Below are positions 1-64,000 of a DNA stretch of 64,000 nt, piece after piece (the stretch's first letter is position 1; each line of letters starts with the position of its first letter). The notes beneath the pieces are model-generated. The model was not told the DNA's origin. It did not search any database and saw only the letters and a list, made by a program, of their open reading frames with translations. Made by a program: the position numbers and the translations under genes. Source of the DNA: an uncultured Hyphomicrobiales bacterium (GTDB lineage Bacteria > Pseudomonadota > Alphaproteobacteria > Rhizobiales > Beijerinckiaceae); assembly GCA_903861645.1 (NCBI GenBank), contig CAIOVE010000103.1, forward strand, positions 1 through 64,000. Direction: 5' to 3'.

Positions 1-57
1 GCTGGGATAGCGCAAACGGCTTCGATCATAACGCGCGCGATTTTCGTTGGTCCACAT
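1..57 (-). CDS. IS5-like transposase, N-terminus only (cut by window edge)
   Basis: Only the first 19 codons lie in the window. They read MWTNENRARYDRSRLRYPS, which matches the opening of the DUF4096/IS5-family transposases common in Rhizobiales (MWT...R..Y.R..LR.PSDLTD). A GGAGGGG ribosome site sits six bases before the ATG. The rest of the gene runs off the left end, so the DDE catalytic part cannot be seen. The element points left, and its end lies just upstream, against the broken 3' end of the neighbouring surface-protein gene. The assignment rests on a short N-terminal match recognised from memory. Confidence 0.7.
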   Translation of the reverse strand, partial: MWTNENRARYDRSRLRYPS

Positions 58-139
58 CAGCGACCCCTCCGAATCAGGTCGCCTCTCTTGAATCACAAAC
101 GATTCATTCGATTCAAGAACTCATCGGACAGACACTTAG
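1..139. mobile_element. End of an IS5-like insertion sequence
   Basis: The non-coding end of the element lies between the transposase start (57) and about 118-139. It contains a perfect 9-bp inverted repeat, TCTTGAATC at 86-94 and GATTCAAGA at 110-118, around a 15-base spacer. The exact terminal repeat and target duplication cannot be fixed because the other end is outside the window, so the right boundary is approximate. The stop codon of the adjacent surface-protein frame (113-115) falls inside this repeat, which suggests the IS supplied the stop. Confidence 0.55.
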
Positions 140-1084
140 ACCGAACAGACGATTGTCAAGCTGCGCGCCGAGCGTAATGGAGCCGCCTCCAGTCAGCGTC
201 GTTCCATCCGCGATCCGCAGGTCCGCGAAATTACCCAGGCTATTGACCAGCAGGTTTCCCGTGATGGAAACGGTTCCCTTGAGTTGAAGGCTCGAGTTAT
301 CGTTGACCACGAAGGCTCCGGCGATGGTCACCGCGCCTTGCGTCGAGCCATCGAGCGTCGCGGAGCCTCCACCAACGGTCGTGATCACGCCGCCGCCGCT
401 GCCATTCAACAGGCCGCCGGCCACGGTGACGCCACCCAGCAAATCAACGACGCTATTCGCGCCGCTGGCGAGAATTTGGCCCCCGCTATTGCCAAACTGC
501 CCTAGGGAAGCGCCGGAGATCACGAGGTTTCCTCCGATCGTCGCCTCGAGAATACCGTGGTTTGTAAGCCCCGCGCTGTTGGGCTGAACGGTCAACGCGC
601 CACCCGCGATATTGGCGTTTATGACGCCATGCGCTTGATTGTCGAACGCCAACTGGCCATTGCCGACGTGGCCAACGCCTTGAATGAGATTGTCGACATT
701 GATCAATTTTCCCGTGCTGGCGGCGGCGTCGCGAATATAATCATTCGCGGTCGAGCCTCCCATCACGATCGTCCCGCCGCCCGAAAGCGTGACGGTTGAT
801 CCCCCGGCAATGTTCAAGCCGGCGATATTGCCGCTATTGCCAATTAAAATCGTGCCCGCGTTATAGATCGACGTCGCGACCGTCAACGCGGAGTTGTCGC
901 CAATGCTGACGAAACTCGTCGCGGTGATCTCGAGGGTCGCCACGGTAAAAGCCTGGCCGCCCGTCAATGCCGCCGTACCGCCATTGTTGATGTTTGCGTC
1001 GGCGAGAGCGCCGTTGGGAACAGTGGCGGGACTCCAGTTCGCGGCAATGCCCCAGTTGCCTGTCGCGCCGACCCAGTTTGCCAT
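113..1084 (-). pseudogene. Beta-strand-repeat surface/autotransporter-type protein, truncated by IS
   Basis: This 323-residue frame starts with the W.G..GNW..A.NW motif of large beta-strand-repeat, haemagglutinin-like surface proteins. It continues as Gly/Ala/Asn/Thr-rich imperfect repeats (LTGGGSI, LINVDNLIQGVGHVGNGQL) typical of a right-handed beta helix. No signal peptide is visible; relatives often lack an obvious one. A good AAAGGA ribosome site precedes the ATG. The family is usually much longer with C-terminal secretion or anchor modules, none of which is present. The last ten or so codons run into the adjacent IS end. It is best read as the 5' fragment of a gene interrupted by insertion, though a naturally short protein is not excluded. 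Confidence 0.65.
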
Positions 1085-1691
1085 CGGGTTCGTCCTTTGA
1101 TGACGGCGCTCGCGCCGCGAGGCTGTCTGGCGAGATCCTTGAATACTAAAAATAACGTACCCGCGAAGATTGTCGATGCGGCATTTTTACGAAACGAATA
1201 TTTGCTGAAAGAGGCAACCTTCGAGCTGTTCCTCCCGGATTGGACCGGTTTGACTAAAATGCCTCCAGCCAGTTTGCCTCGGTTGAACGGGCTGAAAATC
1301 ATTCAACTCGAGTTGAAGGCATTCGGCTTGCCCAGGCGACGTTGCGCAAGACTGTCCGCGATCGCCACGACTTGCGCAAATCCAGCCTCGACCCGCCGGA
1401 TCATGCCGCGCCCGAAATCAACCTCACGCCATCGGACATCGGGAACGTTCCGCGGTAGCGCTCCCCGTTCCGAGGGGATTCGAGGCGAACTTGGTTTCCA
1501 CGTTGCGCGAGCCCCACTTCCATACCGCTGATATCACGGCCATGCGGTCGTTGGCCTGACGGCGCGCGTAGCCCAAATTCGAGTATGGCCCTTTGCTTCA
1601 TATAAAATAAACAAAATTCAGAAGGTTGCGTGTCGGCGCGCATTGCAAGCGAACCTTCAAGACAAGGAATAATGCGCTTGTCCGGCCGGTC
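1085..1691. other. Stretch without a convincing gene
   Basis: About 600 bases contain only short frames with no recognisable protein motif. The part around 1595-1620 is AT-rich compared with the rest of the window. Together with the IS and truncated gene on its left and the tRNA fragment on its right, it looks like decayed mobile-element DNA. No promoter, terminator or RNA fold could be assigned with confidence. Confidence 0.4.
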
Positions 1692-1719
1692 CCAGGTTCG
1701 AGCCCTGGCGCGCCCACCA
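1692..1719 (+). repeat. tRNA 3'-end fragment, candidate attachment site
   Basis: The sequence reads as a perfect tRNA 3' end: T-stem CCAGG, seven-base loop TTCGAGC, T-stem CCTGG, then seven acceptor bases CGCGCCC, discriminator A and CCA. A plausible variable loop (CGGTC) precedes it, but no anticodon arm, D arm or matching 5' acceptor strand (GGGCGCG) is found at the right distance. Such 3' fragments are left at the distal edge of elements that integrate into tRNA genes. Because the fragment is on the plus strand, the element should lie to its left and native chromosome to its right, which agrees with the gene content. Confidence 0.6.
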
Positions 1720-1871
1720 TTCATCCCACCTCCCGCTAAATCGAATTAGGCTTGATCTTCCCCCGCGGCGCGGTGGCGCGCCCTTGCGCGGGATCAATGC
1801 GCGCACCCTTCTTCAGCCCGGAAATGCGACCATAGGACAATACAACCGCCGTCCCGTTTCAGGAGGTCGCC

Positions 1872-2861
1872 ATGGCCCATCTCGTCGCAGCTTTTGCCTC
1901 ATCCCACAGCGTCATGCTGACCTGCGAACTCAAGGACTGGCAGCGGCATTTCCGCGAATTCGACCCGAAAGGCTCTTATTACGACGACAATGGCGAGGTC
2001 TGCTCCTATCAGGACTTGCTGGCCCGAGCGCCGGCCAACGCCGCCGACCTCGTCACCGACGCCGCCATGGCCGCGCGGTTCGAGACCGTGCACGCGGCGA
2101 TGGCGCGCCTAAGGCGCGATATCGCCGACGCGCAACTCGACGCGCTCATCATCTGTGGCGACGATCAGGCGGAATTGTTTCGCGATATTCTCATGCCATC
2201 CATCGGCATCTACCACGGCATGACCATTCGCAACGGCGTGCGTCAGGATTTACCGCCGGAGCAATGGTACAAGCGCGCCCAGATGAAGCGGCTGGAGGAC
2301 AAGGTCGAGCGCCATTATCCCGTCGACGCGGCGCTGGCGAAATATCTGATCTCGGGCCTTGTCGAACATAATTTCGATATCGCGGCGTTGAAGGGACTGG
2401 CCGAGGGCGAACACGAAGGTCACGCCTTCTCCTTCATCCACAAGATGTACCTTCAGGAGCGCACGGTGCCGATCGTGCCCATTTTCCTGAATACGTTCTT
2501 CCCGCCAAACCAGCCAACACCCGCTCGATGTCTCGCGCTGGGCGGCGCGTTGCGCGCGCTCATCGACGCCTACCCCCTTGATCTCCGGATAGGCGTCATG
2601 GCGTCGGGCGGGCTCAGCCATTTCCGCGCCGAGGAGGGCCTCGACCATCAGGTCATCGACGCGATCCGCCACAAGGATCTGTCGTTCCTAGCCGCGCTCG
2701 ATCCCAAGCGCCTGCAAGCCGGCAGTTCGGAAATTCGCAACTGGATCGTGCTCGCCGCCGCGACACGCGGCTTCGATCTCGACTGGATTTCCTACACGCC
2801 CGCCTACCGAACGGAAGCCTTGACGGGCACCGGCCTCGCCTTCGCGTCCTGGAAACGCTGA
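1872..2861 (+). CDS. LigB-type (class III) extradiol ring-cleavage dioxygenase
   Basis: A predicted non-haem Fe(II) dioxygenase of the LigB superfamily, which open protocatechuate- or gallate-like rings next to a hydroxyl pair. The 329-residue length fits the family. It has the N-terminal FASSHS with His12 (iron ligand position), ICGDDQ near residue 95, SGGLSH with His250 (expected catalytic base) and GSSEIRNWI with Glu287 (expected iron ligand). A strong AGGAGG site sits before the ATG. No separate LigA-like small subunit is adjacent. It stands alone, converging on two binding-protein genes, so the substrate cannot be inferred from context. Confidence 0.85.
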   Translation: MAHLVAAFASSHSVMLTCELKDWQRHFREFDPKGSYYDDNGEVCSYQDLLARAPANAADLVTDAAMAARFETVHAAMARLRRDIADAQLDALIICGDDQAELFRDILMPSIGIYHGMTIRNGVRQDLPPEQWYKRAQMKRLEDKVERHYPVDAALAKYLISGLVEHNFDIAALKGLAEGEHEGHAFSFIHKMYLQERTVPIVPIFLNTFFPPNQPTPARCLALGGALRALIDAYPLDLRIGVMASGGLSHFRAEEGLDHQVIDAIRHKDLSFLAALDPKRLQAGSSEIRNWIVLAAATRGFDLDWISYTPAYRTEALTGTGLAFASWKR

Positions 2862-2864
2862 GAC

Positions 2865-3896
2865 CTAGCCGTAGATTTCCTTGGCCAGGGCCAGATAGGC
2901 GTCGATGCGCGTGAAATCCTCCTCGACGAGCGGCTTCACATTCGCCAGCGCCTTCGCCTCGGGCGAGAGATCGGCGACCAGCCCGTCGATGACCACGCCA
3001 TGGCCGGTGCGGGCGTAAAGCGCCTGCACCTCGTCGCTGAGATAGAAATCGGCGAGCAGGCGCGCCGCGTTGGGATGCTGCGCGTTTTTCAGAATGGAGA
3101 CCGAATACGACCCATAGGTCACGCCGTCCTCGGGAATCACGTAGCGGACCGGCAACCCCTTGAGCGGCTCTATCTGGGAGAAAATCAGCGGCACGTAAAT
3201 GGCGAATTCCCCGCGCGCCACGCGCCGCGCCGCCTCGCCATAATCGCGCGAGAATTCCGGCGCCTGCCTGGCCAGCGCCTCGTGATAGGCGCGACCATAT
3301 TTGTCCATTGTCTGATGAAACATCACGCGCCCGCCCCCCGCCGTTCGCGGGTCGTCGAACAGGATCTTTCCCTTCCAGCGGGGATCGAGCAGATCGGCCC
3401 ATTTGCGCGGCGCTTCCGCGGCTGGAACCTTCGCGCTGTTGATAAGGAAACCATAGTTGATCGTGAAGATCGGAACCTGCCACTCGTCGGCGCGAACCTT
3501 GAATTCGGGCTTGAGGCGCCCCGCGCCCGGCAGGCCGCCATGCGGATCGATGTTGCGGTCGGCCGTCGCCCACATGACGGTCTGCGTCGACGCGTTGTGT
3601 TGCAGATCGCCCAGAAAGCGCCCGGTGAGCTGCTCGACGCGAATGCGCTCGCGCAATTCATTGCCGCGCGCGTTCAGATTTTCGATCTTGATCCCGTATT
3701 TCGCCTCGAAGGCGCGCGCGATCGGCTCATGCGTGTTCTGGGACAGATAGGCGGAATAAACGACCACCTTGCCCTCGCGTCGCGCCGCCGCGATCAGCGC
3801 ATCGCGTTCGGGCGTTTGCGCGGCGGCCCCCGCCACGCCGGCAAGCGGCGTCGCCGCCAGCCCCATCGCAACCGCGCGCCTCGTGGGATAATTCAT
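2865..3896 (-). CDS. Periplasmic extracellular solute-binding protein (iron/family 1 type)
   Basis: A 343-residue ABC-type binding protein of the AfuA/FutA-like group. It starts with a twin-arginine-like signal (TRRAVAMGLAATPLAG) and then AAARREGKVVVYSAY..., the typical first strand of iron-type binding proteins. I chose the ATG at 3896 over an in-frame one at 3920 because GGAGGCG lies eight bases before it and the signal peptide then begins at the N-terminus. It follows another binding-protein gene of the same family with a 20-bp gap, on the same strand. No permease or ATPase is nearby. Ligand unknown; many members bind organic acids rather than iron. Confidence 0.8.
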   Translation of the reverse strand: MNYPTRRAVAMGLAATPLAGVAGAAAQTPERDALIAAARREGKVVVYSAYLSQNTHEPIARAFEAKYGIKIENLNARGNELRERIRVEQLTGRFLGDLQHNASTQTVMWATADRNIDPHGGLPGAGRLKPEFKVRADEWQVPIFTINYGFLINSAKVPAAEAPRKWADLLDPRWKGKILFDDPRTAGGGRVMFHQTMDKYGRAYHEALARQAPEFSRDYGEAARRVARGEFAIYVPLIFSQIEPLKGLPVRYVIPEDGVTYGSYSVSILKNAQHPNAARLLADFYLSDEVQALYARTGHGVVIDGLVADLSPEAKALANVKPLVEEDFTRIDAYLALAKEIYG

Positions 3897-3916
3897 GTTC
3901 GCGCCTCCACGCGTGA

Positions 3917-4954
3917 TCATCGAAACAGTTCAATATACAACTTCGCCCAGCGCTCATAATCGCGCGTGACATCGTCGGGGCCCATGAAATTCGCCTTGAA
4001 ACCGCCGGTCGCCGGCGCGAGTTCCGGCATGGATGGCTGAATGTCCGGACGCGTCGGGAAATAATCGGCTTTCTGGAACAGCGACTGCCCCTCCTTCGAC
4101 AACAGGAACTCAACGAACAATTCGCCCGCCGCAGGATGGGGCGCGTTGGCGGTCAGTGTCTCGATGGTCATGCTGATCATCGCCGGCTCCATCCTCAGCC
4201 ATTGCACCGGCGCGCCCTTCTTCGCGCTGAGCGCGGCATGATGATTGAAAATCTGCAACGCCAGCGGATGCTCGCCCGCGATCGCCTGATCAAGCACGGC
4301 GCGGGCGCTGGCGTTGACGGATTTGATGCGCTGCCCCGCGAGCTTGCGCAGATAATCCATGCCGCGATCCTCGCCCATGGTCTTCAGGACATTGCCGATG
4401 AATCCGGGCGCGCCGGAAAGATCGTTGGGCTTCCAGACAATCCTGTCCTTCCAGACCGGCGCCAGCAGGTCTTCAAACACGCGCGGCCGATCCTTCTCGG
4501 CGACGAGGTCGGTATTCACCGCCGGCGTCATCACGTAATAGTTCGACGACACCCAATAGTGGTCCGCGTCCTTGAACTCCCTCGGCAAAATGGCGGCGTT
4601 GACCGGATCGAACCGTCGCACGGCCCCCGCGTCGACAAGCGCGCGATGGCCGCTGGTAAGGCCGAATACATCGGCCTGCATTTTTCCCGCTTTGTGTTCA
4701 CTCAACACCTTGAGAATGGTGTCCTGACTATCGGCGCGCGAATACTCGACCTTTACGCCGTATTTCGCCTCGAACGCGGCGACAAGCGGACGCACGATCT
4801 GGTCGACGATCAGGTCGGTGTAGTAAACGACCTTGCCCTCGGCCTTGGCGCGGGCCACCAGATCGACGGACGGTTCCTGCGCGCGCGCTGGCGCAAGGGA
4901 CGCAAGGCCGACGGCCAACGCCGCCGCCACGGCTGATATGCGCGAAACCAGCAC
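3917..4954 (-). CDS. Periplasmic extracellular solute-binding protein (iron/family 1 type)
   Basis: A 345-residue binding protein with a Sec signal peptide (hydrophobic stretch ending ARAQ near residue 26), then AKAEGKVVYYTDL, equivalent to the KVVVYSAY segment of the downstream gene. The two proteins are related but clearly diverged, especially in the central ligand-contact region, so this is an old tandem pair rather than a recent duplication. It is the first gene of the pair and diverges from the nitrile hydratase-like operon across 110 bp. No ABC permease or ATPase is encoded alongside. Confidence 0.8.
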   Translation of the reverse strand: MLVSRISAVAAALAVGLASLAPARAQEPSVDLVARAKAEGKVVYYTDLIVDQIVRPLVAAFEAKYGVKVEYSRADSQDTILKVLSEHKAGKMQADVFGLTSGHRALVDAGAVRRFDPVNAAILPREFKDADHYWVSSNYYVMTPAVNTDLVAEKDRPRVFEDLLAPVWKDRIVWKPNDLSGAPGFIGNVLKTMGEDRGMDYLRKLAGQRIKSVNASARAVLDQAIAGEHPLALQIFNHHAALSAKKGAPVQWLRMEPAMISMTIETLTANAPHPAAGELFVEFLLSKEGQSLFQKADYFPTRPDIQPSMPELAPATGGFKANFMGPDDVTRDYERWAKLYIELFR

Positions 4955-5064
4955 GTTCGCCTCCCGGATGTGCTATTTCAAGGTTGCCACATAGCCCGGC
5001 CCCACGCAAACCGTTGCGCCGTGGCGCGCATATGTCAGAATATCCGCCAACACGGGAGCGGACC

Positions 5065-5400
5065 ATGCGTGGACCTCATGATGTCGGCGGATTGCCGGAC
5101 GGACCAATCGAGACGGAATCCCACCCCCTGACCTTCTGGGAAAAGCAGATCGACGGCCTGCGCGCCGCGGTTGGCGCGAAGGGCCTCGTCAACACGCACG
5201 AGAACCGCGCGGCGGTCGAGGCCCTCGGCGACGACGCCTACAACACCCTGCATTATTACGAACGCTGGACGGCGACGCTCTGCCGCCAGATGATCCAGAA
5301 AGGGTTGCTCACGCAGGATGAAATTGACGAACGTGTCGCGTTGATCCGCCAGCGCCTCGCCGACACCGGCGAGATTGAAAGCGAAGGAGCCGCGCCATGA
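5065..5400 (+). CDS. Nitrile hydratase beta N-terminal-type subunit (ScnB-like)
   Basis: A 111-residue protein equal to the N-terminal half of a nitrile hydratase beta subunit: MRGPHDVGG at the start, then LTFWEKQIDGLR, HYYERW and a helix ending ALIRQRLA. Ordinary beta subunits join this to an SH3-like C-terminal half; here that half is the next gene. The split is known from thiocyanate hydrolase (ScnB/ScnA) and from three-subunit nitrile hydratases. I chose the ATG at 5065 because GGGAG precedes it by six bases and the family start MRGPHD matches. Its last codon overlaps the next start (ATGA). The subunit packs against the alpha subunit and helps form the active site. Confidence 0.8.
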   Translation: MRGPHDVGGLPDGPIETESHPLTFWEKQIDGLRAAVGAKGLVNTHENRAAVEALGDDAYNTLHYYERWTATLCRQMIQKGLLTQDEIDERVALIRQRLADTGEIESEGAAP

Positions 5401-5678
5401 CGCGCTTCTCGCCGGGCGAGCAGGTGCGCGTGCGAGATGATTATCCGCCCGGCCATATCCGCACGCCGGTTTACCTGCGCGGCAAGACGGGCGAGGTCGA
5501 TCGGTATTTCGGCGAATTCGCCAATGCCGAAATCGCCGCCTATGGCCTGCCGGGGCCACGAAAGGGCGTCTACAAGGTGCGCTTCCGCGCCATTGACCTC
5601 TGGTCCGATTACGCCGGGCCGGCGCGCGACGTCATAGAGGCGGACATCTACGAACACTGGCTGGAGAAAACGGCATGA
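5397..5678 (+). CDS. Nitrile hydratase beta C-terminal (SH3-like) subunit (ScnA-like)
   Basis: A 93-residue protein corresponding to the SH3-like barrel of nitrile hydratase beta subunits: [10 protein letters not shown], then [22 protein letters not shown] and the closing ADIYEHWLE. It is translationally coupled to both neighbours by ATGA overlaps, so the three polypeptides should be made in equal amounts and assemble together. The gene order (beta-N, beta-C, alpha) is the same as scnB-scnA-scnC. Sequence alone does not decide between nitrile hydration and thiocyanate hydrolysis. Confidence 0.8.
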
Positions 5679-6328
5679 CCGATCACGACCACCACGATCA
5701 TGATCATCATGACCATGAGCACGCGCACGCGCCGCCGCAACCCGACGACAAGGTGCATTCCTATTATCAGATACTCGGCATCGCCCTGAAGGAATTGCTC
5801 ATCGAAAAAGGCGTCGTGAGCGCCGACGAAGTGCGCCGCCAGATCGAGCATCGCGACTCCATCACGCCCGCGAATGGCTCGCTCGTCGTGGCGAAGGCCT
5901 GGGCGGATCCCGCGTTCCGGCAAAGGCTGCTGGCGGACGGCAACGCCGCCGTCGCGGAGCTGGGCTTTCACATGACCACGACAAAGCTTGTCGCGGTCGA
6001 GAACAAGCCCGACGAACATAACGTCGTCGTTTGCACCCTGTGCTCCTGCTATCCGCGCGACCTGCTTGGCCTGCCGCCAAGCTGGTACAAGAGCCGGGCC
6101 TACAGGGCGCGCGTGGTGCGCGAGCCCCGCGCGGTGCTGGCGGAGTTCGGCACGCATATCGCCGATGATGTCGCGCTGCGCGTTCACGATTCCACCGCCG
6201 ACATGCGCTTTCTGGTCGTGCCCATGCGCCCCGCCGGAACGGAGGCGATGAGCGAGGCGGAACTGGCCGCCCTCGTGACGCGCGACTCGATGATCGGCGT
6301 CTCGCTGCCGGATCAACCCGGACATTGA
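5675..6328 (+). CDS. Cobalt-type nitrile hydratase alpha / thiocyanate hydrolase gamma subunit
   Basis: A 217-residue catalytic subunit. The metal-binding claw VCTLCSC has Cys120, Cys123, Ser124 and Cys125; Thr at the second position marks the cobalt class (iron enzymes have Ser). In this family two of the cysteines are oxidised and backbone amides complete the coordination. [16 protein letters not shown] follows as in the family. The N-terminus is unusual: residues 4-18 are almost entirely His and Asp/Glu, resembling metal-storage tails of nickel and cobalt chaperones. No activator or cobalt-transporter gene is adjacent. The next gene, an SDR, starts six bases downstream and is probably in the same operon. 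Confidence 0.85.
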
Positions 6329-6334
6329 CGCGGC

Positions 6335-7183
6335 ATGACCACGGCATTCGACATCAGGCTCGATGGCCGCGTCGCCATCGTCACCGGCGCGGCCCATGGC
6401 CTTGGGCGGGCGATGGCGCAAGCCATGGTGCGCGCCGGCGCGAGCGTTGTATTCGCCGATATTGACGTGGGCGCGGCGGGTCACGCCGTCGCGGAGGTCG
6501 CTTTCAGGCCCGGCGCCGGCAAGGCGCTGGCCATGCCCTGCGACATCACGAACAAGGGCGATTGCGAACGCGCGGTCGCCGAGACGACCCGCCTGTTTGG
6601 CGGCTTGCATATTCTCGTCAACAACGCGGGCAAGGGCCCCGCGCATCTCGAGGCGCTCCCCGACTACACCAGCATGAAATTCTGGGAAACAAACGTTGAT
6701 ATGTGGGCGAAGGTGATAGAAACCAACGTGGTCGGCACATACTTCATGTCGCGCTTCGCGGCGCCCGCGATGATCCGCGCCGGTTGGGGACGCATCGTCA
6801 ACGTGACAACAAGCCTGTCGACGATGCAACGTCGGCAGAACTCGCCCTATGGCGTGAGCAAGACGGCCATCGAGGCGGAAACGCTTATCTGGGCGCAGGA
6901 TCTGACCGGCACGGGCGTGACCTGCAATTCGCTCATCCCCGGCGGCGCCGTGAACACGGCGTTCGTGTCGGCCGAAGGCAAGCGCAAGGCCGCCGCGTCG
7001 GGCCAGCCGCTGCTGGAGCCCGAGGTAATCGTGGCGCCCCTGCTCTGGCTGGCCTCGCCCCTGTCCGACGGCGTCAACGGCGGGCGCTATGTCGGAATAT
7101 ACTGGCCCCCCGACATGGAAATCGCCGACGCCATTGCGCTCGCCCTCGAAGAGCCGGTTCTGCGCAAGCCGGCGACACATTGA
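6335..7183 (+). CDS. Short-chain dehydrogenase/reductase (SDR)
   Basis: A 282-residue classical SDR. It shows the cofactor motif TGAAHGLG near residue 17, the NNAG segment, and the catalytic Tyr-Lys pair in YGVSK preceded by a Ser-containing strand (TTSLS). An acidic residue (FADID) follows the second strand, which favours NAD(H). It lies six bases behind the nitrile hydratase-like alpha subunit and is probably cotranscribed, suggesting that it handles a product or precursor of that enzyme. The substrate cannot be named. Confidence 0.85.
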   Translation: MTTAFDIRLDGRVAIVTGAAHGLGRAMAQAMVRAGASVVFADIDVGAAGHAVAEVAFRPGAGKALAMPCDITNKGDCERAVAETTRLFGGLHILVNNAGKGPAHLEALPDYTSMKFWETNVDMWAKVIETNVVGTYFMSRFAAPAMIRAGWGRIVNVTTSLSTMQRRQNSPYGVSKTAIEAETLIWAQDLTGTGVTCNSLIPGGAVNTAFVSAEGKRKAAASGQPLLEPEVIVAPLLWLASPLSDGVNGGRYVGIYWPPDMEIADAIALALEEPVLRKPATH

Positions 7184-7298
7184 ACCTCACGAAATTGTTT
7201 GCCGGGCATGGTCTGTTCAACGACGTCATCGATTGCGGAAACGCGATCGCGGTGACAGGCTTTCCCACGGGCTGGCGGCGATCGGACAGGAGTTCATC

Positions 7299-7703
7299 AT
7301 GGGATATTCGACATCGGCGACCACGCGTGGCGGCCGCGACGGCCGCGCGGTTCTCGACAACGGCGCGCTCGGCCTCGCCATGGCGCTGCCGAAGGACATG
7401 GGCGGCTCGGGCGAAGGCCACAACCCCGAGCAACTGTTCGCGCTGGGTTGGTCGTCATGCTTCGGACAGGCGGTCCTCGCGCTGTCGAAAAAGCACGGTC
7501 TCGACGGCTCGGCCGCGCGCGTCACCTGTACCATCGGCATCGACAAGGACGAGATCAGCTTCGCCCTCAAGGCGGATATCAAGGTCGTGCTGCCCGGCGC
7601 CGATCCGGACAAGCTGAGGGCGCTGGTCGAGGACGCGCACGGCATTTGTCCCTATTCGCGGGCGACCCGCGGCAACGTGCCTGTCACGCTGACGATAGGA
7701 TAA
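7299..7703 (+). CDS. ohr: Organic hydroperoxide resistance protein (Ohr/OsmC family)
   Basis: A 134-residue thiol peroxidase that reduces organic hydroperoxides. Both redox cysteines of Ohr are present: Cys54 in WSSCFGQ and Cys117 in GICPYSRATRGN, the latter being the Ohr signature (OsmC differs). The N-terminal TRGGRDGRA with its conserved Arg and NPEQLF with the Glu also match. I chose the ATG at 7299, preceded by ACAGGAG, because the family begins there. No OhrR regulator is adjacent. It sits 115 bp after the SDR gene and converges on the MetE-like gene. Confidence 0.9.
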   Translation: MGYSTSATTRGGRDGRAVLDNGALGLAMALPKDMGGSGEGHNPEQLFALGWSSCFGQAVLALSKKHGLDGSAARVTCTIGIDKDEISFALKADIKVVLPGADPDKLRALVEDAHGICPYSRATRGNVPVTLTIG

Positions 7704-7718
7704 TGGGCCTCGACCGCG

Positions 7719-8753
7719 TCAGGCCGTGACCGCTCCAAGCTTGGCGCGGACGATTTTCGTCCCCGCCACCATCGCGCAAATCTTGCCGTAGGCCACCGCC
7801 CGCGGCAGGTATTTGAGACCGCAGTCCGGCGCGACAATGATCCGGTCGGCGGAAATGTGCGGCAGGGCGCGCTCGATGCGCGCGGCGACGACTTCCGGCG
7901 TTTCGATGTCGTGATTTTCAAGATCGATGACGCCGAGAATGATCTTCTTCGACGGCAGTTGCTCGAGAACCGCGAGATCGAGATTGGGCTGCGCCGTCTC
8001 GATCGAAATCTGGTCGAACCTCGACCGCTCGAGTTCGGTCAGAAAAGCGTAGGCCGGCGGCTTGTTCTTCACCAGCGCGGCGTAGCCGAAACACAAATGG
8101 ATGGCCGTGGGAACCTTCACGCCATCGAGCGCGCGATCCAGCGCCTCCACGGCGAAGGCGCGCGCCTGCGGGGCCCGCGCCTGCATGTAGGGCTCGTCGA
8201 TCTGGACAAAATCGGCGCCCGCGGCGACGAGATCCTTGATCTCCTCGTTGACGCAGGCCGCGTAGGCCATGGCGACCTTCACCTCGTCGCCATAATAAAA
8301 GTCCTTCGCCTGCATCGACATCGTGAAGGGGCCGGGCACGGTGATCTTGATCTGGCGATCCGTGTTGCGGCGTAGAAATTCCACGTCGCGCACCTCGACA
8401 GCGTATTTGCGCCTGAGCGATCCGATCACGCGCGGCACGAGGTCCGGCTTGCCGCTGCGGCTGGGAACCACCGCGGGATTGTCGATGTCGAGACCTTCCA
8501 GCGCGGTCGCGAAACGGTTCGAGTAGGATTCCCGGCGCATCTCGCCATCGGTGACGATGTCGATCCCCGCGCGCTCCTGATCGCGAATGGCGAGCAGCGT
8601 CGCGTCATCCTGCGCCTGCTCCAGGAATTCCGGCGCGACACGCCACAATTCCTTCGCGCGCACGCGCGGCGGCGGCCGTGTCGCGAGGGTCTGCCGATCG
8701 ATTAGCCAGTCGGGTTGCGGATAGGAACCGACGATGGTGGTTGGCAGCAACAT
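7719..8753 (-). CDS. MetE C-terminal-like (cobalamin-independent methionine synthase family) protein
   Basis: A 344-residue single-domain member of the UROD/MetE barrel family, corresponding to the catalytic C-terminal half of MetE. Zinc-ligand positions are recognisable: His and Cys in IHLCFG, a later Glu, and Cys in APDCGLK. GEMRRES, typical of these short forms, is also present. AAAGGAG precedes the ATG at 8753. It is the last gene of an operon with a molybdenum hydroxylase (20-bp gap), and the window also encodes MetH. A role in methyl transfer from a catabolic substrate is therefore as plausible as methionine synthesis. Short MetE-like proteins are mostly uncharacterised. Confidence 0.8.
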   Translation of the reverse strand: MLLPTTIVGSYPQPDWLIDRQTLATRPPPRVRAKELWRVAPEFLEQAQDDATLLAIRDQERAGIDIVTDGEMRRESYSNRFATALEGLDIDNPAVVPSRSGKPDLVPRVIGSLRRKYAVEVRDVEFLRRNTDRQIKITVPGPFTMSMQAKDFYYGDEVKVAMAYAACVNEEIKDLVAAGADFVQIDEPYMQARAPQARAFAVEALDRALDGVKVPTAIHLCFGYAALVKNKPPAYAFLTELERSRFDQISIETAQPNLDLAVLEQLPSKKIILGVIDLENHDIETPEVVAARIERALPHISADRIIVAPDCGLKYLPRAVAYGKICAMVAGTKIVRAKLGAVTA

Positions 8754-8773
8754 GACGGCTCCTTTTGATTTGA

Positions 8774-11101
<2,328 letters not shown>

Positions 11102-11145
11102 TTCATTGCCCCTGTTCGTTCAATGACGCTTCGGCGAGCGAGGCT

Positions 11146-11943
11146 TCAGGCGGTCAACGCCTCGACCGCGCGGCGGGCGTAGACCTTGACGATATGCGCG
11201 CGATATTCAGCGCTGCAATGGATGTCGCCCATGAGCTGATCGGCGGAGACCGCGATATCCGCGATCGACTTTGGCGTGAACGACTTGTCGAGCGCCGCCT
11301 CCATCGCGGACACGCGGAACACGCTCGGCCCGGCGCCGGTCACGGCGACGCGAACGCCCGACGCGTATTGCGCGACCATGATGCCCACGACCGCGTAACC
11401 GGACGCAGGATGCCGGAACTTGAGATAATGCGCGCGCGAGGGGTTTTTGAAACGCACGGAGGTGATGATCTCGCCCGGCCGCAGCGCGGTTTCGAACAGA
11501 CCGAGAAAGAAATCATCCGCGGCGATGGAACGCTGGTTGGTCACGACCGTGGCGTTCAGACCCACGATAGCGGCGGGATAATCAGCCGCTGGATCGGCGT
11601 TGGCGACCGAGCCGCCGATGGTGCCGCGGTGGCGCACGGCGGGATCGCCAATGCCGCCGGCGAGCGCCGCGAGCGCGGGAATGGCGGTCGCCACTTCATG
11701 CGAAGCGGCGACCACGGCGTGCGGCGTCATGGCGCGAATGACAACCTCGTCGCCTTCGATGGAAATGCCCTTGAGATCGCTGACGCCCGCCAGATCGATC
11801 AGATCGCTCGGCGCGGCGAGGCGGTTCTTCAAGGTCGGCAGAAGCGTCATGCCGCCGGCGAGCAGCTTGCCGTCATCGACGTCCTTGAGCAGCGCGGCGG
11901 CGCCGGCAACGTCGGAGGCGCGGTGATAATTGAAATTGTGCAT
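11146..11943 (-). CDS. Molybdenum hydroxylase FAD-binding (medium) subunit
   Basis: A 265-residue CoxM-type flavoprotein that takes electrons from the iron-sulfur subunit. It starts MHNFNYHRASDVAGAAALL and has the FAD pyrophosphate loops LLAGGMTLLP (near residue 36) and TIGGSVANADP. I chose the ATG at 11943 because AGGAGAAA lies just ahead and the family starts with this strand. It follows the iron-sulfur subunit by 11 bp and precedes the second large subunit by 44 bp. It is the only medium subunit in the operon. Confidence 0.9.
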   Translation of the reverse strand: MHNFNYHRASDVAGAAALLKDVDDGKLLAGGMTLLPTLKNRLAAPSDLIDLAGVSDLKGISIEGDEVVIRAMTPHAVVAASHEVATAIPALAALAGGIGDPAVRHRGTIGGSVANADPAADYPAAIVGLNATVVTNQRSIAADDFFLGLFETALRPGEIITSVRFKNPSRAHYLKFRHPASGYAVVGIMVAQYASGVRVAVTGAGPSVFRVSAMEAALDKSFTPKSIADIAVSADQLMGDIHCSAEYRAHIVKVYARRAVEALTA

Positions 11944-11954
11944 GACGATTTCTC

Positions 11955-12437
11955 CTACGACCGCACGGCGTTGATCTTGGCGCTGCCGTCGATGATCGCC
12001 TCGACGATGCCCTGATAGCCGGTGCAACGGCAGATGTTGCCCTCAAGCTGATGGCGCACGGTCTTTTCGTCCGCGCCCGGCAGGCGACGGGCGATGTCGA
12101 CGCCCATCATCACCATGCCCGGCGTACAGAAGCCGCATTGCAGGCCATGATGATCGCGGAACGCCTGCTGCATCGGGTGCAGCGTTCCATCCTCGGCCGC
12201 CAGGCCCTCGATCGTGGTGATCGCCTTGCCCTCGGCCTGAACGGCCAGCATCGTGCAGGATTTCATCGCCACGCCGTCGACGTGCACGACGCAACAACCG
12301 CACTGCGTGGTGTCGCAGCCCACATGCGTGCCCGTCAGCCGCAAATGCTCGCGAATGAACTGCGCGAGCAGCGTGCGCGCCTCCACCTTCCCCGATACCG
12401 CCTGACCATTCACGGTCATCTGAACGTCGTAAAGCAC
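11955..12437 (-). CDS. Molybdenum hydroxylase [2Fe-2S] (small) subunit
   Basis: A 160-residue small subunit with two [2Fe-2S] clusters that relay electrons from molybdenum to FAD. The N-terminal plant-ferredoxin cluster is [10 protein letters not shown] plus a later SC; the C-terminal cluster is QCGFCTPGM and CRCTGYQ. I place the start at a GTG (12437) seven bases after GGAGG, giving a protein beginning just before VQMTVNGQ as in relatives; an ATG 15 bases further in is an alternative. It lies 32 bp after the first large subunit. Confidence 0.9.
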
Positions 12438-12469
12438 GTCTTGTCCTCCGCTCGACTCTTTGGCGCCGC

Positions 12470-14800
12470 TCACGCGGCCTTCTGTGATTTCGCGTCCTCG
12501 ATAGCGCGCCATACCTTTTCGGGGGTCAGCGGCATGTCGATATGCCGGACACCGTAGTCCCAGAGCGCGTTGATCGCAGCCGACACGATGGCGGGCGGCG
12601 CGCCGCAGGCGCCCGCCTCGCCCGCGCCCTTCACGCCAAGACCATTGGTCTTGCAGGGCACGACGTTGAAATGCGCCTCGATATGCGACATGTGCGCCGC
12701 GCGCGGCATGCCGTAATCCATGTACGACGCGGTCAGCAACTGTCCGGACGCGTCGTAAACGACGTCTTCCGTAAGTGTCTGACCCACGCCCTGAACAACG
12801 CCGCCATAGACCTGCCCATGCACGATGAAGGGATTGAGCACGACGCCGCAGTCATCAACGGCGACGTAATTGAGCAACTCGATGATTCCTGTCTCGGGGT
12901 CGATCTCGAGTTCGACGACATGCGCGCCGTTCGGGAAGTTTTCGACATCGTTCTCGAAGGTGACTTCCTCGTCGAGACCCGGCGTCATGCCCTCGGGCAA
13001 TCGCCGCGGATCGCGCGCCGCCTTCGCGACCTCCTCGATCGTGATGCTGCTGGCGTTGGCCTTGAAGACGCCCTCGGCGAAGGTCACTCGCTCCGCCTCC
13101 GCCTGCAACAGATGCGCGGCGATCTTGCGCGCCTTGACCAGAATGACCTCGCTGGCCTGCTTGATGCCCATGCCGCCGACCATCGACGAGCGCGAACCGA
13201 AGGTGCCATTCGACATCTTGGGCGAATTGGCCGTATCGCCATTGATGAGCTTCACCCGTTCGAAATCGACGCCGAGGAATTCATGCACGAGCTGCGAATA
13301 GACGGTCTCGTGGCCCTGTCCATGTGAATAAGTGCCAGCGATGACGGAAATATCGCCATTCTCCTCGAACCGGATGCGCATGCCCTCGACCGGCCGGCTG
13401 CCCGCGCCCTCGATGAACACGGAAAGCCCGATGCCGCGATGCTTGCCGCGCTTGAGCGACTCCGCCCGACGCGCGGGAAAACCGTTCCAGTCCGCGCCAT
13501 CCATCGCCATTTTCATGGTGCCGTCGAAATCGCCGGAGTCGATGGTGAAGCCCAGATGCGTCTTGTAGGGCATCTGGTCCTCGCGAATGAAATTGCGGCG
13601 GCGGATTTCATCGCGCGGCAATCCCAGCGCCTCCGCCGCTTTGTCCATCAGCCGCTCGGTGATGTAATTCGCCTCGGGTCGACCGGCGCCGCGATAGGTG
13701 TCCGTGCAGACCGTGTTCGTGAAGGTCGGCTTCACGGAAAAATAGAACTCCGGCACGTGATAGACGCAGGGAATGATGCGGCCGCCGCCTTCCATCGGCA
13801 GACGCAGGCCATTCTCTGAAAGATAGGCGCCGACGTTGACCATCGTGTCGAGTTTCATCGCGATGATGCGGCCATCCGCGTCGAAACCCATTTCCGCGTG
13901 ATTGACCTGATCGCGACCGTGATAATCGGAGACAAAGGTCTCGAAGCGATCGCCGCGCCATTTCACCGGCCGGCCCAGCGTCTTGGCGGCGAAGGCGACC
14001 GCGACCGTCTCCGGGAACATCTTGCTGCGCACGCCGAAACCGCCGCCGGTGTCGCGCGAGACGATGCGTGTCTTGTCGACCGGCAAGCTCAACAAGCGCG
14101 CGAGATTGCCTTGCAGGCGGCGACCGCCCTGCGAAGGTGTGTAAACGGTCAGGGAACCCGTCGCCGCGTCGTATTCGGCCGAGGCGGCGCGCGGCTCCAT
14201 CGGGCTCGGCGCCAGCCGGTTGTTCACAAGATCGACGGCGACGCGCTTATGGGCGCCCGCCAGCAAGGTCTCCACCTTTGCCGCGTCGCCATACTCCCAA
14301 TGCACAACGGCGTTCGTGCCGAACTCCGGCCAGACGCGCGGCGCGTCCGGTTCGAGCGCCCGCGCGCCATTGGCGACCGCCGGCAATGGCTCGTAATCGA
14401 CCTCGACCGCTTCCGCGGCGTCGCGTGCCATCGCCGCCGTCTCCGCGACCACGATGGCCAGGCATTCGCCCACGAAGCGGGCCTGACGGCGCGGCAGAAC
14501 CTCGCGCGGCGGCTTGTGCATGGGCGCGCCATCGCGGTTCTTGTAGGCGGCGTCGTTCAATAGCAGGCCCACGCCGGCGGCGGCGAGATCCTCCCCCGTG
14601 ATGACGGCGACAACGCCCGGCATGGACAGAGCGGCCGTCGCGTCGATGGATGAAAAAAGGGCGTTGGCATGCGGCGAACGCACGAAAGCGGCCCAGGCCT
14701 GACCATCGAGGTTGATATCGTCGGTGAATTGACCCCGCCCCCGCAGCAGTCGGGTGTCTTCCTTGCGCCGGACCGGCTGACCTATGCCAAACTCGCCCAT
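12470..14800 (-). CDS. Molybdenum hydroxylase large (molybdopterin-binding) subunit, first copy
   Basis: A 776-residue large subunit heading the operon. It begins [19 protein letters not shown], has GGGFGVRSK and HGQGHETV cofactor loops, TYRGAGRPE and the catalytic [15 protein letters not shown] is the loop of the so-called form II CoxL proteins, whose substrate is generally unknown and which are not proven CO oxidisers. The ATG at 14800 matches the family N-terminus. It faces the IclR regulator across 228 bp that hold a 13-bp palindrome, so that regulator probably controls the operon. Confidence 0.88.
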
Positions 14801-14851
14801 GAATCCGAATTCCCGTCCCGTGATTTTCCGGCGCGTTCGCCGCGCGACCGG

Positions 14852-14864
14852 TTGTTTTAAACAA
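14852..14864. promoter_or_regulatory. Palindromic operator candidate between the Mo-hydroxylase operon and the iclR-type gene
   Basis: TTGTTT, one base, then AAACAA form a perfect 13-bp inverted repeat, 51 bp before the molybdenum hydroxylase start and 164 bp before the divergent iclR-type start. IclR-family proteins bind short palindromes of this kind in the shared region of divergent promoters. That the adjacent IclR protein binds here is inferred from position only. Confidence 0.45.
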
Positions 14865-15028
14865 GGTTGACGCGAGCCGCGCAAGAGGCCCACGAGCCGG
14901 CGGGATGGGCGCCCGCGTTTCGGGCTTTCATGAGGGGCCAGCTATTTGGTAGTGTCGCCAAAGCGATTGCGCGGGCGACATGCATGGAACGGCCATGCGC
15001 GATGAAAAGCCGGTGAACGAGGAAACGC

Positions 15029-15877
15029 ATGAAGGTCGAACGGCTCCCGAACGCCGACACCGCGATCGGCGCGCATGAAGCGTCGGATTCCCGCCGTTAC
15101 CGCATCGAGGCGGTCAGCCGCGCGGCGCACATCCTCAATTGCATCCGGACCGGCGAGCAATCCAGCGTTGCGGCGATCGCCGCCTGCGCGGAGGCGCCCG
15201 AACCCTTCGTCCGCTCGGCGCTGGAGGCTCTGGAGCGTCGCGATCTGGCGCGCGCGAGGGACGGCCGGACGGAGGATTGGGCTCTCGGCCTCGGTTGGCT
15301 TCGGCTGGCCGCGGCAGGCCGTCGCCAGATCGACGTTCGCGAAATCGCACAGCCCATCATGCGGCGCATGCGTGAGGATGTCGACGAAACGATCATTCTT
15401 TCCGTGCGCCGCGGCAATCGCCGCGTCACCGTGGAATTCGTCGAAAGCACGCAAAACGTCCGGCGTATCGTCGAAATCGGGGCGGAAGCGCCGCTTTACG
15501 TCGGCGCCGCCGGGCGCGCCATGCTTTCAGGCTTCTCCGAGCGCGATCTACGCGACTATCTGAGCTCGGTCGTGGCGTCCGATGGCACGATCATCATGGG
15601 CCTCGGCGTCGACGCATATATCGCTGAAATCCAGAAAACCCACGAACGCGGCTACGCCATCGCCTTTGGCGAATTCACTCCGGACCTGTGCGCGATCTCC
15701 ACGCCCATAGTTGATCACGCGGGTCACGTGGTCGCCGCGCTCGCCATCTCGTTTCCAACCGACCGTTTCACGCGGGAACTGGAAAGCGCGTGCATCAAGG
15801 TGGTGAAGGACGCGGCGCTCGAGGTATCGCGGCTGATCGGCTACGTCGACCCCGCGGCTGTCCCGGGCGCGGCCTGA
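15029..15877 (+). CDS. IclR-family transcriptional regulator
   Basis: A 282-residue regulator with an N-terminal winged helix-turn-helix (about residues 25-90; AAHILNCI, VAAIAACAEAPEPFVRSALEAL) and a C-terminal GAF-like effector domain (about 105-275; SGFSERDL, ERGYAIAFGEF). IclR proteins usually sense an aromatic or heterocyclic metabolite and control a neighbouring catabolic operon. Here it stands between the molybdenum hydroxylase operon (divergent) and the hydantoinase genes, which start 50 bp downstream in the same direction, so it probably governs both. GAGGAAACGC precedes the ATG. Confidence 0.88.
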   Translation: MKVERLPNADTAIGAHEASDSRRYRIEAVSRAAHILNCIRTGEQSSVAAIAACAEAPEPFVRSALEALERRDLARARDGRTEDWALGLGWLRLAAAGRRQIDVREIAQPIMRRMREDVDETIILSVRRGNRRVTVEFVESTQNVRRIVEIGAEAPLYVGAAGRAMLSGFSERDLRDYLSSVVASDGTIIMGLGVDAYIAEIQKTHERGYAIAFGEFTPDLCAISTPIVDHAGHVVAALAISFPTDRFTRELESACIKVVKDAALEVSRLIGYVDPAAVPGAA

Positions 15878-15927
15878 CCCCTCTGGACAGGGAAGGCCAT
15901 TCCCGCCAGAAGAAAACCGGAAACGCG

Positions 15928-18078
15928 ATGAACAGCGCAGCGGCTTCGCGGCCGCGCCAGGACGATAGCGAGGAAAGAGTGGAGCCCAAGAGTCAGAACC
16001 CTACGGCGAGACCGGGAACCCGGCTGGCGGCGGATATCGGCGGCACCTTCACCGACGTCGCGGCCTTCCGCGAGGAAACGGGCGAACTGCTATACGGAAA
16101 GGCCCTATCCACCCCCGCGCGCTTGGTCGAGGGCATCAGCCACGGCGTGGAAAAGGCCGGCGCGACCTTCGCGGAGGCCGATATTTTCCTGCATGGCTCG
16201 ACCATCGCCATCAACACCATGCTGGAGCGATCGGGCGCGCGCACGGCCCTGATCGTCACCAAGGGCTTTCGCGACATCTACGAAATCGGTCGCATCAACC
16301 GGCCCGACGCCTACAATCTTTATTTCCGCAAGCATCGTCCCCTCGTCCAGCGCTCGTTGCGCTTCGAGGCGATCGAACGGCTGACGGCCGAGGGCGACGT
16401 CGACACCCCGCTCGACGAAGCTTCGATCCACGCCATCTGCGATCAACTCGCCGCGCTCGACATCGAGGCCGTCGGCATCATGCTGTTGCATTCCTATCGC
16501 AACAACGCCCACGAACGCCGGGTCAAGGAAATCGTCCGCGAACGGCTGCCGCGCGCCTTCGTGTCGGCCTCGCACGAACTGTCGCAGGAATATCGCGAGT
16601 TCGAGCGATGTTCGACGGTTGTGGCCAACGCCTACGTTGGCCCCAAGGTCAGCGCCTACGTGGCGGGCATCGACGAACATCTGGCCCAGCACGGTTTCGA
16701 GGGCTCGTTCCTGCTGGTCCAGTCGTCGGGCGGGCTTTATGAATCCGCGCAGGCCAAGGAACATTGCATCCGCATGCTGGAGTCCGGCCCGGCGGCCGGC
16801 GTTATCGGCGCGCGCGCGCTTTGCAACGCGCTTGGCATGAGTGACGCCATCGCCTTCGACATGGGAGGCACGACCGCCAAGGCCGGCGTCATCCACAATG
16901 GCGACGCCCTCACGACCGGCGCCGCGCTCGTAGGCGGCTACAACGAAGCCCTGCCCGTGCAGATCTCGATGATCGATATTTTCGAGGTCGGCACCGGCGG
17001 CGGGAGCATCGCGCGGCTGGACGCGGGCGGCGGTCTTGGCGTGGGTCCGCGCAGCGCCGGCGCGACGCCTGGCCCGGCCTGCTATGGACTTGGCGGCGAG
17101 GAGCCGACCGTCACGGACGCCAACCTGCTGCTGGGCCGTCTCGATCCCGCGCGCTTTCTGGGCGGCGAGATGAAGCTCGACATTCCCGCCGCCGAACGCG
17201 CGCTGGAAAAGCACGTGGCCGGCCCGCTGGGCATGTCGGTGATCGCGGCGGCCGAGGGCGTGCTGCGGATCGCGGCGACGACCATGTCCTACGCCGTGAA
17301 GGGCGTTTCGACCGAACGCGGCCTCGACGCGGCGGCCTTCCCGATGATCGCCTACGGCGGCGCGGGGCCCCTGCATGCGTCCGCCGTCGCGCGCGAAATC
17401 GGCACGTCGCAAGTTATCATCCCGCGCGCGCCCGGACATTTCTGCGCCTTTGGCATGCTGTTTTCAGATCTGCGCTACGACTACGTCCGCACGGCGCCGA
17501 TGCGGCTGGCCGACGCCTCGTTCGAGCAGATCGAGAAAATCTACGATGGCATGATCGCCGAGGGCATGACCGCGCTCGCCGGCAGCGGCATCGCCAACGC
17601 GGAGGCGACCATCGCCCGCGCCGCCGACATGCGCTATGTCGGACAGGAGCATTCGGTCACCATCGACCTGCCGAATGAGTTGTTCGCCGGCCAGGACCGC
17701 GCCGCGATCAAGAAGCGCTTCGACGACGTGCATCTGTCGCGCTATGGCACCTGCGCGCCCAACGAGCCCGCCGAAATCGTCAGCCTTCGCGCCACGGTGA
17801 CCGGCCAGATGAAAAAACCCGCCCTGTCGCCAATCGCGGCCGGAGGCGCCGAGCCGCCGGCGGACGCGCGCCTGCCAGCCCGCGACGTCTATTTCAGCGA
17901 GATCGGCAAGGCGGTTTCGACGCCCATTTTCCAGCGCGAACGCCTGCTCGCCGGCAACCGGATCGAGGGGCCGGCGCTCGTCGAGGAACATGCCTCCACC
18001 ACCGTCGTCCTGCCGGGCGACCATCTGGAGGTCGATCGTTTCGGCAACCTCGTCATCGCCATCGGACGGAGCCATTGA
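15928..18078 (+). CDS. hyuA: Hydantoinase/oxoprolinase family protein, HyuA-type subunit
   Basis: A 716-residue ATP-dependent amidohydrolase subunit of the N-methylhydantoinase A / 5-oxoprolinase / acetone carboxylase beta family. It has the phosphate loop [31 protein letters not shown], the second nucleotide-binding segment [11 protein letters not shown] and GGGSIAR. Such proteins work with a HyuB partner, here encoded immediately downstream and overlapping. The ATG at 15928 leaves about 34 residues before the first strand, so a shorter start is possible. Substrates in the family include hydantoins, 5-oxoproline and ketones. The neighbouring molybdenum hydroxylase suggests a cyclic amide. 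Confidence 0.85.
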
Positions 18079-18083
18079 ACGCC

Positions 18084-19844
18084 ATGACCACCGCCGCAGC
18101 CCAGCCCAAGCGCGCCGCCGACGCCGTACTGACCGCCATCATCAAGAATGGCGTGCTGGCCGTGACCGAGGAGATGAAAACCAATCTCATGCGGACGGCC
18201 TACAACATGATCATCTACGAGGCGCTCGACTTCACCGTCGGGCTCTTCACGCCCAACGGCGAGACCGTGTCGATCGGCCTGGGCCTGCCGATGTTCATTC
18301 GCGGCATGTCGCAGACCGTCAAGGCGAAGATCGAGAAGTTCGGCAAGGAGAACATGAAGCCGGGCGACATCTACGTCACCAATGACGCCTATCTCACCGG
18401 CAGCCACCTGAATCACTTCACCTTCACCATGCCCGTTTTCCACGAGGGCGCGCTCGCGGGCTTCACCTGCTGCATGGCGCACTGGCAGGATGTCGGCGGC
18501 GCGCTCGGCGGCGTGACGACGGACATCTATTCCGAAGGCATCCAGATACCGATCATGCGGTATCAGAAGGAAGGCGTCGTCAACGAGGATCTCGTCGACA
18601 TCATCCGCATGAACGTGCGCGTGCCCGAGCGCGCCATGGGCGACCTGCGCGCGCAGGTCACGGCGGTCAAGACCGGCGAGCGCCGCTACATCGAATTGCT
18701 CAACCGTTATGGCCGCGAGGAAACCCTCGTCGCCATCGCGCGCATCATGGACCAGTCGGAGGCGCGCGCGCGCGAACTGACCCGCTCGATTCCCGACGGC
18801 GTCTACGAGGCCGAGGCCTTCATGGACGACGATGGCGTCGACATCGGCCAGCGCGTGCCGATCAAGGTCCGCATCGTCATCGAGGGCGACGAGGCCACCA
18901 TCGATCTTTCCGAGGTCAGCAAGCAGGTGCGCGGCTTCTACAACTCGGGCCCGACAACCGGCTACGCCTGCGCGGAAGTCGCCTACAAGTGCATCACATC
19001 GCCGACGGATTACCCGATCAACCAGGGCTCGTTCCGCTCGCTGAAGGTCATTCTCCAGCCCGGCACCGTCGTCAGCGCCGTGCGGCCCGCCGCGATGCGG
19101 CAATGGATGACCTATCCCATGACCATCGTGGACTCGCTGTTCAAGGCGCTCGCCCCGGCGATTTCCGAGCGCGTCATCGCCGGCCATCACGCCGACCTGA
19201 TGACCATCAACATGTGGGGTGTGCATCCGAAGGACGGACGTTTCTACTTCGGCAATTTCGGCCCGCTCGGCGGTGGTTGGGGCGCCAAGAAGACCGAGGA
19301 TGGCATGCCCGCCACGGTCTGTCTTAACGATGGCGACACCCACAACAGCCCGATGGAGCAGGCGGAAACGAAATTCCCCGTGCTGATCCGCCAACTGGCT
19401 TTGCGCGAGAACTCGGGCGGCGCCGGTCGCTGGCGTGGTGGCCTCGGCATTCATCGCGTGATCGAGGCGCGCGCGCCCTTCACCGTCAACACCCAGATCG
19501 ACCGCGCCCATTGCGCGCCGTGGGGGCTGGAAGGCGGCAAGGACGCGCTTGGCAACAAGGTCGACCTGCGCATTGGCGGCACGCTGATCGACGATCTGCC
19601 CAACGCCAAGGTCTACACGCGGCGGCTGGAGGTCGGCGACCAGATTCATCATCTGTCCGGCGGCGGCGGCGGCTTCGGCCCGCCGACCGAGCGCGAGCCC
19701 GAGCGCGTGGCCTTCGACGTCGCGGAAGGCTACGTCAGCCGCGAAATCGCGGAGGCCGAATATGGCGTAATCCTCGACGCCAGCGGCAAGGTCGATGCCG
19801 CGGCCACGAACCGCCGGCGCGAGGCCATGGCGAAGGCGTCATGA
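18084..19844 (+). CDS. hyuB: Hydantoinase B/oxoprolinase family protein, HyuB-type subunit
   Basis: A 586-residue partner of HyuA. It has SIGLGLPMFIRG, PGDIYVTNDAYLTGSHLNHF and GGGWGAKKTEDG, all standard for HyuB/oxoprolinase C-terminal-half proteins. I use the ATG at 18084. A TTG at 18075 overlaps the hyuA stop and is also possible, since GGAG lies closer to it. Its stop overlaps the start of a small downstream gene (ATGA), so the three are translationally linked. Confidence 0.87.
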   Translation: MTTAAAQPKRAADAVLTAIIKNGVLAVTEEMKTNLMRTAYNMIIYEALDFTVGLFTPNGETVSIGLGLPMFIRGMSQTVKAKIEKFGKENMKPGDIYVTNDAYLTGSHLNHFTFTMPVFHEGALAGFTCCMAHWQDVGGALGGVTTDIYSEGIQIPIMRYQKEGVVNEDLVDIIRMNVRVPERAMGDLRAQVTAVKTGERRYIELLNRYGREETLVAIARIMDQSEARARELTRSIPDGVYEAEAFMDDDGVDIGQRVPIKVRIVIEGDEATIDLSEVSKQVRGFYNSGPTTGYACAEVAYKCITSPTDYPINQGSFRSLKVILQPGTVVSAVRPAAMRQWMTYPMTIVDSLFKALAPAISERVIAGHHADLMTINMWGVHPKDGRFYFGNFGPLGGGWGAKKTEDGMPATVCLNDGDTHNSPMEQAETKFPVLIRQLALRENSGGAGRWRGGLGIHRVIEARAPFTVNTQIDRAHCAPWGLEGGKDALGNKVDLRIGGTLIDDLPNAKVYTRRLEVGDQIHHLSGGGGGFGPPTEREPERVAFDVAEGYVSREIAEAEYGVILDASGKVDAAATNRRREAMAKAS

Positions 19845-20227
19845 CAATGGCGATGTCGCGGCGATCGGGCTCCGGCGCGCGCGACGAATTCGCCGAACTG
19901 GCGGACCTCTGGATCGAGGGACTGGCCGCGCCACACGACGCGGGCTGTTCCTGCGGGGGCATGTATATGCCGTCCATCGCGGCGGCGGATATCGAACGGG
20001 ACTTTCTCGGTTTCCTCGCCGGCAAGTACCGCGACATCGACGAATTGCGGACGCTGATCGCCGACCGCGCGACCGGACCGCGCGCCGAGGCGTTCGAAAA
20101 CTGGCTCGCCGGTCTCGGCGCGGCGCCGCTGTCAACCGACGCGCGGACGCGCCTTCTGACCGACCTGCGGACGTTTCTGGAGTCCTTCAGCGGCCGAGAT
20201 CGATCGCGCTTTGTCGTGTGCTATTGA
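19841..20227 (+). CDS. Small Cys-cluster protein linked to HyuA/HyuB, unknown function
   Basis: A 128-residue acidic soluble protein with no family I recognise. The clearest feature is AGCSCGGMYMP near residue 30, two cysteines flanked by Gly that could bind a metal or form a redox pair; the rest looks helical. It starts on the ATGA overlap with hyuB, so it is made together with the hydantoinase. Acetone carboxylases have a small zinc-binding third subunit, but this protein does not look like it. It may be a third subunit or assembly factor of this hydantoinase, which is inference from coupling alone. Confidence 0.6.
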   Translation: MTMAMSRRSGSGARDEFAELADLWIEGLAAPHDAGCSCGGMYMPSIAAADIERDFLGFLAGKYRDIDELRTLIADRATGPRAEAFENWLAGLGAAPLSTDARTRLLTDLRTFLESFSGRDRSRFVVCY

Positions 20228-20261
20228 TGATCAACCCAAGAACAGCATGGAGCATGCGCCA

Positions 20262-21122
20262 ATGAACTGGACGCCAAGACGCGAGGCCTTCCGCGCGATC
20301 CTCGGGGGATCGTCCTGCATCTATCCAGCCTCCGTCTTCGATCCCCTGTCCGCGCGCATCGCGCAGGATATCGGCTTCGAGGCCGCCATGTTCGCCGGCT
20401 CCATCGGCTCTCTCGCGGTGCTGGGCGCGCCCGATCTCATCGTGCTGACGCTCACCGAATTCGCCGAACAGGCGCTGCGGATCAATCGCGCCTGCTCGAT
20501 CCCCGTCGTCGCCGACGCCGACCACGGCTATGGCAACGCGCTGAACGTCATGCGCACCGTCGAGGAGCTGGAAGCCGCCGGCATCGCCGCCCTCACCATC
20601 GAGGATACACTGCTGCCGCGCCCCTTCGCCGATGGCAAAACGCGGCCGACCTCCATCGAGGAAGGCGTCGGCAAGATGAAGGCCGCTGTCGCCGCGCGAA
20701 GCGACAAAAGCCTCGTCATTCTCGCGCGAACCGGCTCGATCATGATGACCGGGCTCGACGACACGCTGGCGCGTATTCGCGCCTATGAAAAATGCGGCGT
20801 TGACGGAATCTTTCTCGCGGGCGTTCGCACGAAGGCGGAAATCGAGGCCGTGCACGCGACAACCAAATTGCCGGTCATGTTCGGCGCTCTGGTGCCCGAA
20901 ATCGACGACAAGGCTTTTCTGGCGGCGCATGGCGTGCGCTTCGCGCTTCAGGGGCACCTGCCCTTCATGGCGGCCGTGGAAGCGACCCGCGCCACCATGC
21001 AGGCCCTGCGCGACGGCGTGAAGCCGAAAGACATCAAGGGCGTCGCGTCCGACGCGATGATCAAGCGATTGAGCCGCGAGGACGACTACAAAAAGGCGAT
21101 CACGGACTATCTGGAGCCGTGA
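20262..21122 (+). CDS. PEP mutase/isocitrate lyase superfamily lyase (oxaloacetate decarboxylase-like)
   Basis: A 286-residue alpha/beta-barrel enzyme. The magnesium-binding segment DADHGYGN (near residue 87) and EDTLLPRPF are typical, as is the late His in ALQGHLPF. It lacks the KKCGH loop of isocitrate lyase, so cleavage of isocitrate is not expected. The closest described type I can name is the PA4872-like oxaloacetate decarboxylase. GGAG sits nine bases before the ATG at 20262. It follows the hydantoinase genes after 34 bp and could process a 2-oxo or dicarboxylic acid from that pathway. Confidence 0.75.
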   Translation: MNWTPRREAFRAILGGSSCIYPASVFDPLSARIAQDIGFEAAMFAGSIGSLAVLGAPDLIVLTLTEFAEQALRINRACSIPVVADADHGYGNALNVMRTVEELEAAGIAALTIEDTLLPRPFADGKTRPTSIEEGVGKMKAAVAARSDKSLVILARTGSIMMTGLDDTLARIRAYEKCGVDGIFLAGVRTKAEIEAVHATTKLPVMFGALVPEIDDKAFLAAHGVRFALQGHLPFMAAVEATRATMQALRDGVKPKDIKGVASDAMIKRLSREDDYKKAITDYLEP

Positions 21123-21140
21123 TCGCCGCGCGCCCGACGC

Positions 21141-22796
21141 TCAGCGGAATCGCGGGGCGTCGGGCATCTGCTTGCCCTTGAGGCGCAGGACGCTCCACGG
21201 ATCGGGCATGGGACCGACGGGAACCTCGACCAGCGCCGGCGCCCGCGCGGCGACAAGCTCCTTCAGCACGCCGCCGAGCGCGACGGGATCGCCGACGCGC
21301 ATGGCGTTGACGCCAAAGGCCTTGGCCAGCGCGACGAAATCGGGATTGCCGAGTTCGGTTTGATAACTCGCGCCAAATTGCTGGTTGAGCAGATTACGCA
21401 CGTTGCCGAAATGCCCGTCGGCGAAGACGACCGTCACGAGCGGAATGTTATACTTCTTCGCGGTGGAGAGTTCCTGCAGGCACCAGCCAAAACCGCCGTC
21501 GCCGGTGATGGCGATGGCCGGCCTGTCGGGCGCGCCCGCGGCAATGCCAAGTCCCGTCGGAAATCCATAGCCAAGCGTGCCCTGATGGCCCGGCGTGATC
21601 ATCGTATGCGGCTCGTAGACTGGATAGGCGACGCGCGCGAAATAGCCGACCTGCGTGAGTTCGTTGATGAATACGCCGTCGTCGGGCAACGCGGCGCGTA
21701 TGGCGCGCACATAGGCCGCCTGCGGCTCGATCGCGTCAATTTGCGACTGTCGCCACGCGCGCAGCGCCGCGAGCTTGCCGCCGTCGATCTCGCGCCGACG
21801 CCCCTGCCGCGCGTCGATCTCGTCGGCCAAGGCTTCAAGGGCGAGGCCGGCGTCGGCCTGCACATGCTCGCCCTCCGGACGCGGCCAGGCGCCGCCATTG
21901 GGATCGATGTTGACGTAGATATATTTCTGCCCCGGCGCGCTCCATACCGGCTCGGGACCACGGTTCTCGATGAAGCGACTGCCGACGACAAGCATGACGT
22001 CGGCCTGCGGCGCGAGAACGCGGCCCTCGAGCGTGGTGAACGCCAGCGGATGGCGATCCGATATCGCGCCACGCCCCTGCTCGCTCATGATGACGGGACA
22101 GCCAAGCCGTTCGGCGAGCCTGACGAGCGACTTCGACGCCCGCGCGGCGAGCACGCCGCCGCCCGCGTAGATGACCGCGAATTCAGCGCCCTGCAACATT
22201 TCGGCGGCGGCGCGAATGGCGGATTGATCGGGCGGCGTGCGCCCGTCGAAATCGTCCGGCGGCGCGATCAGCTCCACGTCGGCCGTGGTCGCCAGAATAT
22301 CCTGCGGTATTTCGACGGCGACAGGCGCGGGTCGACCCGAATGCATCTCGACATGCGCCCGCCGGATAAGCCCAGGAATTTCCGCGACGGAATTGGCCAT
22401 CGCGTGCCATTTCGTCACGGAATCGAAAACACCGTGCGGCTTCTGGATTTCGTGCAACAGGCCATAGCCCTTGCCAACGCCGCGCGAGTCGATCTGCCCC
22501 GCCACGCAAAGCACCTTCGAGCCACAGGCATAGGCCGTCGACAGGCCGGCCAACGCGTTGAGCACGCCCGGACCCGGCACCACCATGCAGACGCCCGGCT
22601 TGCCCGTGACGCGCGAAAAGCCATCGGCCATGTAGGAAGTTGACTGCTCGTTGCGCGTGGTGCGAAAGGCGATCGATGATGAGCGCCGCAAGGCGTCAAC
22701 CGCCCAATCCAGTTGCACGCCGGGTATGCCGAAAATCTGGCTGGCGCCTTCAAATTCGAGTTGTTTGACGAGCGCTTCGCCCCCGGTCAGCTTCAT
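21141..22796 (-). CDS. Thiamin diphosphate-dependent enzyme (acetolactate synthase large-subunit-like)
   Basis: A 551-residue ThDP enzyme with three domains: N-terminal pyrimidine-binding (catalytic Glu50 in RNEQSTSYMADG), a central domain, and a C-terminal pyrophosphate-binding domain with GDGGFGW...ADGHFGN. The second half of that motif has AD where acetolactate synthases usually have NN. It lacks a regulatory small-subunit gene nearby, so biosynthetic acetolactate synthase is unlikely. Oxalyl-CoA decarboxylase-like, benzoylformate-like or other catabolic 2-oxoacid roles are equally open. The ATG at 22796 is preceded by AGGGGG. It diverges from the cupin dioxygenase gene. Confidence 0.8.
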   Translation of the reverse strand: MKLTGGEALVKQLEFEGASQIFGIPGVQLDWAVDALRRSSSIAFRTTRNEQSTSYMADGFSRVTGKPGVCMVVPGPGVLNALAGLSTAYACGSKVLCVAGQIDSRGVGKGYGLLHEIQKPHGVFDSVTKWHAMANSVAEIPGLIRRAHVEMHSGRPAPVAVEIPQDILATTADVELIAPPDDFDGRTPPDQSAIRAAAEMLQGAEFAVIYAGGGVLAARASKSLVRLAERLGCPVIMSEQGRGAISDRHPLAFTTLEGRVLAPQADVMLVVGSRFIENRGPEPVWSAPGQKYIYVNIDPNGGAWPRPEGEHVQADAGLALEALADEIDARQGRRREIDGGKLAALRAWRQSQIDAIEPQAAYVRAIRAALPDDGVFINELTQVGYFARVAYPVYEPHTMITPGHQGTLGYGFPTGLGIAAGAPDRPAIAITGDGGFGWCLQELSTAKKYNIPLVTVVFADGHFGNVRNLLNQQFGASYQTELGNPDFVALAKAFGVNAMRVGDPVALGGVLKELVAARAPALVEVPVGPMPDPWSVLRLKGKQMPDAPRFR

Positions 22797-22826
22797 GGTC
22801 GCATGCCCCCTGAATTTGTTGTAGGA

Positions 22827-22843
22827 CGCGTCGAAACGACGCG
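22827..22843. promoter_or_regulatory. Inverted repeat in divergent promoter region
   Basis: CGCGTCG, three A bases, then CGACGCG form a perfect inverted repeat in the 170-bp region between the ThDP-enzyme gene and the cupin dioxygenase gene. It lies 31 bp before the first and 124 bp before the second. It could be an operator or an RNA hairpin in the 5' leader of the ThDP gene. No regulator is encoded next to it. Confidence 0.3.
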
Positions 22844-22966
22844 CCCTGTTCCTCCCATCGTGTGCCCCGCGGGACCGTCGAGTCAATCGCACCCGCTTGA
22901 CCGCGGACGCGCGGCGGCGTCGAATACGGCCAACATCCTAAACGAGTCAGGAGAGGAACCGAGCGC

Positions 22967-23935
22967 ATGGCTCACGTCGAACCGGAAGACTTCAACCGCG
23001 CCGGAAACATGGAGGAACTGCTTGGCCTGCTGGGCAAGGCGGGCATCGAGAACGGCTGGGCCAAGCGCGAGCCCTCGATGTACGCCATCCCCAAGAACAA
23101 GTTCGCTCCGGCGCACTGGACCTACGCGGTCGCGCACGCGGCGCTCGACGCGGCCGGGCGTTTCGTCAACACGGAACTCGCCGAGCGCCGCAATCTCATT
23201 CTCAACAATCCGATTCCGGGCAATCACTACCCGACCGTCACCACCCTCGTGAGCGCCTATCAGATGGTCAAGGCGGGCGAGGTCGCCCGTTCGCATCGGC
23301 ACACCTCGAATGCGTTGCGTCTGGTGCTGCAATCGAAGCCCGGCATGTACACGATCGTCGATGGCAAGAAAATTCCGATGGTCGAGAACGACGTGCTTTT
23401 GACGCCGAACTGGTCCTGGCACGCCCATTCGAACGAAACCAACGCCAGCGCCTACTGGCTCGACTTCCTCGACGTGCCACTGACGCACCTTTTGGGGCCG
23501 ATGTTCTTCGAGCACCACGAGGACATGATCGAGAAATCCGACATCATCGACGCCGCCTCGCCCTGTCGCTTCCCGTTCGAGCAGACCGTCGCGCGCCTCG
23601 CGGACGCCCCGGAAAAATCGCCGGGCGTGCGCGAGATACAACTCGGCGCCCCGGCCATGCGCACCATCGCGCTGCACGTGCTTCGCCTGGAGGCAGGCGC
23701 CTCGTTCGAGGTCGCGCCATCCACGTTGAATTGCATTCACGCGGTGATGGTCGGCGCGGGAGAGGCCCGGTTTGACGATGTCGCGTTCAACTGGACGCGT
23801 GGCGACGTGGTCGCGACTCCCAGCGGGCGGGGATACACGTTCACCGCCCGCGAACAGAGCTATCTGCTGCGCGTCTCGGACGAGCCATTGATGACCTTCC
23901 TCGACTGGTTGCGTCCGATCCCGGCCAAGGCGTAA
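22967..23935 (+). CDS. Gentisate 1,2-dioxygenase-like bicupin protein
   Basis: A 322-residue double cupin. The first cupin has ARSHRHTSNALRLVL (HxH near residue 107) and WSWHAHSN, the iron-binding histidines of gentisate, salicylate and 1-hydroxy-2-naphthoate dioxygenases. The second cupin (from about residue 220) lacks an obvious metal triad, as is usual. AGGAGAGG precedes the ATG. It is followed 31 bp later by a class II aldolase gene, as expected when a ring-cleavage step is followed by C-C bond cleavage. The exact aromatic substrate is not determined. Confidence 0.8.
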   Translation: MAHVEPEDFNRAGNMEELLGLLGKAGIENGWAKREPSMYAIPKNKFAPAHWTYAVAHAALDAAGRFVNTELAERRNLILNNPIPGNHYPTVTTLVSAYQMVKAGEVARSHRHTSNALRLVLQSKPGMYTIVDGKKIPMVENDVLLTPNWSWHAHSNETNASAYWLDFLDVPLTHLLGPMFFEHHEDMIEKSDIIDAASPCRFPFEQTVARLADAPEKSPGVREIQLGAPAMRTIALHVLRLEAGASFEVAPSTLNCIHAVMVGAGEARFDDVAFNWTRGDVVATPSGRGYTFTAREQSYLLRVSDEPLMTFLDWLRPIPAKA

Positions 23936-23966
23936 AAGACGCCGACATAATCATCGAGGAACGCCC

Positions 23967-24707
23967 ATGACCGATATCGACGCGCTGAAGAACGAGCTCG
24001 TTCTCGCCAACCGCATTCTCGCCAGCCAGGGCGTCGTTGACGCCTTCGGCCACGTCAGCGTGCGCAACCCCGACAACCCCAAGCGGTTTTTCCTGTCGCG
24101 CTCGCGCAGCCCCGAACTCGTCGAAATGTCCGATATCATGGAGTTCGACTTCGAGGGCAACATCACCGACGGGCGCACCGATCCCGGCTATCACGAGCGG
24201 TTCATCCATTGCGGCGCCTATGAGGCCAACGACGATGTTCAGGCCGTCGTGCATAGCCACGCGCTCGAGGTGCTGCCCTTCAGCATCAGTTCCGTGCCGC
24301 TGCGCGCCTGCCTGCATACGTCGAGCCCCATCGGCACCGAGGTGCCCGTTTGGGATATCCGCGACAAGTTCGGCGACACCGGCCTGCTCGTCGCCAACGT
24401 GGCGCAGGGTCGCGACCTCGCCAGGGCGCTGGGCAAGCACAAGGTCGCTCTCATGCGCGGCCATGGTTTCACGGCCGTGGGCCGCACGCTCGGCGAAGTG
24501 CTGAAAATCTCGATCTACGTGCCGCAGAACGCCAAGGTGCAGAAGGAAGCCATCGCGCTTGGCGGCGACGTGAAGTTCATGTCGGCGGGCGAAATCGCGA
24601 TGCGCGACGCCGATGGCCCCGGCGGCAAGGATCTTTTCCGCGCAATGCAATACTGGGCCAGCAAGGCCGGCTGCTCCCACATGTTGGACTACGGAAAGAA
24701 AAAATAG
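23967..24707 (+). CDS. Class II aldolase/adducin family protein
   Basis: A 246-residue zinc-dependent aldolase-family protein (fuculose-1-phosphate aldolase fold). FGHVSVRNPDNPKRFFLS near residue 27 and HSHALEVLPFS near residue 93 carry the metal histidine pair; MRGHGFTAVG supplies a third. These proteins cleave or decarboxylate small hydroxy- or oxo-acids. It is probably cotranscribed with the upstream cupin dioxygenase and ends convergently with the carboxymuconolactone decarboxylase-like gene. Confidence 0.82.
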   Translation: MTDIDALKNELVLANRILASQGVVDAFGHVSVRNPDNPKRFFLSRSRSPELVEMSDIMEFDFEGNITDGRTDPGYHERFIHCGAYEANDDVQAVVHSHALEVLPFSISSVPLRACLHTSSPIGTEVPVWDIRDKFGDTGLLVANVAQGRDLARALGKHKVALMRGHGFTAVGRTLGEVLKISIYVPQNAKVQKEAIALGGDVKFMSAGEIAMRDADGPGGKDLFRAMQYWASKAGCSHMLDYGKKK

Positions 24708-24726
24708 CCGCCACGCGGCAAGCGCG

Positions 24727-25287
24727 TTATCCCAATTCCGGCAGGGGCGTCGCCTCTGGCGGAATGGGGTGGCGGTCGACATTCAGGATCAGGGCGACCG
24801 TCGTGTAGTTGCCAATCAACGCGATGAGATCGAGCACGCCCTTGTCGCCAAAGCGATCATGGACGGCCGAGAACGTCGCGTCATCGATCTCGCGCGTTTT
24901 CAGCAGGATCGAGGTGAAATCGAAGATCGCTTGAGCGGCGTCATCGAGCCCCTCGGGCCGCTCGCCATGAGCGATGGCGTCGCAGACCGCCGGCGACACG
25001 CCCTGCTTTTCGGCCAGCGAGCGATGCGCGTACCACTCGTATTGGGCGCTCCAGTGGCGCGCGGTGACGATGATGGCAAGTTCCTTCAGGCGTTCAGGTA
25101 GCGTGTTGTTGTAACGCACGTGATGCCCATAAATTTCCTGCACTTTCGCCAGTTCCGGATGGCGCATGAGCGCGGGATAGGGGCCGCGCACACCACCGCG
25201 CGGGCTGGCGGCGATCCGGTCGAACATCGCCTTCTGCGCGTCGTCCATTTCTTCCCGCGGCAGGGCGGGAAAACGGGTTCCGGTCAT
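24727..25287 (-). CDS. Carboxymuconolactone decarboxylase (CMD) family protein without CxxC
   Basis: A 186-residue all-helical AhpD/CMD-fold protein. LKELAIIVTARHWSAQYEWYAH matches the core helices of the PcaC-like branch. The CxxC redox pair of AhpD-type members is missing, so peroxidase activity is not expected. The start at 25287 lies five bases after the stop of the preceding luciferase-like gene, so the two are cotranscribed. This subgroup often accompanies monooxygenases of unknown substrate. Confidence 0.8.
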   Translation of the reverse strand: MTGTRFPALPREEMDDAQKAMFDRIAASPRGGVRGPYPALMRHPELAKVQEIYGHHVRYNNTLPERLKELAIIVTARHWSAQYEWYAHRSLAEKQGVSPAVCDAIAHGERPEGLDDAAQAIFDFTSILLKTREIDDATFSAVHDRFGDKGVLDLIALIGNYTTVALILNVDRHPIPPEATPLPELG

Positions 25288-25292
25288 GATTT

Positions 25293-26342
25293 CTATTCCG
25301 CCGCCGCGCGGGTGGAATCGACGTCTGGGTCGAGATGCTCGATCTTCGGCGCAACTTCCGCCATGAACAATTCCATCGACTTCACGAGTTTTTCGGGCGT
25401 GGCGTAATCGCGGCCCGCGTGGAACTGCAGGCGACCGAAGCCGCCGGCCTCCTCGTAAAAATCGACGATGCGCTTTCGCACGGTGTCGGGGCCGCCGATG
25501 AACACGTTGCCAGTGTCGACGAGATAATCGAAGGTGATGTCCTTCAAAGTCCCGCCCGCGGGGATGCGCTCGGCCTGATGATGCGGGGTGTTCTCGATCT
25601 CCCACGCGATGGTCTTTTCATAGGACTCGCGCATGTCCTCGCGCGCCTGCTTGTCCGTATCCGCGACATAGACCACGCGCGTGGCGTTCAGCATGTTGCG
25701 GGTCGGCTTGTGGCCGGCCTTCGCCTGCGCCGCCATCAGCGTGTCGCCGAATAGGCGCAGCCGCTTCACCGGAATGAAATCACCCGTGAGCACCTTGAGA
25801 TTGAGACGACCCGCCAACTCGACCGAGCTTGTCGAATTGATGCAGGCGATCGCGACCGGCGGATGCGGACGCTGCAAGGGCGGGCATTGCAGGATCATCT
25901 GTTTGCCCGTCCAGTAGGGCCCATCGTAATCGACCGGCCCCGTGGCGTTCCACAATTTCAGGATGAGTTCGATGGACGCCTCGACCATGGCGCGCGTATC
26001 CTTGGGATCGCGCCCGCGCCATTCCATCTGCCGGGGATGAAATCCATGGCCGATGCCGAGCATGTAGCGGCCATGGGTTAACTGATCGGTGGCGTTGGCT
26101 TCCAGCGCGATCTGGATGGGATGATAATAGCCGAGCGGGCGCACGCCCGCGCCCATGCGGATGGTTTTTGTCAGCGCCGCGGCCTTGGCGATGATGAGCT
26201 CCGCGGGCGTCTGATGCTCGCTGACCCAGACCTCGTCGAATCCCAACCGCTCCGCCGCGACAATTTCGGCGATATCGAGATCCCAGGCGTCGCCGAGGCT
26301 GCGCTCAAACCGGCGATTATTGGAAAAAAGTCCGAACTTCAT
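25293..26342 (-). CDS. LLM class flavin-dependent oxidoreductase (luciferase-like)
   Basis: A 349-residue bacterial luciferase-fold flavoprotein, starting MKFGLFSNN, with DEVWVSEHQTP at the end of the second strand and LGIGHGFHPRQ near residue 95. Such enzymes are two-component monooxygenases using FMNH2 or F420-type reductases supplied elsewhere. It sits between the racemase-like gene (92-bp gap) and the CMD gene (5-bp gap). No flavin reductase is encoded in the operon. Confidence 0.85.
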   Translation of the reverse strand: MKFGLFSNNRRFERSLGDAWDLDIAEIVAAERLGFDEVWVSEHQTPAELIIAKAAALTKTIRMGAGVRPLGYYHPIQIALEANATDQLTHGRYMLGIGHGFHPRQMEWRGRDPKDTRAMVEASIELILKLWNATGPVDYDGPYWTGKQMILQCPPLQRPHPPVAIACINSTSSVELAGRLNLKVLTGDFIPVKRLRLFGDTLMAAQAKAGHKPTRNMLNATRVVYVADTDKQAREDMRESYEKTIAWEIENTPHHQAERIPAGGTLKDITFDYLVDTGNVFIGGPDTVRKRIVDFYEEAGGFGRLQFHAGRDYATPEKLVKSMELFMAEVAPKIEHLDPDVDSTRAAAE

Positions 26343-26434
26343 GGCGTTTCCCCAGTTGGCCGAAACCTTCGTTTCGACCCCGATTTGAGCCGGATTGGAA
26401 TTGATCGGTCAGCGTCCGTCAAGCGGTGGCCTTC

Positions 26435-27166
26435 CTAGTCGAGCGGCATTTCCGCGAGCAACCGGCCATAGCCTTCAACACGTTGACGGATGCTCAGACG
26501 TCGCTGGATTTCCCACGACCGCGCCGTGATCGGGTGAATGACGGGCACGCCGCAATCCTGCTCCAGTTCCTCGATCATCTCCATCACGCGCCAGCCCGAG
26601 CCCAGCAGATAGATCGCCTCCGCCTTCGGCTGCTTGAGGAAGGCGCGCTTCACATGCGCGTAAACCTCGTAGGGCGACAATTGGCCGACGTCATGGAAGG
26701 GAACGTCGAGCCCCTCCATGCCCAGCACGTCGAAGCCCGCCTCGACGAAATATTTGCTGAACACGTCGTTGATCGGCCCGGTGAAATAGGTCGCGCCGAC
26801 GAATTTCCTGACGCCGAGCGCCCGCAAGGCGCGAACATGATTGCTGCCGGATGTGAAAACAGGAACCCCGTATTTCCTTTCCCAGCGCGCGATAACCTCA
26901 CTTTCGCCCTTGTAGCCGAGCAGCATGAACGGCGGCGCGCCCTCGGGATGGATGATGTCGACCTTCGCCTCGGCCAGCTTGGCGACCATGGGCTCATAGG
27001 GATCGACCGCGCGCTTGAATTCGTCGATGGTGCCCTTGCGAACATCGAGGAACAGCGGCAACAGGCAAACGCCATCGGGCAGGATGCGAATCAGTTCCTC
27101 GATGCCGCCCGGTCGCATCGTCGGCTTGATGCATCCCACAACGCCGCGCCAACTCGTATAGGCCAT
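26435..27166 (-). CDS. Asp/Glu racemase-fold (maleate isomerase/arylmalonate decarboxylase-like) protein lacking both catalytic Cys
   Basis: A 243-residue protein with the two-domain racemase fold. The segments that carry the two catalytic cysteines in maleate isomerase, Asp/Glu racemases and arylmalonate decarboxylase read HPEGAPPFM (about residues 73-81) and LLGSGWR (about 187-193), with no Cys in either. A second gene in this window (33842-34576) has the same length and the same substitutions. Cysteine-based racemisation is therefore unlikely; a hydrolase, decarboxylase or isomerase with another mechanism is possible. GAGGAAAC precedes the ATG. It heads an operon with the luciferase-like and CMD genes. 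Confidence 0.75.
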   Translation of the reverse strand: MAYTSWRGVVGCIKPTMRPGGIEELIRILPDGVCLLPLFLDVRKGTIDEFKRAVDPYEPMVAKLAEAKVDIIHPEGAPPFMLLGYKGESEVIARWERKYGVPVFTSGSNHVRALRALGVRKFVGATYFTGPINDVFSKYFVEAGFDVLGMEGLDVPFHDVGQLSPYEVYAHVKRAFLKQPKAEAIYLLGSGWRVMEMIEELEQDCGVPVIHPITARSWEIQRRLSIRQRVEGYGRLLAEMPLD

Positions 27167-27312
27167 TGTTTCCTCCGATAACGTGTTGTCCCAAACTAGG
27201 CGGGCGTCGCGCGCCCGGCAACCCGACGCCGGGGGCTCCACAAACGCGACGCGGACGTTATAGTCGCCCGCAAGGTCGCCCCAAGGCGATGCGTTCTGGT
27301 TGGAGGGTGTGC

Positions 27313-28056
27313 ATGTATCGCGATCTGATTTGTCGGGAAATTCGCTTCAAGGGTCACGATGGCGTCGAAAAAAACGCTTACTATGCGCGGCCCGATGGCC
27401 CCGGCCCCTTCCCCGGCGTTGTCTTCATCCATCACATTCCCGGCTGGAACGAGGTCTGCATCGAGACCGTCCGGCGGCTGGCGCATCACGGCTTCGCCGC
27501 GATTTCCAACAACCTCTACGCGGCCTATGGCGAAGGCGACGCCGACGACATCGGCGCCCGCGCCCGCGCGGAAGGCGGCGTTTCCGACGCGCAGATGTTG
27601 GGCGATGTCGCCGGGGCGATGGCCTACTTGCGCGCCCAGCCGCAGGCCAACGGCAAGGTCGGCATCATCGGTTATTGCTCGGGCGGCAGGCAAACATTCC
27701 TCGCCGGCTGTCGCCTGCCGGACGTCAACGCGATCGTGGACTGCTGGGGCGGCCGCGTCATGGTGAAGGACGCCAGCGCGCTCAACGCCAAGCAGCCCGT
27801 CGCGCCGATCGACTTCGCCAAGGATTTGAAATGTCCGGTTCTCGGCATATTCGGCAATGACGACAAGGAGCCGGACCCAGAACAGGTCAACAAGACCGAG
27901 GAAATTCTCAAGAGCCTCGGCAAGACCTACGAATTTCATCGTTACGACGGCGCGGGACATGCGTTCTTCGACTGGAGCCGCCCGAGCTATCGTCCCGAAC
28001 AGGCCATGGACGCCTGGAAGAAGGTTCTGGCCTTCTTCAACAAAAATCTTGGCTGA
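27313..28056 (+). CDS. Dienelactone hydrolase family protein
   Basis: A 247-residue alpha/beta hydrolase with the Cys-Asp-His triad of dienelactone hydrolases: Cys122 in GYCSGG, Asp in FGNDDKEPD, His in GAGHAFFD. Members hydrolyse dienelactones in ortho- and modified ortho-cleavage of (chloro)aromatics, and other esters. TGGAGGG lies six bases before the ATG. It is first in a run with a small DUF6295-like gene and two GSTs, and diverges from the racemase/luciferase/CMD operon. Confidence 0.87.
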   Translation: MYRDLICREIRFKGHDGVEKNAYYARPDGPGPFPGVVFIHHIPGWNEVCIETVRRLAHHGFAAISNNLYAAYGEGDADDIGARARAEGGVSDAQMLGDVAGAMAYLRAQPQANGKVGIIGYCSGGRQTFLAGCRLPDVNAIVDCWGGRVMVKDASALNAKQPVAPIDFAKDLKCPVLGIFGNDDKEPDPEQVNKTEEILKSLGKTYEFHRYDGAGHAFFDWSRPSYRPEQAMDAWKKVLAFFNKNLG

Positions 28057-28064
28057 GGCGCGCC

Positions 28065-28364
28065 ATGTGCTCCTACATCACCGAGAAAGCGGCCATCATG
28101 GGCAGCGCCAAGGGTCGGCGCGGCTGGATGTCGGTCGACACCGCGGTCGTCTATTATGACCATCCGACGCACGTGCCGCTCGACCACGCGTTGAACATCG
28201 ACTTCGTGGATTCGAAATCCCACGAGCGCGTGGCGGTGGAACTGTCGGCGGACTCGGCGCGCGAACTCATCGCGCGCATTCAGGCGGCGCTCGATAGCGG
28301 CGACGCCATCCATCTGGGCTCGCGCGACCCGGAACCCGTTCGCGCGCAAGGAGCCTCCGCATGA
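28065..28364 (+). CDS. DUF6295-like small protein
   Basis: A 99-residue protein starting MCSYITEKAAIMGSAKG, which resembles the small family annotated as DUF6295 (recognised from memory). It has VYYDHPTHVPLDHALNIDF and a C-terminal helix. No catalytic motif is evident. It lies eight bases behind the dienelactone hydrolase gene and overlaps the next gene by ATGA, so it belongs to the same operon. Function unknown. Confidence 0.6.
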   Translation: MCSYITEKAAIMGSAKGRRGWMSVDTAVVYYDHPTHVPLDHALNIDFVDSKSHERVAVELSADSARELIARIQAALDSGDAIHLGSRDPEPVRAQGASA

Positions 28365-29056
28365 CCATTCGCATGTACGATCTCGCCGGCGCGAACCCGG
28401 CCGTGCGCTTCAGCCCCTATTGCTGGCGCGCGCGCATGGCGCTGGCGCACAAGGGCCTCGACGTCGAGACGATCGCCTGGCGCTTCTCGGACAAGGAGGC
28501 CATCGCCTTTTCCGGCCAGGGTCTCGTGCCCGTGTTGCGCGATGGCGACACGATCGTCAACGACTCCTGGGCGATCGCCGAATATCTCGACAAGACCTAT
28601 CCCGATCGCCCCGTCCTGCTGGACGGCGAACAAGGACGCGCGCTCGCCAATTTCGCGCGGCACTACGCGCAGAACGTCCTGAGCGGCATCTTGTTCAAGG
28701 CGATCATGATGGACCTGTTCAACGCCATCGATCCCGGCGACCGGGCCTATTTTCGCGAATCCCGCGAAAAGCGCGTCGGCTCGACACTGGAGCAGTTCCA
28801 GATAGCGCCCGACGCCGCGCGCGCCCAGTTGAACACGGCGCTTTCGCCCCTGCGCGCCGTGTTGAAGGAGCAACCCTTCATCAATGGCAGACACGCGGCC
28901 TTCGCGGACTATTGCGTGTTCGGCGCGTTCATGTGGGCGCGCAACGTCTCATCCGTGTCGCTGATCGCCGAGGATGACCCGACCCATGCATGGCGCGAGC
29001 GTATGCTGGACCTTTTTGATGGACTCGCGCGCAAGTCGCCGCGCGCGACGGCGTGA
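28361..29056 (+). CDS. Glutathione S-transferase family protein
   Basis: A 231-residue cytosolic GST. The N-terminal thioredoxin-like domain has FSPYCWRARMAL, with a Cys at the glutathione-activating position as in beta/omega/zeta-like enzymes, and LVPVLRDG (cis-Pro) followed by DSWAIAEYL. The C-terminal domain is all helical. It overlaps the upstream small gene by ATGA and is followed by a second GST, so a glutathione-dependent step (ring opening, dehalogenation or isomerisation) probably belongs to this operon. Confidence 0.85.
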   Translation: MTIRMYDLAGANPAVRFSPYCWRARMALAHKGLDVETIAWRFSDKEAIAFSGQGLVPVLRDGDTIVNDSWAIAEYLDKTYPDRPVLLDGEQGRALANFARHYAQNVLSGILFKAIMMDLFNAIDPGDRAYFRESREKRVGSTLEQFQIAPDAARAQLNTALSPLRAVLKEQPFINGRHAAFADYCVFGAFMWARNVSSVSLIAEDDPTHAWRERMLDLFDGLARKSPRATA

Positions 29057-29070
29057 AGGGAGGCGGCGCG

Positions 29071-29784
29071 ATGATTGAATTGCATTACTGGCCCACGTCG
29101 AACGGGCACAAGATCACGATGGCCCTCGAGGAAATGGGCCTGCCCTACGAGATACATCCGGTGAATATCGGCAAGGGCGAGCAGTTCAGGCCGGCTTTCA
29201 TCGCCATCTCGCCCAACAACCGAATGCCCGCGATCATCGACAGGGCGCCCGCCGACGGCGGCGGACCGCTCCCGATCTTCGAATCCGGCGCGATCCTGAT
29301 CTACCTCGCGGAGAAATGCGGCAAGTTCCTCCCCGCCGACCTTCGCGGCCGCGCCGACGTGCTGCAATGGCTGTTCTGGCAGGTCGGCGGCCTCGGCCCC
29401 ATGGCCGGTCAGAAAGGACATTTCCTGCATTCGGCGCCCGAACCCGTGCCTTACGCGATCGACCGCTACACAAGGGAGGTTGACCGGTTGTTCGGCGTTC
29501 TCGATCGCCGGCTGGCCGATCGGGAATTCGTCTGCGGGGCCTATTCGATAGCGGATTTCGCCATTTACCCCTGGACCGTTTCGGCGCTCAAGCGCGACGC
29601 CACCGTGCTCGCGGCCTTCGCAAATGTGCGCCGATGGACGGACGCCATCGCGAAGCGCCCGGCGACCATCGCCGCTTTCGCCAAGGGCGACCCGCTGCAA
29701 GCCCAGCAGGCGACGGACGAGGAGCGCCAGCGCAATCTATACAGCCAGACAGCCGCGAGCGTGGCGGACCGCGTGGGCAAGTAG
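29071..29784 (+). CDS. Glutathione S-transferase (Nu/YfcG-like)
   Basis: A 237-residue GST of the YfcG/Nu type: YWPTSNGHKITMALEE with the Thr-Ser-Asn-Gly turn, NNRMPAIID, then FESGAILIYLAEK. Members often have disulfide-bond reductase activity and bind glutathione without a classical Tyr/Ser/Cys thiol-activating residue. I chose the ATG at 29071, after GGGAGGCGG. Its C-terminal domain contains WLFWQVGGLGPMAGQ, a motif of this group. It lies 14 bp behind the first GST. Confidence 0.87.
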   Translation: MIELHYWPTSNGHKITMALEEMGLPYEIHPVNIGKGEQFRPAFIAISPNNRMPAIIDRAPADGGGPLPIFESGAILIYLAEKCGKFLPADLRGRADVLQWLFWQVGGLGPMAGQKGHFLHSAPEPVPYAIDRYTREVDRLFGVLDRRLADREFVCGAYSIADFAIYPWTVSALKRDATVLAAFANVRRWTDAIAKRPATIAAFAKGDPLQAQQATDEERQRNLYSQTAASVADRVGK

Positions 29785-29893
29785 CGCTCGAATGCCGCCC
29801 GGTCTTGCCGGGCCTGTTCGCATTGGCTAGCCTTGACCCGACACATGAACAGTCGCCACGCTTCCAACGAGTAGCTTGGTCGGGGAGGAAAAC

Positions 29894-30352
29894 TTGATCA
29901 CGTTCCTGTTCGTCATGCACGGGCTCTGCGCCATCGCGCTCCTCGGCGCGATCACCCATCAGGCCGCCGCGGTATGGCTCCCGGTTCGCGCGCCCGACCC
30001 TTCATTCACCGCGCGCTTTCGGGCCGTGAAGGCGGCGAGTTACGTCAACGCGATCATCGTGCTGTTCCTGATCACCTTCACGCTGGGCGCGATTGTCTAT
30101 CCGACGTATCGCATCGGGGCGCGCATCTACATGGAAGACCTCCGCATGAGCGCGCCCGTGGGCTCATTCGAGGTCAAGGAACATCTCATCACCTTCGCCC
30201 TCGGATTGCTGCCCACCTATTGGTATTTCTGGCGGGCGCCGCTCACGCCGGAGCTGGAAGGCGCGCGCAAGGGCGTCGTGCTCGTATTGGCGATTTTCAT
30301 CTGGGCGGCGTTTCTGACGGGCCACGTCCTCAACAATATCCGCGGGGTTTGA
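29894..30352 (+). CDS. Four-helix membrane protein of unknown function
   Basis: A 152-residue inner-membrane protein with about four hydrophobic segments (roughly 1-28, 45-72, 95-112, 128-148). The first helix contains VMHG and THQAAAVW, whose histidines could bind a haem or metal, but this is speculative. I place the start at a TTG (29894) because GGGAGGA sits six bases ahead; no ATG is as well placed. It opens a four-gene run with another membrane protein and two exported proteins. I do not recognise the family. Confidence 0.6.
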   Translation: MITFLFVMHGLCAIALLGAITHQAAAVWLPVRAPDPSFTARFRAVKAASYVNAIIVLFLITFTLGAIVYPTYRIGARIYMEDLRMSAPVGSFEVKEHLITFALGLLPTYWYFWRAPLTPELEGARKGVVLVLAIFIWAAFLTGHVLNNIRGV

Positions 30353-30353
30353 G

Positions 30354-30695
30354 ATGCGTCTGGCGCGCGCCTTTCCGGCGTTTTCGGCGGCCTTCGCGAC
30401 CGCCTATCTGATATCAATGTATTTCCATCCGACGTTCACGCTGTTCACCTACGCGCCGCGGCTTCATCAATGGTTCGCGGGCGTGCCCCAACTGCCCGGC
30501 CGGCAGGGACCGGGCATGTTCTGGTATTCATGGCTGGCGACGGGCCTGCTGGTCGGCCTTCTGGCGGGGGCCGCGGCGCTGGCGACGCCGGCCGCCATTC
30601 GCGCGCGCGTCTGGCCCGGCTTGGCCTGGCTGGTCCCCGTGGTCCTCACGGCGATATTGCTCTACATTGAGCGTACCTGGTTCGGATTTAAATAA
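30354..30695 (+). CDS. Three-helix membrane protein of unknown function
   Basis: A 113-residue membrane protein with about three hydrophobic helices (8-30, 56-80, 88-106) and a Pro/Gly-rich loop (GVPQLPGRQGPGMF). It begins two bases after the stop of the preceding membrane protein, so the two are probably one complex. No known family was recognised. Confidence 0.6.
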   Translation: MRLARAFPAFSAAFATAYLISMYFHPTFTLFTYAPRLHQWFAGVPQLPGRQGPGMFWYSWLATGLLVGLLAGAAALATPAAIRARVWPGLAWLVPVVLTAILLYIERTWFGFK

Positions 30696-30731
30696 GACGC
30701 GCGGACCCAGCGCGTCATCTGGAGGAAACAC

Positions 30732-31127
30732 ATGCGCCGTCCCCTCGTCACAGCGCTGTTGATCGCACTGGTTGGCGTCGGGGTCGCCACGGCGGCGCGC
30801 GCTGGCGGCGGTTCCTTTGACACGATGGACGACGATGATCAGGAGGCCGGGCCACCCTATGTCGGCAACGTCAGGGATCGCGACGGCAATCCGATCGCCG
30901 ACGCGAAAGTGACAATCTCGGTCAAGGCCTTTAATTCCAGTCTTATTCTGCGCACGGACGATCAGGGCCATTTCAACGTCAAGGGGTTCGACAAGAGCGT
31001 CGACCCGGAGGGCGTTGATTTTTCATGCAGCGCCGACGGCTATAAATTTTTCGCGCGCAGCAAGAACCCGACGGGCGACGGACCACGCTCGCCCATCGAT
31101 GTCACCTGCCTCGTCGAAAAGCAGTGA
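30732..31127 (+). CDS. Exported protein with carboxypeptidase-regulatory-like domain
   Basis: A 131-residue protein with a clear Sec signal peptide (MRRPLVTALLIALVGVGVATAARA) and an acidic DTMDDDDQE segment, then one transthyretin-like beta-sandwich domain: VGNVRDRDGNPIADAKVTISV...TDDQGHFNVKGF. Such domains bind or support other periplasmic proteins. TGGAGGAAAC precedes the ATG. The larger protein encoded next begins with a related domain, which links the two functionally. Confidence 0.7.
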   Translation: MRRPLVTALLIALVGVGVATAARAGGGSFDTMDDDDQEAGPPYVGNVRDRDGNPIADAKVTISVKAFNSSLILRTDDQGHFNVKGFDKSVDPEGVDFSCSADGYKFFARSKNPTGDGPRSPIDVTCLVEKQ

Positions 31128-31146
31128 CCCGCGCGCACGCCAACGA

Positions 31147-32790
31147 ATGAAGTGGGCGAAACATCTTTTTTCACTATTGCCTTTGGCGCTGACCTTCGCG
31201 GGCGCGCCCGCGCGCGCCGTCGATCAACCGCCCATGCTTTCCGGCGTCGTGCGTTCGCGGGCGGAGGGCGCCATGGAGGGCGTGCTGGTGACGGCGCGCA
31301 AGCGGGGCTCGGCCATCGCGGTGACCGTCGCGAGCAATGACAGGGGCGCGTTTGCCTTCCCGGCCGGTCGCCTGACACCGGGCGAATATACGATCGCAAT
31401 TCGCGCGACGGGATATGAACTTTACGGCGCGCCGCGAACCGTCAGCCTGTCCGGCGAAAAAACGGTCGTCGATCTCGCGTTGACGCCCGCGCGCGATACC
31501 GGCGCGCAACTCACCAACTCGGAATGGTTTGACAGCATTCCCGGATCGGAAAAAGACAAGCGGCCACTAATGGCGTGCATGTCCTGCCATTCGCTTGAAC
31601 GGATCGTAAGGTCGACGCACGACGCGAACGAATTCGTCGACGTTTTGCGCCGCATGGTGAACTACGTCACGGAGTCCGGCCGCGACGACATCCCCCAGCG
31701 CGCGATCCCACGCGACATTCCAGAGGATAAGTTGCGGTCGTTCGCCACCTTTCTCGCGTCGATCAACCGATCGCGTGGCGAATGGACCTGGCGACTGCGG
31801 ATGGCGCCGCGCCCAAGGGGTCGCGCGACAAATGTCATCATCACCGAATACGACCTGCCCCGCGCGACCATCGCCCCGCACGACGTCTGGCGCGACCCCG
31901 AAGGCTTCGTCTGGTATTCAAATTCCGCCGAGCAGTATCTCGGCCGTCTCGATCCCCGCGATGGATCGCATCGCGAATTCGCCCTGCCCGTTGCGCGACC
32001 GGACGCGCCAAGGGGCACGCTCGATCTGGAACCCGACGGCAATAGCGATCTGTGGCTTGCGCTGATGTATCAGGGCGGATTGGCGAAATTCGATCGCCGG
32101 ACGGAGCTATTCACGCTTTTCCCTGTTTCGTCCGGCTCCGCGGATGAAGCCACGCAACAATCCATGGTGGCGCCAGCGGCTTCCGACATCGACGGCAAGG
32201 TCTGGACCAATGAAGTCGGCAAGCAAGCCATCATGCGCGTCGATATCGCCACCGGACGATACGAACTGGTTGATCCCTTCGCCAACGCCGCGCTCGGTTC
32301 CGTTCATACGCCCTACGGCATGGTCACGGACGCCGCGAACAATCTCTGGTTCCTCGATTTTGGCGGACAAACACTCGGCAAGATCGACGCGCGCACGCTC
32401 GCGGTGACGCATTATCCCACGCCAACGTCGGCTTCACGCCCACGACGCGGGCGGTTCGATGGCAAGACCATCTGGTTCGCCGAATTCGGCGCCGACAAGC
32501 TGGCGGCGTTCGATGTCGAGCGCGAATCCTTCCGCGAGTGGAGCGTGCCATCGACCCATTCCTTCCCTTATGACGCTTTCATGGATGCCGACGGGGATTT
32601 GTGGAGCGGCAACATGGCCAACGACCGCGTGCTACGCATGCGTCCCGAAAGCGGCGCGGCGGTGGAATATCTATTGCCCCAACACGCCAACATCCGCCGC
32701 GTCTTCGTTGACGACCGGAAACCGCGGCGAAGCCTTTGGGCGGGCGACAATCATGGCGCGCGCATCTTCAGGGTCGAACCCCTCGACTGA
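31147..32790 (+). CDS. Exported fusion: carboxypeptidase-regulatory-like domain, c-type haem motif, Vgb/streptogramin-lyase-like propeller
   Basis: A 547-residue exported protein. Residues 1-24 form a signal peptide; about 30-115 is a transthyretin-like domain (MLSGVVRSRAEGAMEGVLVTA); CMSCH at 144-148 is a c-type haem attachment site inside a helical cytochrome-like segment (to about 215); about 225-545 is a repeated beta-propeller resembling virginiamycin B lyase (WRDPEGFVWYSN, DGNSDLWLALM, ADGDLWSGN). The lyase active-site residues could not be confirmed, so antibiotic cleavage should not be assumed. A haem-bearing propeller suggests a periplasmic redox or sensing role. It is the last gene of a four-gene envelope module. 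Confidence 0.7.
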   Translation: MKWAKHLFSLLPLALTFAGAPARAVDQPPMLSGVVRSRAEGAMEGVLVTARKRGSAIAVTVASNDRGAFAFPAGRLTPGEYTIAIRATGYELYGAPRTVSLSGEKTVVDLALTPARDTGAQLTNSEWFDSIPGSEKDKRPLMACMSCHSLERIVRSTHDANEFVDVLRRMVNYVTESGRDDIPQRAIPRDIPEDKLRSFATFLASINRSRGEWTWRLRMAPRPRGRATNVIITEYDLPRATIAPHDVWRDPEGFVWYSNSAEQYLGRLDPRDGSHREFALPVARPDAPRGTLDLEPDGNSDLWLALMYQGGLAKFDRRTELFTLFPVSSGSADEATQQSMVAPAASDIDGKVWTNEVGKQAIMRVDIATGRYELVDPFANAALGSVHTPYGMVTDAANNLWFLDFGGQTLGKIDARTLAVTHYPTPTSASRPRRGRFDGKTIWFAEFGADKLAAFDVERESFREWSVPSTHSFPYDAFMDADGDLWSGNMANDRVLRMRPESGAAVEYLLPQHANIRRVFVDDRKPRRSLWAGDNHGARIFRVEPLD

Positions 32791-32795
32791 TCTTT

Positions 32796-33845
32796 TCAGT
32801 CTTTCGTCGAGCGCACGATATCGACATAGCGCTTGATGATGGCGGGCGGCGTGGCGCTCATCCGTTGCACCACGTCGCGAACGGCGGCGCCGTCAATGGG
32901 ACTGAGTTCAAAATTGGCCTTGCGCGCGTCATCGAGAAACGCGGGATCGCGCGTCATGTCCATGAAGGCGCGACGCAGGGCGTCGACCCGATCGAGCGGA
33001 ACATCGGGAGGCGCCAGGAATGGCAGCGCGATAAAGAACGACAGTTCGGCGAATTGCAGCAACGCACGATCGTCCGGATCGCTCAGCCGCTCCCGCGCCG
33101 TGGGCACGTCGGCCAGCTCGGGCAAGCGCGTCAGGCGTCCGAATTGCAGCAAGGGCCGAACCTTCTTGCCATTCCAGAGCGCGGGCTGCGCGCCCCGCAC
33201 GGAGCCGAGGCCAATGACCTGCCCGTCGAGCTCGCCGCCCTCCATCGCGATGAACATGCGCGAGGCGCCGGCGTAACCGCGCACGACCTTGATGTTCAGC
33301 TTCAACAGATCCCGCGCCAGGATGGCGAATGTCAGGTTCGTGGAGCCCGGCGTGTCGCCGCCGAGGCGCGCGACGACGCCGGGCTTGTGCAGATCCTCGA
33401 TCGATCGAGCGGGATGCCCGTCGTTGACGAGCAGCAGATAGGCGTCGTTGGCGTAGGACGACAGCGAGCCGATCCAGTTGAACTTCAACGGGTCGAAGCG
33501 CGCGTTGGGGTCGCCTTCATAGGCCATTTGCGGCGTGCCGCGTTCCATGACGCCAATGGTCAATCCGTCGCGGTCGCGCGTGTTCATGAACTGGTTGGCG
33601 AGCAAAAGCCCGCCGGCGCCCGGCAGATTCTGCACCACGACGCCCGGCTGCCCCGGCATGAATCGGCCAAGATGCCGCGCGACAAGTCGCGCGTTCAGAT
33701 CGAAGTTGCCGCCCGGCGAGGTCGGCACGAGTATGGTGATCACGCGCCCCTTGTAGAACTGTTCGAGCGTCTGCGTGGCCGCCGGCGGGATTGTCGCGCC
33801 CAGGGCCGCCGACGCTAGCAAGGCGCGTCGCGTGACGCTGATCAT
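32796..33845 (-). CDS. Bug-type (tripartite tricarboxylate transporter) periplasmic binding protein
   Basis: A 349-residue periplasmic protein of the Bug/TctC family, which binds small carboxylates. It has a signal peptide with an ArgArg start (SVTRRALLASAALGA), ITILVPTSPGGNFDLNARLVARHLG, QNLPGAGGLLLANQF and GDTPGSTNLTF. Its ATG overlaps the stop of the racemase-like gene (ATGA), so the two are translationally coupled. No TctA/TctB membrane subunits are encoded in the window, making it an orphan binding protein. Confidence 0.85.
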   Translation of the reverse strand: MISVTRRALLASAALGATIPPAATQTLEQFYKGRVITILVPTSPGGNFDLNARLVARHLGRFMPGQPGVVVQNLPGAGGLLLANQFMNTRDRDGLTIGVMERGTPQMAYEGDPNARFDPLKFNWIGSLSSYANDAYLLLVNDGHPARSIEDLHKPGVVARLGGDTPGSTNLTFAILARDLLKLNIKVVRGYAGASRMFIAMEGGELDGQVIGLGSVRGAQPALWNGKKVRPLLQFGRLTRLPELADVPTARERLSDPDDRALLQFAELSFFIALPFLAPPDVPLDRVDALRRAFMDMTRDPAFLDDARKANFELSPIDGAAVRDVVQRMSATPPAIIKRYVDIVRSTKD

Positions 33846-34576
33846 GGCAGCGCCGGCAAGGTGGCGAGCAACTGGCCATATCCCGCGCGCGGTTCGTTCA
33901 CATGCAGGCGCTTCTGGAATTCCCAGACCCGGGCGGGCACCGGATGCACGACGGGCACGCCGAGATCGCGCTCCAGCAGGTCGATGATATGTAGGGTCCG
34001 CCAGCCGGAGCCCAGCATGTAGATGGCGTCGGCGCCGCCATGCTTGAGAAAATGCCTCTTGATATGGGCGTAGACCTGTTCGCCCGATAGCTCCTGCGCC
34101 TTGTCGAAGGGCGTTTCGATGCCCTCCATGCAACGCACCTCGAAGCCCGCGTCGCGGAAATACTGGGCGAAGGTGTTGTTGATTTCACCGGGAAAGTAGG
34201 TCGCGCCAATGATGCTTTTCACCTTCAGCGCCCGCAACGCCGAAATGTGGTTCTGGCCGGCGGTGAAAATGGGCGTCTTGTATTTTCGCTCCCAGCTGGC
34301 GATCAGTTCCGCCTCGCCCTTCAGTCCATGCACCATGAAAGGCGGCGCGCCATTGGGATGAATGGCGTCGCAACCCTGTTCCGCCAGCAACGCGATCTGC
34401 GTCTCGTAGGCGTCCATGACGGTCGCGAATTCATCGCGCGTGCCGCGGCGGATATTGGTGAACAGCGGTAAAACGCCGATGCCCTCCGGCAGCAGGCGAA
34501 TGAATTCCTCCAGCGCGCCCGGACGCAAGGTCGGATGAATAATGCCGGCTATGCCGCGCCACGCCGAAAACGCCAT
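33842..34576 (-). CDS. Asp/Glu racemase-fold protein lacking both catalytic Cys, second copy
   Basis: A 244-residue paralogue of the protein at 26435-27166, similar along its whole length: WRG..G.I.PT.RPG, HPNGAPPFM, GQNH..ALRAL and MLGSGWR occur at the same positions. Both sites that hold the catalytic cysteines in classical racemases and maleate isomerase again lack Cys. GGGAGGA precedes the ATG at 34576. It is coupled to a Bug-type binding protein, so its substrate may be the ligand that protein binds, perhaps a carboxylic acid. Function unproven. Confidence 0.75.
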   Translation of the reverse strand: MAFSAWRGIAGIIHPTLRPGALEEFIRLLPEGIGVLPLFTNIRRGTRDEFATVMDAYETQIALLAEQGCDAIHPNGAPPFMVHGLKGEAELIASWERKYKTPIFTAGQNHISALRALKVKSIIGATYFPGEINNTFAQYFRDAGFEVRCMEGIETPFDKAQELSGEQVYAHIKRHFLKHGGADAIYMLGSGWRTLHIIDLLERDLGVPVVHPVPARVWEFQKRLHVNEPRAGYGQLLATLPALP

Positions 34577-34711
34577 CGAGTCCTCCCGGAAAATTCTTGA
34601 TCGCGAGATTAGTCGAGGTTGCCGCTGGATGACAACTTCGCCGTTCTGGCTTAAGTCAGGCGTCAGGGGACGGCGCGGACAACAGCGCGAAAAGGGCGGG
34701 ATACTGCAACG

Positions 34712-35572
34712 ATGAACGCGATGGCTCCGGCCACCAACGCAGGCGCGACGATGAGGCCCGCTCCCATCATCGAGGCGCGCGGGCTCCAGCGATATTTCAA
34801 TGTCAATGGCAAGCGGTTGACCGTCTTCGACGGCCTGTCCTGCGCTGTGCAACAGGGCGGCTTTCTGTCCATCGTCGGCCCCTCGGGCTGCGGCAAGTCC
34901 ACCCTGCTGAAATTGATTTCCGGCCTCGATCGACCAAACGGCGGCGAAATCCTGTTCAGGGGCAAGCCCGTGACCGGTCCCGCGGACGGCATGATCTACG
35001 TCTTCCAGCAGTATACGAAATCGATTTTTCCCTGGCGCACCGTCATCCAGAACATCGAATTCGGTCTCGCCAGCCACAAGTCCCTGCCACGCGCACAGGC
35101 GCGCGAGAAGTGCATGGAATACGTCAAACTCGTCGGCCTCGATGGCTACGAAAACCACTACCCCTATCAATTGTCGGGCGGCATGCAGCAACGCGTGGTC
35201 ATCGCGCGCGCAATGATCTGCGAACCCGCCGTGTTGCTGATGGACGAGCCATTCAGCGCCGTCGACGCTTTGACGCGCGCGCTTTTGCAGGAACTGGTGC
35301 TGAAAATCTGGTCGGACATAAAATTCACCGTGCTTTTCGTCACACACGACGTCGAGGAAGCCGTGTTCCTCTCCAGCCAAATCATTTCCCTGACCAAGGC
35401 GCCCGCGACCATTCACGAGAACGTCGCCATCGACTTGCCCTACCCGCGCGACCAGATCGCCACGCGCGCCGATCCGCGTTTCACCGATTTCCGCCAGCGC
35501 CTGTTTTCCAGCATTTTCCTGCAGGAAAAGGGGATCGCGCCAGACGACCTCAAAACCATCCGGAGCAAATAG
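34712..35572 (+). CDS. ABC importer ATPase (nitrate/sulfonate/taurine type)
   Basis: A 286-residue ATPase of the SsuB/TauB/NrtD group. It shows Walker A GPSGCGKST (near residue 55), the Q-loop VFQQYTKSIFPWRTV, signature LSGGMQQR and Walker B VLLMDEP followed by D-loop and the switch His in THDVEEA. It is two bases ahead of the permease gene. The operon has no substrate-binding protein of the matching NMT1/SsuA type. It diverges from the racemase-like/Bug pair. Confidence 0.9.
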   Translation: MNAMAPATNAGATMRPAPIIEARGLQRYFNVNGKRLTVFDGLSCAVQQGGFLSIVGPSGCGKSTLLKLISGLDRPNGGEILFRGKPVTGPADGMIYVFQQYTKSIFPWRTVIQNIEFGLASHKSLPRAQAREKCMEYVKLVGLDGYENHYPYQLSGGMQQRVVIARAMICEPAVLLMDEPFSAVDALTRALLQELVLKIWSDIKFTVLFVTHDVEEAVFLSSQIISLTKAPATIHENVAIDLPYPRDQIATRADPRFTDFRQRLFSSIFLQEKGIAPDDLKTIRSK

Positions 35573-35573
35573 A

Positions 35574-36335
35574 GTGCGCAGACGCTGGCCCGGCTTCCTC
35601 CTCATCGCCGTTCTTTTGCTCGCGTGGGAAATCTCATCGGCGCGTGGTTGGATCGACCCCATCACGTTTCCCCGGATCAGCGTGATTTTCGACTCGTGGC
35701 TGCGCACGGTCTGGACTACAGGCGATCTGACGCGCCAGTTGCTGCCAAGCCTGGGCCGTATTTTCAGCGGCTTCGCGCTCGCCTGCGTGGTCGCGATTCC
35801 CCTCGGCCTGCTGATGGGCTCGGTCTCCTTCGTCTATCGACTGCTGGAGCCGATCACCGAATTCATTCGTCCCATTCCCAGTTCCGCCTATATTCCCGTC
35901 GCCATATTGTTTCTGGGCATTGGCAACGAGATGAAGATTTTCGTTGTGTTCCTCGCCTGCTGTTTCCCCATTCTGCTCAACACCTACGGCGGCGTGCGCG
36001 GCGTCGACCCCGTGCTGATCGACACCGGTCGCACTTTCGGCGTTTCAAAACTGACGGCGGCGCGACAGATTATCCTGCCGGCCGCCATGCCGAGCATCCT
36101 GACGGGCATGCGCATCAGCCTCGGTATCGCGCTGATCGTGGCCGTGGTCGCCGAGATGATCACCGGCAACAGCGGCATCGGCTATTTCATCCTCGACATG
36201 CAGCGGGTGTTCCGGGTGCCTGAAATGTTCGCGGGCATTTTCACGCTGGGGCTGCTAGGCTTTCTCATCAATTTCGTTTTCCTGAAGATCGAATCCCACT
36301 TTCTGCGATGGAGGGGCACCAGTGTCGAAGCCTGA
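35574..36335 (+). CDS. ABC importer permease (nitrate/sulfonate/taurine type)
   Basis: A 253-residue inner-membrane permease with about six helices and the EAA-type coupling loop (DTGRTFGVSKLTAARQIILPAAMPSI) that docks on the ATPase. It starts with a GTG one base after the ATPase stop codon and overlaps the following SDR gene by 14 bp. The tight arrangement points to a single operon of importer plus two dehydrogenases. Confidence 0.88.
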   Translation: MRRRWPGFLLIAVLLLAWEISSARGWIDPITFPRISVIFDSWLRTVWTTGDLTRQLLPSLGRIFSGFALACVVAIPLGLLMGSVSFVYRLLEPITEFIRPIPSSAYIPVAILFLGIGNEMKIFVVFLACCFPILLNTYGGVRGVDPVLIDTGRTFGVSKLTAARQIILPAAMPSILTGMRISLGIALIVAVVAEMITGNSGIGYFILDMQRVFRVPEMFAGIFTLGLLGFLINFVFLKIESHFLRWRGTSVEA

Positions 36336-37059
36336 ACACGAAAAGGGAGCTGTCTGCGTCACCGGCGCGGCGGGCGGCATCGGGGTCGCGCTGATCCCCC
36401 GCCTTCTGGAGGAAGGATATGCCGTTTCCGCCTGGGACATGGCGCCGGGACCGCTGGCGTCCATTTCGAGCGACCGCTATGCTTTCCACACGCTCGACAC
36501 CCGCAACACGGCGGCGCTCGCGAAGGCCGTCGCCGCCACGCGCCAGCGTTTTGGGTCGATCCACGGCCTCGTCAGCCTCGCCGCCACCTACAGGATGCAG
36601 CCCTTTCTGGAAGTCGACGAGGCGACGTTCGACCAGCATTTCTCGATCAATCTGAAGGGGTCGCTTTTCGCGGTTCAAGCTGTGCTGCCCACCTTGCGCG
36701 AGCAGAAATCCGGCGCGATCGTTCTCTTCTCCTCGACGCTCGCCCGCACGGGCGGCGCGAAAAGCGCGGCCTACGCGGCGACCAAGGGCGGCATCCTTGG
36801 CCTCGCCCGATCGTTGGCGCTCGAGGTCGCGCGCGAGGGCATCCGGGTCAACACCGTCTCGCCCGGCCTCGCCGACACCGCCATGCCGCGCGCGAACATG
36901 GAGGACGCCGACATGCGCGCCCGCGCGGCGGCCAGTCCCATGAAGCGATTAGGCATGCCCATCGACATGGCGGAAGCCGCGATCTTCCTGCTCGATTCCG
37001 AGAATTCATTCATGGTCGGCCAGGACGTGCGCGTCACCGGCGCCGGCCTGCTGTTCTGA
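36322..37059 (+). CDS. Short-chain dehydrogenase/reductase (SDR)
   Basis: A 245-residue classical SDR. It has VTGAAGGIG near residue 13, a Ser-containing strand FSSTLARTGG and the catalytic YAATKGG. Where most members have NNAG it reads SLAAT. It begins at a GTG (36322) after GGAGGGG, inside the end of the permease gene, so it is cotranscribed with the importer. It probably oxidises or reduces the imported compound, but the substrate is unknown. Confidence 0.83.
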   Translation: MSKPEHEKGAVCVTGAAGGIGVALIPRLLEEGYAVSAWDMAPGPLASISSDRYAFHTLDTRNTAALAKAVAATRQRFGSIHGLVSLAATYRMQPFLEVDEATFDQHFSINLKGSLFAVQAVLPTLREQKSGAIVLFSSTLARTGGAKSAAYAATKGGILGLARSLALEVAREGIRVNTVSPGLADTAMPRANMEDADMRARAAASPMKRLGMPIDMAEAAIFLLDSENSFMVGQDVRVTGAGLLF

Positions 37060-37069
37060 GGGGGACGCC

Positions 37070-37810
37070 ATGAACGTCATCATCACCGGCGGCGCAAGCG
37101 GCATTGGCCGCGCGACGGCGCAACGCCTCGCCAGGACGCGCCACGTCATCATCGCCGACCAGAACATCGACGGCGCGCGCGCGTTGGCCGCCGACTTGAA
37201 GGCCGCCGGGCACAAGGCCGACGCGGTCGAGGTCGACGTTTCCCGACGCGACTCCGTTTTCGCCATGGTCGATTTCGCCCGCTCGGTGGCGGGCCCCATC
37301 GACGCGCTGTTCAGCAACGCCGGCGTCAATCTGCGCTCGCCCGTGCAGGATATTTCCGAGGCCGAATGGGATCGCATGATGTCGATCCACGTGAAAGGCT
37401 GCTTCTTCTCGGCGCAAGCGGCGCTGCCCGACATGCTGGCGCGCGGCAATGGCGCCATCGTCAACACATCCTCCGATTTCGCCGTCATGGGCGTGGCCGG
37501 CATCGCGGCCTACTGCGCCGCCAAGGCGGCGATCTATTCGTTGACCAAATCGCTGGCGGCGGAATTCACGCCATCGGGCATTCGCGTCAACGCCATCGGA
37601 CCCGGGCCCATCGATACGCCGATCCTTCGCGCGGGCCGCACGCCAGAGGAATTCAAGGTCGTGGAAGCCAAGCACGCCGCGACCGTGCCGATCGGTCGCC
37701 TCGGCCAGCCCGACGAGGTCGCCGTCGTGGTGGAATATCTGCTGAGCGACCGCGCCTCCTACGTCAGCGGCACGATCATTCACCCCAATGGCGGCCAGTT
37801 GATCTGGTGA
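37070..37810 (+). CDS. Short-chain dehydrogenase/reductase (SDR)
   Basis: A 246-residue classical SDR with ITGGASGIG at the N-terminus, DQN after the second strand (NAD preference), FSNAGVN and the catalytic Ser with YCAAKAA. It follows the first SDR by 10 bp but differs enough from it that the two probably act on successive steps. It ends six bases before the convergent metH stop codon. Confidence 0.85.
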   Translation: MNVIITGGASGIGRATAQRLARTRHVIIADQNIDGARALAADLKAAGHKADAVEVDVSRRDSVFAMVDFARSVAGPIDALFSNAGVNLRSPVQDISEAEWDRMMSIHVKGCFFSAQAALPDMLARGNGAIVNTSSDFAVMGVAGIAAYCAAKAAIYSLTKSLAAEFTPSGIRVNAIGPGPIDTPILRAGRTPEEFKVVEAKHAATVPIGRLGQPDEVAVVVEYLLSDRASYVSGTIIHPNGGQLIW

Positions 37811-37816
37811 CGGCGG

Positions 37817-40800
37817 CTATTCAGCCGCGTCAACGATCGGGCCTCCCTCGGTCGCGCCGAAACCAGCTGGATCGTAGTTGAGCACAGGCGACAGCCAGCG
37901 CTCGACTTCGGCGATCGTCATGTTCTTGCGCGCCGCGTAGTCCTCCACCTGATCGCGCTCGACCTTGGCGACGCCGAAGTAATGCGCCTCGGGATGCGAG
38001 AGATACAGGCCGCTGACGGAAGAGCCAGGCCACATGGCAAAACTTTCCGTTAGCTTGACGCCGACGCGCGCCTCCGCGCCCAGCAGATTGAACAGCGTGG
38101 CTTTCTCGGTGTGATCCGGCTGCGCGGGATAGCCGGGCGCCGGACGGATGCCCCTGTACGCCTCGGACGCCAGTTCCTCCGCCGTCAGGCTTTCATCCGC
38201 CGCATAGGCCCAGAATTCCTTGCGCACGCGCTCGTGCATGCGCTCCGCGAAGGCCTCCGCGATGCGATCCGCCAGCGCCTTGACCATGATCGAACCGTAA
38301 TCGTCGTTGGCCTGGGCGAAGCGCGCGGAAATCTTCTCTTCCTCCGGCCCCGCCGTCACCACGAAGGCGCCGATCCAGTCGGGTTTGCCAGCGGGAGCGA
38401 CGAAATCAGCGAGGGCGACGTTGGGCCTTCCATCGCGCTTGGCGAGTTGCTGCCGCAACGTATGCAAGACGGCGAGTTTCTCGCCGCGCGACTCGCCCGT
38501 GTAGAGCGCGATGTCGTCGCCCACGGCGTTCGCGGGCCAGAAGCCAATCACGCCGCGCGGATTGAACCAGCGCTCGTCGACGATGCGCTTGAGCATGGCG
38601 CGCGCGTCGTCGAACAACTGCCGGGCGGCCTCGCCCTGCGCGGGATCGTCGAGCAAGGCGGGATAGCGGCCCTTGAGTTCCCAGGTCTGGAAAAACGGTG
38701 TCCAGTCGATATAGGGAACAAGCTCGGCGACGTCGTAATTGCGGAACACGCGCGTCCCCGTGAAAAGGGGCTTTGGCGGCGTGTATCCGTCCCAATCAGG
38801 CTTGAAGGCGTTGGCCCGCGCCCGCGCGAGGGGCAGGCGTTGCTTCTGCTGCTCGGAACGAGCATGCGCATCCGCGACCTTGCGGTATTCGGCTCGAATG
38901 GATTCCACATAGGCGCCGCGGGTTTCCCTGGAGAGCAGCGACGAGACAACGCCCACGGCGCGGCTCGCGTCGGTCACGTAGATCGCCTGACCGCGCGAAT
39001 AGTTCGGATGAATTTTGACCGCGGTATGCACGCGACTCGTGGTGGCGCCGCCAATCATCAGGGGAATGTCGAAGCCCTCGCGCTCCATCTCGCCCGCGAC
39101 GATGCACATCTCGTCGAGCGATGGCGTGATGAGGCCGGAAAGCCCGATGATATCGACCTTTTCGCGCCGCGCCGTTTCGAGAATCTTCGCGGCGGGCGTC
39201 ATCACGCCGAGGTCGATGACCTCGTAGTTATTGCAGGCGAGAACCACGCCGACGATATTCTTGCCGATGTCGTGGACGTCGCCCTTCACCGTCGCCATCA
39301 ATATCTTGCCGGCGGGTTCGCGCTCGCGCCCGCCCGCCAGACGCTCCGCCTCCATGTGCGGCATCAGCACAGCGACGGCGCGCTTCATCACCCGCGCCGA
39401 TTTGACCACCTGCGGCAGGAACATCTTGCCCGCGCCGAACAGGTCGCCGACGACATTCATCCCGGCCATCAACGGCCCCTCGATGACATCGAGCGGGCGA
39501 ACGGACTCCAGACGCGCCTCCTCGACATCCTGATCGACGAAGTCGGTCACGCCATTGACCAGCGCGTATTCAAGGCGCTTGGCGACGGGCTCGTCGCGCC
39601 AGGCGAGATCCTTTTCCTTCGACTCGACGCCCTTGCCCTTGAAGCGGTCCGCGATCGCAAGCAATCGCTCCGTCGAATCCGCTCGCCTGTTGAGCACCAC
39701 GTCCTCGCAGGCCTCGCGCAGTTCCGGATCGATCTTTTCATAAACGACGAGCGCGCCGGCGTTGACGATGCCCATGTCCATGCCAGCGGAAATGGCGTGG
39801 AACAGAAAGACGGAGTGCATGGCTTCGCGCACGGGGTCATTGCCGCGAAACGAGAACGACAGGTTAGAAACGCCGCCGGAAATATGGGCAAGCGGCATTT
39901 TTTCGCGGATGGCGCGCGCGGCCTCGATGAAGTCGACGCCGTAGTTGTCGTGTTCCTCGATGCCCGTCGCCACGGCGAAAATATTGGGATCGAAGATGAT
40001 GTCCTCGGGCGGGAACCCCACGAGGCGGGTCAAAACGTCGTAGGCGCGTCCGCAGATCTCGACCTTGCGCGCGAACGTGTCGGCCTGTCCCTTTTCGTCG
40101 AAGGCCATGACGACCACCGCCGCGCCATGACGGCGGACGATCCGCGCCTGTTCGATGAATTTCTCCTCGCCCTCCTTGAGGGAAATGGAATTGACGACGG
40201 CCTTGCCTTGCACGCATTTAAGGCCGGCTTCGATCACCTCGAACTTGGATGAATCGACCATGATCGGCACGCGGGCGATGTCGGGCTCCGAGGCGATCAG
40301 ATTCAGGAAATCCTTCATGGCGCGGGCGGAATCGAGCATTCCCTCGTCCATGTTGACATCGATGATCTGCGCGCCGTTGACCACCTGCTCGCGCGCCACG
40401 TCCAGCGCGGCTGAATATTCATTGTTCTTGATGAGCTTGCGAAAGCGCGCGGAGCCCGTGACGTTCGTGCGCTCGCCGACATTGACGAACCTGATGTCCT
40501 TGTTGAGCGTGAACGGCTCAAGCCCCGACAGGCGCAGCAACGGTTCGACGCGTGGCGGTCGCCGCGGGGACACACCCTTCACGCGATCGGCGAAGGCGCG
40601 GATATGCTCGGGCGTCGTGCCGCAACAACCGCCGATGATATTGACGATGCCCGCGTCGGCGAACTCGCCGAGCATGCCGGCCATGTATTCCGGGCTCTCG
40701 TCGTAAAGGCCGAATTCGTTGGGCAAGCCCGCGTTGGGATAGGCGACGACCAGCGTGTCGGCGAGGCGCGAGATATCGGCCACGTGCTGCCGAAGCTCGC

Positions 40801-41575
40801 GCGCGCCCAGCGCGCAGTTGAAGCCCACCGCGAAAGGTTCCGCGTGCCGCACGGAATTCCAGAAAGCCGCGGGCGTCTGGCCCGAAAGCGTGCGCCCGGA
40901 AAGGTCGGTGATCGTGCCCGAGAGGATAATGGGCAATTTCACGCCAACGGCGTCGAAGGCTTCCCATACGCCAAACATCGCCGCCTTGGCGTTCAGCGTG
41001 TCGAAAATGGTCTCGATGATGATCGCGTCGGCGCCGCCCTCGACAAGCGCGCGCGTGGCCACGGCATAGGCGCCGCGCAGTTCATCGAACGTCACCGCGC
41101 GGTAGCCGGGATCGTTGACGTCCGGCGATATGGACGCCGTGCGGTTGGTCGGGCCCAGCGCGCCGCACACGAAACGGCGGCGACCATCCTTCGCCTCGGC
41201 GAGATCGGCCGCCTCGCGAGCCAGGCGCGCGCCCTCGAAATTGAGATCGACGACGGCCTGTTCAAGACCGTAATCGGCCTGCGCGATGGTGGTGGACGAA
41301 AACGTGTTCGTCTCGACGAGGTCCGCGCCAGCAAGAAAATAGGCGAGGTGAATATCGCGCACCGCGTCGGGCTGGCTCAGGTTTAGAATGTCATTGTTGC
41401 CCTTGAGATCGCGACCATGATCGCGAAAACGCGCGCCGCGAAATCCCGCCTCGTCGAGACGCAAGTCCTGGATCATGGTGCCCATGGCGCCGTCGAGCAC
41501 GAGAATGCGCTCGCGCGCCGCTTGCGTGAGCGCCGCGCGAACCGCGCGGCCATCGGCGATGCGTGACGCGGTCAT
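37817..41575 (-). CDS. metH: Cobalamin-dependent methionine synthase
   Basis: A 1252-residue MetH of normal full length, catalysing methyl transfer from 5-methyltetrahydrofolate to homocysteine. Domains in order: homocysteine-binding barrel (to about 340, zinc cysteines in GFNCALG and GGCCGTT), pterin-binding barrel (about 360-630, [13 protein letters not shown]), cobalamin-binding module (about 650-890, [11 protein letters not shown] with the cobalt-ligating His) and the AdoMet reactivation domain (about 900-1235, [12 protein letters not shown]). The ATG at 41575 overlaps the metF stop (ATGA). It is the last gene of the arsR-methyltransferase/metF/metH operon. No cobalamin riboswitch was seen ahead of the operon. 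Confidence 0.97.
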
Positions 41576-42480
41576 GGCGCGACCCCTTGTTCGGCGGGCG
41601 CGCGAACGCCCAGCAGATGGCAAACGGCGAACACGAGATCCGCCTTGTTCATGGTGTAGAAATGCAGATCGGTGACGCCGTGATCGACGAGGTCGATGGC
41701 CTGCTCGGCGGCGACGGCAGCCGCGATCAGTCGGCGCGTCGCGGGATCGTCGTCGAGCCCCTCGAAGCGTTGCGCCAGCCAGTTTGGCATGGTCGCGCCC
41801 GTCTTGGCGGCGAAGGACGCCGTCTGTCGGAAATTCTGCACGGGCACGATTCCCGGCAGGATGGGAATATGGACGCCGCGCGCGCGGGCGCGATCAAGAA
41901 AACGAAAGTAATGCGCGTTATCAAAGAAGAATTGCGTGATGGCGCGCGTCGCGCCCGCGTCGATCTTCGCCTTGAGCACGTCAATGTCCTGGTCGATCGT
42001 CGCGCTCTCGGGATGCTTTTCCGGATAGGCCGATACGGTGATGTCAAAATCGGCGATGCGTCGAATGCCCCTCACGAGATCGGTCGAGGTCGCGTAACCA
42101 TCGGGATGCGCCTCGAACCGCGAGCCCAGACCACCCGCGGGATCGCCTCGCAGCGCCACGATGTGACGGACGCCAGCGTTCCAGTAACCGCGAATGACCG
42201 AATCCACTTCGGCGCGACCCGCCGCGACGCAGGTCAGATGCGCGGCGGGGCGGATCATCGTTTCCTTCACGATGCGCGAAACGGTCGCGTGGGTGCGTTC
42301 GCGCGTCGATCCGCCCGCGCCGTAAGTGATCGAAATGAACTTCGGCCGCAATGGGGCGAGGCGCGTGATCGCCTCCCACAATTGCGTGTCCATTTCCGGC
42401 GTTTTCGGCGGAAAGAACTCAAACGAAACCTTGACGGCGCCCGCGCCCGAGCGGCTGGCGCGCTGGATATCGTCGGCCAT
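41572..42480 (-). CDS. metF: 5,10-methylenetetrahydrofolate reductase
   Basis: A 302-residue flavoprotein that reduces 5,10-methylene- to 5-methyltetrahydrofolate, the methyl donor for MetH. It has SFEFFPPKT at the N-terminus (catalytic Glu), [24 protein letters not shown] and ALRGDPAGG, all standard. It lies between the ArsR-methyltransferase fusion and metH, touching both by ATGA overlaps, so the three are translationally coupled. Confidence 0.96.
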
Positions 42481-43490
42481 CACGCCATCTCCGTTTGAGA
42501 AAGGGGCGGCGCGTCGCCGCGCATGCGCTGGTCGAGCCCGACCCATATGGAAACCGTCAGCCGTTCAGCGTCGCCCTTCGCGGGCTTGAGTTCGCGATGT
42601 TCGATTGGCAGCAACCCCGCCTCGCGCATGAAGTCGGCGATCTCCGTCGCGGTGAAACCAAGGCGTCGATGAGCGTGCTGCTCGCGCAGGAACTCATGGG
42701 AATGCGGCGCGAAGTCGACGACGATCAACCGTCCTCCCGGCCGCAGCACGCGCGCCGCCTCGCGCACCGCCCGCGCGGGATCGTCGAGGTAATGCAATAC
42801 CCGGTGAATCAACACGAGATCGTGCCGGTCGCGCTCGACCGGCAGCGCGTAGATATCGCCTTGCCGGAGGATGACGTTGCGCAGCCCCGCCCGTTCAAGT
42901 CGCGAGCGCGCGACATTCAGCATCGCCGGGCTTTGGTCCACGCCGATCGCCCGATCGGCCAGCGGCGCGACTAGCTCGAGCATCCGGCCAGTGCCCGTGC
43001 CCAGATCGAGCATCGAAGCCAGCGAGCCGGCGCCCACGACCTCGAGAATGGCGGCCTCGACCTTGTCCTCGGTCACGTGCAGGGAACGGATGCGGTCCCA
43101 TTCCGGCGCATGATCCGCGAAATAACGCGCGGCCAACTCGGCCCGCGCCCGTCGCGCTTCCTCCAGCCGGGTCCGGTCGCTGGTCAGCATGGGGTCGGCA
43201 AGTTCGATGCGCGCCAGAATGTCGCGCGCCAGTTCCCCTCGCGCGCCACGATCGGCGAGGCGAAAAAACGCCCAGGCGCCCTCGCGGTGCCGTTCCACGA
43301 GGCCGGCTTCGACAAGCAGTTTAAGATGGCGGGAAATGCGCGGTTGCGACTGGCCGAGGATGGTCACGAGTTCGCTCACCGTCAGTTCCGCCTCGGCAAG
43401 CAGGGCGAGCAGCCGAAGCCGAGTGATTTCCGCGGCGGCCTCAAGCCCTGCCAGAATGACGGGAAATGGCGCTTGCGATGGGAATTTCAT
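42480..43490 (-). CDS. ArsR-type regulator fused to SAM-dependent methyltransferase
   Basis: A 336-residue two-domain protein: an ArsR winged helix (about 10-90; LTVSELVTILGQSQPRISRHLKLLVEAGLV) and a class I methyltransferase domain (about 140-330; LDLGTGTGRMLEL, then GVDQS and GDIYALPV). Fusions of this type sit in front of metF-metH in many alphaproteobacteria and are thought to sense the SAM/SAH state; the SahR regulators of the methionine cycle are ArsR proteins. Whether this domain still methylates anything is unknown. The palindrome just upstream suggests autoregulation of the whole operon. Confidence 0.88.
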   Translation of the reverse strand: MKFPSQAPFPVILAGLEAAAEITRLRLLALLAEAELTVSELVTILGQSQPRISRHLKLLVEAGLVERHREGAWAFFRLADRGARGELARDILARIELADPMLTSDRTRLEEARRARAELAARYFADHAPEWDRIRSLHVTEDKVEAAILEVVGAGSLASMLDLGTGTGRMLELVAPLADRAIGVDQSPAMLNVARSRLERAGLRNVILRQGDIYALPVERDRHDLVLIHRVLHYLDDPARAVREAARVLRPGGRLIVVDFAPHSHEFLREQHAHRRLGFTATEIADFMREAGLLPIEHRELKPAKGDAERLTVSIWVGLDQRMRGDAPPLSQTEMA

Positions 43491-43504
43491 GGATCACCAA
43501 GTTA

Positions 43505-43526
43505 GATATAAAGATATGTTTATATC
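43505..43526. promoter_or_regulatory. 22-bp palindromic operator candidate for the methionine-cycle operon
   Basis: The left arm GATATAAAGAT and the right arm ATGTTTATATC match as an inverted repeat except for one base pair near the centre. The site lies 15 bp before the ATG of the ArsR-methyltransferase gene, in a strikingly AT-rich patch, and also upstream of the divergent GST gene. Binding here would block the operon start. A further ATATC half-site follows at about 43534. Assignment to the adjacent ArsR-type protein is inferred. Confidence 0.6.
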
Positions 43527-43660
43527 AAACTGAATATCTAGACAAGTGGGCCTTTGGGCGTTCGCTCACTATTCTCGACGGGGTCGGCCCGATCCGCGCG
43601 CCGGTGGCGTCGCGTCGGCATCTGTGGAACGATGCGGCAAATCATCGGGGAGGTTATGAA

Positions 43661-44464
43661 TTGCTGACGCTCTATCACGCCGACACGGCGGTCTGCGCGG
43701 CCAAGGTGCGCGTGACGCTCGCGGAAAAAGGCCTGAAATTCGAAGGACGTCTGCTCGACCTCCACAAGGGCGACCAGTTCCAGCCCGAATACCGCAAGCT
43801 TAACCCGAACGCGGTCGTCCCGACCCTTGTCGATGGCGATCGCGTCATCACCGAATCCACCATCATCAACGAATATCTGGATGAAATCGCGCCAACGCCC
43901 CCGCTGCGGCCAGCGGACGCCTTTGGCCGCGCGCGCATGCGCCTGTGGACCAAACGCGAGGATTATATCCACGACGCCATCAATACGATGACCACGGCGA
44001 TCGTTTTCCGCGCCGACCTTATGACGAAGCCGCCGGAGGAGCGGCGCAAGCGCTACGAGAACATTCCCGACCCCAACAAGCGCGAGAAATGGCGCCAGTT
44101 GCTGGAGCATGGGCTCGATTCACCCATCGTCGCCGACGCGCTGTCGCGGTTCAACAAGCTGTTTCGCGACATGGAAAAGGCGTTGGCCAATGGCCCATGG
44201 CTTTGCGGCGACGCCTTCACCCTCGCCGACATAGGTTTCATCTCATTTTTCTCGCGCATGGGAGCCATGGAATCGGCGGGCATATGGCGCGCGCATTATC
44301 CGCGCGTCGCCGACTGGTACGAGCGCTGCAAGGCGCGACCGAGCTTCGGGATCGCGATCACCGGTTACATTCCCGAGGCGCGCGCCGCGCATTTCACGCG
44401 CGTATCGGCGCCCTTGCGGACCAAGGTCGAAGCGGCCTTCGCGCAAGCCATGACCATCGCCTGA
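43661..44464 (+). CDS. Glutathione S-transferase family protein
   Basis: A 267-residue GST: LYHADTAVCAAKVRVTLAEKGL at the N-terminus with Cys in the loop, NPNAVVPTLVDGD (cis-Pro), ESTIINEYLDE, then a helical domain with LCGDAFTLADIGF. It is longer than typical because of an extended region at 110-160. I place the start at a TTG (43661), eight bases after GGGAGG, because the frame upstream has no family match. It heads a plus-strand run leading to the E1 alpha/beta genes 14 bp downstream. Confidence 0.8.
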   Translation: MLTLYHADTAVCAAKVRVTLAEKGLKFEGRLLDLHKGDQFQPEYRKLNPNAVVPTLVDGDRVITESTIINEYLDEIAPTPPLRPADAFGRARMRLWTKREDYIHDAINTMTTAIVFRADLMTKPPEERRKRYENIPDPNKREKWRQLLEHGLDSPIVADALSRFNKLFRDMEKALANGPWLCGDAFTLADIGFISFFSRMGAMESAGIWRAHYPRVADWYERCKARPSFGIAITGYIPEARAAHFTRVSAPLRTKVEAAFAQAMTIA

Positions 44465-44478
44465 CACCGGAGCGAAAC

Positions 44479-45501
44479 GTGACAAAGCCCCAGACCGACG
44501 ATCTCCGATGGAAGCTTTTCGAGACCATGCTGCTGATGCGGCGGTTCGAGGAATCCGTCTCGCGGCTCAATGAACAGAAGCACTTCACGGGCCACTATCA
44601 TCTCTATATCGGCGAGGAAGCGACGGGCTCGGCGGCCATGGCCTGCCTTGAGCCGCGCGACACGATTACCACGACCCACCGCAATCACGGCCACGTCATC
44701 GCGCGCGGCGCCGATCCCGGCGCTGCCCTGGCGGAAATCCTCGGACGCGCGGGCGGACTGAATGGCGGCCGCGGCGGCACGATCCATCTCTGCGATCCGG
44801 CGCTTGGTTTTCTGTCGACGTCGGGCATCGTCGGCGGCTCGATCAGCATGGGCAGCGGCGGGGCCTTCGCGCGCAAGATGAAAAAGGACGGCTCCATTCA
44901 CATGGCCTTCTTTGGCGACAGCGCGCTCGAGGAAGGCGTCGCCTTCGAGGCGCTGAACATCGCCGCCCTCTGGAAACTGCCTTGCGTCTTTCTATGCGAG
45001 AACAACAGCGCGGAAGCCTGGGCGCCTGGCAGCGGCGGCTACACCACGCTTGTTCACGCCGCGCACGATCTGCGCGCCATTCCCGCGGCGCTCGGCATTC
45101 CCACTACCCGCGTCGATGGCGTCGACGTCGACGCGTGCCACGCGGCGATCATGGAGGGCGTCGCCCGGTGCCGCGCCGGCGAAGGCCCGGTCTTCATAGA
45201 GGCGATGACCAAGCGCTGGGCCGGAAGCGCGCCCCTGTGGCCGGAGCTGTCGACGGGCGTCACCGATCTGCGCATGGCGACGGGCGAGGCGTCGACCACG
45301 GGCGAGCATCACGCATGGTTTGAACATGACGACCCCGTGCTGCGGCTGGCGCGCACGCTATTGGCGGGGGCCCCAGCGAACAAGGCGCGCGTTTTCGACA
45401 TGGACGCGCGCGTTCGCGCGCGCATGGCCGAAGCCGAGGCTTTCGCCATCGCCAGCCCGTCGCCCGCCGCGGCGACCTTGCTCGACCACGTCTTCGCCTG
45501 A
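44479..45501 (+). CDS. 2-oxoacid (pyruvate/acetoin-type) dehydrogenase E1 alpha subunit
   Basis: A 340-residue ThDP-binding E1 alpha subunit. The ThDP/magnesium motif is GDSALEEGVAFEALNIAAL...CENN (from about residue 154), and THRNHGHVIARG with its active-site His is present. It starts with a GTG after CGGAGCG. The beta subunit follows 11 bp downstream. No E2 acyltransferase or E3 gene is in the window, so the complex either borrows these from elsewhere or the E1 works alone on an unusual substrate. Confidence 0.87.
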   Translation: MTKPQTDDLRWKLFETMLLMRRFEESVSRLNEQKHFTGHYHLYIGEEATGSAAMACLEPRDTITTTHRNHGHVIARGADPGAALAEILGRAGGLNGGRGGTIHLCDPALGFLSTSGIVGGSISMGSGGAFARKMKKDGSIHMAFFGDSALEEGVAFEALNIAALWKLPCVFLCENNSAEAWAPGSGGYTTLVHAAHDLRAIPAALGIPTTRVDGVDVDACHAAIMEGVARCRAGEGPVFIEAMTKRWAGSAPLWPELSTGVTDLRMATGEASTTGEHHAWFEHDDPVLRLARTLLAGAPANKARVFDMDARVRARMAEAEAFAIASPSPAAATLLDHVFA

Positions 45502-45512
45502 GGTATCAACCC

Positions 45513-46487
45513 ATGTCCGAACACATGAGCATTGCTCAGGCGCTTATCGCGGCCATCGCCGACGCCATGGCCGAGGATCCGATGGTTTGTCTGCTCGGTT
45601 CGCCCCTCGGCCTCGGGCCGCAGCGCATGCTGATGAACGGATTGCGCGAGGCGCACCCGGATCGCGTGCTTGATCCGCCCACCTGCGAGGCCGGCAACGC
45701 GGCGCTCGGCGTCGGCGCGGCCATGGGCGGCGCGCGCCCCTTCGTCGATCTGTCGACGGGCAGCTTTTCGTTTCTGGCGTTCTCGCAAATCGTCAACGAA
45801 GCCGCCGTCGCCCATTACATGTCGAATGGCAAGGTGCGCGTGCCCGTCACCTATCATACGCTGGAAGGCGTGCGCGGCGGCGGCGCGCCGCAACACAGCC
45901 AGAATGTCCACGCGCTGTTCTGGAACGCCTCGGGTCTTGAAATGCTCGCGCCCGCGACGCCCGCCGACATGTACGGGCTCGCGCGCTCCGCCATCGCGAG
46001 CGACAATCCAACCTTCATCATGGGGCATGCGAAGCTGCTTGGCCTCGAAGGCCCCGTTCCCGAACGCAAGGCCGTTCCCATCGGCAAGGCCGACATCAAA
46101 CGTCGGGGGCGCGACGTGACCATCGTCGCCATCCATCTCATGGTGCATCCCGCGCTCGCCGCCGCCGAGGCGCTCGCGAAAGAAGGAATTGACGTCGAGG
46201 TGGTCGACCCCCGCACGCTCGCCCCGCTCGACGAGGCGACCATTCTCTCTTCCGTCGCGAAAACCGGACGCCTCGTCGTCGTGGATGAAGCCCCGCTGCA
46301 AGGCTCCATCGCCTCGGGCATCGCGGGCATGGTGGCGGAGCGTGGATTCCATTCCCTGAAGGCGCCGATACAGCGCGTGGCGCGACCGGACGCGCCCGTG
46401 GCTTTCGCCGCAGGTCTCGAGGCGTTGCTGGTTCCCACCGCGGAAACAATCGCCGCGGCCGTGAAACGAACCCTGTCGACGTCGTGA
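45513..46487 (+). CDS. 2-oxoacid (pyruvate/acetoin-type) dehydrogenase E1 beta subunit
   Basis: A 324-residue transketolase-like beta subunit: LLGSPLGLGPQRMLMNGL, a catalytic-region Glu in DPPTCEAGNAALGVGAAM, then the C-terminal domain VEVVDPRTLAPLDEATI. Together with the alpha subunit it forms an alpha2beta2 E1. It is followed after 58 bp, which hold a palindrome, by an ABC importer operon. Confidence 0.87.
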   Translation: MSEHMSIAQALIAAIADAMAEDPMVCLLGSPLGLGPQRMLMNGLREAHPDRVLDPPTCEAGNAALGVGAAMGGARPFVDLSTGSFSFLAFSQIVNEAAVAHYMSNGKVRVPVTYHTLEGVRGGGAPQHSQNVHALFWNASGLEMLAPATPADMYGLARSAIASDNPTFIMGHAKLLGLEGPVPERKAVPIGKADIKRRGRDVTIVAIHLMVHPALAAAEALAKEGIDVEVVDPRTLAPLDEATILSSVAKTGRLVVVDEAPLQGSIASGIAGMVAERGFHSLKAPIQRVARPDAPVAFAAGLEALLVPTAETIAAAVKRTLSTS

Positions 46488-46505
46488 GACTGGCGCGCGA
46501 CGGTG

Positions 46506-46524
46506 TGATCAATTAAATTCATCA
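46506..46524. promoter_or_regulatory. 19-bp imperfect palindrome ahead of the ABC importer operon
   Basis: TGATCAATT, a central A and AATTCATCA pair as an inverted repeat with a single mismatch. The site lies 21 bp before the ABC ATPase start and 18 bp after the E1 beta stop, in an AT-rich gap that stands out from the GC-rich surroundings. It looks like an operator separating the importer from the dehydrogenase genes. No regulator gene is adjacent. Confidence 0.45.
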
Positions 46525-46545
46525 AAAGGGTGGGAGCGCGCGCGC

Positions 46546-47364
46546 ATGGCGTACGTGGAGGCAGGTAAAACGCGCCCCGGCGAAATGGCCGCGCGGTCGT
46601 CCACGCCGGCCCTGAGCCTGCGTGATGTCTCCGTCGTCTTTGGCGCGGCGACCAATCGCCCCGTGCTGACCGACATCAGCTTTGACGTGCGCGAGGGCGA
46701 GTTCCTTTGCATCGTCGGCCCCTCCGGTTGCGGAAAGACGACCCTTTTGCGCATGCTGGCGGGTCTGCACGCGCCAACCTCCGGCGCGATCGAATTCGGC
46801 GGCAAGCCGATCCGCGGTCCCTCGCGCGAGCGCGCCATCGTCTTTCAAGATTACAATAACGCGCTGTTGCCTTGGCGAACGGTGGCGGACAACATCGCCT
46901 TGCCGCTGGAGCGCCACGTCGCCTCGCGCGCCGAGCGCGATGAACGCGTCGCCGCGCTCATCTCCAAAATGAAGCTGGAGCACGCGGCGCGGCAATTCCC
47001 GCCGCAATTGTCAGGCGGCATGCAACAGCGCGTGCAGATCGCCCGCTGCCTCGCCCAGCGGCCACGCATGATGTTGATGGATGAGCCGTTCGGCGCGCTC
47101 GACGCCATCACGCGCCAGACCTTGCAGGATGAACTGATGGCGCTCTCGGCGGAGCAGCGGACGACCACCGTTTTCATCACCCACGATCTCGAGGAAGCGA
47201 TCTACCTTGGCGACCGGGTCTTCGTGCTTGCCGCGAATCCGGGGCGGCTGATCGAAACGATAGAGGTGGGATTGCCGCGCCCGCGCAATCAGCTCACGAC
47301 GCGCGAGGATCAGAAATTCCTGGCGCATCGCCACCGCCTGTTCGGCCTGTTGCAGGGCCACTGA
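46546..47364 (+). CDS. ABC importer ATPase (nitrate/sulfonate/taurine type)
   Basis: A 272-residue ATPase: Walker A GPSGCGKTT, Q-loop VFQDYNNALLPWRTV, signature LSGGMQQR, Walker B MMLMDEPFGALD and switch THDLEEA. It is first of a complete importer set (ATPase, two permeases, binding protein). GGTGGGAG precedes the ATG. Substrate unknown. Confidence 0.9.
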   Translation: MAYVEAGKTRPGEMAARSSTPALSLRDVSVVFGAATNRPVLTDISFDVREGEFLCIVGPSGCGKTTLLRMLAGLHAPTSGAIEFGGKPIRGPSRERAIVFQDYNNALLPWRTVADNIALPLERHVASRAERDERVAALISKMKLEHAARQFPPQLSGGMQQRVQIARCLAQRPRMMLMDEPFGALDAITRQTLQDELMALSAEQRTTTVFITHDLEEAIYLGDRVFVLAANPGRLIETIEVGLPRPRNQLTTREDQKFLAHRHRLFGLLQGH

Positions 47365-47365
47365 C

Positions 47366-48115
47366 GTGCGAAGGCTTTGGCGCGGCGCGCTCATCCCCTT
47401 CCTCGTTCTGGCCGCATGGGAATTATCGGCGCGAACGGGCGCGCTCGCTTATGAATCGCTGTCCCATCCCTCGGCCATCGCGCGCGCCGGGCTGGCAGTG
47501 CTGCTCGACGGCTCCATCCTGCGCTCCACGTGGGAAACCTGTCAGTCCGCCTTGCTGGGCCTCGCGGTCGGCGCGGCGTTCGGCATCCTGCTCGGCGCGA
47601 TCCTCGGCCTGTCGAGCCTCGCCGCGCGCATGGCCGGCCCGACATTCGACGCGCTCCGCGCCATTCCCTCGGTCGCGCTGATGCCGCTGGGCCTGCTGAT
47701 GTTCGGCTGGGGCCTGTCGATGGAAGTCAGCGTCGTCGCCTACGCCTGTTGCTGGCCGATCCTCGTAAGCACCTGGGCCGCGGTGCGCGGCGTCGAGCCG
47801 CGCTTGCTGGAGGTCGCCGACGCGCTGGAAATGTCCTTCGCCGACAGACTGTTCAAGATCGTGCTGCCCGCGGCCTTCGCGCGCATCAACGTCGGCGTGC
47901 GTGTCGCGCTGGGCGTGGCGCTCGTCGTCGCCGTCACCGTGGAGATCGCGGTCAATCCGCGCGGCCTTGGCTACGCGCTCGTGCTCGCGCAACAATCGCT
48001 GAAGCCAGACCTGATGTTCGCGCAGATCGTCTGGCTGGCCCTGATCGGCTTTTTGCTCAACGCGCTCCTGCGCACGGTTGAAACGCCGCGCGCGAATGGC
48101 GGGGGCGAGACATGA
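47366..48115 (+). CDS. ABC importer permease, first of two
   Basis: A 249-residue permease with about six helices and the coupling loop LLEVADALEMSFADRLFKIVLPAAF. It starts with a GTG immediately after the ATPase stop codon, and its stop overlaps the second permease. Two different permeases for one ATPase suggest a heterodimeric channel, whereas most systems of this type use a single permease species. Confidence 0.87.
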   Translation: MRRLWRGALIPFLVLAAWELSARTGALAYESLSHPSAIARAGLAVLLDGSILRSTWETCQSALLGLAVGAAFGILLGAILGLSSLAARMAGPTFDALRAIPSVALMPLGLLMFGWGLSMEVSVVAYACCWPILVSTWAAVRGVEPRLLEVADALEMSFADRLFKIVLPAAFARINVGVRVALGVALVVAVTVEIAVNPRGLGYALVLAQQSLKPDLMFAQIVWLALIGFLLNALLRTVETPRANGGGET

Positions 48116-48873
48116 AGACGATCATGCGTTTCCTGCCGCCTGTACTCTTCGCCGCTGGGCTCCTTGCCCTCTGGTACGTCGCGACGGACCTGCGGCTTGT
48201 GTCGCCCGTGTTTCTGCCAACCCCCGCGCGAACCTTCGATGAAATCGCTTCGCGTTTCGCCGATGGCTCCATCTGGGCGTCGATTGGCGCCACGGTCTGG
48301 CGCATGGTTCTCGGCTGGCTGCTCGCCTCGCTGGTCGGCGTCGCGCTTGGCGCCGCGATCGGCCTGACGCCGCTGGCGCGCGACCTGCTTGAACCCACGC
48401 TTGAGTTTTTGCGCCCCCTCCCGGCCTCCGCGATGATCCCCGTGGCCATCCTTTTTTTCGGGCTCTCGGAGGAGATGGCGGTTTCCGTCATCGCCTTCGG
48501 TTCGATCTGGCCCGTGCTGATGTCGAGCATATTCGGCTTTGGATCGGTGCGCGTGCGACTACGGGAAGTCTCCTCCCTGCTTGGCCTGACCCGCTGGGAG
48601 TTCCTGCGCAAGATCGCCGCCCCCTCGGCCATGCCGGATATTCTCTCGGGCATGCGCTCGGGCCTGGCGATTTCGCTCATCCTCGCGGTCGTCACGGAAA
48701 TGCAGGCGTCGCTGCCCGGCCTCGGACGCGATATCTTTCTGGCGCAGCGCAGCTTCCGCGGCGCGGAGCTTTACGCGGGCCTGATCATGCTCGGCGTGAT
48801 AGGCGTCCTCATCAATCACGGCCTGCAACTGGCCGAGCGTCGCCTGCTGCGGTGGCGTCCCGGCCGCGCGTGA
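48112..48873 (+). CDS. ABC importer permease, second of two
   Basis: A 253-residue permease with six predicted helices and the coupling loop LREVSSLLGLTRWEFLRKIAAPSAMPDIL. It overlaps the first permease by ATGA, so the two are made together. It is related to but distinct from its partner. Confidence 0.87.
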   Translation: MKTIMRFLPPVLFAAGLLALWYVATDLRLVSPVFLPTPARTFDEIASRFADGSIWASIGATVWRMVLGWLLASLVGVALGAAIGLTPLARDLLEPTLEFLRPLPASAMIPVAILFFGLSEEMAVSVIAFGSIWPVLMSSIFGFGSVRVRLREVSSLLGLTRWEFLRKIAAPSAMPDILSGMRSGLAISLILAVVTEMQASLPGLGRDIFLAQRSFRGAELYAGLIMLGVIGVLINHGLQLAERRLLRWRPGRA

Positions 48874-48934
48874 AAACTGTTTGCCGCCCGCCTTGCAACT
48901 GTTAGGCTCGCGGCAACAAAACGGGGAGAAACGC

Positions 48935-49846
48935 ATGCTCAGGGCGCTGTTGTCAGGGTTCGTCGTCGCGGTGTTGGCCACGTCCGCGCCACGCGCGGAA
49001 CCGGTGAAATTGACCATCGGTCATCCCGTCGCCTCGGACTTCCTCGCGACCTATGTCGCCAAGGAAAAAGGCTTCTTCGAAAAACACAACATCGACGCGA
49101 CCCTGACCAAGATTCCCGTCATCACGGTCGTGCCGCAGGCGTTGATTTCCAACAGCCTGCAAATCGGCGCCACGACGCTCGGCACGGCCCTGCAGGCCAT
49201 CGACGCGGGGCTCGATCTCAAGCTCGTCGCCGGAGCCGGGCGCATGGTCAAGGGTTCGCCCTTCATCAGCCTGATGGCCCGCAAGGATCTCGTCATCGAA
49301 AAACCCGCCGATCTCGAAGGCAGAAAGGTCGGCGTGCCCGGCGCCGGCAGCTTCATGGAGCAATTCCTGCGTGAATGGATGCTCAACGCCAAGGCCGACG
49401 CGAAAAAGACGACATTCGTCGAGGCGCCGCTGCCACAACTGCCGGACATGCTGAAGGCGGGCACGGTCGACGCCGTTCTGATCGTCGAGCCCATGCGCTC
49501 GATGATCGTCAACACGGGCATCGGCAAGGTCGGGGCCGAGTATATCAACGAGATCGATCCCAACGTTCTCGTCTCCGCCTACATGGTCACCGGCGATTGG
49601 GCCGCGCGCAACGCCGAAACCATTCGTAACTTTCGCGCCGCGCTCGACGAGGGTCTCGCCTACATCAACTCGGGCGCCGCGGACCTGAAGGACATCGAAA
49701 AGAAAACCATAGGGTTCAACTCGCCGCGTCTCGCGACCTTCGACAACAAGGTCACGGCCGATGACCTCAAGGTCTTCATCAAGATCGGAGCGGACCTGCG
49801 CATTTACCGCACGACATTCGATGTCAATGGCATCATCGTCAAATGA
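48935..49846 (+). CDS. ABC importer substrate-binding protein (NMT1/SsuA-like)
   Basis: A 303-residue periplasmic protein with a Sec signal (FVVAVLATSAPRA), then VKLTIGHPVASDFLATYVAKEKGFFEKHNID, the standard opening of nitrate/sulfonate/thiamine-precursor binding proteins. DLEGRKVGVPGAGSFMEQFLREW marks the hinge domain. GGGGAGAA precedes the ATG. It completes the importer and lies 88 bp before the PQQ alcohol dehydrogenase, so importer and dehydrogenase may serve the same substrate. Confidence 0.87.
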   Translation: MLRALLSGFVVAVLATSAPRAEPVKLTIGHPVASDFLATYVAKEKGFFEKHNIDATLTKIPVITVVPQALISNSLQIGATTLGTALQAIDAGLDLKLVAGAGRMVKGSPFISLMARKDLVIEKPADLEGRKVGVPGAGSFMEQFLREWMLNAKADAKKTTFVEAPLPQLPDMLKAGTVDAVLIVEPMRSMIVNTGIGKVGAEYINEIDPNVLVSAYMVTGDWAARNAETIRNFRAALDEGLAYINSGAADLKDIEKKTIGFNSPRLATFDNKVTADDLKVFIKIGADLRIYRTTFDVNGIIVK

Positions 49847-49934
49847 TCCGCGCCCGCGCGGCGCAAGGCCCGCGTAAAAATTCATAAGCCCGCGTCGAAC
49901 TCAATGATCGCGAGCGAACACAAGGGAGAAAGTC

Positions 49935-51653
49935 ATGACGTCATCAACCCTCAAGACGGCGCGCCGCGTCGCGCTCGCGACAACCATGCTGATCGGCGCG
50001 CCGGCTCTCGCCGCCGAGGTCACATTTGAACGTCTGGTCAACGCGGACAAGGAGCCGCAAAACTGGCTGATGAACCATCGCACCTACGATGGTCAGCGCT
50101 TTTCGCCCCTCACGCGGATCAACAAGCAGAACGCCGGGTCCATCCATCTTGCCTACGCGGTGGCGCTTGGCGGCTCGGCCGTCAATGAAAACATCGAGGC
50201 GACGCCGCTTGTCGAGGATGGGTTCCTCTATATCGTCGACCAATGGGCCATCGTCTACAAGATCGACGTGCGCTCCGGCGATCAGGGCCGCATCGTCTGG
50301 CGCATGGACCCCGGTCAGGAAAAGCCGCCGACATGGTCCAATCGCGGCGTCGCGCTCTGGGGCAATTACGTCATCTCCGTCGCGGGCTGGCCGTCGCGCG
50401 TGATCGCGACCAACAAGGACACCGGCAAGGTCGTCTGGGAAACCAACATGCAGGACCAGCCCGCGGTGGAACTCACCGCGGCGCCGCTGATCGTCAATGA
50501 CAAGGTCGTTATCGGCGCCTCGGGCGGCGACCGCGGCGCGCGCGACTGGCTGGCGGGGCTCGACGCGGCGACGGGCAAGGTCGCATGGAAGAAGTTCACC
50601 GTGCCGGCGCCGGGCGAGCCGGGCAGCGAAACCTGGAAGGACAAGAACAACGCCTGGCAGACGGGCGGCGGCTCCATGTGGACCACCGGCACCTACGATC
50701 CGCAATCGAACCAGATTTTCTGGGGCACCGGCAATCCCGTGCCGATGTTCGACCCGACCTATCGCCCCGGCGACAATCTGTTCACGAACAGCATCATTTC
50801 GTGGAACCCCGCCGACGGCAAGATGAACTGGTATCACCAGTATCTGCCGGGCGATGGCTGGGACTATGATTCCATCTCCACGCACATCGTCATCGACGCG
50901 ATGGTCAACGGTCAGCAACGCAAGCTGCTGACGCAGTCCAACCGCAACGGCCACGTCTATACGATGGAAAGCGCGAACGGTCAGATGATCGTCGCCAAGC
51001 CCTATACGGAAGTGAACTGGACGAAGGGCATCGATCAGAAGACCGGCAAGCCCGTCGACTATGTCGCGGGCGCCGATCGTCAGATGTACGCCGGCGTCGC
51101 GACCGCCACGCTGGAACATAACAGCGTGCGGCAGTGCCCGAGCCTGAACGGCGGAAACAATTTCTGGCCGTCGAGCTATAGCCCGCGCACCAAACTGCTC
51201 TACATCCCCTCCGACGCCGGTTGCGACGAGTTGAAGATCGACCCGAAACTGTCGAACCCCGCGGGCGTCTGGAAGGGCGGCGTCTACACGCAAACCGAAC
51301 GCTTCGAGAGCGACATCGTCGCCTTCGATCCATTGAAGGGCGAGGTGGTGAAGAAGATTCGCTTCCCCTTCCCCAATCACGCCGGCACAGTGACGACGGC
51401 GGGCGGCCTCGTCTTCGCGGGCTTCTCGGATGGCACCTTCGCCGCCTTCGACGACGAGACCCTGGAAACAAAATGGAAGATCAACATGGGCGCCGGCTTC
51501 ACCGCGCCGCCCATGACATTCGCGGTCAACGGCAAGCAATATGTCGCGATTTCCACGGGCCTTTCGACCATCGCCCGCAAGATGCTCGGCAAATCGCCGG
51601 AAACCTCGGAAATGCGCAACTCGACCGTGCTCTACGTGTTCACCGTTGATTGA
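49935..51653 (+). CDS. PQQ-dependent alcohol dehydrogenase, predicted lanthanide-type, lacking the vicinal Cys pair
   Basis: A 572-residue periplasmic quinoprotein with an N-terminal signal peptide (cleavage near 27) and an eight-bladed propeller of W-motifs. Metal and catalytic positions can be read against methanol dehydrogenase: Glu179, Asn267 (GTGNP), Arg337 (NRNGH) and Asp310 in WDYD. The residue two after the catalytic Asp is Asp312; Asp here marks lanthanide-dependent enzymes (XoxF, PedH), while calcium enzymes have Ala or Ser. The adjacent-cysteine disulfide that caps PQQ is replaced by Pro-Pro before WSNRG (about 131-132). No cytochrome or MxaJ-like gene follows. It is a single-gene unit ending in a strong terminator. 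Confidence 0.88.
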   Translation: MTSSTLKTARRVALATTMLIGAPALAAEVTFERLVNADKEPQNWLMNHRTYDGQRFSPLTRINKQNAGSIHLAYAVALGGSAVNENIEATPLVEDGFLYIVDQWAIVYKIDVRSGDQGRIVWRMDPGQEKPPTWSNRGVALWGNYVISVAGWPSRVIATNKDTGKVVWETNMQDQPAVELTAAPLIVNDKVVIGASGGDRGARDWLAGLDAATGKVAWKKFTVPAPGEPGSETWKDKNNAWQTGGGSMWTTGTYDPQSNQIFWGTGNPVPMFDPTYRPGDNLFTNSIISWNPADGKMNWYHQYLPGDGWDYDSISTHIVIDAMVNGQQRKLLTQSNRNGHVYTMESANGQMIVAKPYTEVNWTKGIDQKTGKPVDYVAGADRQMYAGVATATLEHNSVRQCPSLNGGNNFWPSSYSPRTKLLYIPSDAGCDELKIDPKLSNPAGVWKGGVYTQTERFESDIVAFDPLKGEVVKKIRFPFPNHAGTVTTAGGLVFAGFSDGTFAAFDDETLETKWKINMGAGFTAPPMTFAVNGKQYVAISTGLSTIARKMLGKSPETSEMRNSTVLYVFTVD

Positions 51654-51675
51654 TTGAACGAGCGCTTAAGCAACG

Positions 51676-51704
51676 GCGGCGACCCGCGTGGTCGCCGCTT
51701 TTTT
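51676..51704 (+). terminator. Rho-independent terminator after the PQQ dehydrogenase gene
   Basis: A perfect 9-bp stem (GCGGCGACC and GGTCGCCGC) with a five-base loop is followed directly by a run of six T. It lies 23 bp after the dehydrogenase stop codon. It is the clearest intrinsic terminator in the window. Confidence 0.9.
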
Positions 51705-51841
51705 ATTTCGCGCGCGTTGACGCTCCATGACCAGACCGTCGCCGGCAAGCCAAGCGGATACGTTCGTCCCGCCCCGAGGATTGCCAATCAATTTGAATCA
51801 TCGATAGTTTGGTCGCCATCAGGACCGGCTCCGGAGGTTTC

Positions 51842-52462
51842 GTGCTCGATCTCTATTTCTTCACGACCGACAATGGCTACAAGGCGCGTCAGGGCGTCGA
51901 GGAATCTGGTCTCCCCTACCGGATCAGGCTGATCAACATTCGCCAGCGCGAACAGTTCGCGCCTGATTATCTGAAGATCAGCCCTGGCCACAAGATTCCC
52001 GCGCTCGTTGATCCGGATGGTCCCGGCGGATCGCGCATCAGCCTGTGCGAGTCCGGCGCCATCCTGAAATACGTCGGTGAAAAAGCCGGCAATGGCATTT
52101 ATCCGACCGATCCACTGGCGCGCCTGAAGGTTGAGCAATGGCTATTCTGGGGCTCGGCGACCTTCACCACCCTCGCCCAGCAATTCGGATTCTTCATCCG
52201 CCGAAATCCCGAGGACGTGCCCGCCGCCAAGCGCCATTACACCACCGTGCTGCGCGACATGCTGGGCACGCTCGAAACACATCTGGCCGATAACGAATAT
52301 GTCGCCGGCGCCTTCTCGGTCGCGGACATATCGATCTATCCCGACGTGCATCTGCACGGGGTCAACGATATCGGGCTCGCGGAATATCCAGCCGTTCGCC
52401 GCTGGCATGACGCGATCGAGGCGCGGCCCGCGACGCAACGCGCCTGGGGGCCGCATCAATGA
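51842..52462 (+). CDS. Glutathione S-transferase family protein (Nu/YfcG-like)
   Basis: A 206-residue GST: FFTTDNGYKARQGVEESGL, GHKIPALVDPDG (cis-Pro), CESGAILKYVGEK and WLFWGSATFTTLAQQ in the helical domain, as in YfcG-like enzymes. I place the start at a GTG (51842) with CGGAGG just ahead. It resembles the GST at 29071 in type. It stands alone and converges with sspB. Confidence 0.83.
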   Translation: MLDLYFFTTDNGYKARQGVEESGLPYRIRLINIRQREQFAPDYLKISPGHKIPALVDPDGPGGSRISLCESGAILKYVGEKAGNGIYPTDPLARLKVEQWLFWGSATFTTLAQQFGFFIRRNPEDVPAAKRHYTTVLRDMLGTLETHLADNEYVAGAFSVADISIYPDVHLHGVNDIGLAEYPAVRRWHDAIEARPATQRAWGPHQ

Positions 52463-52496
52463 AGCCGGGCGAAGCGCGCGCGACTTAAACAGCCGA

Positions 52497-53114
52497 TCAG
52501 GTTTTCTTGCGGAAGGCGTCGATCGAAATGATCTTGGCGTCGCCTTCCTGCGCGGGCGCGGGAGCGTCGTCGGGCTTTTCGGCCTTCTGCTTGGTGGCGG
52601 GAACCGAACGCGGCTGCGGCGCCGGCTTGACCTCGGCGGGCTCGGAGCCCGCGCCGCGCGGCGGCTTGTCGGCGACACGCGGCGGCAGCTTCGGCTGCGA
52701 CTTGCCGCCGGGCTTTTTCATCGGCGTTTCATCGTTGGCGCCGACTTCCGGCTCGGGTTCCTGCAAGGCGAACTTGAGGCCGAATTCAACGGACGGATCG
52801 GAGAATCCCACCACCGCGTCGAAGGGAATGACCAGCTTTTCGGTCACGCCGGAGAACATCAGCGCGACCTCGAAGGCGCGCTCGCTGACCGACAAATCCC
52901 AGAACTGATGCTGGAGAACGATCGTCATTTCCTCGGGGAAACGCGCCAGCGTCCGCGAGGAGAGCTTCACGCCGCGCGCGTCCGTGCGGAACGTGATGTA
53001 GAAATGATGATCGCCGGGCAAGCCATTGCGCGCCGCGTCCGTGAGCACCTTGCGCACCACGCCGCGCAGGGCCTCCTGCACCAGAAGATCGTAACGGATT
53101 TCATCTTTTGACAT
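52497..53114 (-). CDS. sspB: SspB, ClpXP adaptor for ssrA-tagged proteins
   Basis: A 205-residue alphaproteobacterial SspB. The substrate-binding domain fills about residues 5-125 (IRYDLLVQEALRGVVRKVL, LPGDHHFYITF, FPEEMTIVLQHQFWDL). A Pro/Ala/Lys-rich linker follows, and the C-terminal ISIDAFRKK is the peptide that docks on ClpX. It delivers tmRNA-tagged polypeptides to ClpXP. The ATG at 53114 matches the family N-terminus although its ribosome site is weak. The tmRNA gene itself lies about 250 bp upstream on the same strand. Confidence 0.93.
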   Translation of the reverse strand: MSKDEIRYDLLVQEALRGVVRKVLTDAARNGLPGDHHFYITFRTDARGVKLSSRTLARFPEEMTIVLQHQFWDLSVSERAFEVALMFSGVTEKLVIPFDAVVGFSDPSVEFGLKFALQEPEPEVGANDETPMKKPGGKSQPKLPPRVADKPPRGAGSEPAEVKPAPQPRSVPATKQKAEKPDDAPAPAQEGDAKIISIDAFRKKT

Positions 53115-53364
53115 GCAAGGTCCGCGTGCTGCCTGCCGGGCGCGCCCGACGCGTTTGAGAATAGCCTGATTCAACTAGCCGAGCCATGGTCGGCTTGCAA
53201 TCGGCGGCTGCCCGACGTGCGCAACGCGGCGTTATTTTCAAGCCACGATTTTATCCCGATCGGGGAAGGCCGCGACGCGCCCACGGGCCATGGAGCGCCC
53301 GGATGGCCGACGGAGCCGCCATGCAACGACATGAATGCGGCCCATTACCTTATCAGGCAGGAGA

Positions 53365-53683
53365 AAGTGGAGGCTTCTGTTGCCAGGCGCCTCCGGGCCC
53401 CGCCTTAGAGTGCTACCCCTAAGGACTTGGTTTCCGATTCCAGCACCGCATTACGCGGCGAGGGCCTCGGGAGCATAGTTGTCATTGGCAACTATAGGTT
53501 TGACCCGATAACGGCGGTATCATGCCGGGCAAAAGCACACCCTTTACACCCCTCGTCGATCCTGTTTCGCCCCCGCCACAACCCAACCGGCGTTGGGCTC
53601 TGGTGGAGGCGCCGGGTACCGCCCCCGGGTCCGAAAGGCTTATTCCGATGACCGTTTATCGCCATAGTCTCCCTTGCGAGAGC
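53365..53683 (-). ncRNA. ssrA: Transfer-messenger RNA (tmRNA), circularly permuted two-piece form
   Basis: Read on the minus strand, the acceptor piece comes first and ends GGCGCCTCCACCA (CCA at 53603-53601). A short intervening segment follows, then the coding piece starting GGGGGCGAAAC at 53574. Its first seven bases pair with CGCCTCC of the acceptor piece, with one G-U. The tag frame runs from 53489 to 53451 and encodes ANDNYAPEALAA with a TAA stop. The coding piece ends in a GC-rich hairpin (GGAGGC...GCCTCC) near 53369. This permuted order is diagnostic of alphaproteobacteria. The 5' and 3' ends are approximate. tmRNA rescues stalled ribosomes and tags products for ClpXP. Confidence 0.93.
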
Positions 53684-53689
53684 ACGCTC

Positions 53690-53718
53690 AATATAGGGCG
53701 CGCCCCCTCGTATTGAAA
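53690..53718 (-). promoter_or_regulatory. Predicted promoter of ssrA
   Basis: On the minus strand TTTCAA and TATATT are separated by exactly 17 bases, with the -10 element matching the housekeeping consensus in five of six positions. The predicted start near 53683 is just before the first structured part of the acceptor piece. Confidence 0.5.
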
Positions 53719-53768
53719 GGGCAATCGACCGGCGACGCGACGATTGCCGCCACGGGCGTCCCGAAGGC

Positions 53769-54815
53769 TCAGAGATCCCTGAGTTTCGGCATGACCTCGC
53801 GCCCGAAGAGTTGCAGCGAGCGCAACGCGTCCGGCAGGCTCAGCGTGCCGAAAAACATGTATCCCAGCAGGTAGTTGATACCGAGTTCACCCACCTGCGC
53901 CTCGATCTTCCGGCGCACGGTTTCAGGCGATCCGGCGATGACCATGCCATTGGCCTCGCACGCCTCGAAGTCGATGCCGCGATGGACATTCAACCGGCTG
54001 GTGAACTCCGTCGATCCATTGAGATTACGAATCCAGTTCAACGATTTCAGATGATGCTCGAAGGCGGGCTTCATGATGCGGCGCGCCTCGGCGTCCGTGT
54101 CGGCGACGACAATGTGCCGCAACAGGCCAATCGCCGCCCCGCCGCGGAACTCGGGCTTGGGTTGGGCGGCCGCGCCGCCGCGCTTGGCCAGCGCCGCGCG
54201 ATAGGCGTCGATATTGCCCTTGGCGTGTTCGGTGCCGCCATTCGCGGTGAAATGCATGCCCTGTTCGCCGGCGAAGGTCGCGCCGATGGCGTTGGACGAG
54301 CCATACCAGAAGGCCGGGTGCGGCGCCTGCAACGGCCGCAGCGCCATCGGCACGTCCTTGTAGGTGTAATACTTGCCCTCGTAGGTCAGCGTTTCAGACG
54401 TCAGCCCCTTCTGGAGACAGGCGTAGGCGTCGAGAAATATCTCGCGCGAATCCTCGTGCGCCACGCGATGATAATTCAGCTCGAAAGGCGACACGCCGCG
54501 CCCGACGCCAACCTCGATCCTGCCCCGGCTCAGATGATCGAGCATGCAGATTTCCTCGATCAGGCGCAGCGGCGAGTAGAGCGGCAGCAGATAGACCAGC
54601 GGCCCAAACCGCAGGTTTTTCGTCAGCCGCGCCAACGCGCCCATGTAAACGCCGGGCACCGGCACGGCGTTCAGCGGCGTGCAGTGATGCTCCGCCAGAT
54701 GCAGCGCGTAAAAATCCATCTGGTCGGCGGCGATCGCGAACTCCAATCGTTCGTCGAAGGTCGTGGCGAGCGGCCGGTCGGCTTGCTCGATGTGATCGAA
54801 AAGACCGAATTTCAT
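53769..54815 (-). CDS. LLM class flavin-dependent oxidoreductase (luciferase-like)
   Basis: A 348-residue luciferase-fold flavoprotein starting MKFGLFDHIEQADRPL, with YALHLAEHHCTPL after the second strand and RIEVGVGRGVSPFEL in the middle, typical of the alkanal-monooxygenase-like branch. No flavin reductase is near. It resembles the other family member at 25293 only at the fold level. It precedes no obvious partner; the ssrA gene starts beyond its 3' end. Confidence 0.85.
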   Translation of the reverse strand: MKFGLFDHIEQADRPLATTFDERLEFAIAADQMDFYALHLAEHHCTPLNAVPVPGVYMGALARLTKNLRFGPLVYLLPLYSPLRLIEEICMLDHLSRGRIEVGVGRGVSPFELNYHRVAHEDSREIFLDAYACLQKGLTSETLTYEGKYYTYKDVPMALRPLQAPHPAFWYGSSNAIGATFAGEQGMHFTANGGTEHAKGNIDAYRAALAKRGGAAAQPKPEFRGGAAIGLLRHIVVADTDAEARRIMKPAFEHHLKSLNWIRNLNGSTEFTSRLNVHRGIDFEACEANGMVIAGSPETVRRKIEAQVGELGINYLLGYMFFGTLSLPDALRSLQLFGREVMPKLRDL

Positions 54816-54905
54816 GACTTCCTCCCAAGGAATTGATCGACGATGGCGTCGATCATGACTCGCCCCGGCGCCACGCGCGACGCGACATACAAGCGCGGTT
54901 GCGGC

Positions 54906-55865
54906 TTATTCCGCGCGCACGCCCGCCTGCTTGATCACGTCGCCCCATTTTTTCGCCTCCGCGGCGACAAAGGCGTCGGCCTGTTTCTGGTCGAGTTGCA
55001 TGGGAAAGGCGCCCGCGGCGGCGAACCCCTTGTCGAGCACGCCGCTCTTAATGACGGCGTTCACGTCCGCGTTGAATTTCTCGACGATGTCCATGGGCGT
55101 CTTCGACGGCATGTAGAACGCGACCACGCTCACCGCCTCGAGATCGCCGATGCCGTTTTCGTTGACGGTCGGCACGTCGGGCAATTCAGGGATGCGCCTG
55201 GCCGTCGCGATGGCGACGCCCTTCACGGTCTTGCCCTTCACCTGCTCGAAGGCGCCTGGAAGCGCCACCCACGCCAGCGGCACCTGCCCGCCCATCGTCG
55301 CCGTCACCGCGGGCGCGGCGCCGGTGAAGGGAACATGCGGCACATTGACCTTGTTCATGATGCGGAAAATCAACTCGCCGGTCAGGTGCGGCGTCGTGCC
55401 GATGCCCGCCGAACCATAGGTGAAATTCTCCGTTTTCGCGGCGTCGACGATTTCCTTCAGCGTGTTCTGCTTGAGGTTGGGGGACGCCACGAGAATATTG
55501 GGCGACGAGGTCGCCACGGCCGCCGTGTGAAAATCGCTGAGCGCGTAGCCGGGCTTGTCGTAAAGCGTCAGATTGACCGAAAACGCGCTGGTGGAAACAA
55601 GGATTGTGTAACCATCGGGATCGGCGCGGGAAACCGCCTGCGCGCCGACATTGCCGCCGCCGCCGGCCCGATTTTCCACAATGACGGATTGTCCCCACTT
55701 TTCCTGCAATTGCAGCGCGAGCAAACGGGCGACGATATCGGCGGGCCCCGCCGGCGCGAAGGCGACGACGAAACGAACGTTCCGCTGCGGCCACGTCGTC
55801 TGCGCGTTGGCGGCGCTCGAAAGGGCCGTCATGGCGGCGAGGGCAAGTCCGGCGGCGCGAAGCAT
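54906..55865 (-). CDS. Bug-type (tripartite tricarboxylate transporter) periplasmic binding protein
   Basis: A 319-residue Bug/TctC protein. It has a Sec signal (AALSSAANA-like, cleavage near 22), VRFVVAFAPAGPADIVARLLA, VENRAGGGGNVGAQ and YGSAGIGTTPHL, all family hallmarks. The start at 55865 gives a proper signal peptide. It is 11 bp after the polysaccharide deacetylase gene, so the two are probably cotranscribed. No TctA/B membrane genes are present. Confidence 0.87.
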   Translation of the reverse strand: MLRAAGLALAAMTALSSAANAQTTWPQRNVRFVVAFAPAGPADIVARLLALQLQEKWGQSVIVENRAGGGGNVGAQAVSRADPDGYTILVSTSAFSVNLTLYDKPGYALSDFHTAAVATSSPNILVASPNLKQNTLKEIVDAAKTENFTYGSAGIGTTPHLTGELIFRIMNKVNVPHVPFTGAAPAVTATMGGQVPLAWVALPGAFEQVKGKTVKGVAIATARRIPELPDVPTVNENGIGDLEAVSVVAFYMPSKTPMDIVEKFNADVNAVIKSGVLDKGFAAAGAFPMQLDQKQADAFVAAEAKKWGDVIKQAGVRAE

Positions 55866-55876
55866 GGCGGGCGACC

Positions 55877-56770
55877 TCACGAGATCATGCCGGCGGGCGC
55901 CGACAGGGCGTATTCGGCGATTTCCCGCCGCGTGGCGATCCAGACGTCGGACCGTTCCCGCGCGATTTTCATGATCGCGTCGATGGCCCAGGCGCCGGCG
56001 GGTCGCCCGTACACATGCGTATGCGCGGTGACATCGAGCATGAAGGGTGGCGGATCGGCGCGCGTCGCGCCCTCGATCGTCTCGCGGAAGTGCTCCACGA
56101 GTCCGCCGGGATTGTTGCCGTAACGGATCGAATGCGGGAGGTCGTTGACGTCCATGGTCAGCGGCAGATTGACGATGCGCCGACCATTTTCGAATTCCGT
56201 GATCGCCGGCAGATCGTCGTCGTTGCAGTCGCCGTGCCAAATATAGCCGGCCTCGGCGAGCAGCGAGGCGGTGATCAGGCTGCCCGTGCCGCGCGGCGAA
56301 ATCCACCCGACAGGCGTCACGCCGCAGGCCGCGTTGATGACGTCGTTGTTGCGCGCGATGTTGGCCCGCTCGCCGGCTTCGTCAAAGTACAAGCCGATGA
56401 CATCCATGCCCCAGGAATGGCCGACGATCTCGTGGCCGCCCGCGAGCATGTCGCGGAATGTGCCAGGATTGTCGCGCGCCAGAATGCCCGACGACATCAC
56501 GCTCGTCTTGACGCCGTTGGCGTCGGCGATGCGCAATAGGCGCTGGATGCCGCGCACGGCGCCATAGCTCGCCCAAGAATGGGCGTTCGTGTCGAAATAG
56601 CCGGGCTTCAGCAGATTGCCCATGGGCCCGATTCCCGGCGCCTCGCCGTCCGACCACGCCTCGTAGGCGAGATTGAACACCAGCGCGACGCGCTTGTCGC
56701 CGGGCCAGCGAAAATCAGGCGTGGCGCGCCTGATCTTGTGGGGTGGCGCGGGGATCGGTTTGGCGACCAT
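55877..56770 (-). CDS. Polysaccharide deacetylase (NodB-fold) family protein
   Basis: A 297-residue NodB-fold hydrolase without a signal peptide, of the cytosolic branch that includes allantoinase PuuE and the peptidoglycan deacetylase-like HpPgdA. It has a metal-site region GHEIVGHSWGMD (histidines near residues 114 and 118), WISPRGTGS and DVTAHTHVYGRP. Such enzymes remove acyl groups or open cyclic amides. It sits between the Bug protein and the TauD-type dioxygenase on the same strand and is probably part of one catabolic unit. Confidence 0.82.
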   Translation of the reverse strand: MVAKPIPAPPHKIRRATPDFRWPGDKRVALVFNLAYEAWSDGEAPGIGPMGNLLKPGYFDTNAHSWASYGAVRGIQRLLRIADANGVKTSVMSSGILARDNPGTFRDMLAGGHEIVGHSWGMDVIGLYFDEAGERANIARNNDVINAACGVTPVGWISPRGTGSLITASLLAEAGYIWHGDCNDDDLPAITEFENGRRIVNLPLTMDVNDLPHSIRYGNNPGGLVEHFRETIEGATRADPPPFMLDVTAHTHVYGRPAGAWAIDAIMKIARERSDVWIATRREIAEYALSAPAGMIS

Positions 56771-56818
56771 GAAGCATTCCTTGAAAGCGGGCGCGACGCG
56801 CCGGATTTGATGGCTCGT

Positions 56819-57643
56819 CTATGCCATGGGCATGGCGTTGTCGCCAATCGTCACGCGTTTCATCAGCCGCCGCTCGGCGCCGGAAAAGTCCGTCCGCGCG
56901 TGGCAGGTGCAGCGGTTGTCCCAGACGAGAATGTCGCCGACGCGCCATTTGTGCTGATAGATGAAGCGGGGATTCTCGATGTGGTCGCAGAGTTCGTCGA
57001 GCAGCGCATTGCTCTCGGCTTCCGGCATGCCCTCGATGCGGTCGGTCATCAGGCGGCACAGATAGAGGGATTTCTTGCCCGTTTCGGGAATCGTTCGCAC
57101 GATGGGATGGGTCGCGCGCGGGCCACCCTGATCCTTCATGTCACGCGACGTCGCCGTGTAGCTGAACGAATTGACCGCGACCTTGCCCGCCAGCTTCGCT
57201 TTCGTGGCCTCGGGCAGCGCCTCATAGGCCATGACCATGTTCGAGAAGCAGGTGTCACCGCCCTCGCTGGGCGTCTCTATGCAATAGAGCGCCGCGCCGC
57301 GGCAGGGCTTGGCCTGATGGATGCGATCGAAGTGGAAGGACATTTCGCCATCCGGCAACTGGCCGAGCGGCTTGCCGTCATCCGACCGGATGTTCGAGAT
57401 AACCATGATGTCGTCGCGGCCCGACAGCGGTGAGATGTAGCGGGCCTTTTCGATCTCGCCGAAGCACTTGCCGAACTCGACCTGCTCCGCGTCGGTCAGA
57501 TGCTGGTCGCGCAGAACGATGACATGATGCTTGAGAAAGGCGTCGTTGAGGGCGCGCGCGTCCTCCGCCGTGATTTGACGCGCGTCGAAACCGGTGACGA
57601 ACGCGCCGAGGGCCGCGCCCGTCGGCGTGACGGTAATGGGCAT
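56819..57643 (-). CDS. TauD/TfdA-type 2-oxoglutarate-dependent dioxygenase
   Basis: A 274-residue Fe(II)/2-oxoglutarate oxygenase. Iron ligands are His104 and Asp106 in FHFDRIH and His248 in CHARTDF; the 2-oxoglutarate-binding Arg follows in RRLMKRV. CAGGAGCGGG precedes the ATG at 57643. Known members release sulfite from taurine or degrade phenoxyacetates. It leads a unit with the deacetylase-fold protein and Bug binding protein and diverges from a small cupin. Confidence 0.9.
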   Translation of the reverse strand: MPITVTPTGAALGAFVTGFDARQITAEDARALNDAFLKHHVIVLRDQHLTDAEQVEFGKCFGEIEKARYISPLSGRDDIMVISNIRSDDGKPLGQLPDGEMSFHFDRIHQAKPCRGAALYCIETPSEGGDTCFSNMVMAYEALPEATKAKLAGKVAVNSFSYTATSRDMKDQGGPRATHPIVRTIPETGKKSLYLCRLMTDRIEGMPEAESNALLDELCDHIENPRFIYQHKWRVGDILVWDNRCTCHARTDFSGAERRLMKRVTIGDNAMPMA

Positions 57644-57806
57644 TTCCCGCTCCTGATGTTCCGGCCGCCGGGGCGACCGCGTTGCGTCCATTCTAGGAGT
57701 GTGGGCAACCGTCGCCAAGGGGCGGAATGTCGCGAATGCGCGGGGCGTTTCCAGATGACGCGCGTCGGGTTAGAATACGTCTGAAATTTGGGAGGATTGG
57801 AAAGCC

Positions 57807-58172
57807 ATGAGCGCGAGCGACACGCAATTGATCACGCCCTCGGGCGTTTTTGTCGACGTTCATAACATGGAGTGGGCACCCTCCCGCGTGGCCGGTTCCG
57901 TGCAGAAGACCCTCTATTCGGACCCCGAGACCGGTCGCTCGACGGTGCTGTTCAAAATGGAGCCCGGCGGCGTCATCCCCTTCCACGAACACCCCGAACT
58001 GGAACAGACCTATGTGCTGGAAGGCTCGCTGGAGGACGATCAGGGCGCCTGCACGGCGGGCAATTTCGTCTGGCGCCCGGCGGGCAGCCGCCATACCGCG
58101 CGCTGCCCCAACGGCGCGACCTTCATCGTCTTTTTCATGAAGCCGCCCCTGCGCCTGCCCCAGCCGGAATAG
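57807..58172 (+). CDS. Small single-domain cupin protein
   Basis: A 121-residue cupin of the ChrR-like type: VLFKMEPGGVIPFHEHPELEQTYVLEGSLED, with the HxH and Glu metal site, then WRPAGSRHTARCPNG with the final His. Such proteins bind zinc or iron and may be anti-sigma factors, oxygenases or isomerases; here there is no N-terminal anti-sigma part. TTGGGAGGATTGG precedes the ATG. It diverges from the TauD-type gene and is likely coregulated. Confidence 0.83.
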   Translation: MSASDTQLITPSGVFVDVHNMEWAPSRVAGSVQKTLYSDPETGRSTVLFKMEPGGVIPFHEHPELEQTYVLEGSLEDDQGACTAGNFVWRPAGSRHTARCPNGATFIVFFMKPPLRLPQPE

Positions 58173-58429
58173 CTCCGCGCGCAACGCTCAAGACGCGCGC
58201 GAAGCCTTGCGACGCAACGACAAGGGCGTTGACGATACGACGGTTTGCCGATACCTCTGGCCGCAATGGCGATGCCGCGCGACGCCACCCTGACGCCGCG
58301 CAATTCATTGCCTTCGCGAGGAAATTTTCGATCCGCGCTTGAGCGGTTCGTGGCGTCGTCCGGGGACGGCGACACGTGTCCAAGGGGGAAACCAGTGCAT
58401 CGTTCCAGTGTTTTGACGGGCGGGGTGCC

Positions 58430-59266
58430 ATGAGCGCGACGATCGCCGAGCCGGTCGCGACGAGCGCGGCTTCCGACCACAAGATTCGCATCAGCAATCT
58501 GAGCAAGGTCTTCGAAACCAGGAACGGTCCGTTCACGGCGCTCGACACGATCAATCTCGATATTCCCGCTGGCTGCTTTTTCATGATCGTCGGCCCGTCC
58601 GGCTGCGGCAAGACAACCCTGCTCCGCATTCTGGCGGGCCTTGAGGAACACACCAGCGGCACGCTGGAAATCACCGCGCCCGCCAAGGGGCGCCCGAGCA
58701 ATTCAATGGTGTTTCAGGGCGACTCCCTGTTTCCCTGGATGACCGTCTGGGAAAACGCCGCCTACGGCCTGAAAATGCGCGGCCTGCCAACCGCCCAGAT
58801 CGAGGAAACGGTTGGGCATTATCTGTCCCGCACGGGCCTGTCGAAGTTTTACGACTCTTATCCGCACCAACTGTCGGGCGGCATGCGCCAGCGCGTCTCC
58901 ATCGCGCGCGCCTTCGCCAACGATCCCGACATTCTCCTGATGGACGAACCCTTCTCCGCCCTCGACGAGCAGAACAAGGTTCTCCTGCAGGAAGAGCTGC
59001 TGCGCATCTGGGAAGAGACTCGCAAGACCGTGATGTTCATCACCCATTCCGTCGACGAGGCGGTGACATTGGGCGACCGCATCATGATCATGACGGCCCA
59101 TCCCGGCCGCGCCAAGGTGATGGTCGACGTGCCCTTCGAGCGTCCGCGCCACGTGCTCGAATTGCGCGCGCGGCCCGAATACGGCGAACTCGTTTACAAC
59201 ATCTGGGGTCATCTGCGCGACGAAGTGCAGCGCGCCCGCGCCCAGGACGAAGGGAGAGCCAAATGA
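58430..59266 (+). CDS. ABC importer ATPase (nitrate/sulfonate/taurine type)
   Basis: A 278-residue ATPase: Walker A GPSGCGKTT, Q-loop MVFQGDSLFPWMTV, signature LSGGMRQR, Walker B ILLMDEPFSALD and switch THSVDEA. It overlaps the permease gene by ATGA. The 257 bp upstream hold no recognisable gene. No cognate binding protein of the SsuA type is encoded nearby; the next binding protein (61390) belongs to a different transporter class. Confidence 0.9.
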   Translation: MSATIAEPVATSAASDHKIRISNLSKVFETRNGPFTALDTINLDIPAGCFFMIVGPSGCGKTTLLRILAGLEEHTSGTLEITAPAKGRPSNSMVFQGDSLFPWMTVWENAAYGLKMRGLPTAQIEETVGHYLSRTGLSKFYDSYPHQLSGGMRQRVSIARAFANDPDILLMDEPFSALDEQNKVLLQEELLRIWEETRKTVMFITHSVDEAVTLGDRIMIMTAHPGRAKVMVDVPFERPRHVLELRARPEYGELVYNIWGHLRDEVQRARAQDEGRAK

Positions 59267-60099
59267 CCGACGCCGCCCAGAACGTCCAGCCCAGCGAAAT
59301 CCGCGTCGCGCGCGCGCCAACCCGCGTGTCCGCCTCCATGAGCCGGCAGTCGGTCGAACGCCTGATGAACATCATCTCGCCGGTGGCGTTGATCGGCATC
59401 TGGGAAATCTGCGCCCAGCTCGGGCTGATCGACGTGCGCTTCTTCCCGCCGCCCTCGAAGATCTTCAAGGTCATGTACACCATGATCGGCAACGGGCTGC
59501 TGGAAAAGCATGTCTGGGCCAGCATGCAGCGCCTGTTCTGGGGCATCCTGTGGGGCGGTATCCCCGCCCTCATCCTCGGCGTCGCCATGGGCATGTTCCG
59601 CACATTGCGCATGATCGTGGAACCGATCATCGCGGCGACCTATCCGATCCCCAAAAGCGCCATCCTGCCGCTGATCCTGCTTATTTTCGGATTGGGCGAG
59701 CCATCGAAAATCGTCATGGTGGCGACGGGCGTGTTCTTCCCCATCCTCATCAACGCGATGGCGGGCGTGCTCGAGATCAACAAGATCCACTTCGACGTGA
59801 GCCGCAATTTCGGCGCGAGCGGTTTTCAGGTTTTCCGCACCGTCGCCCTGCCCGGCGCCCTGCCGCTCATCATGACTGGCGTGAAGCTCGGCGTGGGTCT
59901 CGGCCTCGTGCTGATCGCCATCGCCGAAATGGTCGGCGCCAAGAGCGGTCTTGGCTACATGATCTGGAACGCGTGGGAAATCCTCTCGGTCGAGACCATG
60001 TACGTCGGCCTCATCACCATCGCGGTGCTCGGCCTGCTGTTCACGCTGGTGCTGAACGAAATCGAGCGCCTGATCGTGCCGTGGAAGTCGAGCCGCTGA
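59263..60099 (+). CDS. ABC importer permease (nitrate/sulfonate/taurine type)
   Basis: A 278-residue permease with a longer cytosolic N-terminus (about 35 residues), six predicted helices and the coupling loop VSRNFGASGFQVFRTVALPGALPLI. It is cotranscribed with the ATPase. An MFS transporter follows 37 bp downstream. Confidence 0.88.
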   Translation: MTDAAQNVQPSEIRVARAPTRVSASMSRQSVERLMNIISPVALIGIWEICAQLGLIDVRFFPPPSKIFKVMYTMIGNGLLEKHVWASMQRLFWGILWGGIPALILGVAMGMFRTLRMIVEPIIAATYPIPKSAILPLILLIFGLGEPSKIVMVATGVFFPILINAMAGVLEINKIHFDVSRNFGASGFQVFRTVALPGALPLIMTGVKLGVGLGLVLIAIAEMVGAKSGLGYMIWNAWEILSVETMYVGLITIAVLGLLFTLVLNEIERLIVPWKSSR

Positions 60100-60136
60100 T
60101 CGGCGGCTCGCGTAATAAGGCTGGGAAGGAACACGG

Positions 60137-61369
60137 TTGGCGGACGCGACGGATTCACAAGGGTACATCGCGTTCCGCTACCGAGACTTTCGCCTGCATT
60201 GCGCGGCGCGCCTGGTCTATGGCGTCGCTCTTTCCATGCAAGCCGTCGCCATCGGCTGGTACATTTACACGGTCACGCAAAGCACGCTGGCGCTTGGGCT
60301 CGCGGGCCTGTCGTCCTTCATCCCCGCGGCGGGACTTGGGCTCGTCACCGGCCATGTCGCGGACACCTATAACCGCCGCGTGATCCTTGGGCTCGCCTTC
60401 ACGGTTTCCTCGCTGGCGTCGCTTTGTCTGTTTCTGATCGCATGGACGGGCTGGAACAACGTCACCGCCATTTATATCTGTGTTTTCGTCGCCGGTTCCG
60501 CGCGCGCCTTCGCCAATCCCGCCGCGCAGGCGCTGACGCCCAATCTCGTGCCGAAGGAACATTTCGCCAACGCCATCACATGGTATTCCTCGGCGTGGTC
60601 GGCGGCGCGCATCGCCGGCCCCGCGCTCGGCGGCGTGCTTTATATATTCGGGCCGACAGTGCCGTTCTTCTTCGCCTTCGCCTGCATCGCAACCGCGGCC
60701 ACCTGCATTTTCCGCATCAAGAATCCCGGGCCGCCACGCAAGGGCGGCGGCGCCATCACCTGGACAACGCTCAGCGCGGGGCTGCGATTCATTTATTCTC
60801 GCAAGGTCATTCTGGGCGCGATATCGCTCGATCTGTTCGGCGTGCTGTTTGGCGGCGCGACGGCTCTGCTGCCGCCCATCGCCCGCGACATCCTGCACAC
60901 GGGACCGTGGGGCCTCGGCCTGTTGCGATCCTCGCCCGCGCTCGGCGCCATCGCGATGGGCGCGATCCTCGCGCACATGCCGATCCGCGGCGGGGCCGGC
61001 AAGAAAATGCTCGTCGCGGTCGCGATCTATGGCGTGGCGACCATCGCCTTCGGTTTCAGCGAGAACATCTTCCTTTCAATGGCGCTGCTCGCGATCGTTG
61101 GCGCCGCCGATCAGGTGAGCGTCATCGTGCGCCATACGGCGGTCCAGGCGGAAACGCCCGACGAAATGCGCGGGCGCGTCGCCGCGGTGAATTCCATTTT
61201 CGTCAGCGGCGCGTCCGATCTCGGCGAGTTTGAGTCCGGCCTGACCGCCTGGTGGTGGGGCGTTGTCCCCTCGATCGCCTTTGGCGGCGCCGCGACGATC
61301 TGCTGCGCGGCGGCGTGGTCGCGCCTGTTTCCCGCGCTGCGCGATCGTGACAAACTGGTTGAACACTAA
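60137..61369 (+). CDS. Major facilitator superfamily transporter (MFS_3/EntS-like)
   Basis: A 410-residue transporter with about twelve hydrophobic helices and the loop GHVADTYNRRVIL between helices 2 and 3, as in EntS-like exporters. It begins at a TTG (60137) after GGAAGGA. It follows the ABC importer and precedes a Bug binding protein, an unusual mix of three transport classes in one run. Direction and substrate are unknown. Confidence 0.85.
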   Translation: MADATDSQGYIAFRYRDFRLHCAARLVYGVALSMQAVAIGWYIYTVTQSTLALGLAGLSSFIPAAGLGLVTGHVADTYNRRVILGLAFTVSSLASLCLFLIAWTGWNNVTAIYICVFVAGSARAFANPAAQALTPNLVPKEHFANAITWYSSAWSAARIAGPALGGVLYIFGPTVPFFFAFACIATAATCIFRIKNPGPPRKGGGAITWTTLSAGLRFIYSRKVILGAISLDLFGVLFGGATALLPPIARDILHTGPWGLGLLRSSPALGAIAMGAILAHMPIRGGAGKKMLVAVAIYGVATIAFGFSENIFLSMALLAIVGAADQVSVIVRHTAVQAETPDEMRGRVAAVNSIFVSGASDLGEFESGLTAWWWGVVPSIAFGGAATICCAAAWSRLFPALRDRDKLVEH

Positions 61370-61389
61370 AGAACGCGGGGGAAACGCCG

Positions 61390-62376
61390 ATGAAAGCGAC
61401 GCGACGCGAGGCCATTTCGGGAGTATCGGCGCTTGCCGCGACATGCGCCTTGCCGCGCGCGGCGGGCGCGCAGCAATCGTGGCCGACGCAGCCGGTGAAA
61501 ATGATCGTCAGTCAGGCGGCCGGCGGCGCCCCTGACGTCATCTGTCGCTTGCTGACGGAGCGTTTGGCGCGTGTGTTGGGCCAGAGTTTCGTCGTCGAGA
61601 ACCGTACCGGCGCGGGCAACGTCATTGGCGTGCAGATGGCCGCCCGCGCCGCGCCGGACGGTTACACCTTCCTGTGGGCCACGGCGGCGGCGCTGACGAC
61701 GAATGTCTTCACCGTCAAGAACCTGCCCTATGATCCACGAAAGGATCTTGTCACGGTCGCGCGCGTCGCCCGCGGCCCTTTCGTCATCGTCGCCAACAAG
61801 GACTTGCCGGCCAACACCCTGCCGGAGTTGATCGCGCTGGCGAAGTCGAAACCCGGCGAACTCAACATCGCCAATGACGGGCCGCGCAACTTCTCCGGCC
61901 TTGTCGCCGCGTGGCTCAACAAAAACGCCGGCGTATCGATCAATCCCGTAGCCTACGCCACCATGCCGCAAGGCGTGCAGGATACGATCGGCGGGCGCGT
62001 GCAACTCGCCATTCTCGCCTTTCCCGCCGCGGCGCCAATGCTCAAGGGCGGCTTGCTGAAACCCATCGCCGTCAGTTCGATCGAGCGCGTGACGGGCTAT
62101 GAATCCATTTCACCCATCGCCGACACCTTGCCCGGATTCGATTTCTACGGCTGGCTAGGCGTGTCCGCGCCGGCGGGCGTCCCCAAGCCGATCATCGAGC
62201 GTCTGAACGCCGAAATCAGCAAGCTTCTCGATGACGCGGAATTCAGGGAAAGCCTTGTCAAGCTGGGCTTTTACTCGTTCGGTTCCCATTCCGTCGCGGC
62301 CGCGGAAAAGGCGGTGAGCGACGAACTGGAGCTCTGGCGCAAGGTCGTCGGCGATCTCGGCATCCAGCCCGAATAA
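61390..62376 (+). CDS. Bug-type (tripartite tricarboxylate transporter) periplasmic binding protein
   Basis: A 328-residue Bug/TctC protein with an ArgArg-containing signal (ATRREAISGVSALAATCALPRAAGA), VKMIVSQAAGGAPDVICRLLTERLA and VENRTGAGNVIGVQMAARAAPDGYTFL. It follows the MFS gene by 20 bp. It is the third Bug protein in the window without TctA/B partners and is well diverged from the other two. Confidence 0.87.
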   Translation: MKATRREAISGVSALAATCALPRAAGAQQSWPTQPVKMIVSQAAGGAPDVICRLLTERLARVLGQSFVVENRTGAGNVIGVQMAARAAPDGYTFLWATAAALTTNVFTVKNLPYDPRKDLVTVARVARGPFVIVANKDLPANTLPELIALAKSKPGELNIANDGPRNFSGLVAAWLNKNAGVSINPVAYATMPQGVQDTIGGRVQLAILAFPAAAPMLKGGLLKPIAVSSIERVTGYESISPIADTLPGFDFYGWLGVSAPAGVPKPIIERLNAEISKLLDDAEFRESLVKLGFYSFGSHSVAAAEKAVSDELELWRKVVGDLGIQPE

Positions 62377-62382
62377 GCAGGC

Positions 62383-63345
62383 CTATCGCGCGAAAAAATC
62401 CGTCGCCTCGACGAGTTTGCGCGTGATGCCCGGCTCGCTGGTCGCGTGGCCCGCGTCGTTGACAATATCGAAGCGCGACGACGGCCAGAGCCGGTGCACC
62501 TCCCAGGCGGTGGTCGGCGGCGTCACCACGTCATAGCGCCCTTGCACGATGATGCCGGGAATATGCATGATACGCTCCATGTCGGCGATGACGCGACCTT
62601 CGCCGATGAAGGCGTCGTTGATGAAATAATGCGCCTCGATGCGCGCGAGCGCGCGCGTGTGCTCGCCGGCGCCCGCGCTGAAATTCGACGAGCGCGGCGC
62701 GAGCGTCATCAGCGCCGCCTCCCACGTGCACCAGGCGCGCGCCGCCTCGCGTTCGACTTCCGCGTCGCCGCTGAACAGCCGACGATGATAGGCGCGGGGC
62801 AGATCGCCGCGTTCGTCCTCGGGCACGAAGGTCGCGAATTTTTCCCAGCGCTCGGGAAACAGTTCCGACGCGCCGTGCTTGTAGAGCCAGTCGACCTCGC
62901 GCCGACGCGCGGTGAACACGCCGCGCAGCACGAGCGCCTCGACCCGCGCGGGATGCGTCTGCGCGTAGAGCAACGCCAGCGCGGCGCCCCATGAGCCGCC
63001 CAGCACCACAAAACGATCGATCCGCAGATGTTCGCGCAAACGCTCGATGTCGTCGACCAGCGCCATCGTCGTGTTGCCGGCGACCTCGCCGAGCGGGCGC
63101 GACTTGCCGCAGCCGCGCTGATCGAACAGGACAATGCGATAGCGCCGGGGATCGAAGAGACGGCGATGGTCCGCGTAGCAACCGCCGCCGGGACCGCCAT
63201 GCAGGAACAGCGCGGGCTTGCCCGCGGGATTGCCGCTCGCCTCGTAATAAATCTGGTGGTCGTCGCCGACATCCAGCATGCCGCTTTCATGCGGCTGGAT
63301 GGAAGGGTAGAGCGCGCCGGGGCGGGCAAGGGTTTCGGCGATCAC
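62383..63345 (-). CDS. pip: Proline iminopeptidase
   Basis: A 320-residue alpha/beta hydrolase that removes N-terminal proline from peptides. It has the oxyanion motif HGGPGGG, DQRGCGKS, the nucleophile Ser118 in GGSWG, Asp in GRYDVVTPP and His in NDAGHA. WLYKHGASELFPERWE is typical of the S33 family cap. Its start codon overlaps the stop of the upstream EutA-like gene. This is one of the more standard assignments in the window. Confidence 0.93.
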   Translation of the reverse strand: MIAETLARPGALYPSIQPHESGMLDVGDDHQIYYEASGNPAGKPALFLHGGPGGGCYADHRRLFDPRRYRIVLFDQRGCGKSRPLGEVAGNTTMALVDDIERLREHLRIDRFVVLGGSWGAALALLYAQTHPARVEALVLRGVFTARRREVDWLYKHGASELFPERWEKFATFVPEDERGDLPRAYHRRLFSGDAEVEREAARAWCTWEAALMTLAPRSSNFSAGAGEHTRALARIEAHYFINDAFIGEGRVIADMERIMHIPGIIVQGRYDVVTPPTTAWEVHRLWPSSRFDIVNDAGHATSEPGITRKLVEATDFFAR

Positions 63346-64000
63346 GCGACCCTCTCGGCCTCGACGCGACCGAGCGCCGACGTCGTCGGGAACACCAGCG
63401 ACTTGATCACCACGGGCACGGCGCCGGATGTCTCCAGCATCGCGCCTATGTCGATGAAGTCGAACTCCTTCAGCACGATGCCGTCGATCGACACGATGGG
63501 ATTGGCGATCCTGGCCTCTTCGAGCGCGTGGATACCCACGAGCCCGCCGATATCGCCATCGCCGACGAGAATGAGCGGATGGCCATTCGCGAGTTGCGCC
63601 GCGAGGCCTTTCGCGACACCCTTGCAGAAGTCATCGAGGCGACGGAACATCGCCGAGCCGCCCCAGCGATAGCAGACCGCCACCGGCTGCTCGCCCTCGT
63701 GCAGATCGAGCCGGCGCAGCGCCGCGCGCACCGCGGCGGCGATGGCGTCCTGATCGAGATCGTCGGCGTCCAATGCAAAATCCGGCGTCACCACGGGAAT
63801 ATTCCGCAACGGCAAGGTGTCAAGCGGCGCGACGAAGATCGTGCTGCCGCTGACCTGTATGGTGTATTGCGAGGCGCCGACGACGGTGGCGCGAATGCCT
63901 TCGTCGGGCTTGGCGATGCGCTGGCCCCAGGCGTCGACGCGCTTCTTGATGGCGCGCGCGAGCAACGGCCCGAGATCGCCGAAACCACTGTCCTGCCGGT
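63342..64000 (-). CDS. EutA-like (ethanolamine ammonia-lyase reactivase) protein, 5' end outside window
   Basis: The visible C-terminal part (about 219 codons) resembles EutA, the ATP-dependent factor that replaces damaged cobalamin in ethanolamine ammonia-lyase: KPDEGIRATVVGASQYTIQVSGSTIFV, LILVGDGDIGG and KEFDFIDIGAML. The frame stays open to the right edge (RQDSGFGDLGPLL), so the start and the actin-like ATPase part lie beyond. It overlaps pip by four bases. No eutB/eutC is in view; they could lie further upstream. A broader reactivase role remains possible. Confidence 0.75.
   Translation of the reverse strand, partial: RQDSGFGDLGPLLARAIKKRVDAWGQRIAKPDEGIRATVVGASQYTIQVSGSTIFVAPLDTLPLRNIPVVTPDFALDADDLDQDAIAAAVRAALRRLDLHEGEQPVAVCYRWGGSAMFRRLDDFCKGVAKGLAAQLANGHPLILVGDGDIGGLVGIHALEEARIANPIVSIDGIVLKEFDFIDIGAMLETSGAVPVVIKSLVFPTTSALGRVEAERVA

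Follow-up and report, generated by a model that had tools for sequence, protein, structure and literature searches.

The question raised by this locus is what four adjacent genes of an uncultured Hyphomicrobiales bacterium do together. The four ORFs, named g1, g2, g3 and g4, lie on the + strand in one direction at positions 29894-32790 of the window (the whole stretch of 64,000 nucleotides that was analysed), and are separated by gaps of 1 (g1-g2), 36 (g2-g3) and 19 (g3-g4) bases, in agreement with the tight packing described in the initial annotation. Since related gene sets are found in many environmental bacteria, the four genes probably encode a single, undescribed envelope machine whose most likely task is to move electrons. 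No paper describing the module was found in the open-licence literature; a description elsewhere is possible.

Table 1. Coordinates of the four genes and of the domains and motif of g4 (positions in the window)
Feature	Position	Strand	Description
g1	29894..30352	+	152 aa, TTG start; four-helix membrane protein without a Pfam or NCBIfam match over cut-off
g2	30354..30695	+	Three-helix membrane protein, 113 aa; no family over cut-off
g3	30732..31127	+	131 aa; signal-like peptide and one CarboxypepD_reg-like (transthyretin-like) domain; Cys 99 and 126 conserved
g4	31147..32790	+	547 aa; signal-like peptide, CarboxypepD_reg domain, CxxCH segment, Vgb-like beta-propeller
CarboxypepD_reg domain of g4	31237..31485	+	Residues 31-113; over Pfam cut-off
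CxxCH motif of g4	31576..31590	+	C144, C147, H148 (residues 144-148)
Vgb-like propeller region of g4	31819..32766	+	Limits approximate

The TTG start of g1 is immediately preceded by GGGGAGG, which by eye resembles a ribosome site, and a further in-frame TTG is present at 29876. The start of g4 was set at the ATG at 31147, within an ORF listed from 31015, because the signal-like sequence begins there; the signal peptides of g3 and g4 were both judged by eye. Two adjacent glutathione transferase (GST) genes (28361-29784) form the 5' flank of g1, and a TctC-type gene in the opposite direction ends at 32796 on the 3' flank of g4. The site search returned no promoter-like sites, and terminator-like sites were at the shuffled mean. 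Between g2 and g3 (30696-30716), a 7-pair inverted repeat precedes a T-rich stretch on the minus strand, a type of site that is no commoner than in shuffles.

The initial annotation proposed to search for the same gene order in other genomes. Scanning the genome collection yielded 188 pattern matches, 170 of them confirmed as g1 relatives, and locus counts were made on the best 80 of these 170. Genes g1, g2 and g3 were together in 70 of the best 80 loci, which is more than expected by chance; 8 had g1 and g2 without g3, and 2 had g1 alone, both at a contig end. The g2 gene directly followed g1 on its 3' side in 79 of the 81 copies in these loci, with a gap of -4 (a 4-base overlap) in 42 of the 79. 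By record title, 54 of the best 80 loci were assigned to Alphaproteobacteria, 15 to Betaproteobacteria and 11 to other or unplaced groups, titles of metagenome bins being weak evidence of identity. The genes are thus conserved together elsewhere: the conserved core is g1-g2-g3, and the attached secreted protein varies. Among 61 genomes around the host, g1 was detected in 26, all of the host genus (26 of its 37 genomes). A draw of 299 genomes across the phylum contained g1 in the window's own genome only (1/299); in a further draw it was present in at least 1 of 398 genomes, the window's own being the only one among the candidates scored (at most nine per genome). Plasmid spread of g1 was considered and rejected, as none of 72,556 plasmid records matched it at E 1e-5.

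The two small multi-helix membrane proteins of the initial annotation were recovered in confident models, with four helices in g1 (pLDDT 92.7; helices 2-28, 47-82, 86-112 and 119-146) and three helices plus two short strands in g2 (pLDDT 91.9); both consist almost entirely of membrane helices and short loops. Neither could be placed in a known unrelated family, as no Pfam or NCBIfam cut-off was reached. Among their relatives, Pfam matches at E 0.1 to any one family concerned at most 11 of 84 g1 rows and at most 3 of 80 g2 rows (best E about 0.002), and no convincing match to a transporter family was obtained in Pfam or NCBIfam, relatives included. Foldseek gave no match for g1 at E 0.001 or better, and further fold comparison gave Z values up to 12.4, a level common for helical bundles, so that the fold is that of a generic helix bundle. 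For g2, the best Foldseek match was not significant (E 5.2) and the best Z was 4.2 among 25 chains. A g1 profile compared with PDB sequences retrieved SecG alone (E 0.85), which was taken as chance.

In its first helix g1 shows a His and Gly pattern that is also present in small membrane proteins of the HemJ, CopD and DUF2269 families. Weak matches to DUF2269 were given by 4 of 84 g1 members (best E 0.003). When these families were gathered from relatives and compared by profile, g1 scored 13% with DUF2269, over helix 1 only, and <1% with HemJ and CopD; of the control comparisons, DUF2269-HemJ worked (84.5%), and HemJ-CopD and DUF2269-CopD failed, so the negative result for CopD is weak, two of three controls having failed.

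Ten g1 residues are invariant in 82 of 82 rows (His9, His22, Gln23, Tyr69, Lys95, Glu96, Trp113, Arg125, Trp137 and Asn148); Arg73 is kept in 77 of 82, and position 144 is His in 79 and Tyr in 3. Positive charge in loops 29-46 and 113-118 suggests, by the positive-inside rule, that both ends of g1 are outside; His9, His144, Arg73, Lys95 and Glu96 would then sit in the periplasmic half. The conserved loop 24-56 of g2, between helices 1 and 2, would be placed in the periplasm.

Of the two transthyretin-like domains in the probably exported proteins, that of g4 passes the CarboxypepD_reg cut-off (PF13620; 36.6 bits, cut-off 32.3), and that of g3 is a resemblance below it (27.4 bits, E 4e-6); 65 of 71 g3 relatives match this family at E 0.1 or better. 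The two proteins also differ in architecture: the domain of g3 stands alone and has two conserved Cys, whereas g4 is a fusion in which the CxxCH segment lies between the CarboxypepD_reg domain and a propeller matching Vgb_lyase (PF24684; 92.3 bits, cut-off 50). Both the CxxCH motif and the Vgb-like propeller had been reported at first reading, and both are indeed present. CxxCH and Met170 are invariant in 19 of 19 close g4 rows, and Met170 is a candidate for the sixth ligand of the predicted haem. The motif was found in 26 of 29 g4-type ORFs near g1, and was missing in two divergent copies and one fragment. At E 1 or better, g4 matched none of the Pfam cytochrome c domains.

PQQ dehydrogenases are periplasmic propeller enzymes linked to haem c, which pass electrons to cytochrome c. 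The g4 propeller differs from theirs in that it matches Vgb models and not PQQ models, and the link to PQQ dehydrogenase activity suggested earlier is weak, a PQQ-propeller gene in the window lying about 17 kb away (49935-51653). One g4 paralogue that is not linked to g1 (L126, host contig C81) has a PQQ-propeller/cupredoxin fusion and a multicopper oxidase in its vicinity.

A longer homologue of g4, of about 740 aa and named P740 (e.g. L106:11564-13795), was found at other loci. Its homology to g4 was established by profile (99%, E 1e-19); its CarboxypepD_reg domain is below the cut-off, and the remainder aligns with the g4 propeller. All 20 long P740 rows have CxxCH, with four conserved Cys and several conserved His besides those of the haem motif. 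Family annotation is almost nil, three P740 proteins having no NCBIfam match and one having no match among PDB sequences. P740 was present in 3 of the 398 genomes of the phylum draw. The ORFs around the two P740 genes of the host include some that, to judge by how their sequences open, are TctC-like or Rieske-like.

Linked partners were counted in the best 80 of 170 loci. Relatives of g4 were present in 20, P740 in 24, and either of them in 40; an Amidohydro_3-family amidohydrolase, which frequently opens with a signal-like sequence (e.g. L064:5129-6793), was present in 28, among them locus L091 of Bradyrhizobium sp. dw_411. At least one of the three was found in 56 loci and none in 24, some of whose contigs are cut. 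Considering only directly adjacent genes on the same strand, the counts were 28 for g4 or P740, 25 for the amidohydrolase and 46 for any of the three. No locus had both g4 and the amidohydrolase, 12 had P740 and the amidohydrolase, and 16 had the amidohydrolase without g4 or P740. The chance of meeting g4 or P740 in a random stretch of 18.5 kb was estimated at about 4% for the host, whose 4.18 Mb contain 7 g4-like and 2 P740 places, and at about 7% for the relative with the most such places (12 g4-like and 5 P740 in 4.7 Mb), these estimates using a stricter match limit than the locus counts. As the amidohydrolase directly adjoins g1-g3 in 25 loci, g1-g2 may work for other pathways, or the pair may function in transport or assembly.

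Other neighbours were seen at distant g1-g2 loci. TonB-dependent receptors adjoin L077, L085 and L105; L109 has two ORFs of 730-741 aa beside g1-g2, the one scanned being a tannase-like DUF6351 protein; L120 has a 650-aa ORF without Pfam match 3' of g3; and L085 carries g1-g2 twice in tandem. The amidohydrolase-only loci, the TonB receptors and the DUF6351 protein of L109 show that a tie between g1-g2 and redox chemistry is not obligatory.

The history of the linkage was examined on trees. On the g1 tree, partner labels changed 29 times against a shuffled mean of 49, a value as low being reached in 0 of 200 shuffles; near-copies add to this clustering and cut contigs inflate the changes. The P740-only label was not clustered (8 changes in 8 rows). 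The g4 tree was built quickly and brings long branches together; on it, the 13 full-length copies directly 3' of g3, that of the window included, form one clade (SH-aLRT 99). Ten unlinked copies of the same genus fall outside this clade, and six copies directly 5' of g1 fall in three other places. The simplest reading is that of four separate linkages, and an old linkage may instead have been lost repeatedly. Because the downstream copies form one clade, the order g1-g2-g3-g4, present in loci labelled as alpha- and betaproteobacterial, looks like one old unit. With the conserved order and the lack of any family over cut-off for g1 or g2, this agrees with the unrecognised envelope module of the initial annotation.

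At the genome scale, the host has 7 g4-like places at E 1e-30, one being the window's own, and 2 P740 places. Of the 16 genomes with g4, 15 also have g1, and 11 of the 26 g1-bearing genomes of the genus are without g4 at E 1e-30. P740 occurs in all 26 g1-bearing genomes of the genus versus 8 of 11 without g1 (34 of 37 overall); in the 24 genomes outside the host genus, g1, g4 and P740 are all absent, so that genus membership confounds the co-occurrence.

The best reading of a CxxCH propeller protein next to two conserved membrane proteins is that of a periplasmic redox protein with its membrane partner. From the computed gene content, order, conservation, tree positions, conserved residues and helix models we infer export, haem attachment, complex formation, topology, electron flow and substrate. 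The best explanation, tentative and at somewhat less than an even chance, is that the four genes constitute one envelope redox module, in which an inner-membrane pair g1-g2 would serve a periplasmic redox protein and exchange electrons with a quinone or a cytochrome. Protein g4 would be exported and would carry one covalent haem c, attached at CxxCH and with Met170 as its likely sixth ligand, in the segment that separates the transthyretin-like domain from the propeller; it would be a periplasmic redox protein whose substrate is a small, perhaps aromatic, organic compound. Within the predicted inner-membrane pair g1-g2, the g1 residues His9, His144, Arg73, Lys95 and Glu96 could form a quinone site or hold a haem in the periplasmic half. 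Protein g3 could be a small exported adaptor between g4 and g1-g2, and electrons would pass via g1-g2 between g4 and the quinone pool or respiratory cytochromes.

This redox reading is favoured by the co-location of g1, g2 and g3, the linkage of g4 or P740 above chance, the conservation of CxxCH, the clade of downstream g4 copies, the presence of P740 in all g1-bearing genomes of the genus and the conserved polar residues of g1. Against it stand the lack of a cytochrome c domain in g4, the generic fold of g1 without significant Foldseek match, and the Tyr found in 3 of 82 rows in place of His144, the candidate b-haem partner of His9. The 16 amidohydrolase-only loci among the best 80 of 170 also count against it, a hydrolase needing no electron carrier, as do the 24 partnerless ones, the 11 of 26 g1 genomes without g4, the unclustered P740-only label and the genus-confounded co-occurrence.

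Alternatively, g1-g2-g3 may form a transport or envelope-assembly unit (inner-membrane uptake, or anchoring and maturation of exported enzymes), whose linked enzyme would supply or process the substrate and in which the haem of g4 would be incidental to g1-g2. Such a unit is possible, if rather unlikely. The partner does vary, with the amidohydrolase in 28 and adjacent in 25 of the best 80 of 170 loci and never in one locus with g4; TonB receptors and the tannase-like protein are found near some g1-g2 copies, and TctC-type binding proteins are recurrent neighbours. However, g1 and g2 are without convincing transporter-family match, CxxCH proteins are linked at several separate places of the g4 tree, and P740 is also present in 12 of the 28 amidohydrolase loci. 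The initial annotation had hesitated between an electron-transfer and a sensing complex. Periplasmic electron transfer is plausible, whereas a sensing complex, in which exported domains would bind a ligand and g1-g2 would relay the signal across the membrane, is improbable: response-regulator-like and kinase-like ORFs lie 5' of g1-g2 in L085 (judged from sequence openings only), but membrane helices and short loops make up nearly the whole of g1 and g2, and among 13 other neighbour clusters present in at least 6 loci no regulator was found in the 10 representatives scanned.

It is more improbable still, to the point of being very hard to credit, that g4 is a lyase of the virginiamycin B lyase type and the module a resistance or lactone-opening system. 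The Vgb_lyase domain is over its cut-off and Vgb enzymes (PDB 2z2n, 2qc5) are the closest solved structures to the g4 propeller, but Vgb Glu268 and His270, which we take to be the catalytic residues, align in the best register with Arg431 and Arg433 of g4 (the latter invariant in 19 of 19), a register that is uncertain because the blades repeat. Vgb chains also lack the CarboxypepD_reg domain and the CxxCH segment, for which their 299-300 residues leave no room. The remaining probability goes to other roles.

More speculatively, and doubtful as a whole, g1-g2-g3 could be a general-purpose membrane redox adaptor without known family, onto which exported partners (the g4 and P740 haem-propeller lineages, amidohydrolases and TonB-linked uptake genes) would have been plugged repeatedly, linking the respiratory chain to the degradation of complex, perhaps aromatic, compounds in the periplasm. 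Such a swap of partner proteins around a fixed membrane pair would amount to a modular envelope adaptor. If the redox unit is real, two membrane protein families that are so far unclassified would gain a function, as would a haem-propeller architecture that in its P740 form spans 34 of the 37 host-genus genomes. The unit would also provide a testable route for the oxidation of organic matter outside the cytoplasm by environmental bacteria, many of the records being named after lakes, bogs or soils.

The surroundings of the module may bear on its substrates. Of the two upstream GST proteins, one is beta-etherase-like (164 bits, cut-off 440) and the other resembles glutathione-dependent disulfide oxidoreductases (250 bits, cut-off 332). 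A disulfide-oxidoreductase-like GST is found beside g1 in four near relatives (L013, L015, L016 and L018), three of which also have a beta-etherase-like GST and a dienelactone hydrolase; the contig of L016 starts within the disulfide-oxidoreductase-like GST. These recurrent GSTs, together with the dienelactone hydrolase and the TctC genes, hint weakly at aromatic or lignin-derived substrates. Elsewhere in the window, two molybdopterin-type large subunits, a hydantoinase A/B pair and an arylmalonate decarboxylase-like gene (8777-14893, 15790-19841 and 33845-34609) suggest a catabolic region.
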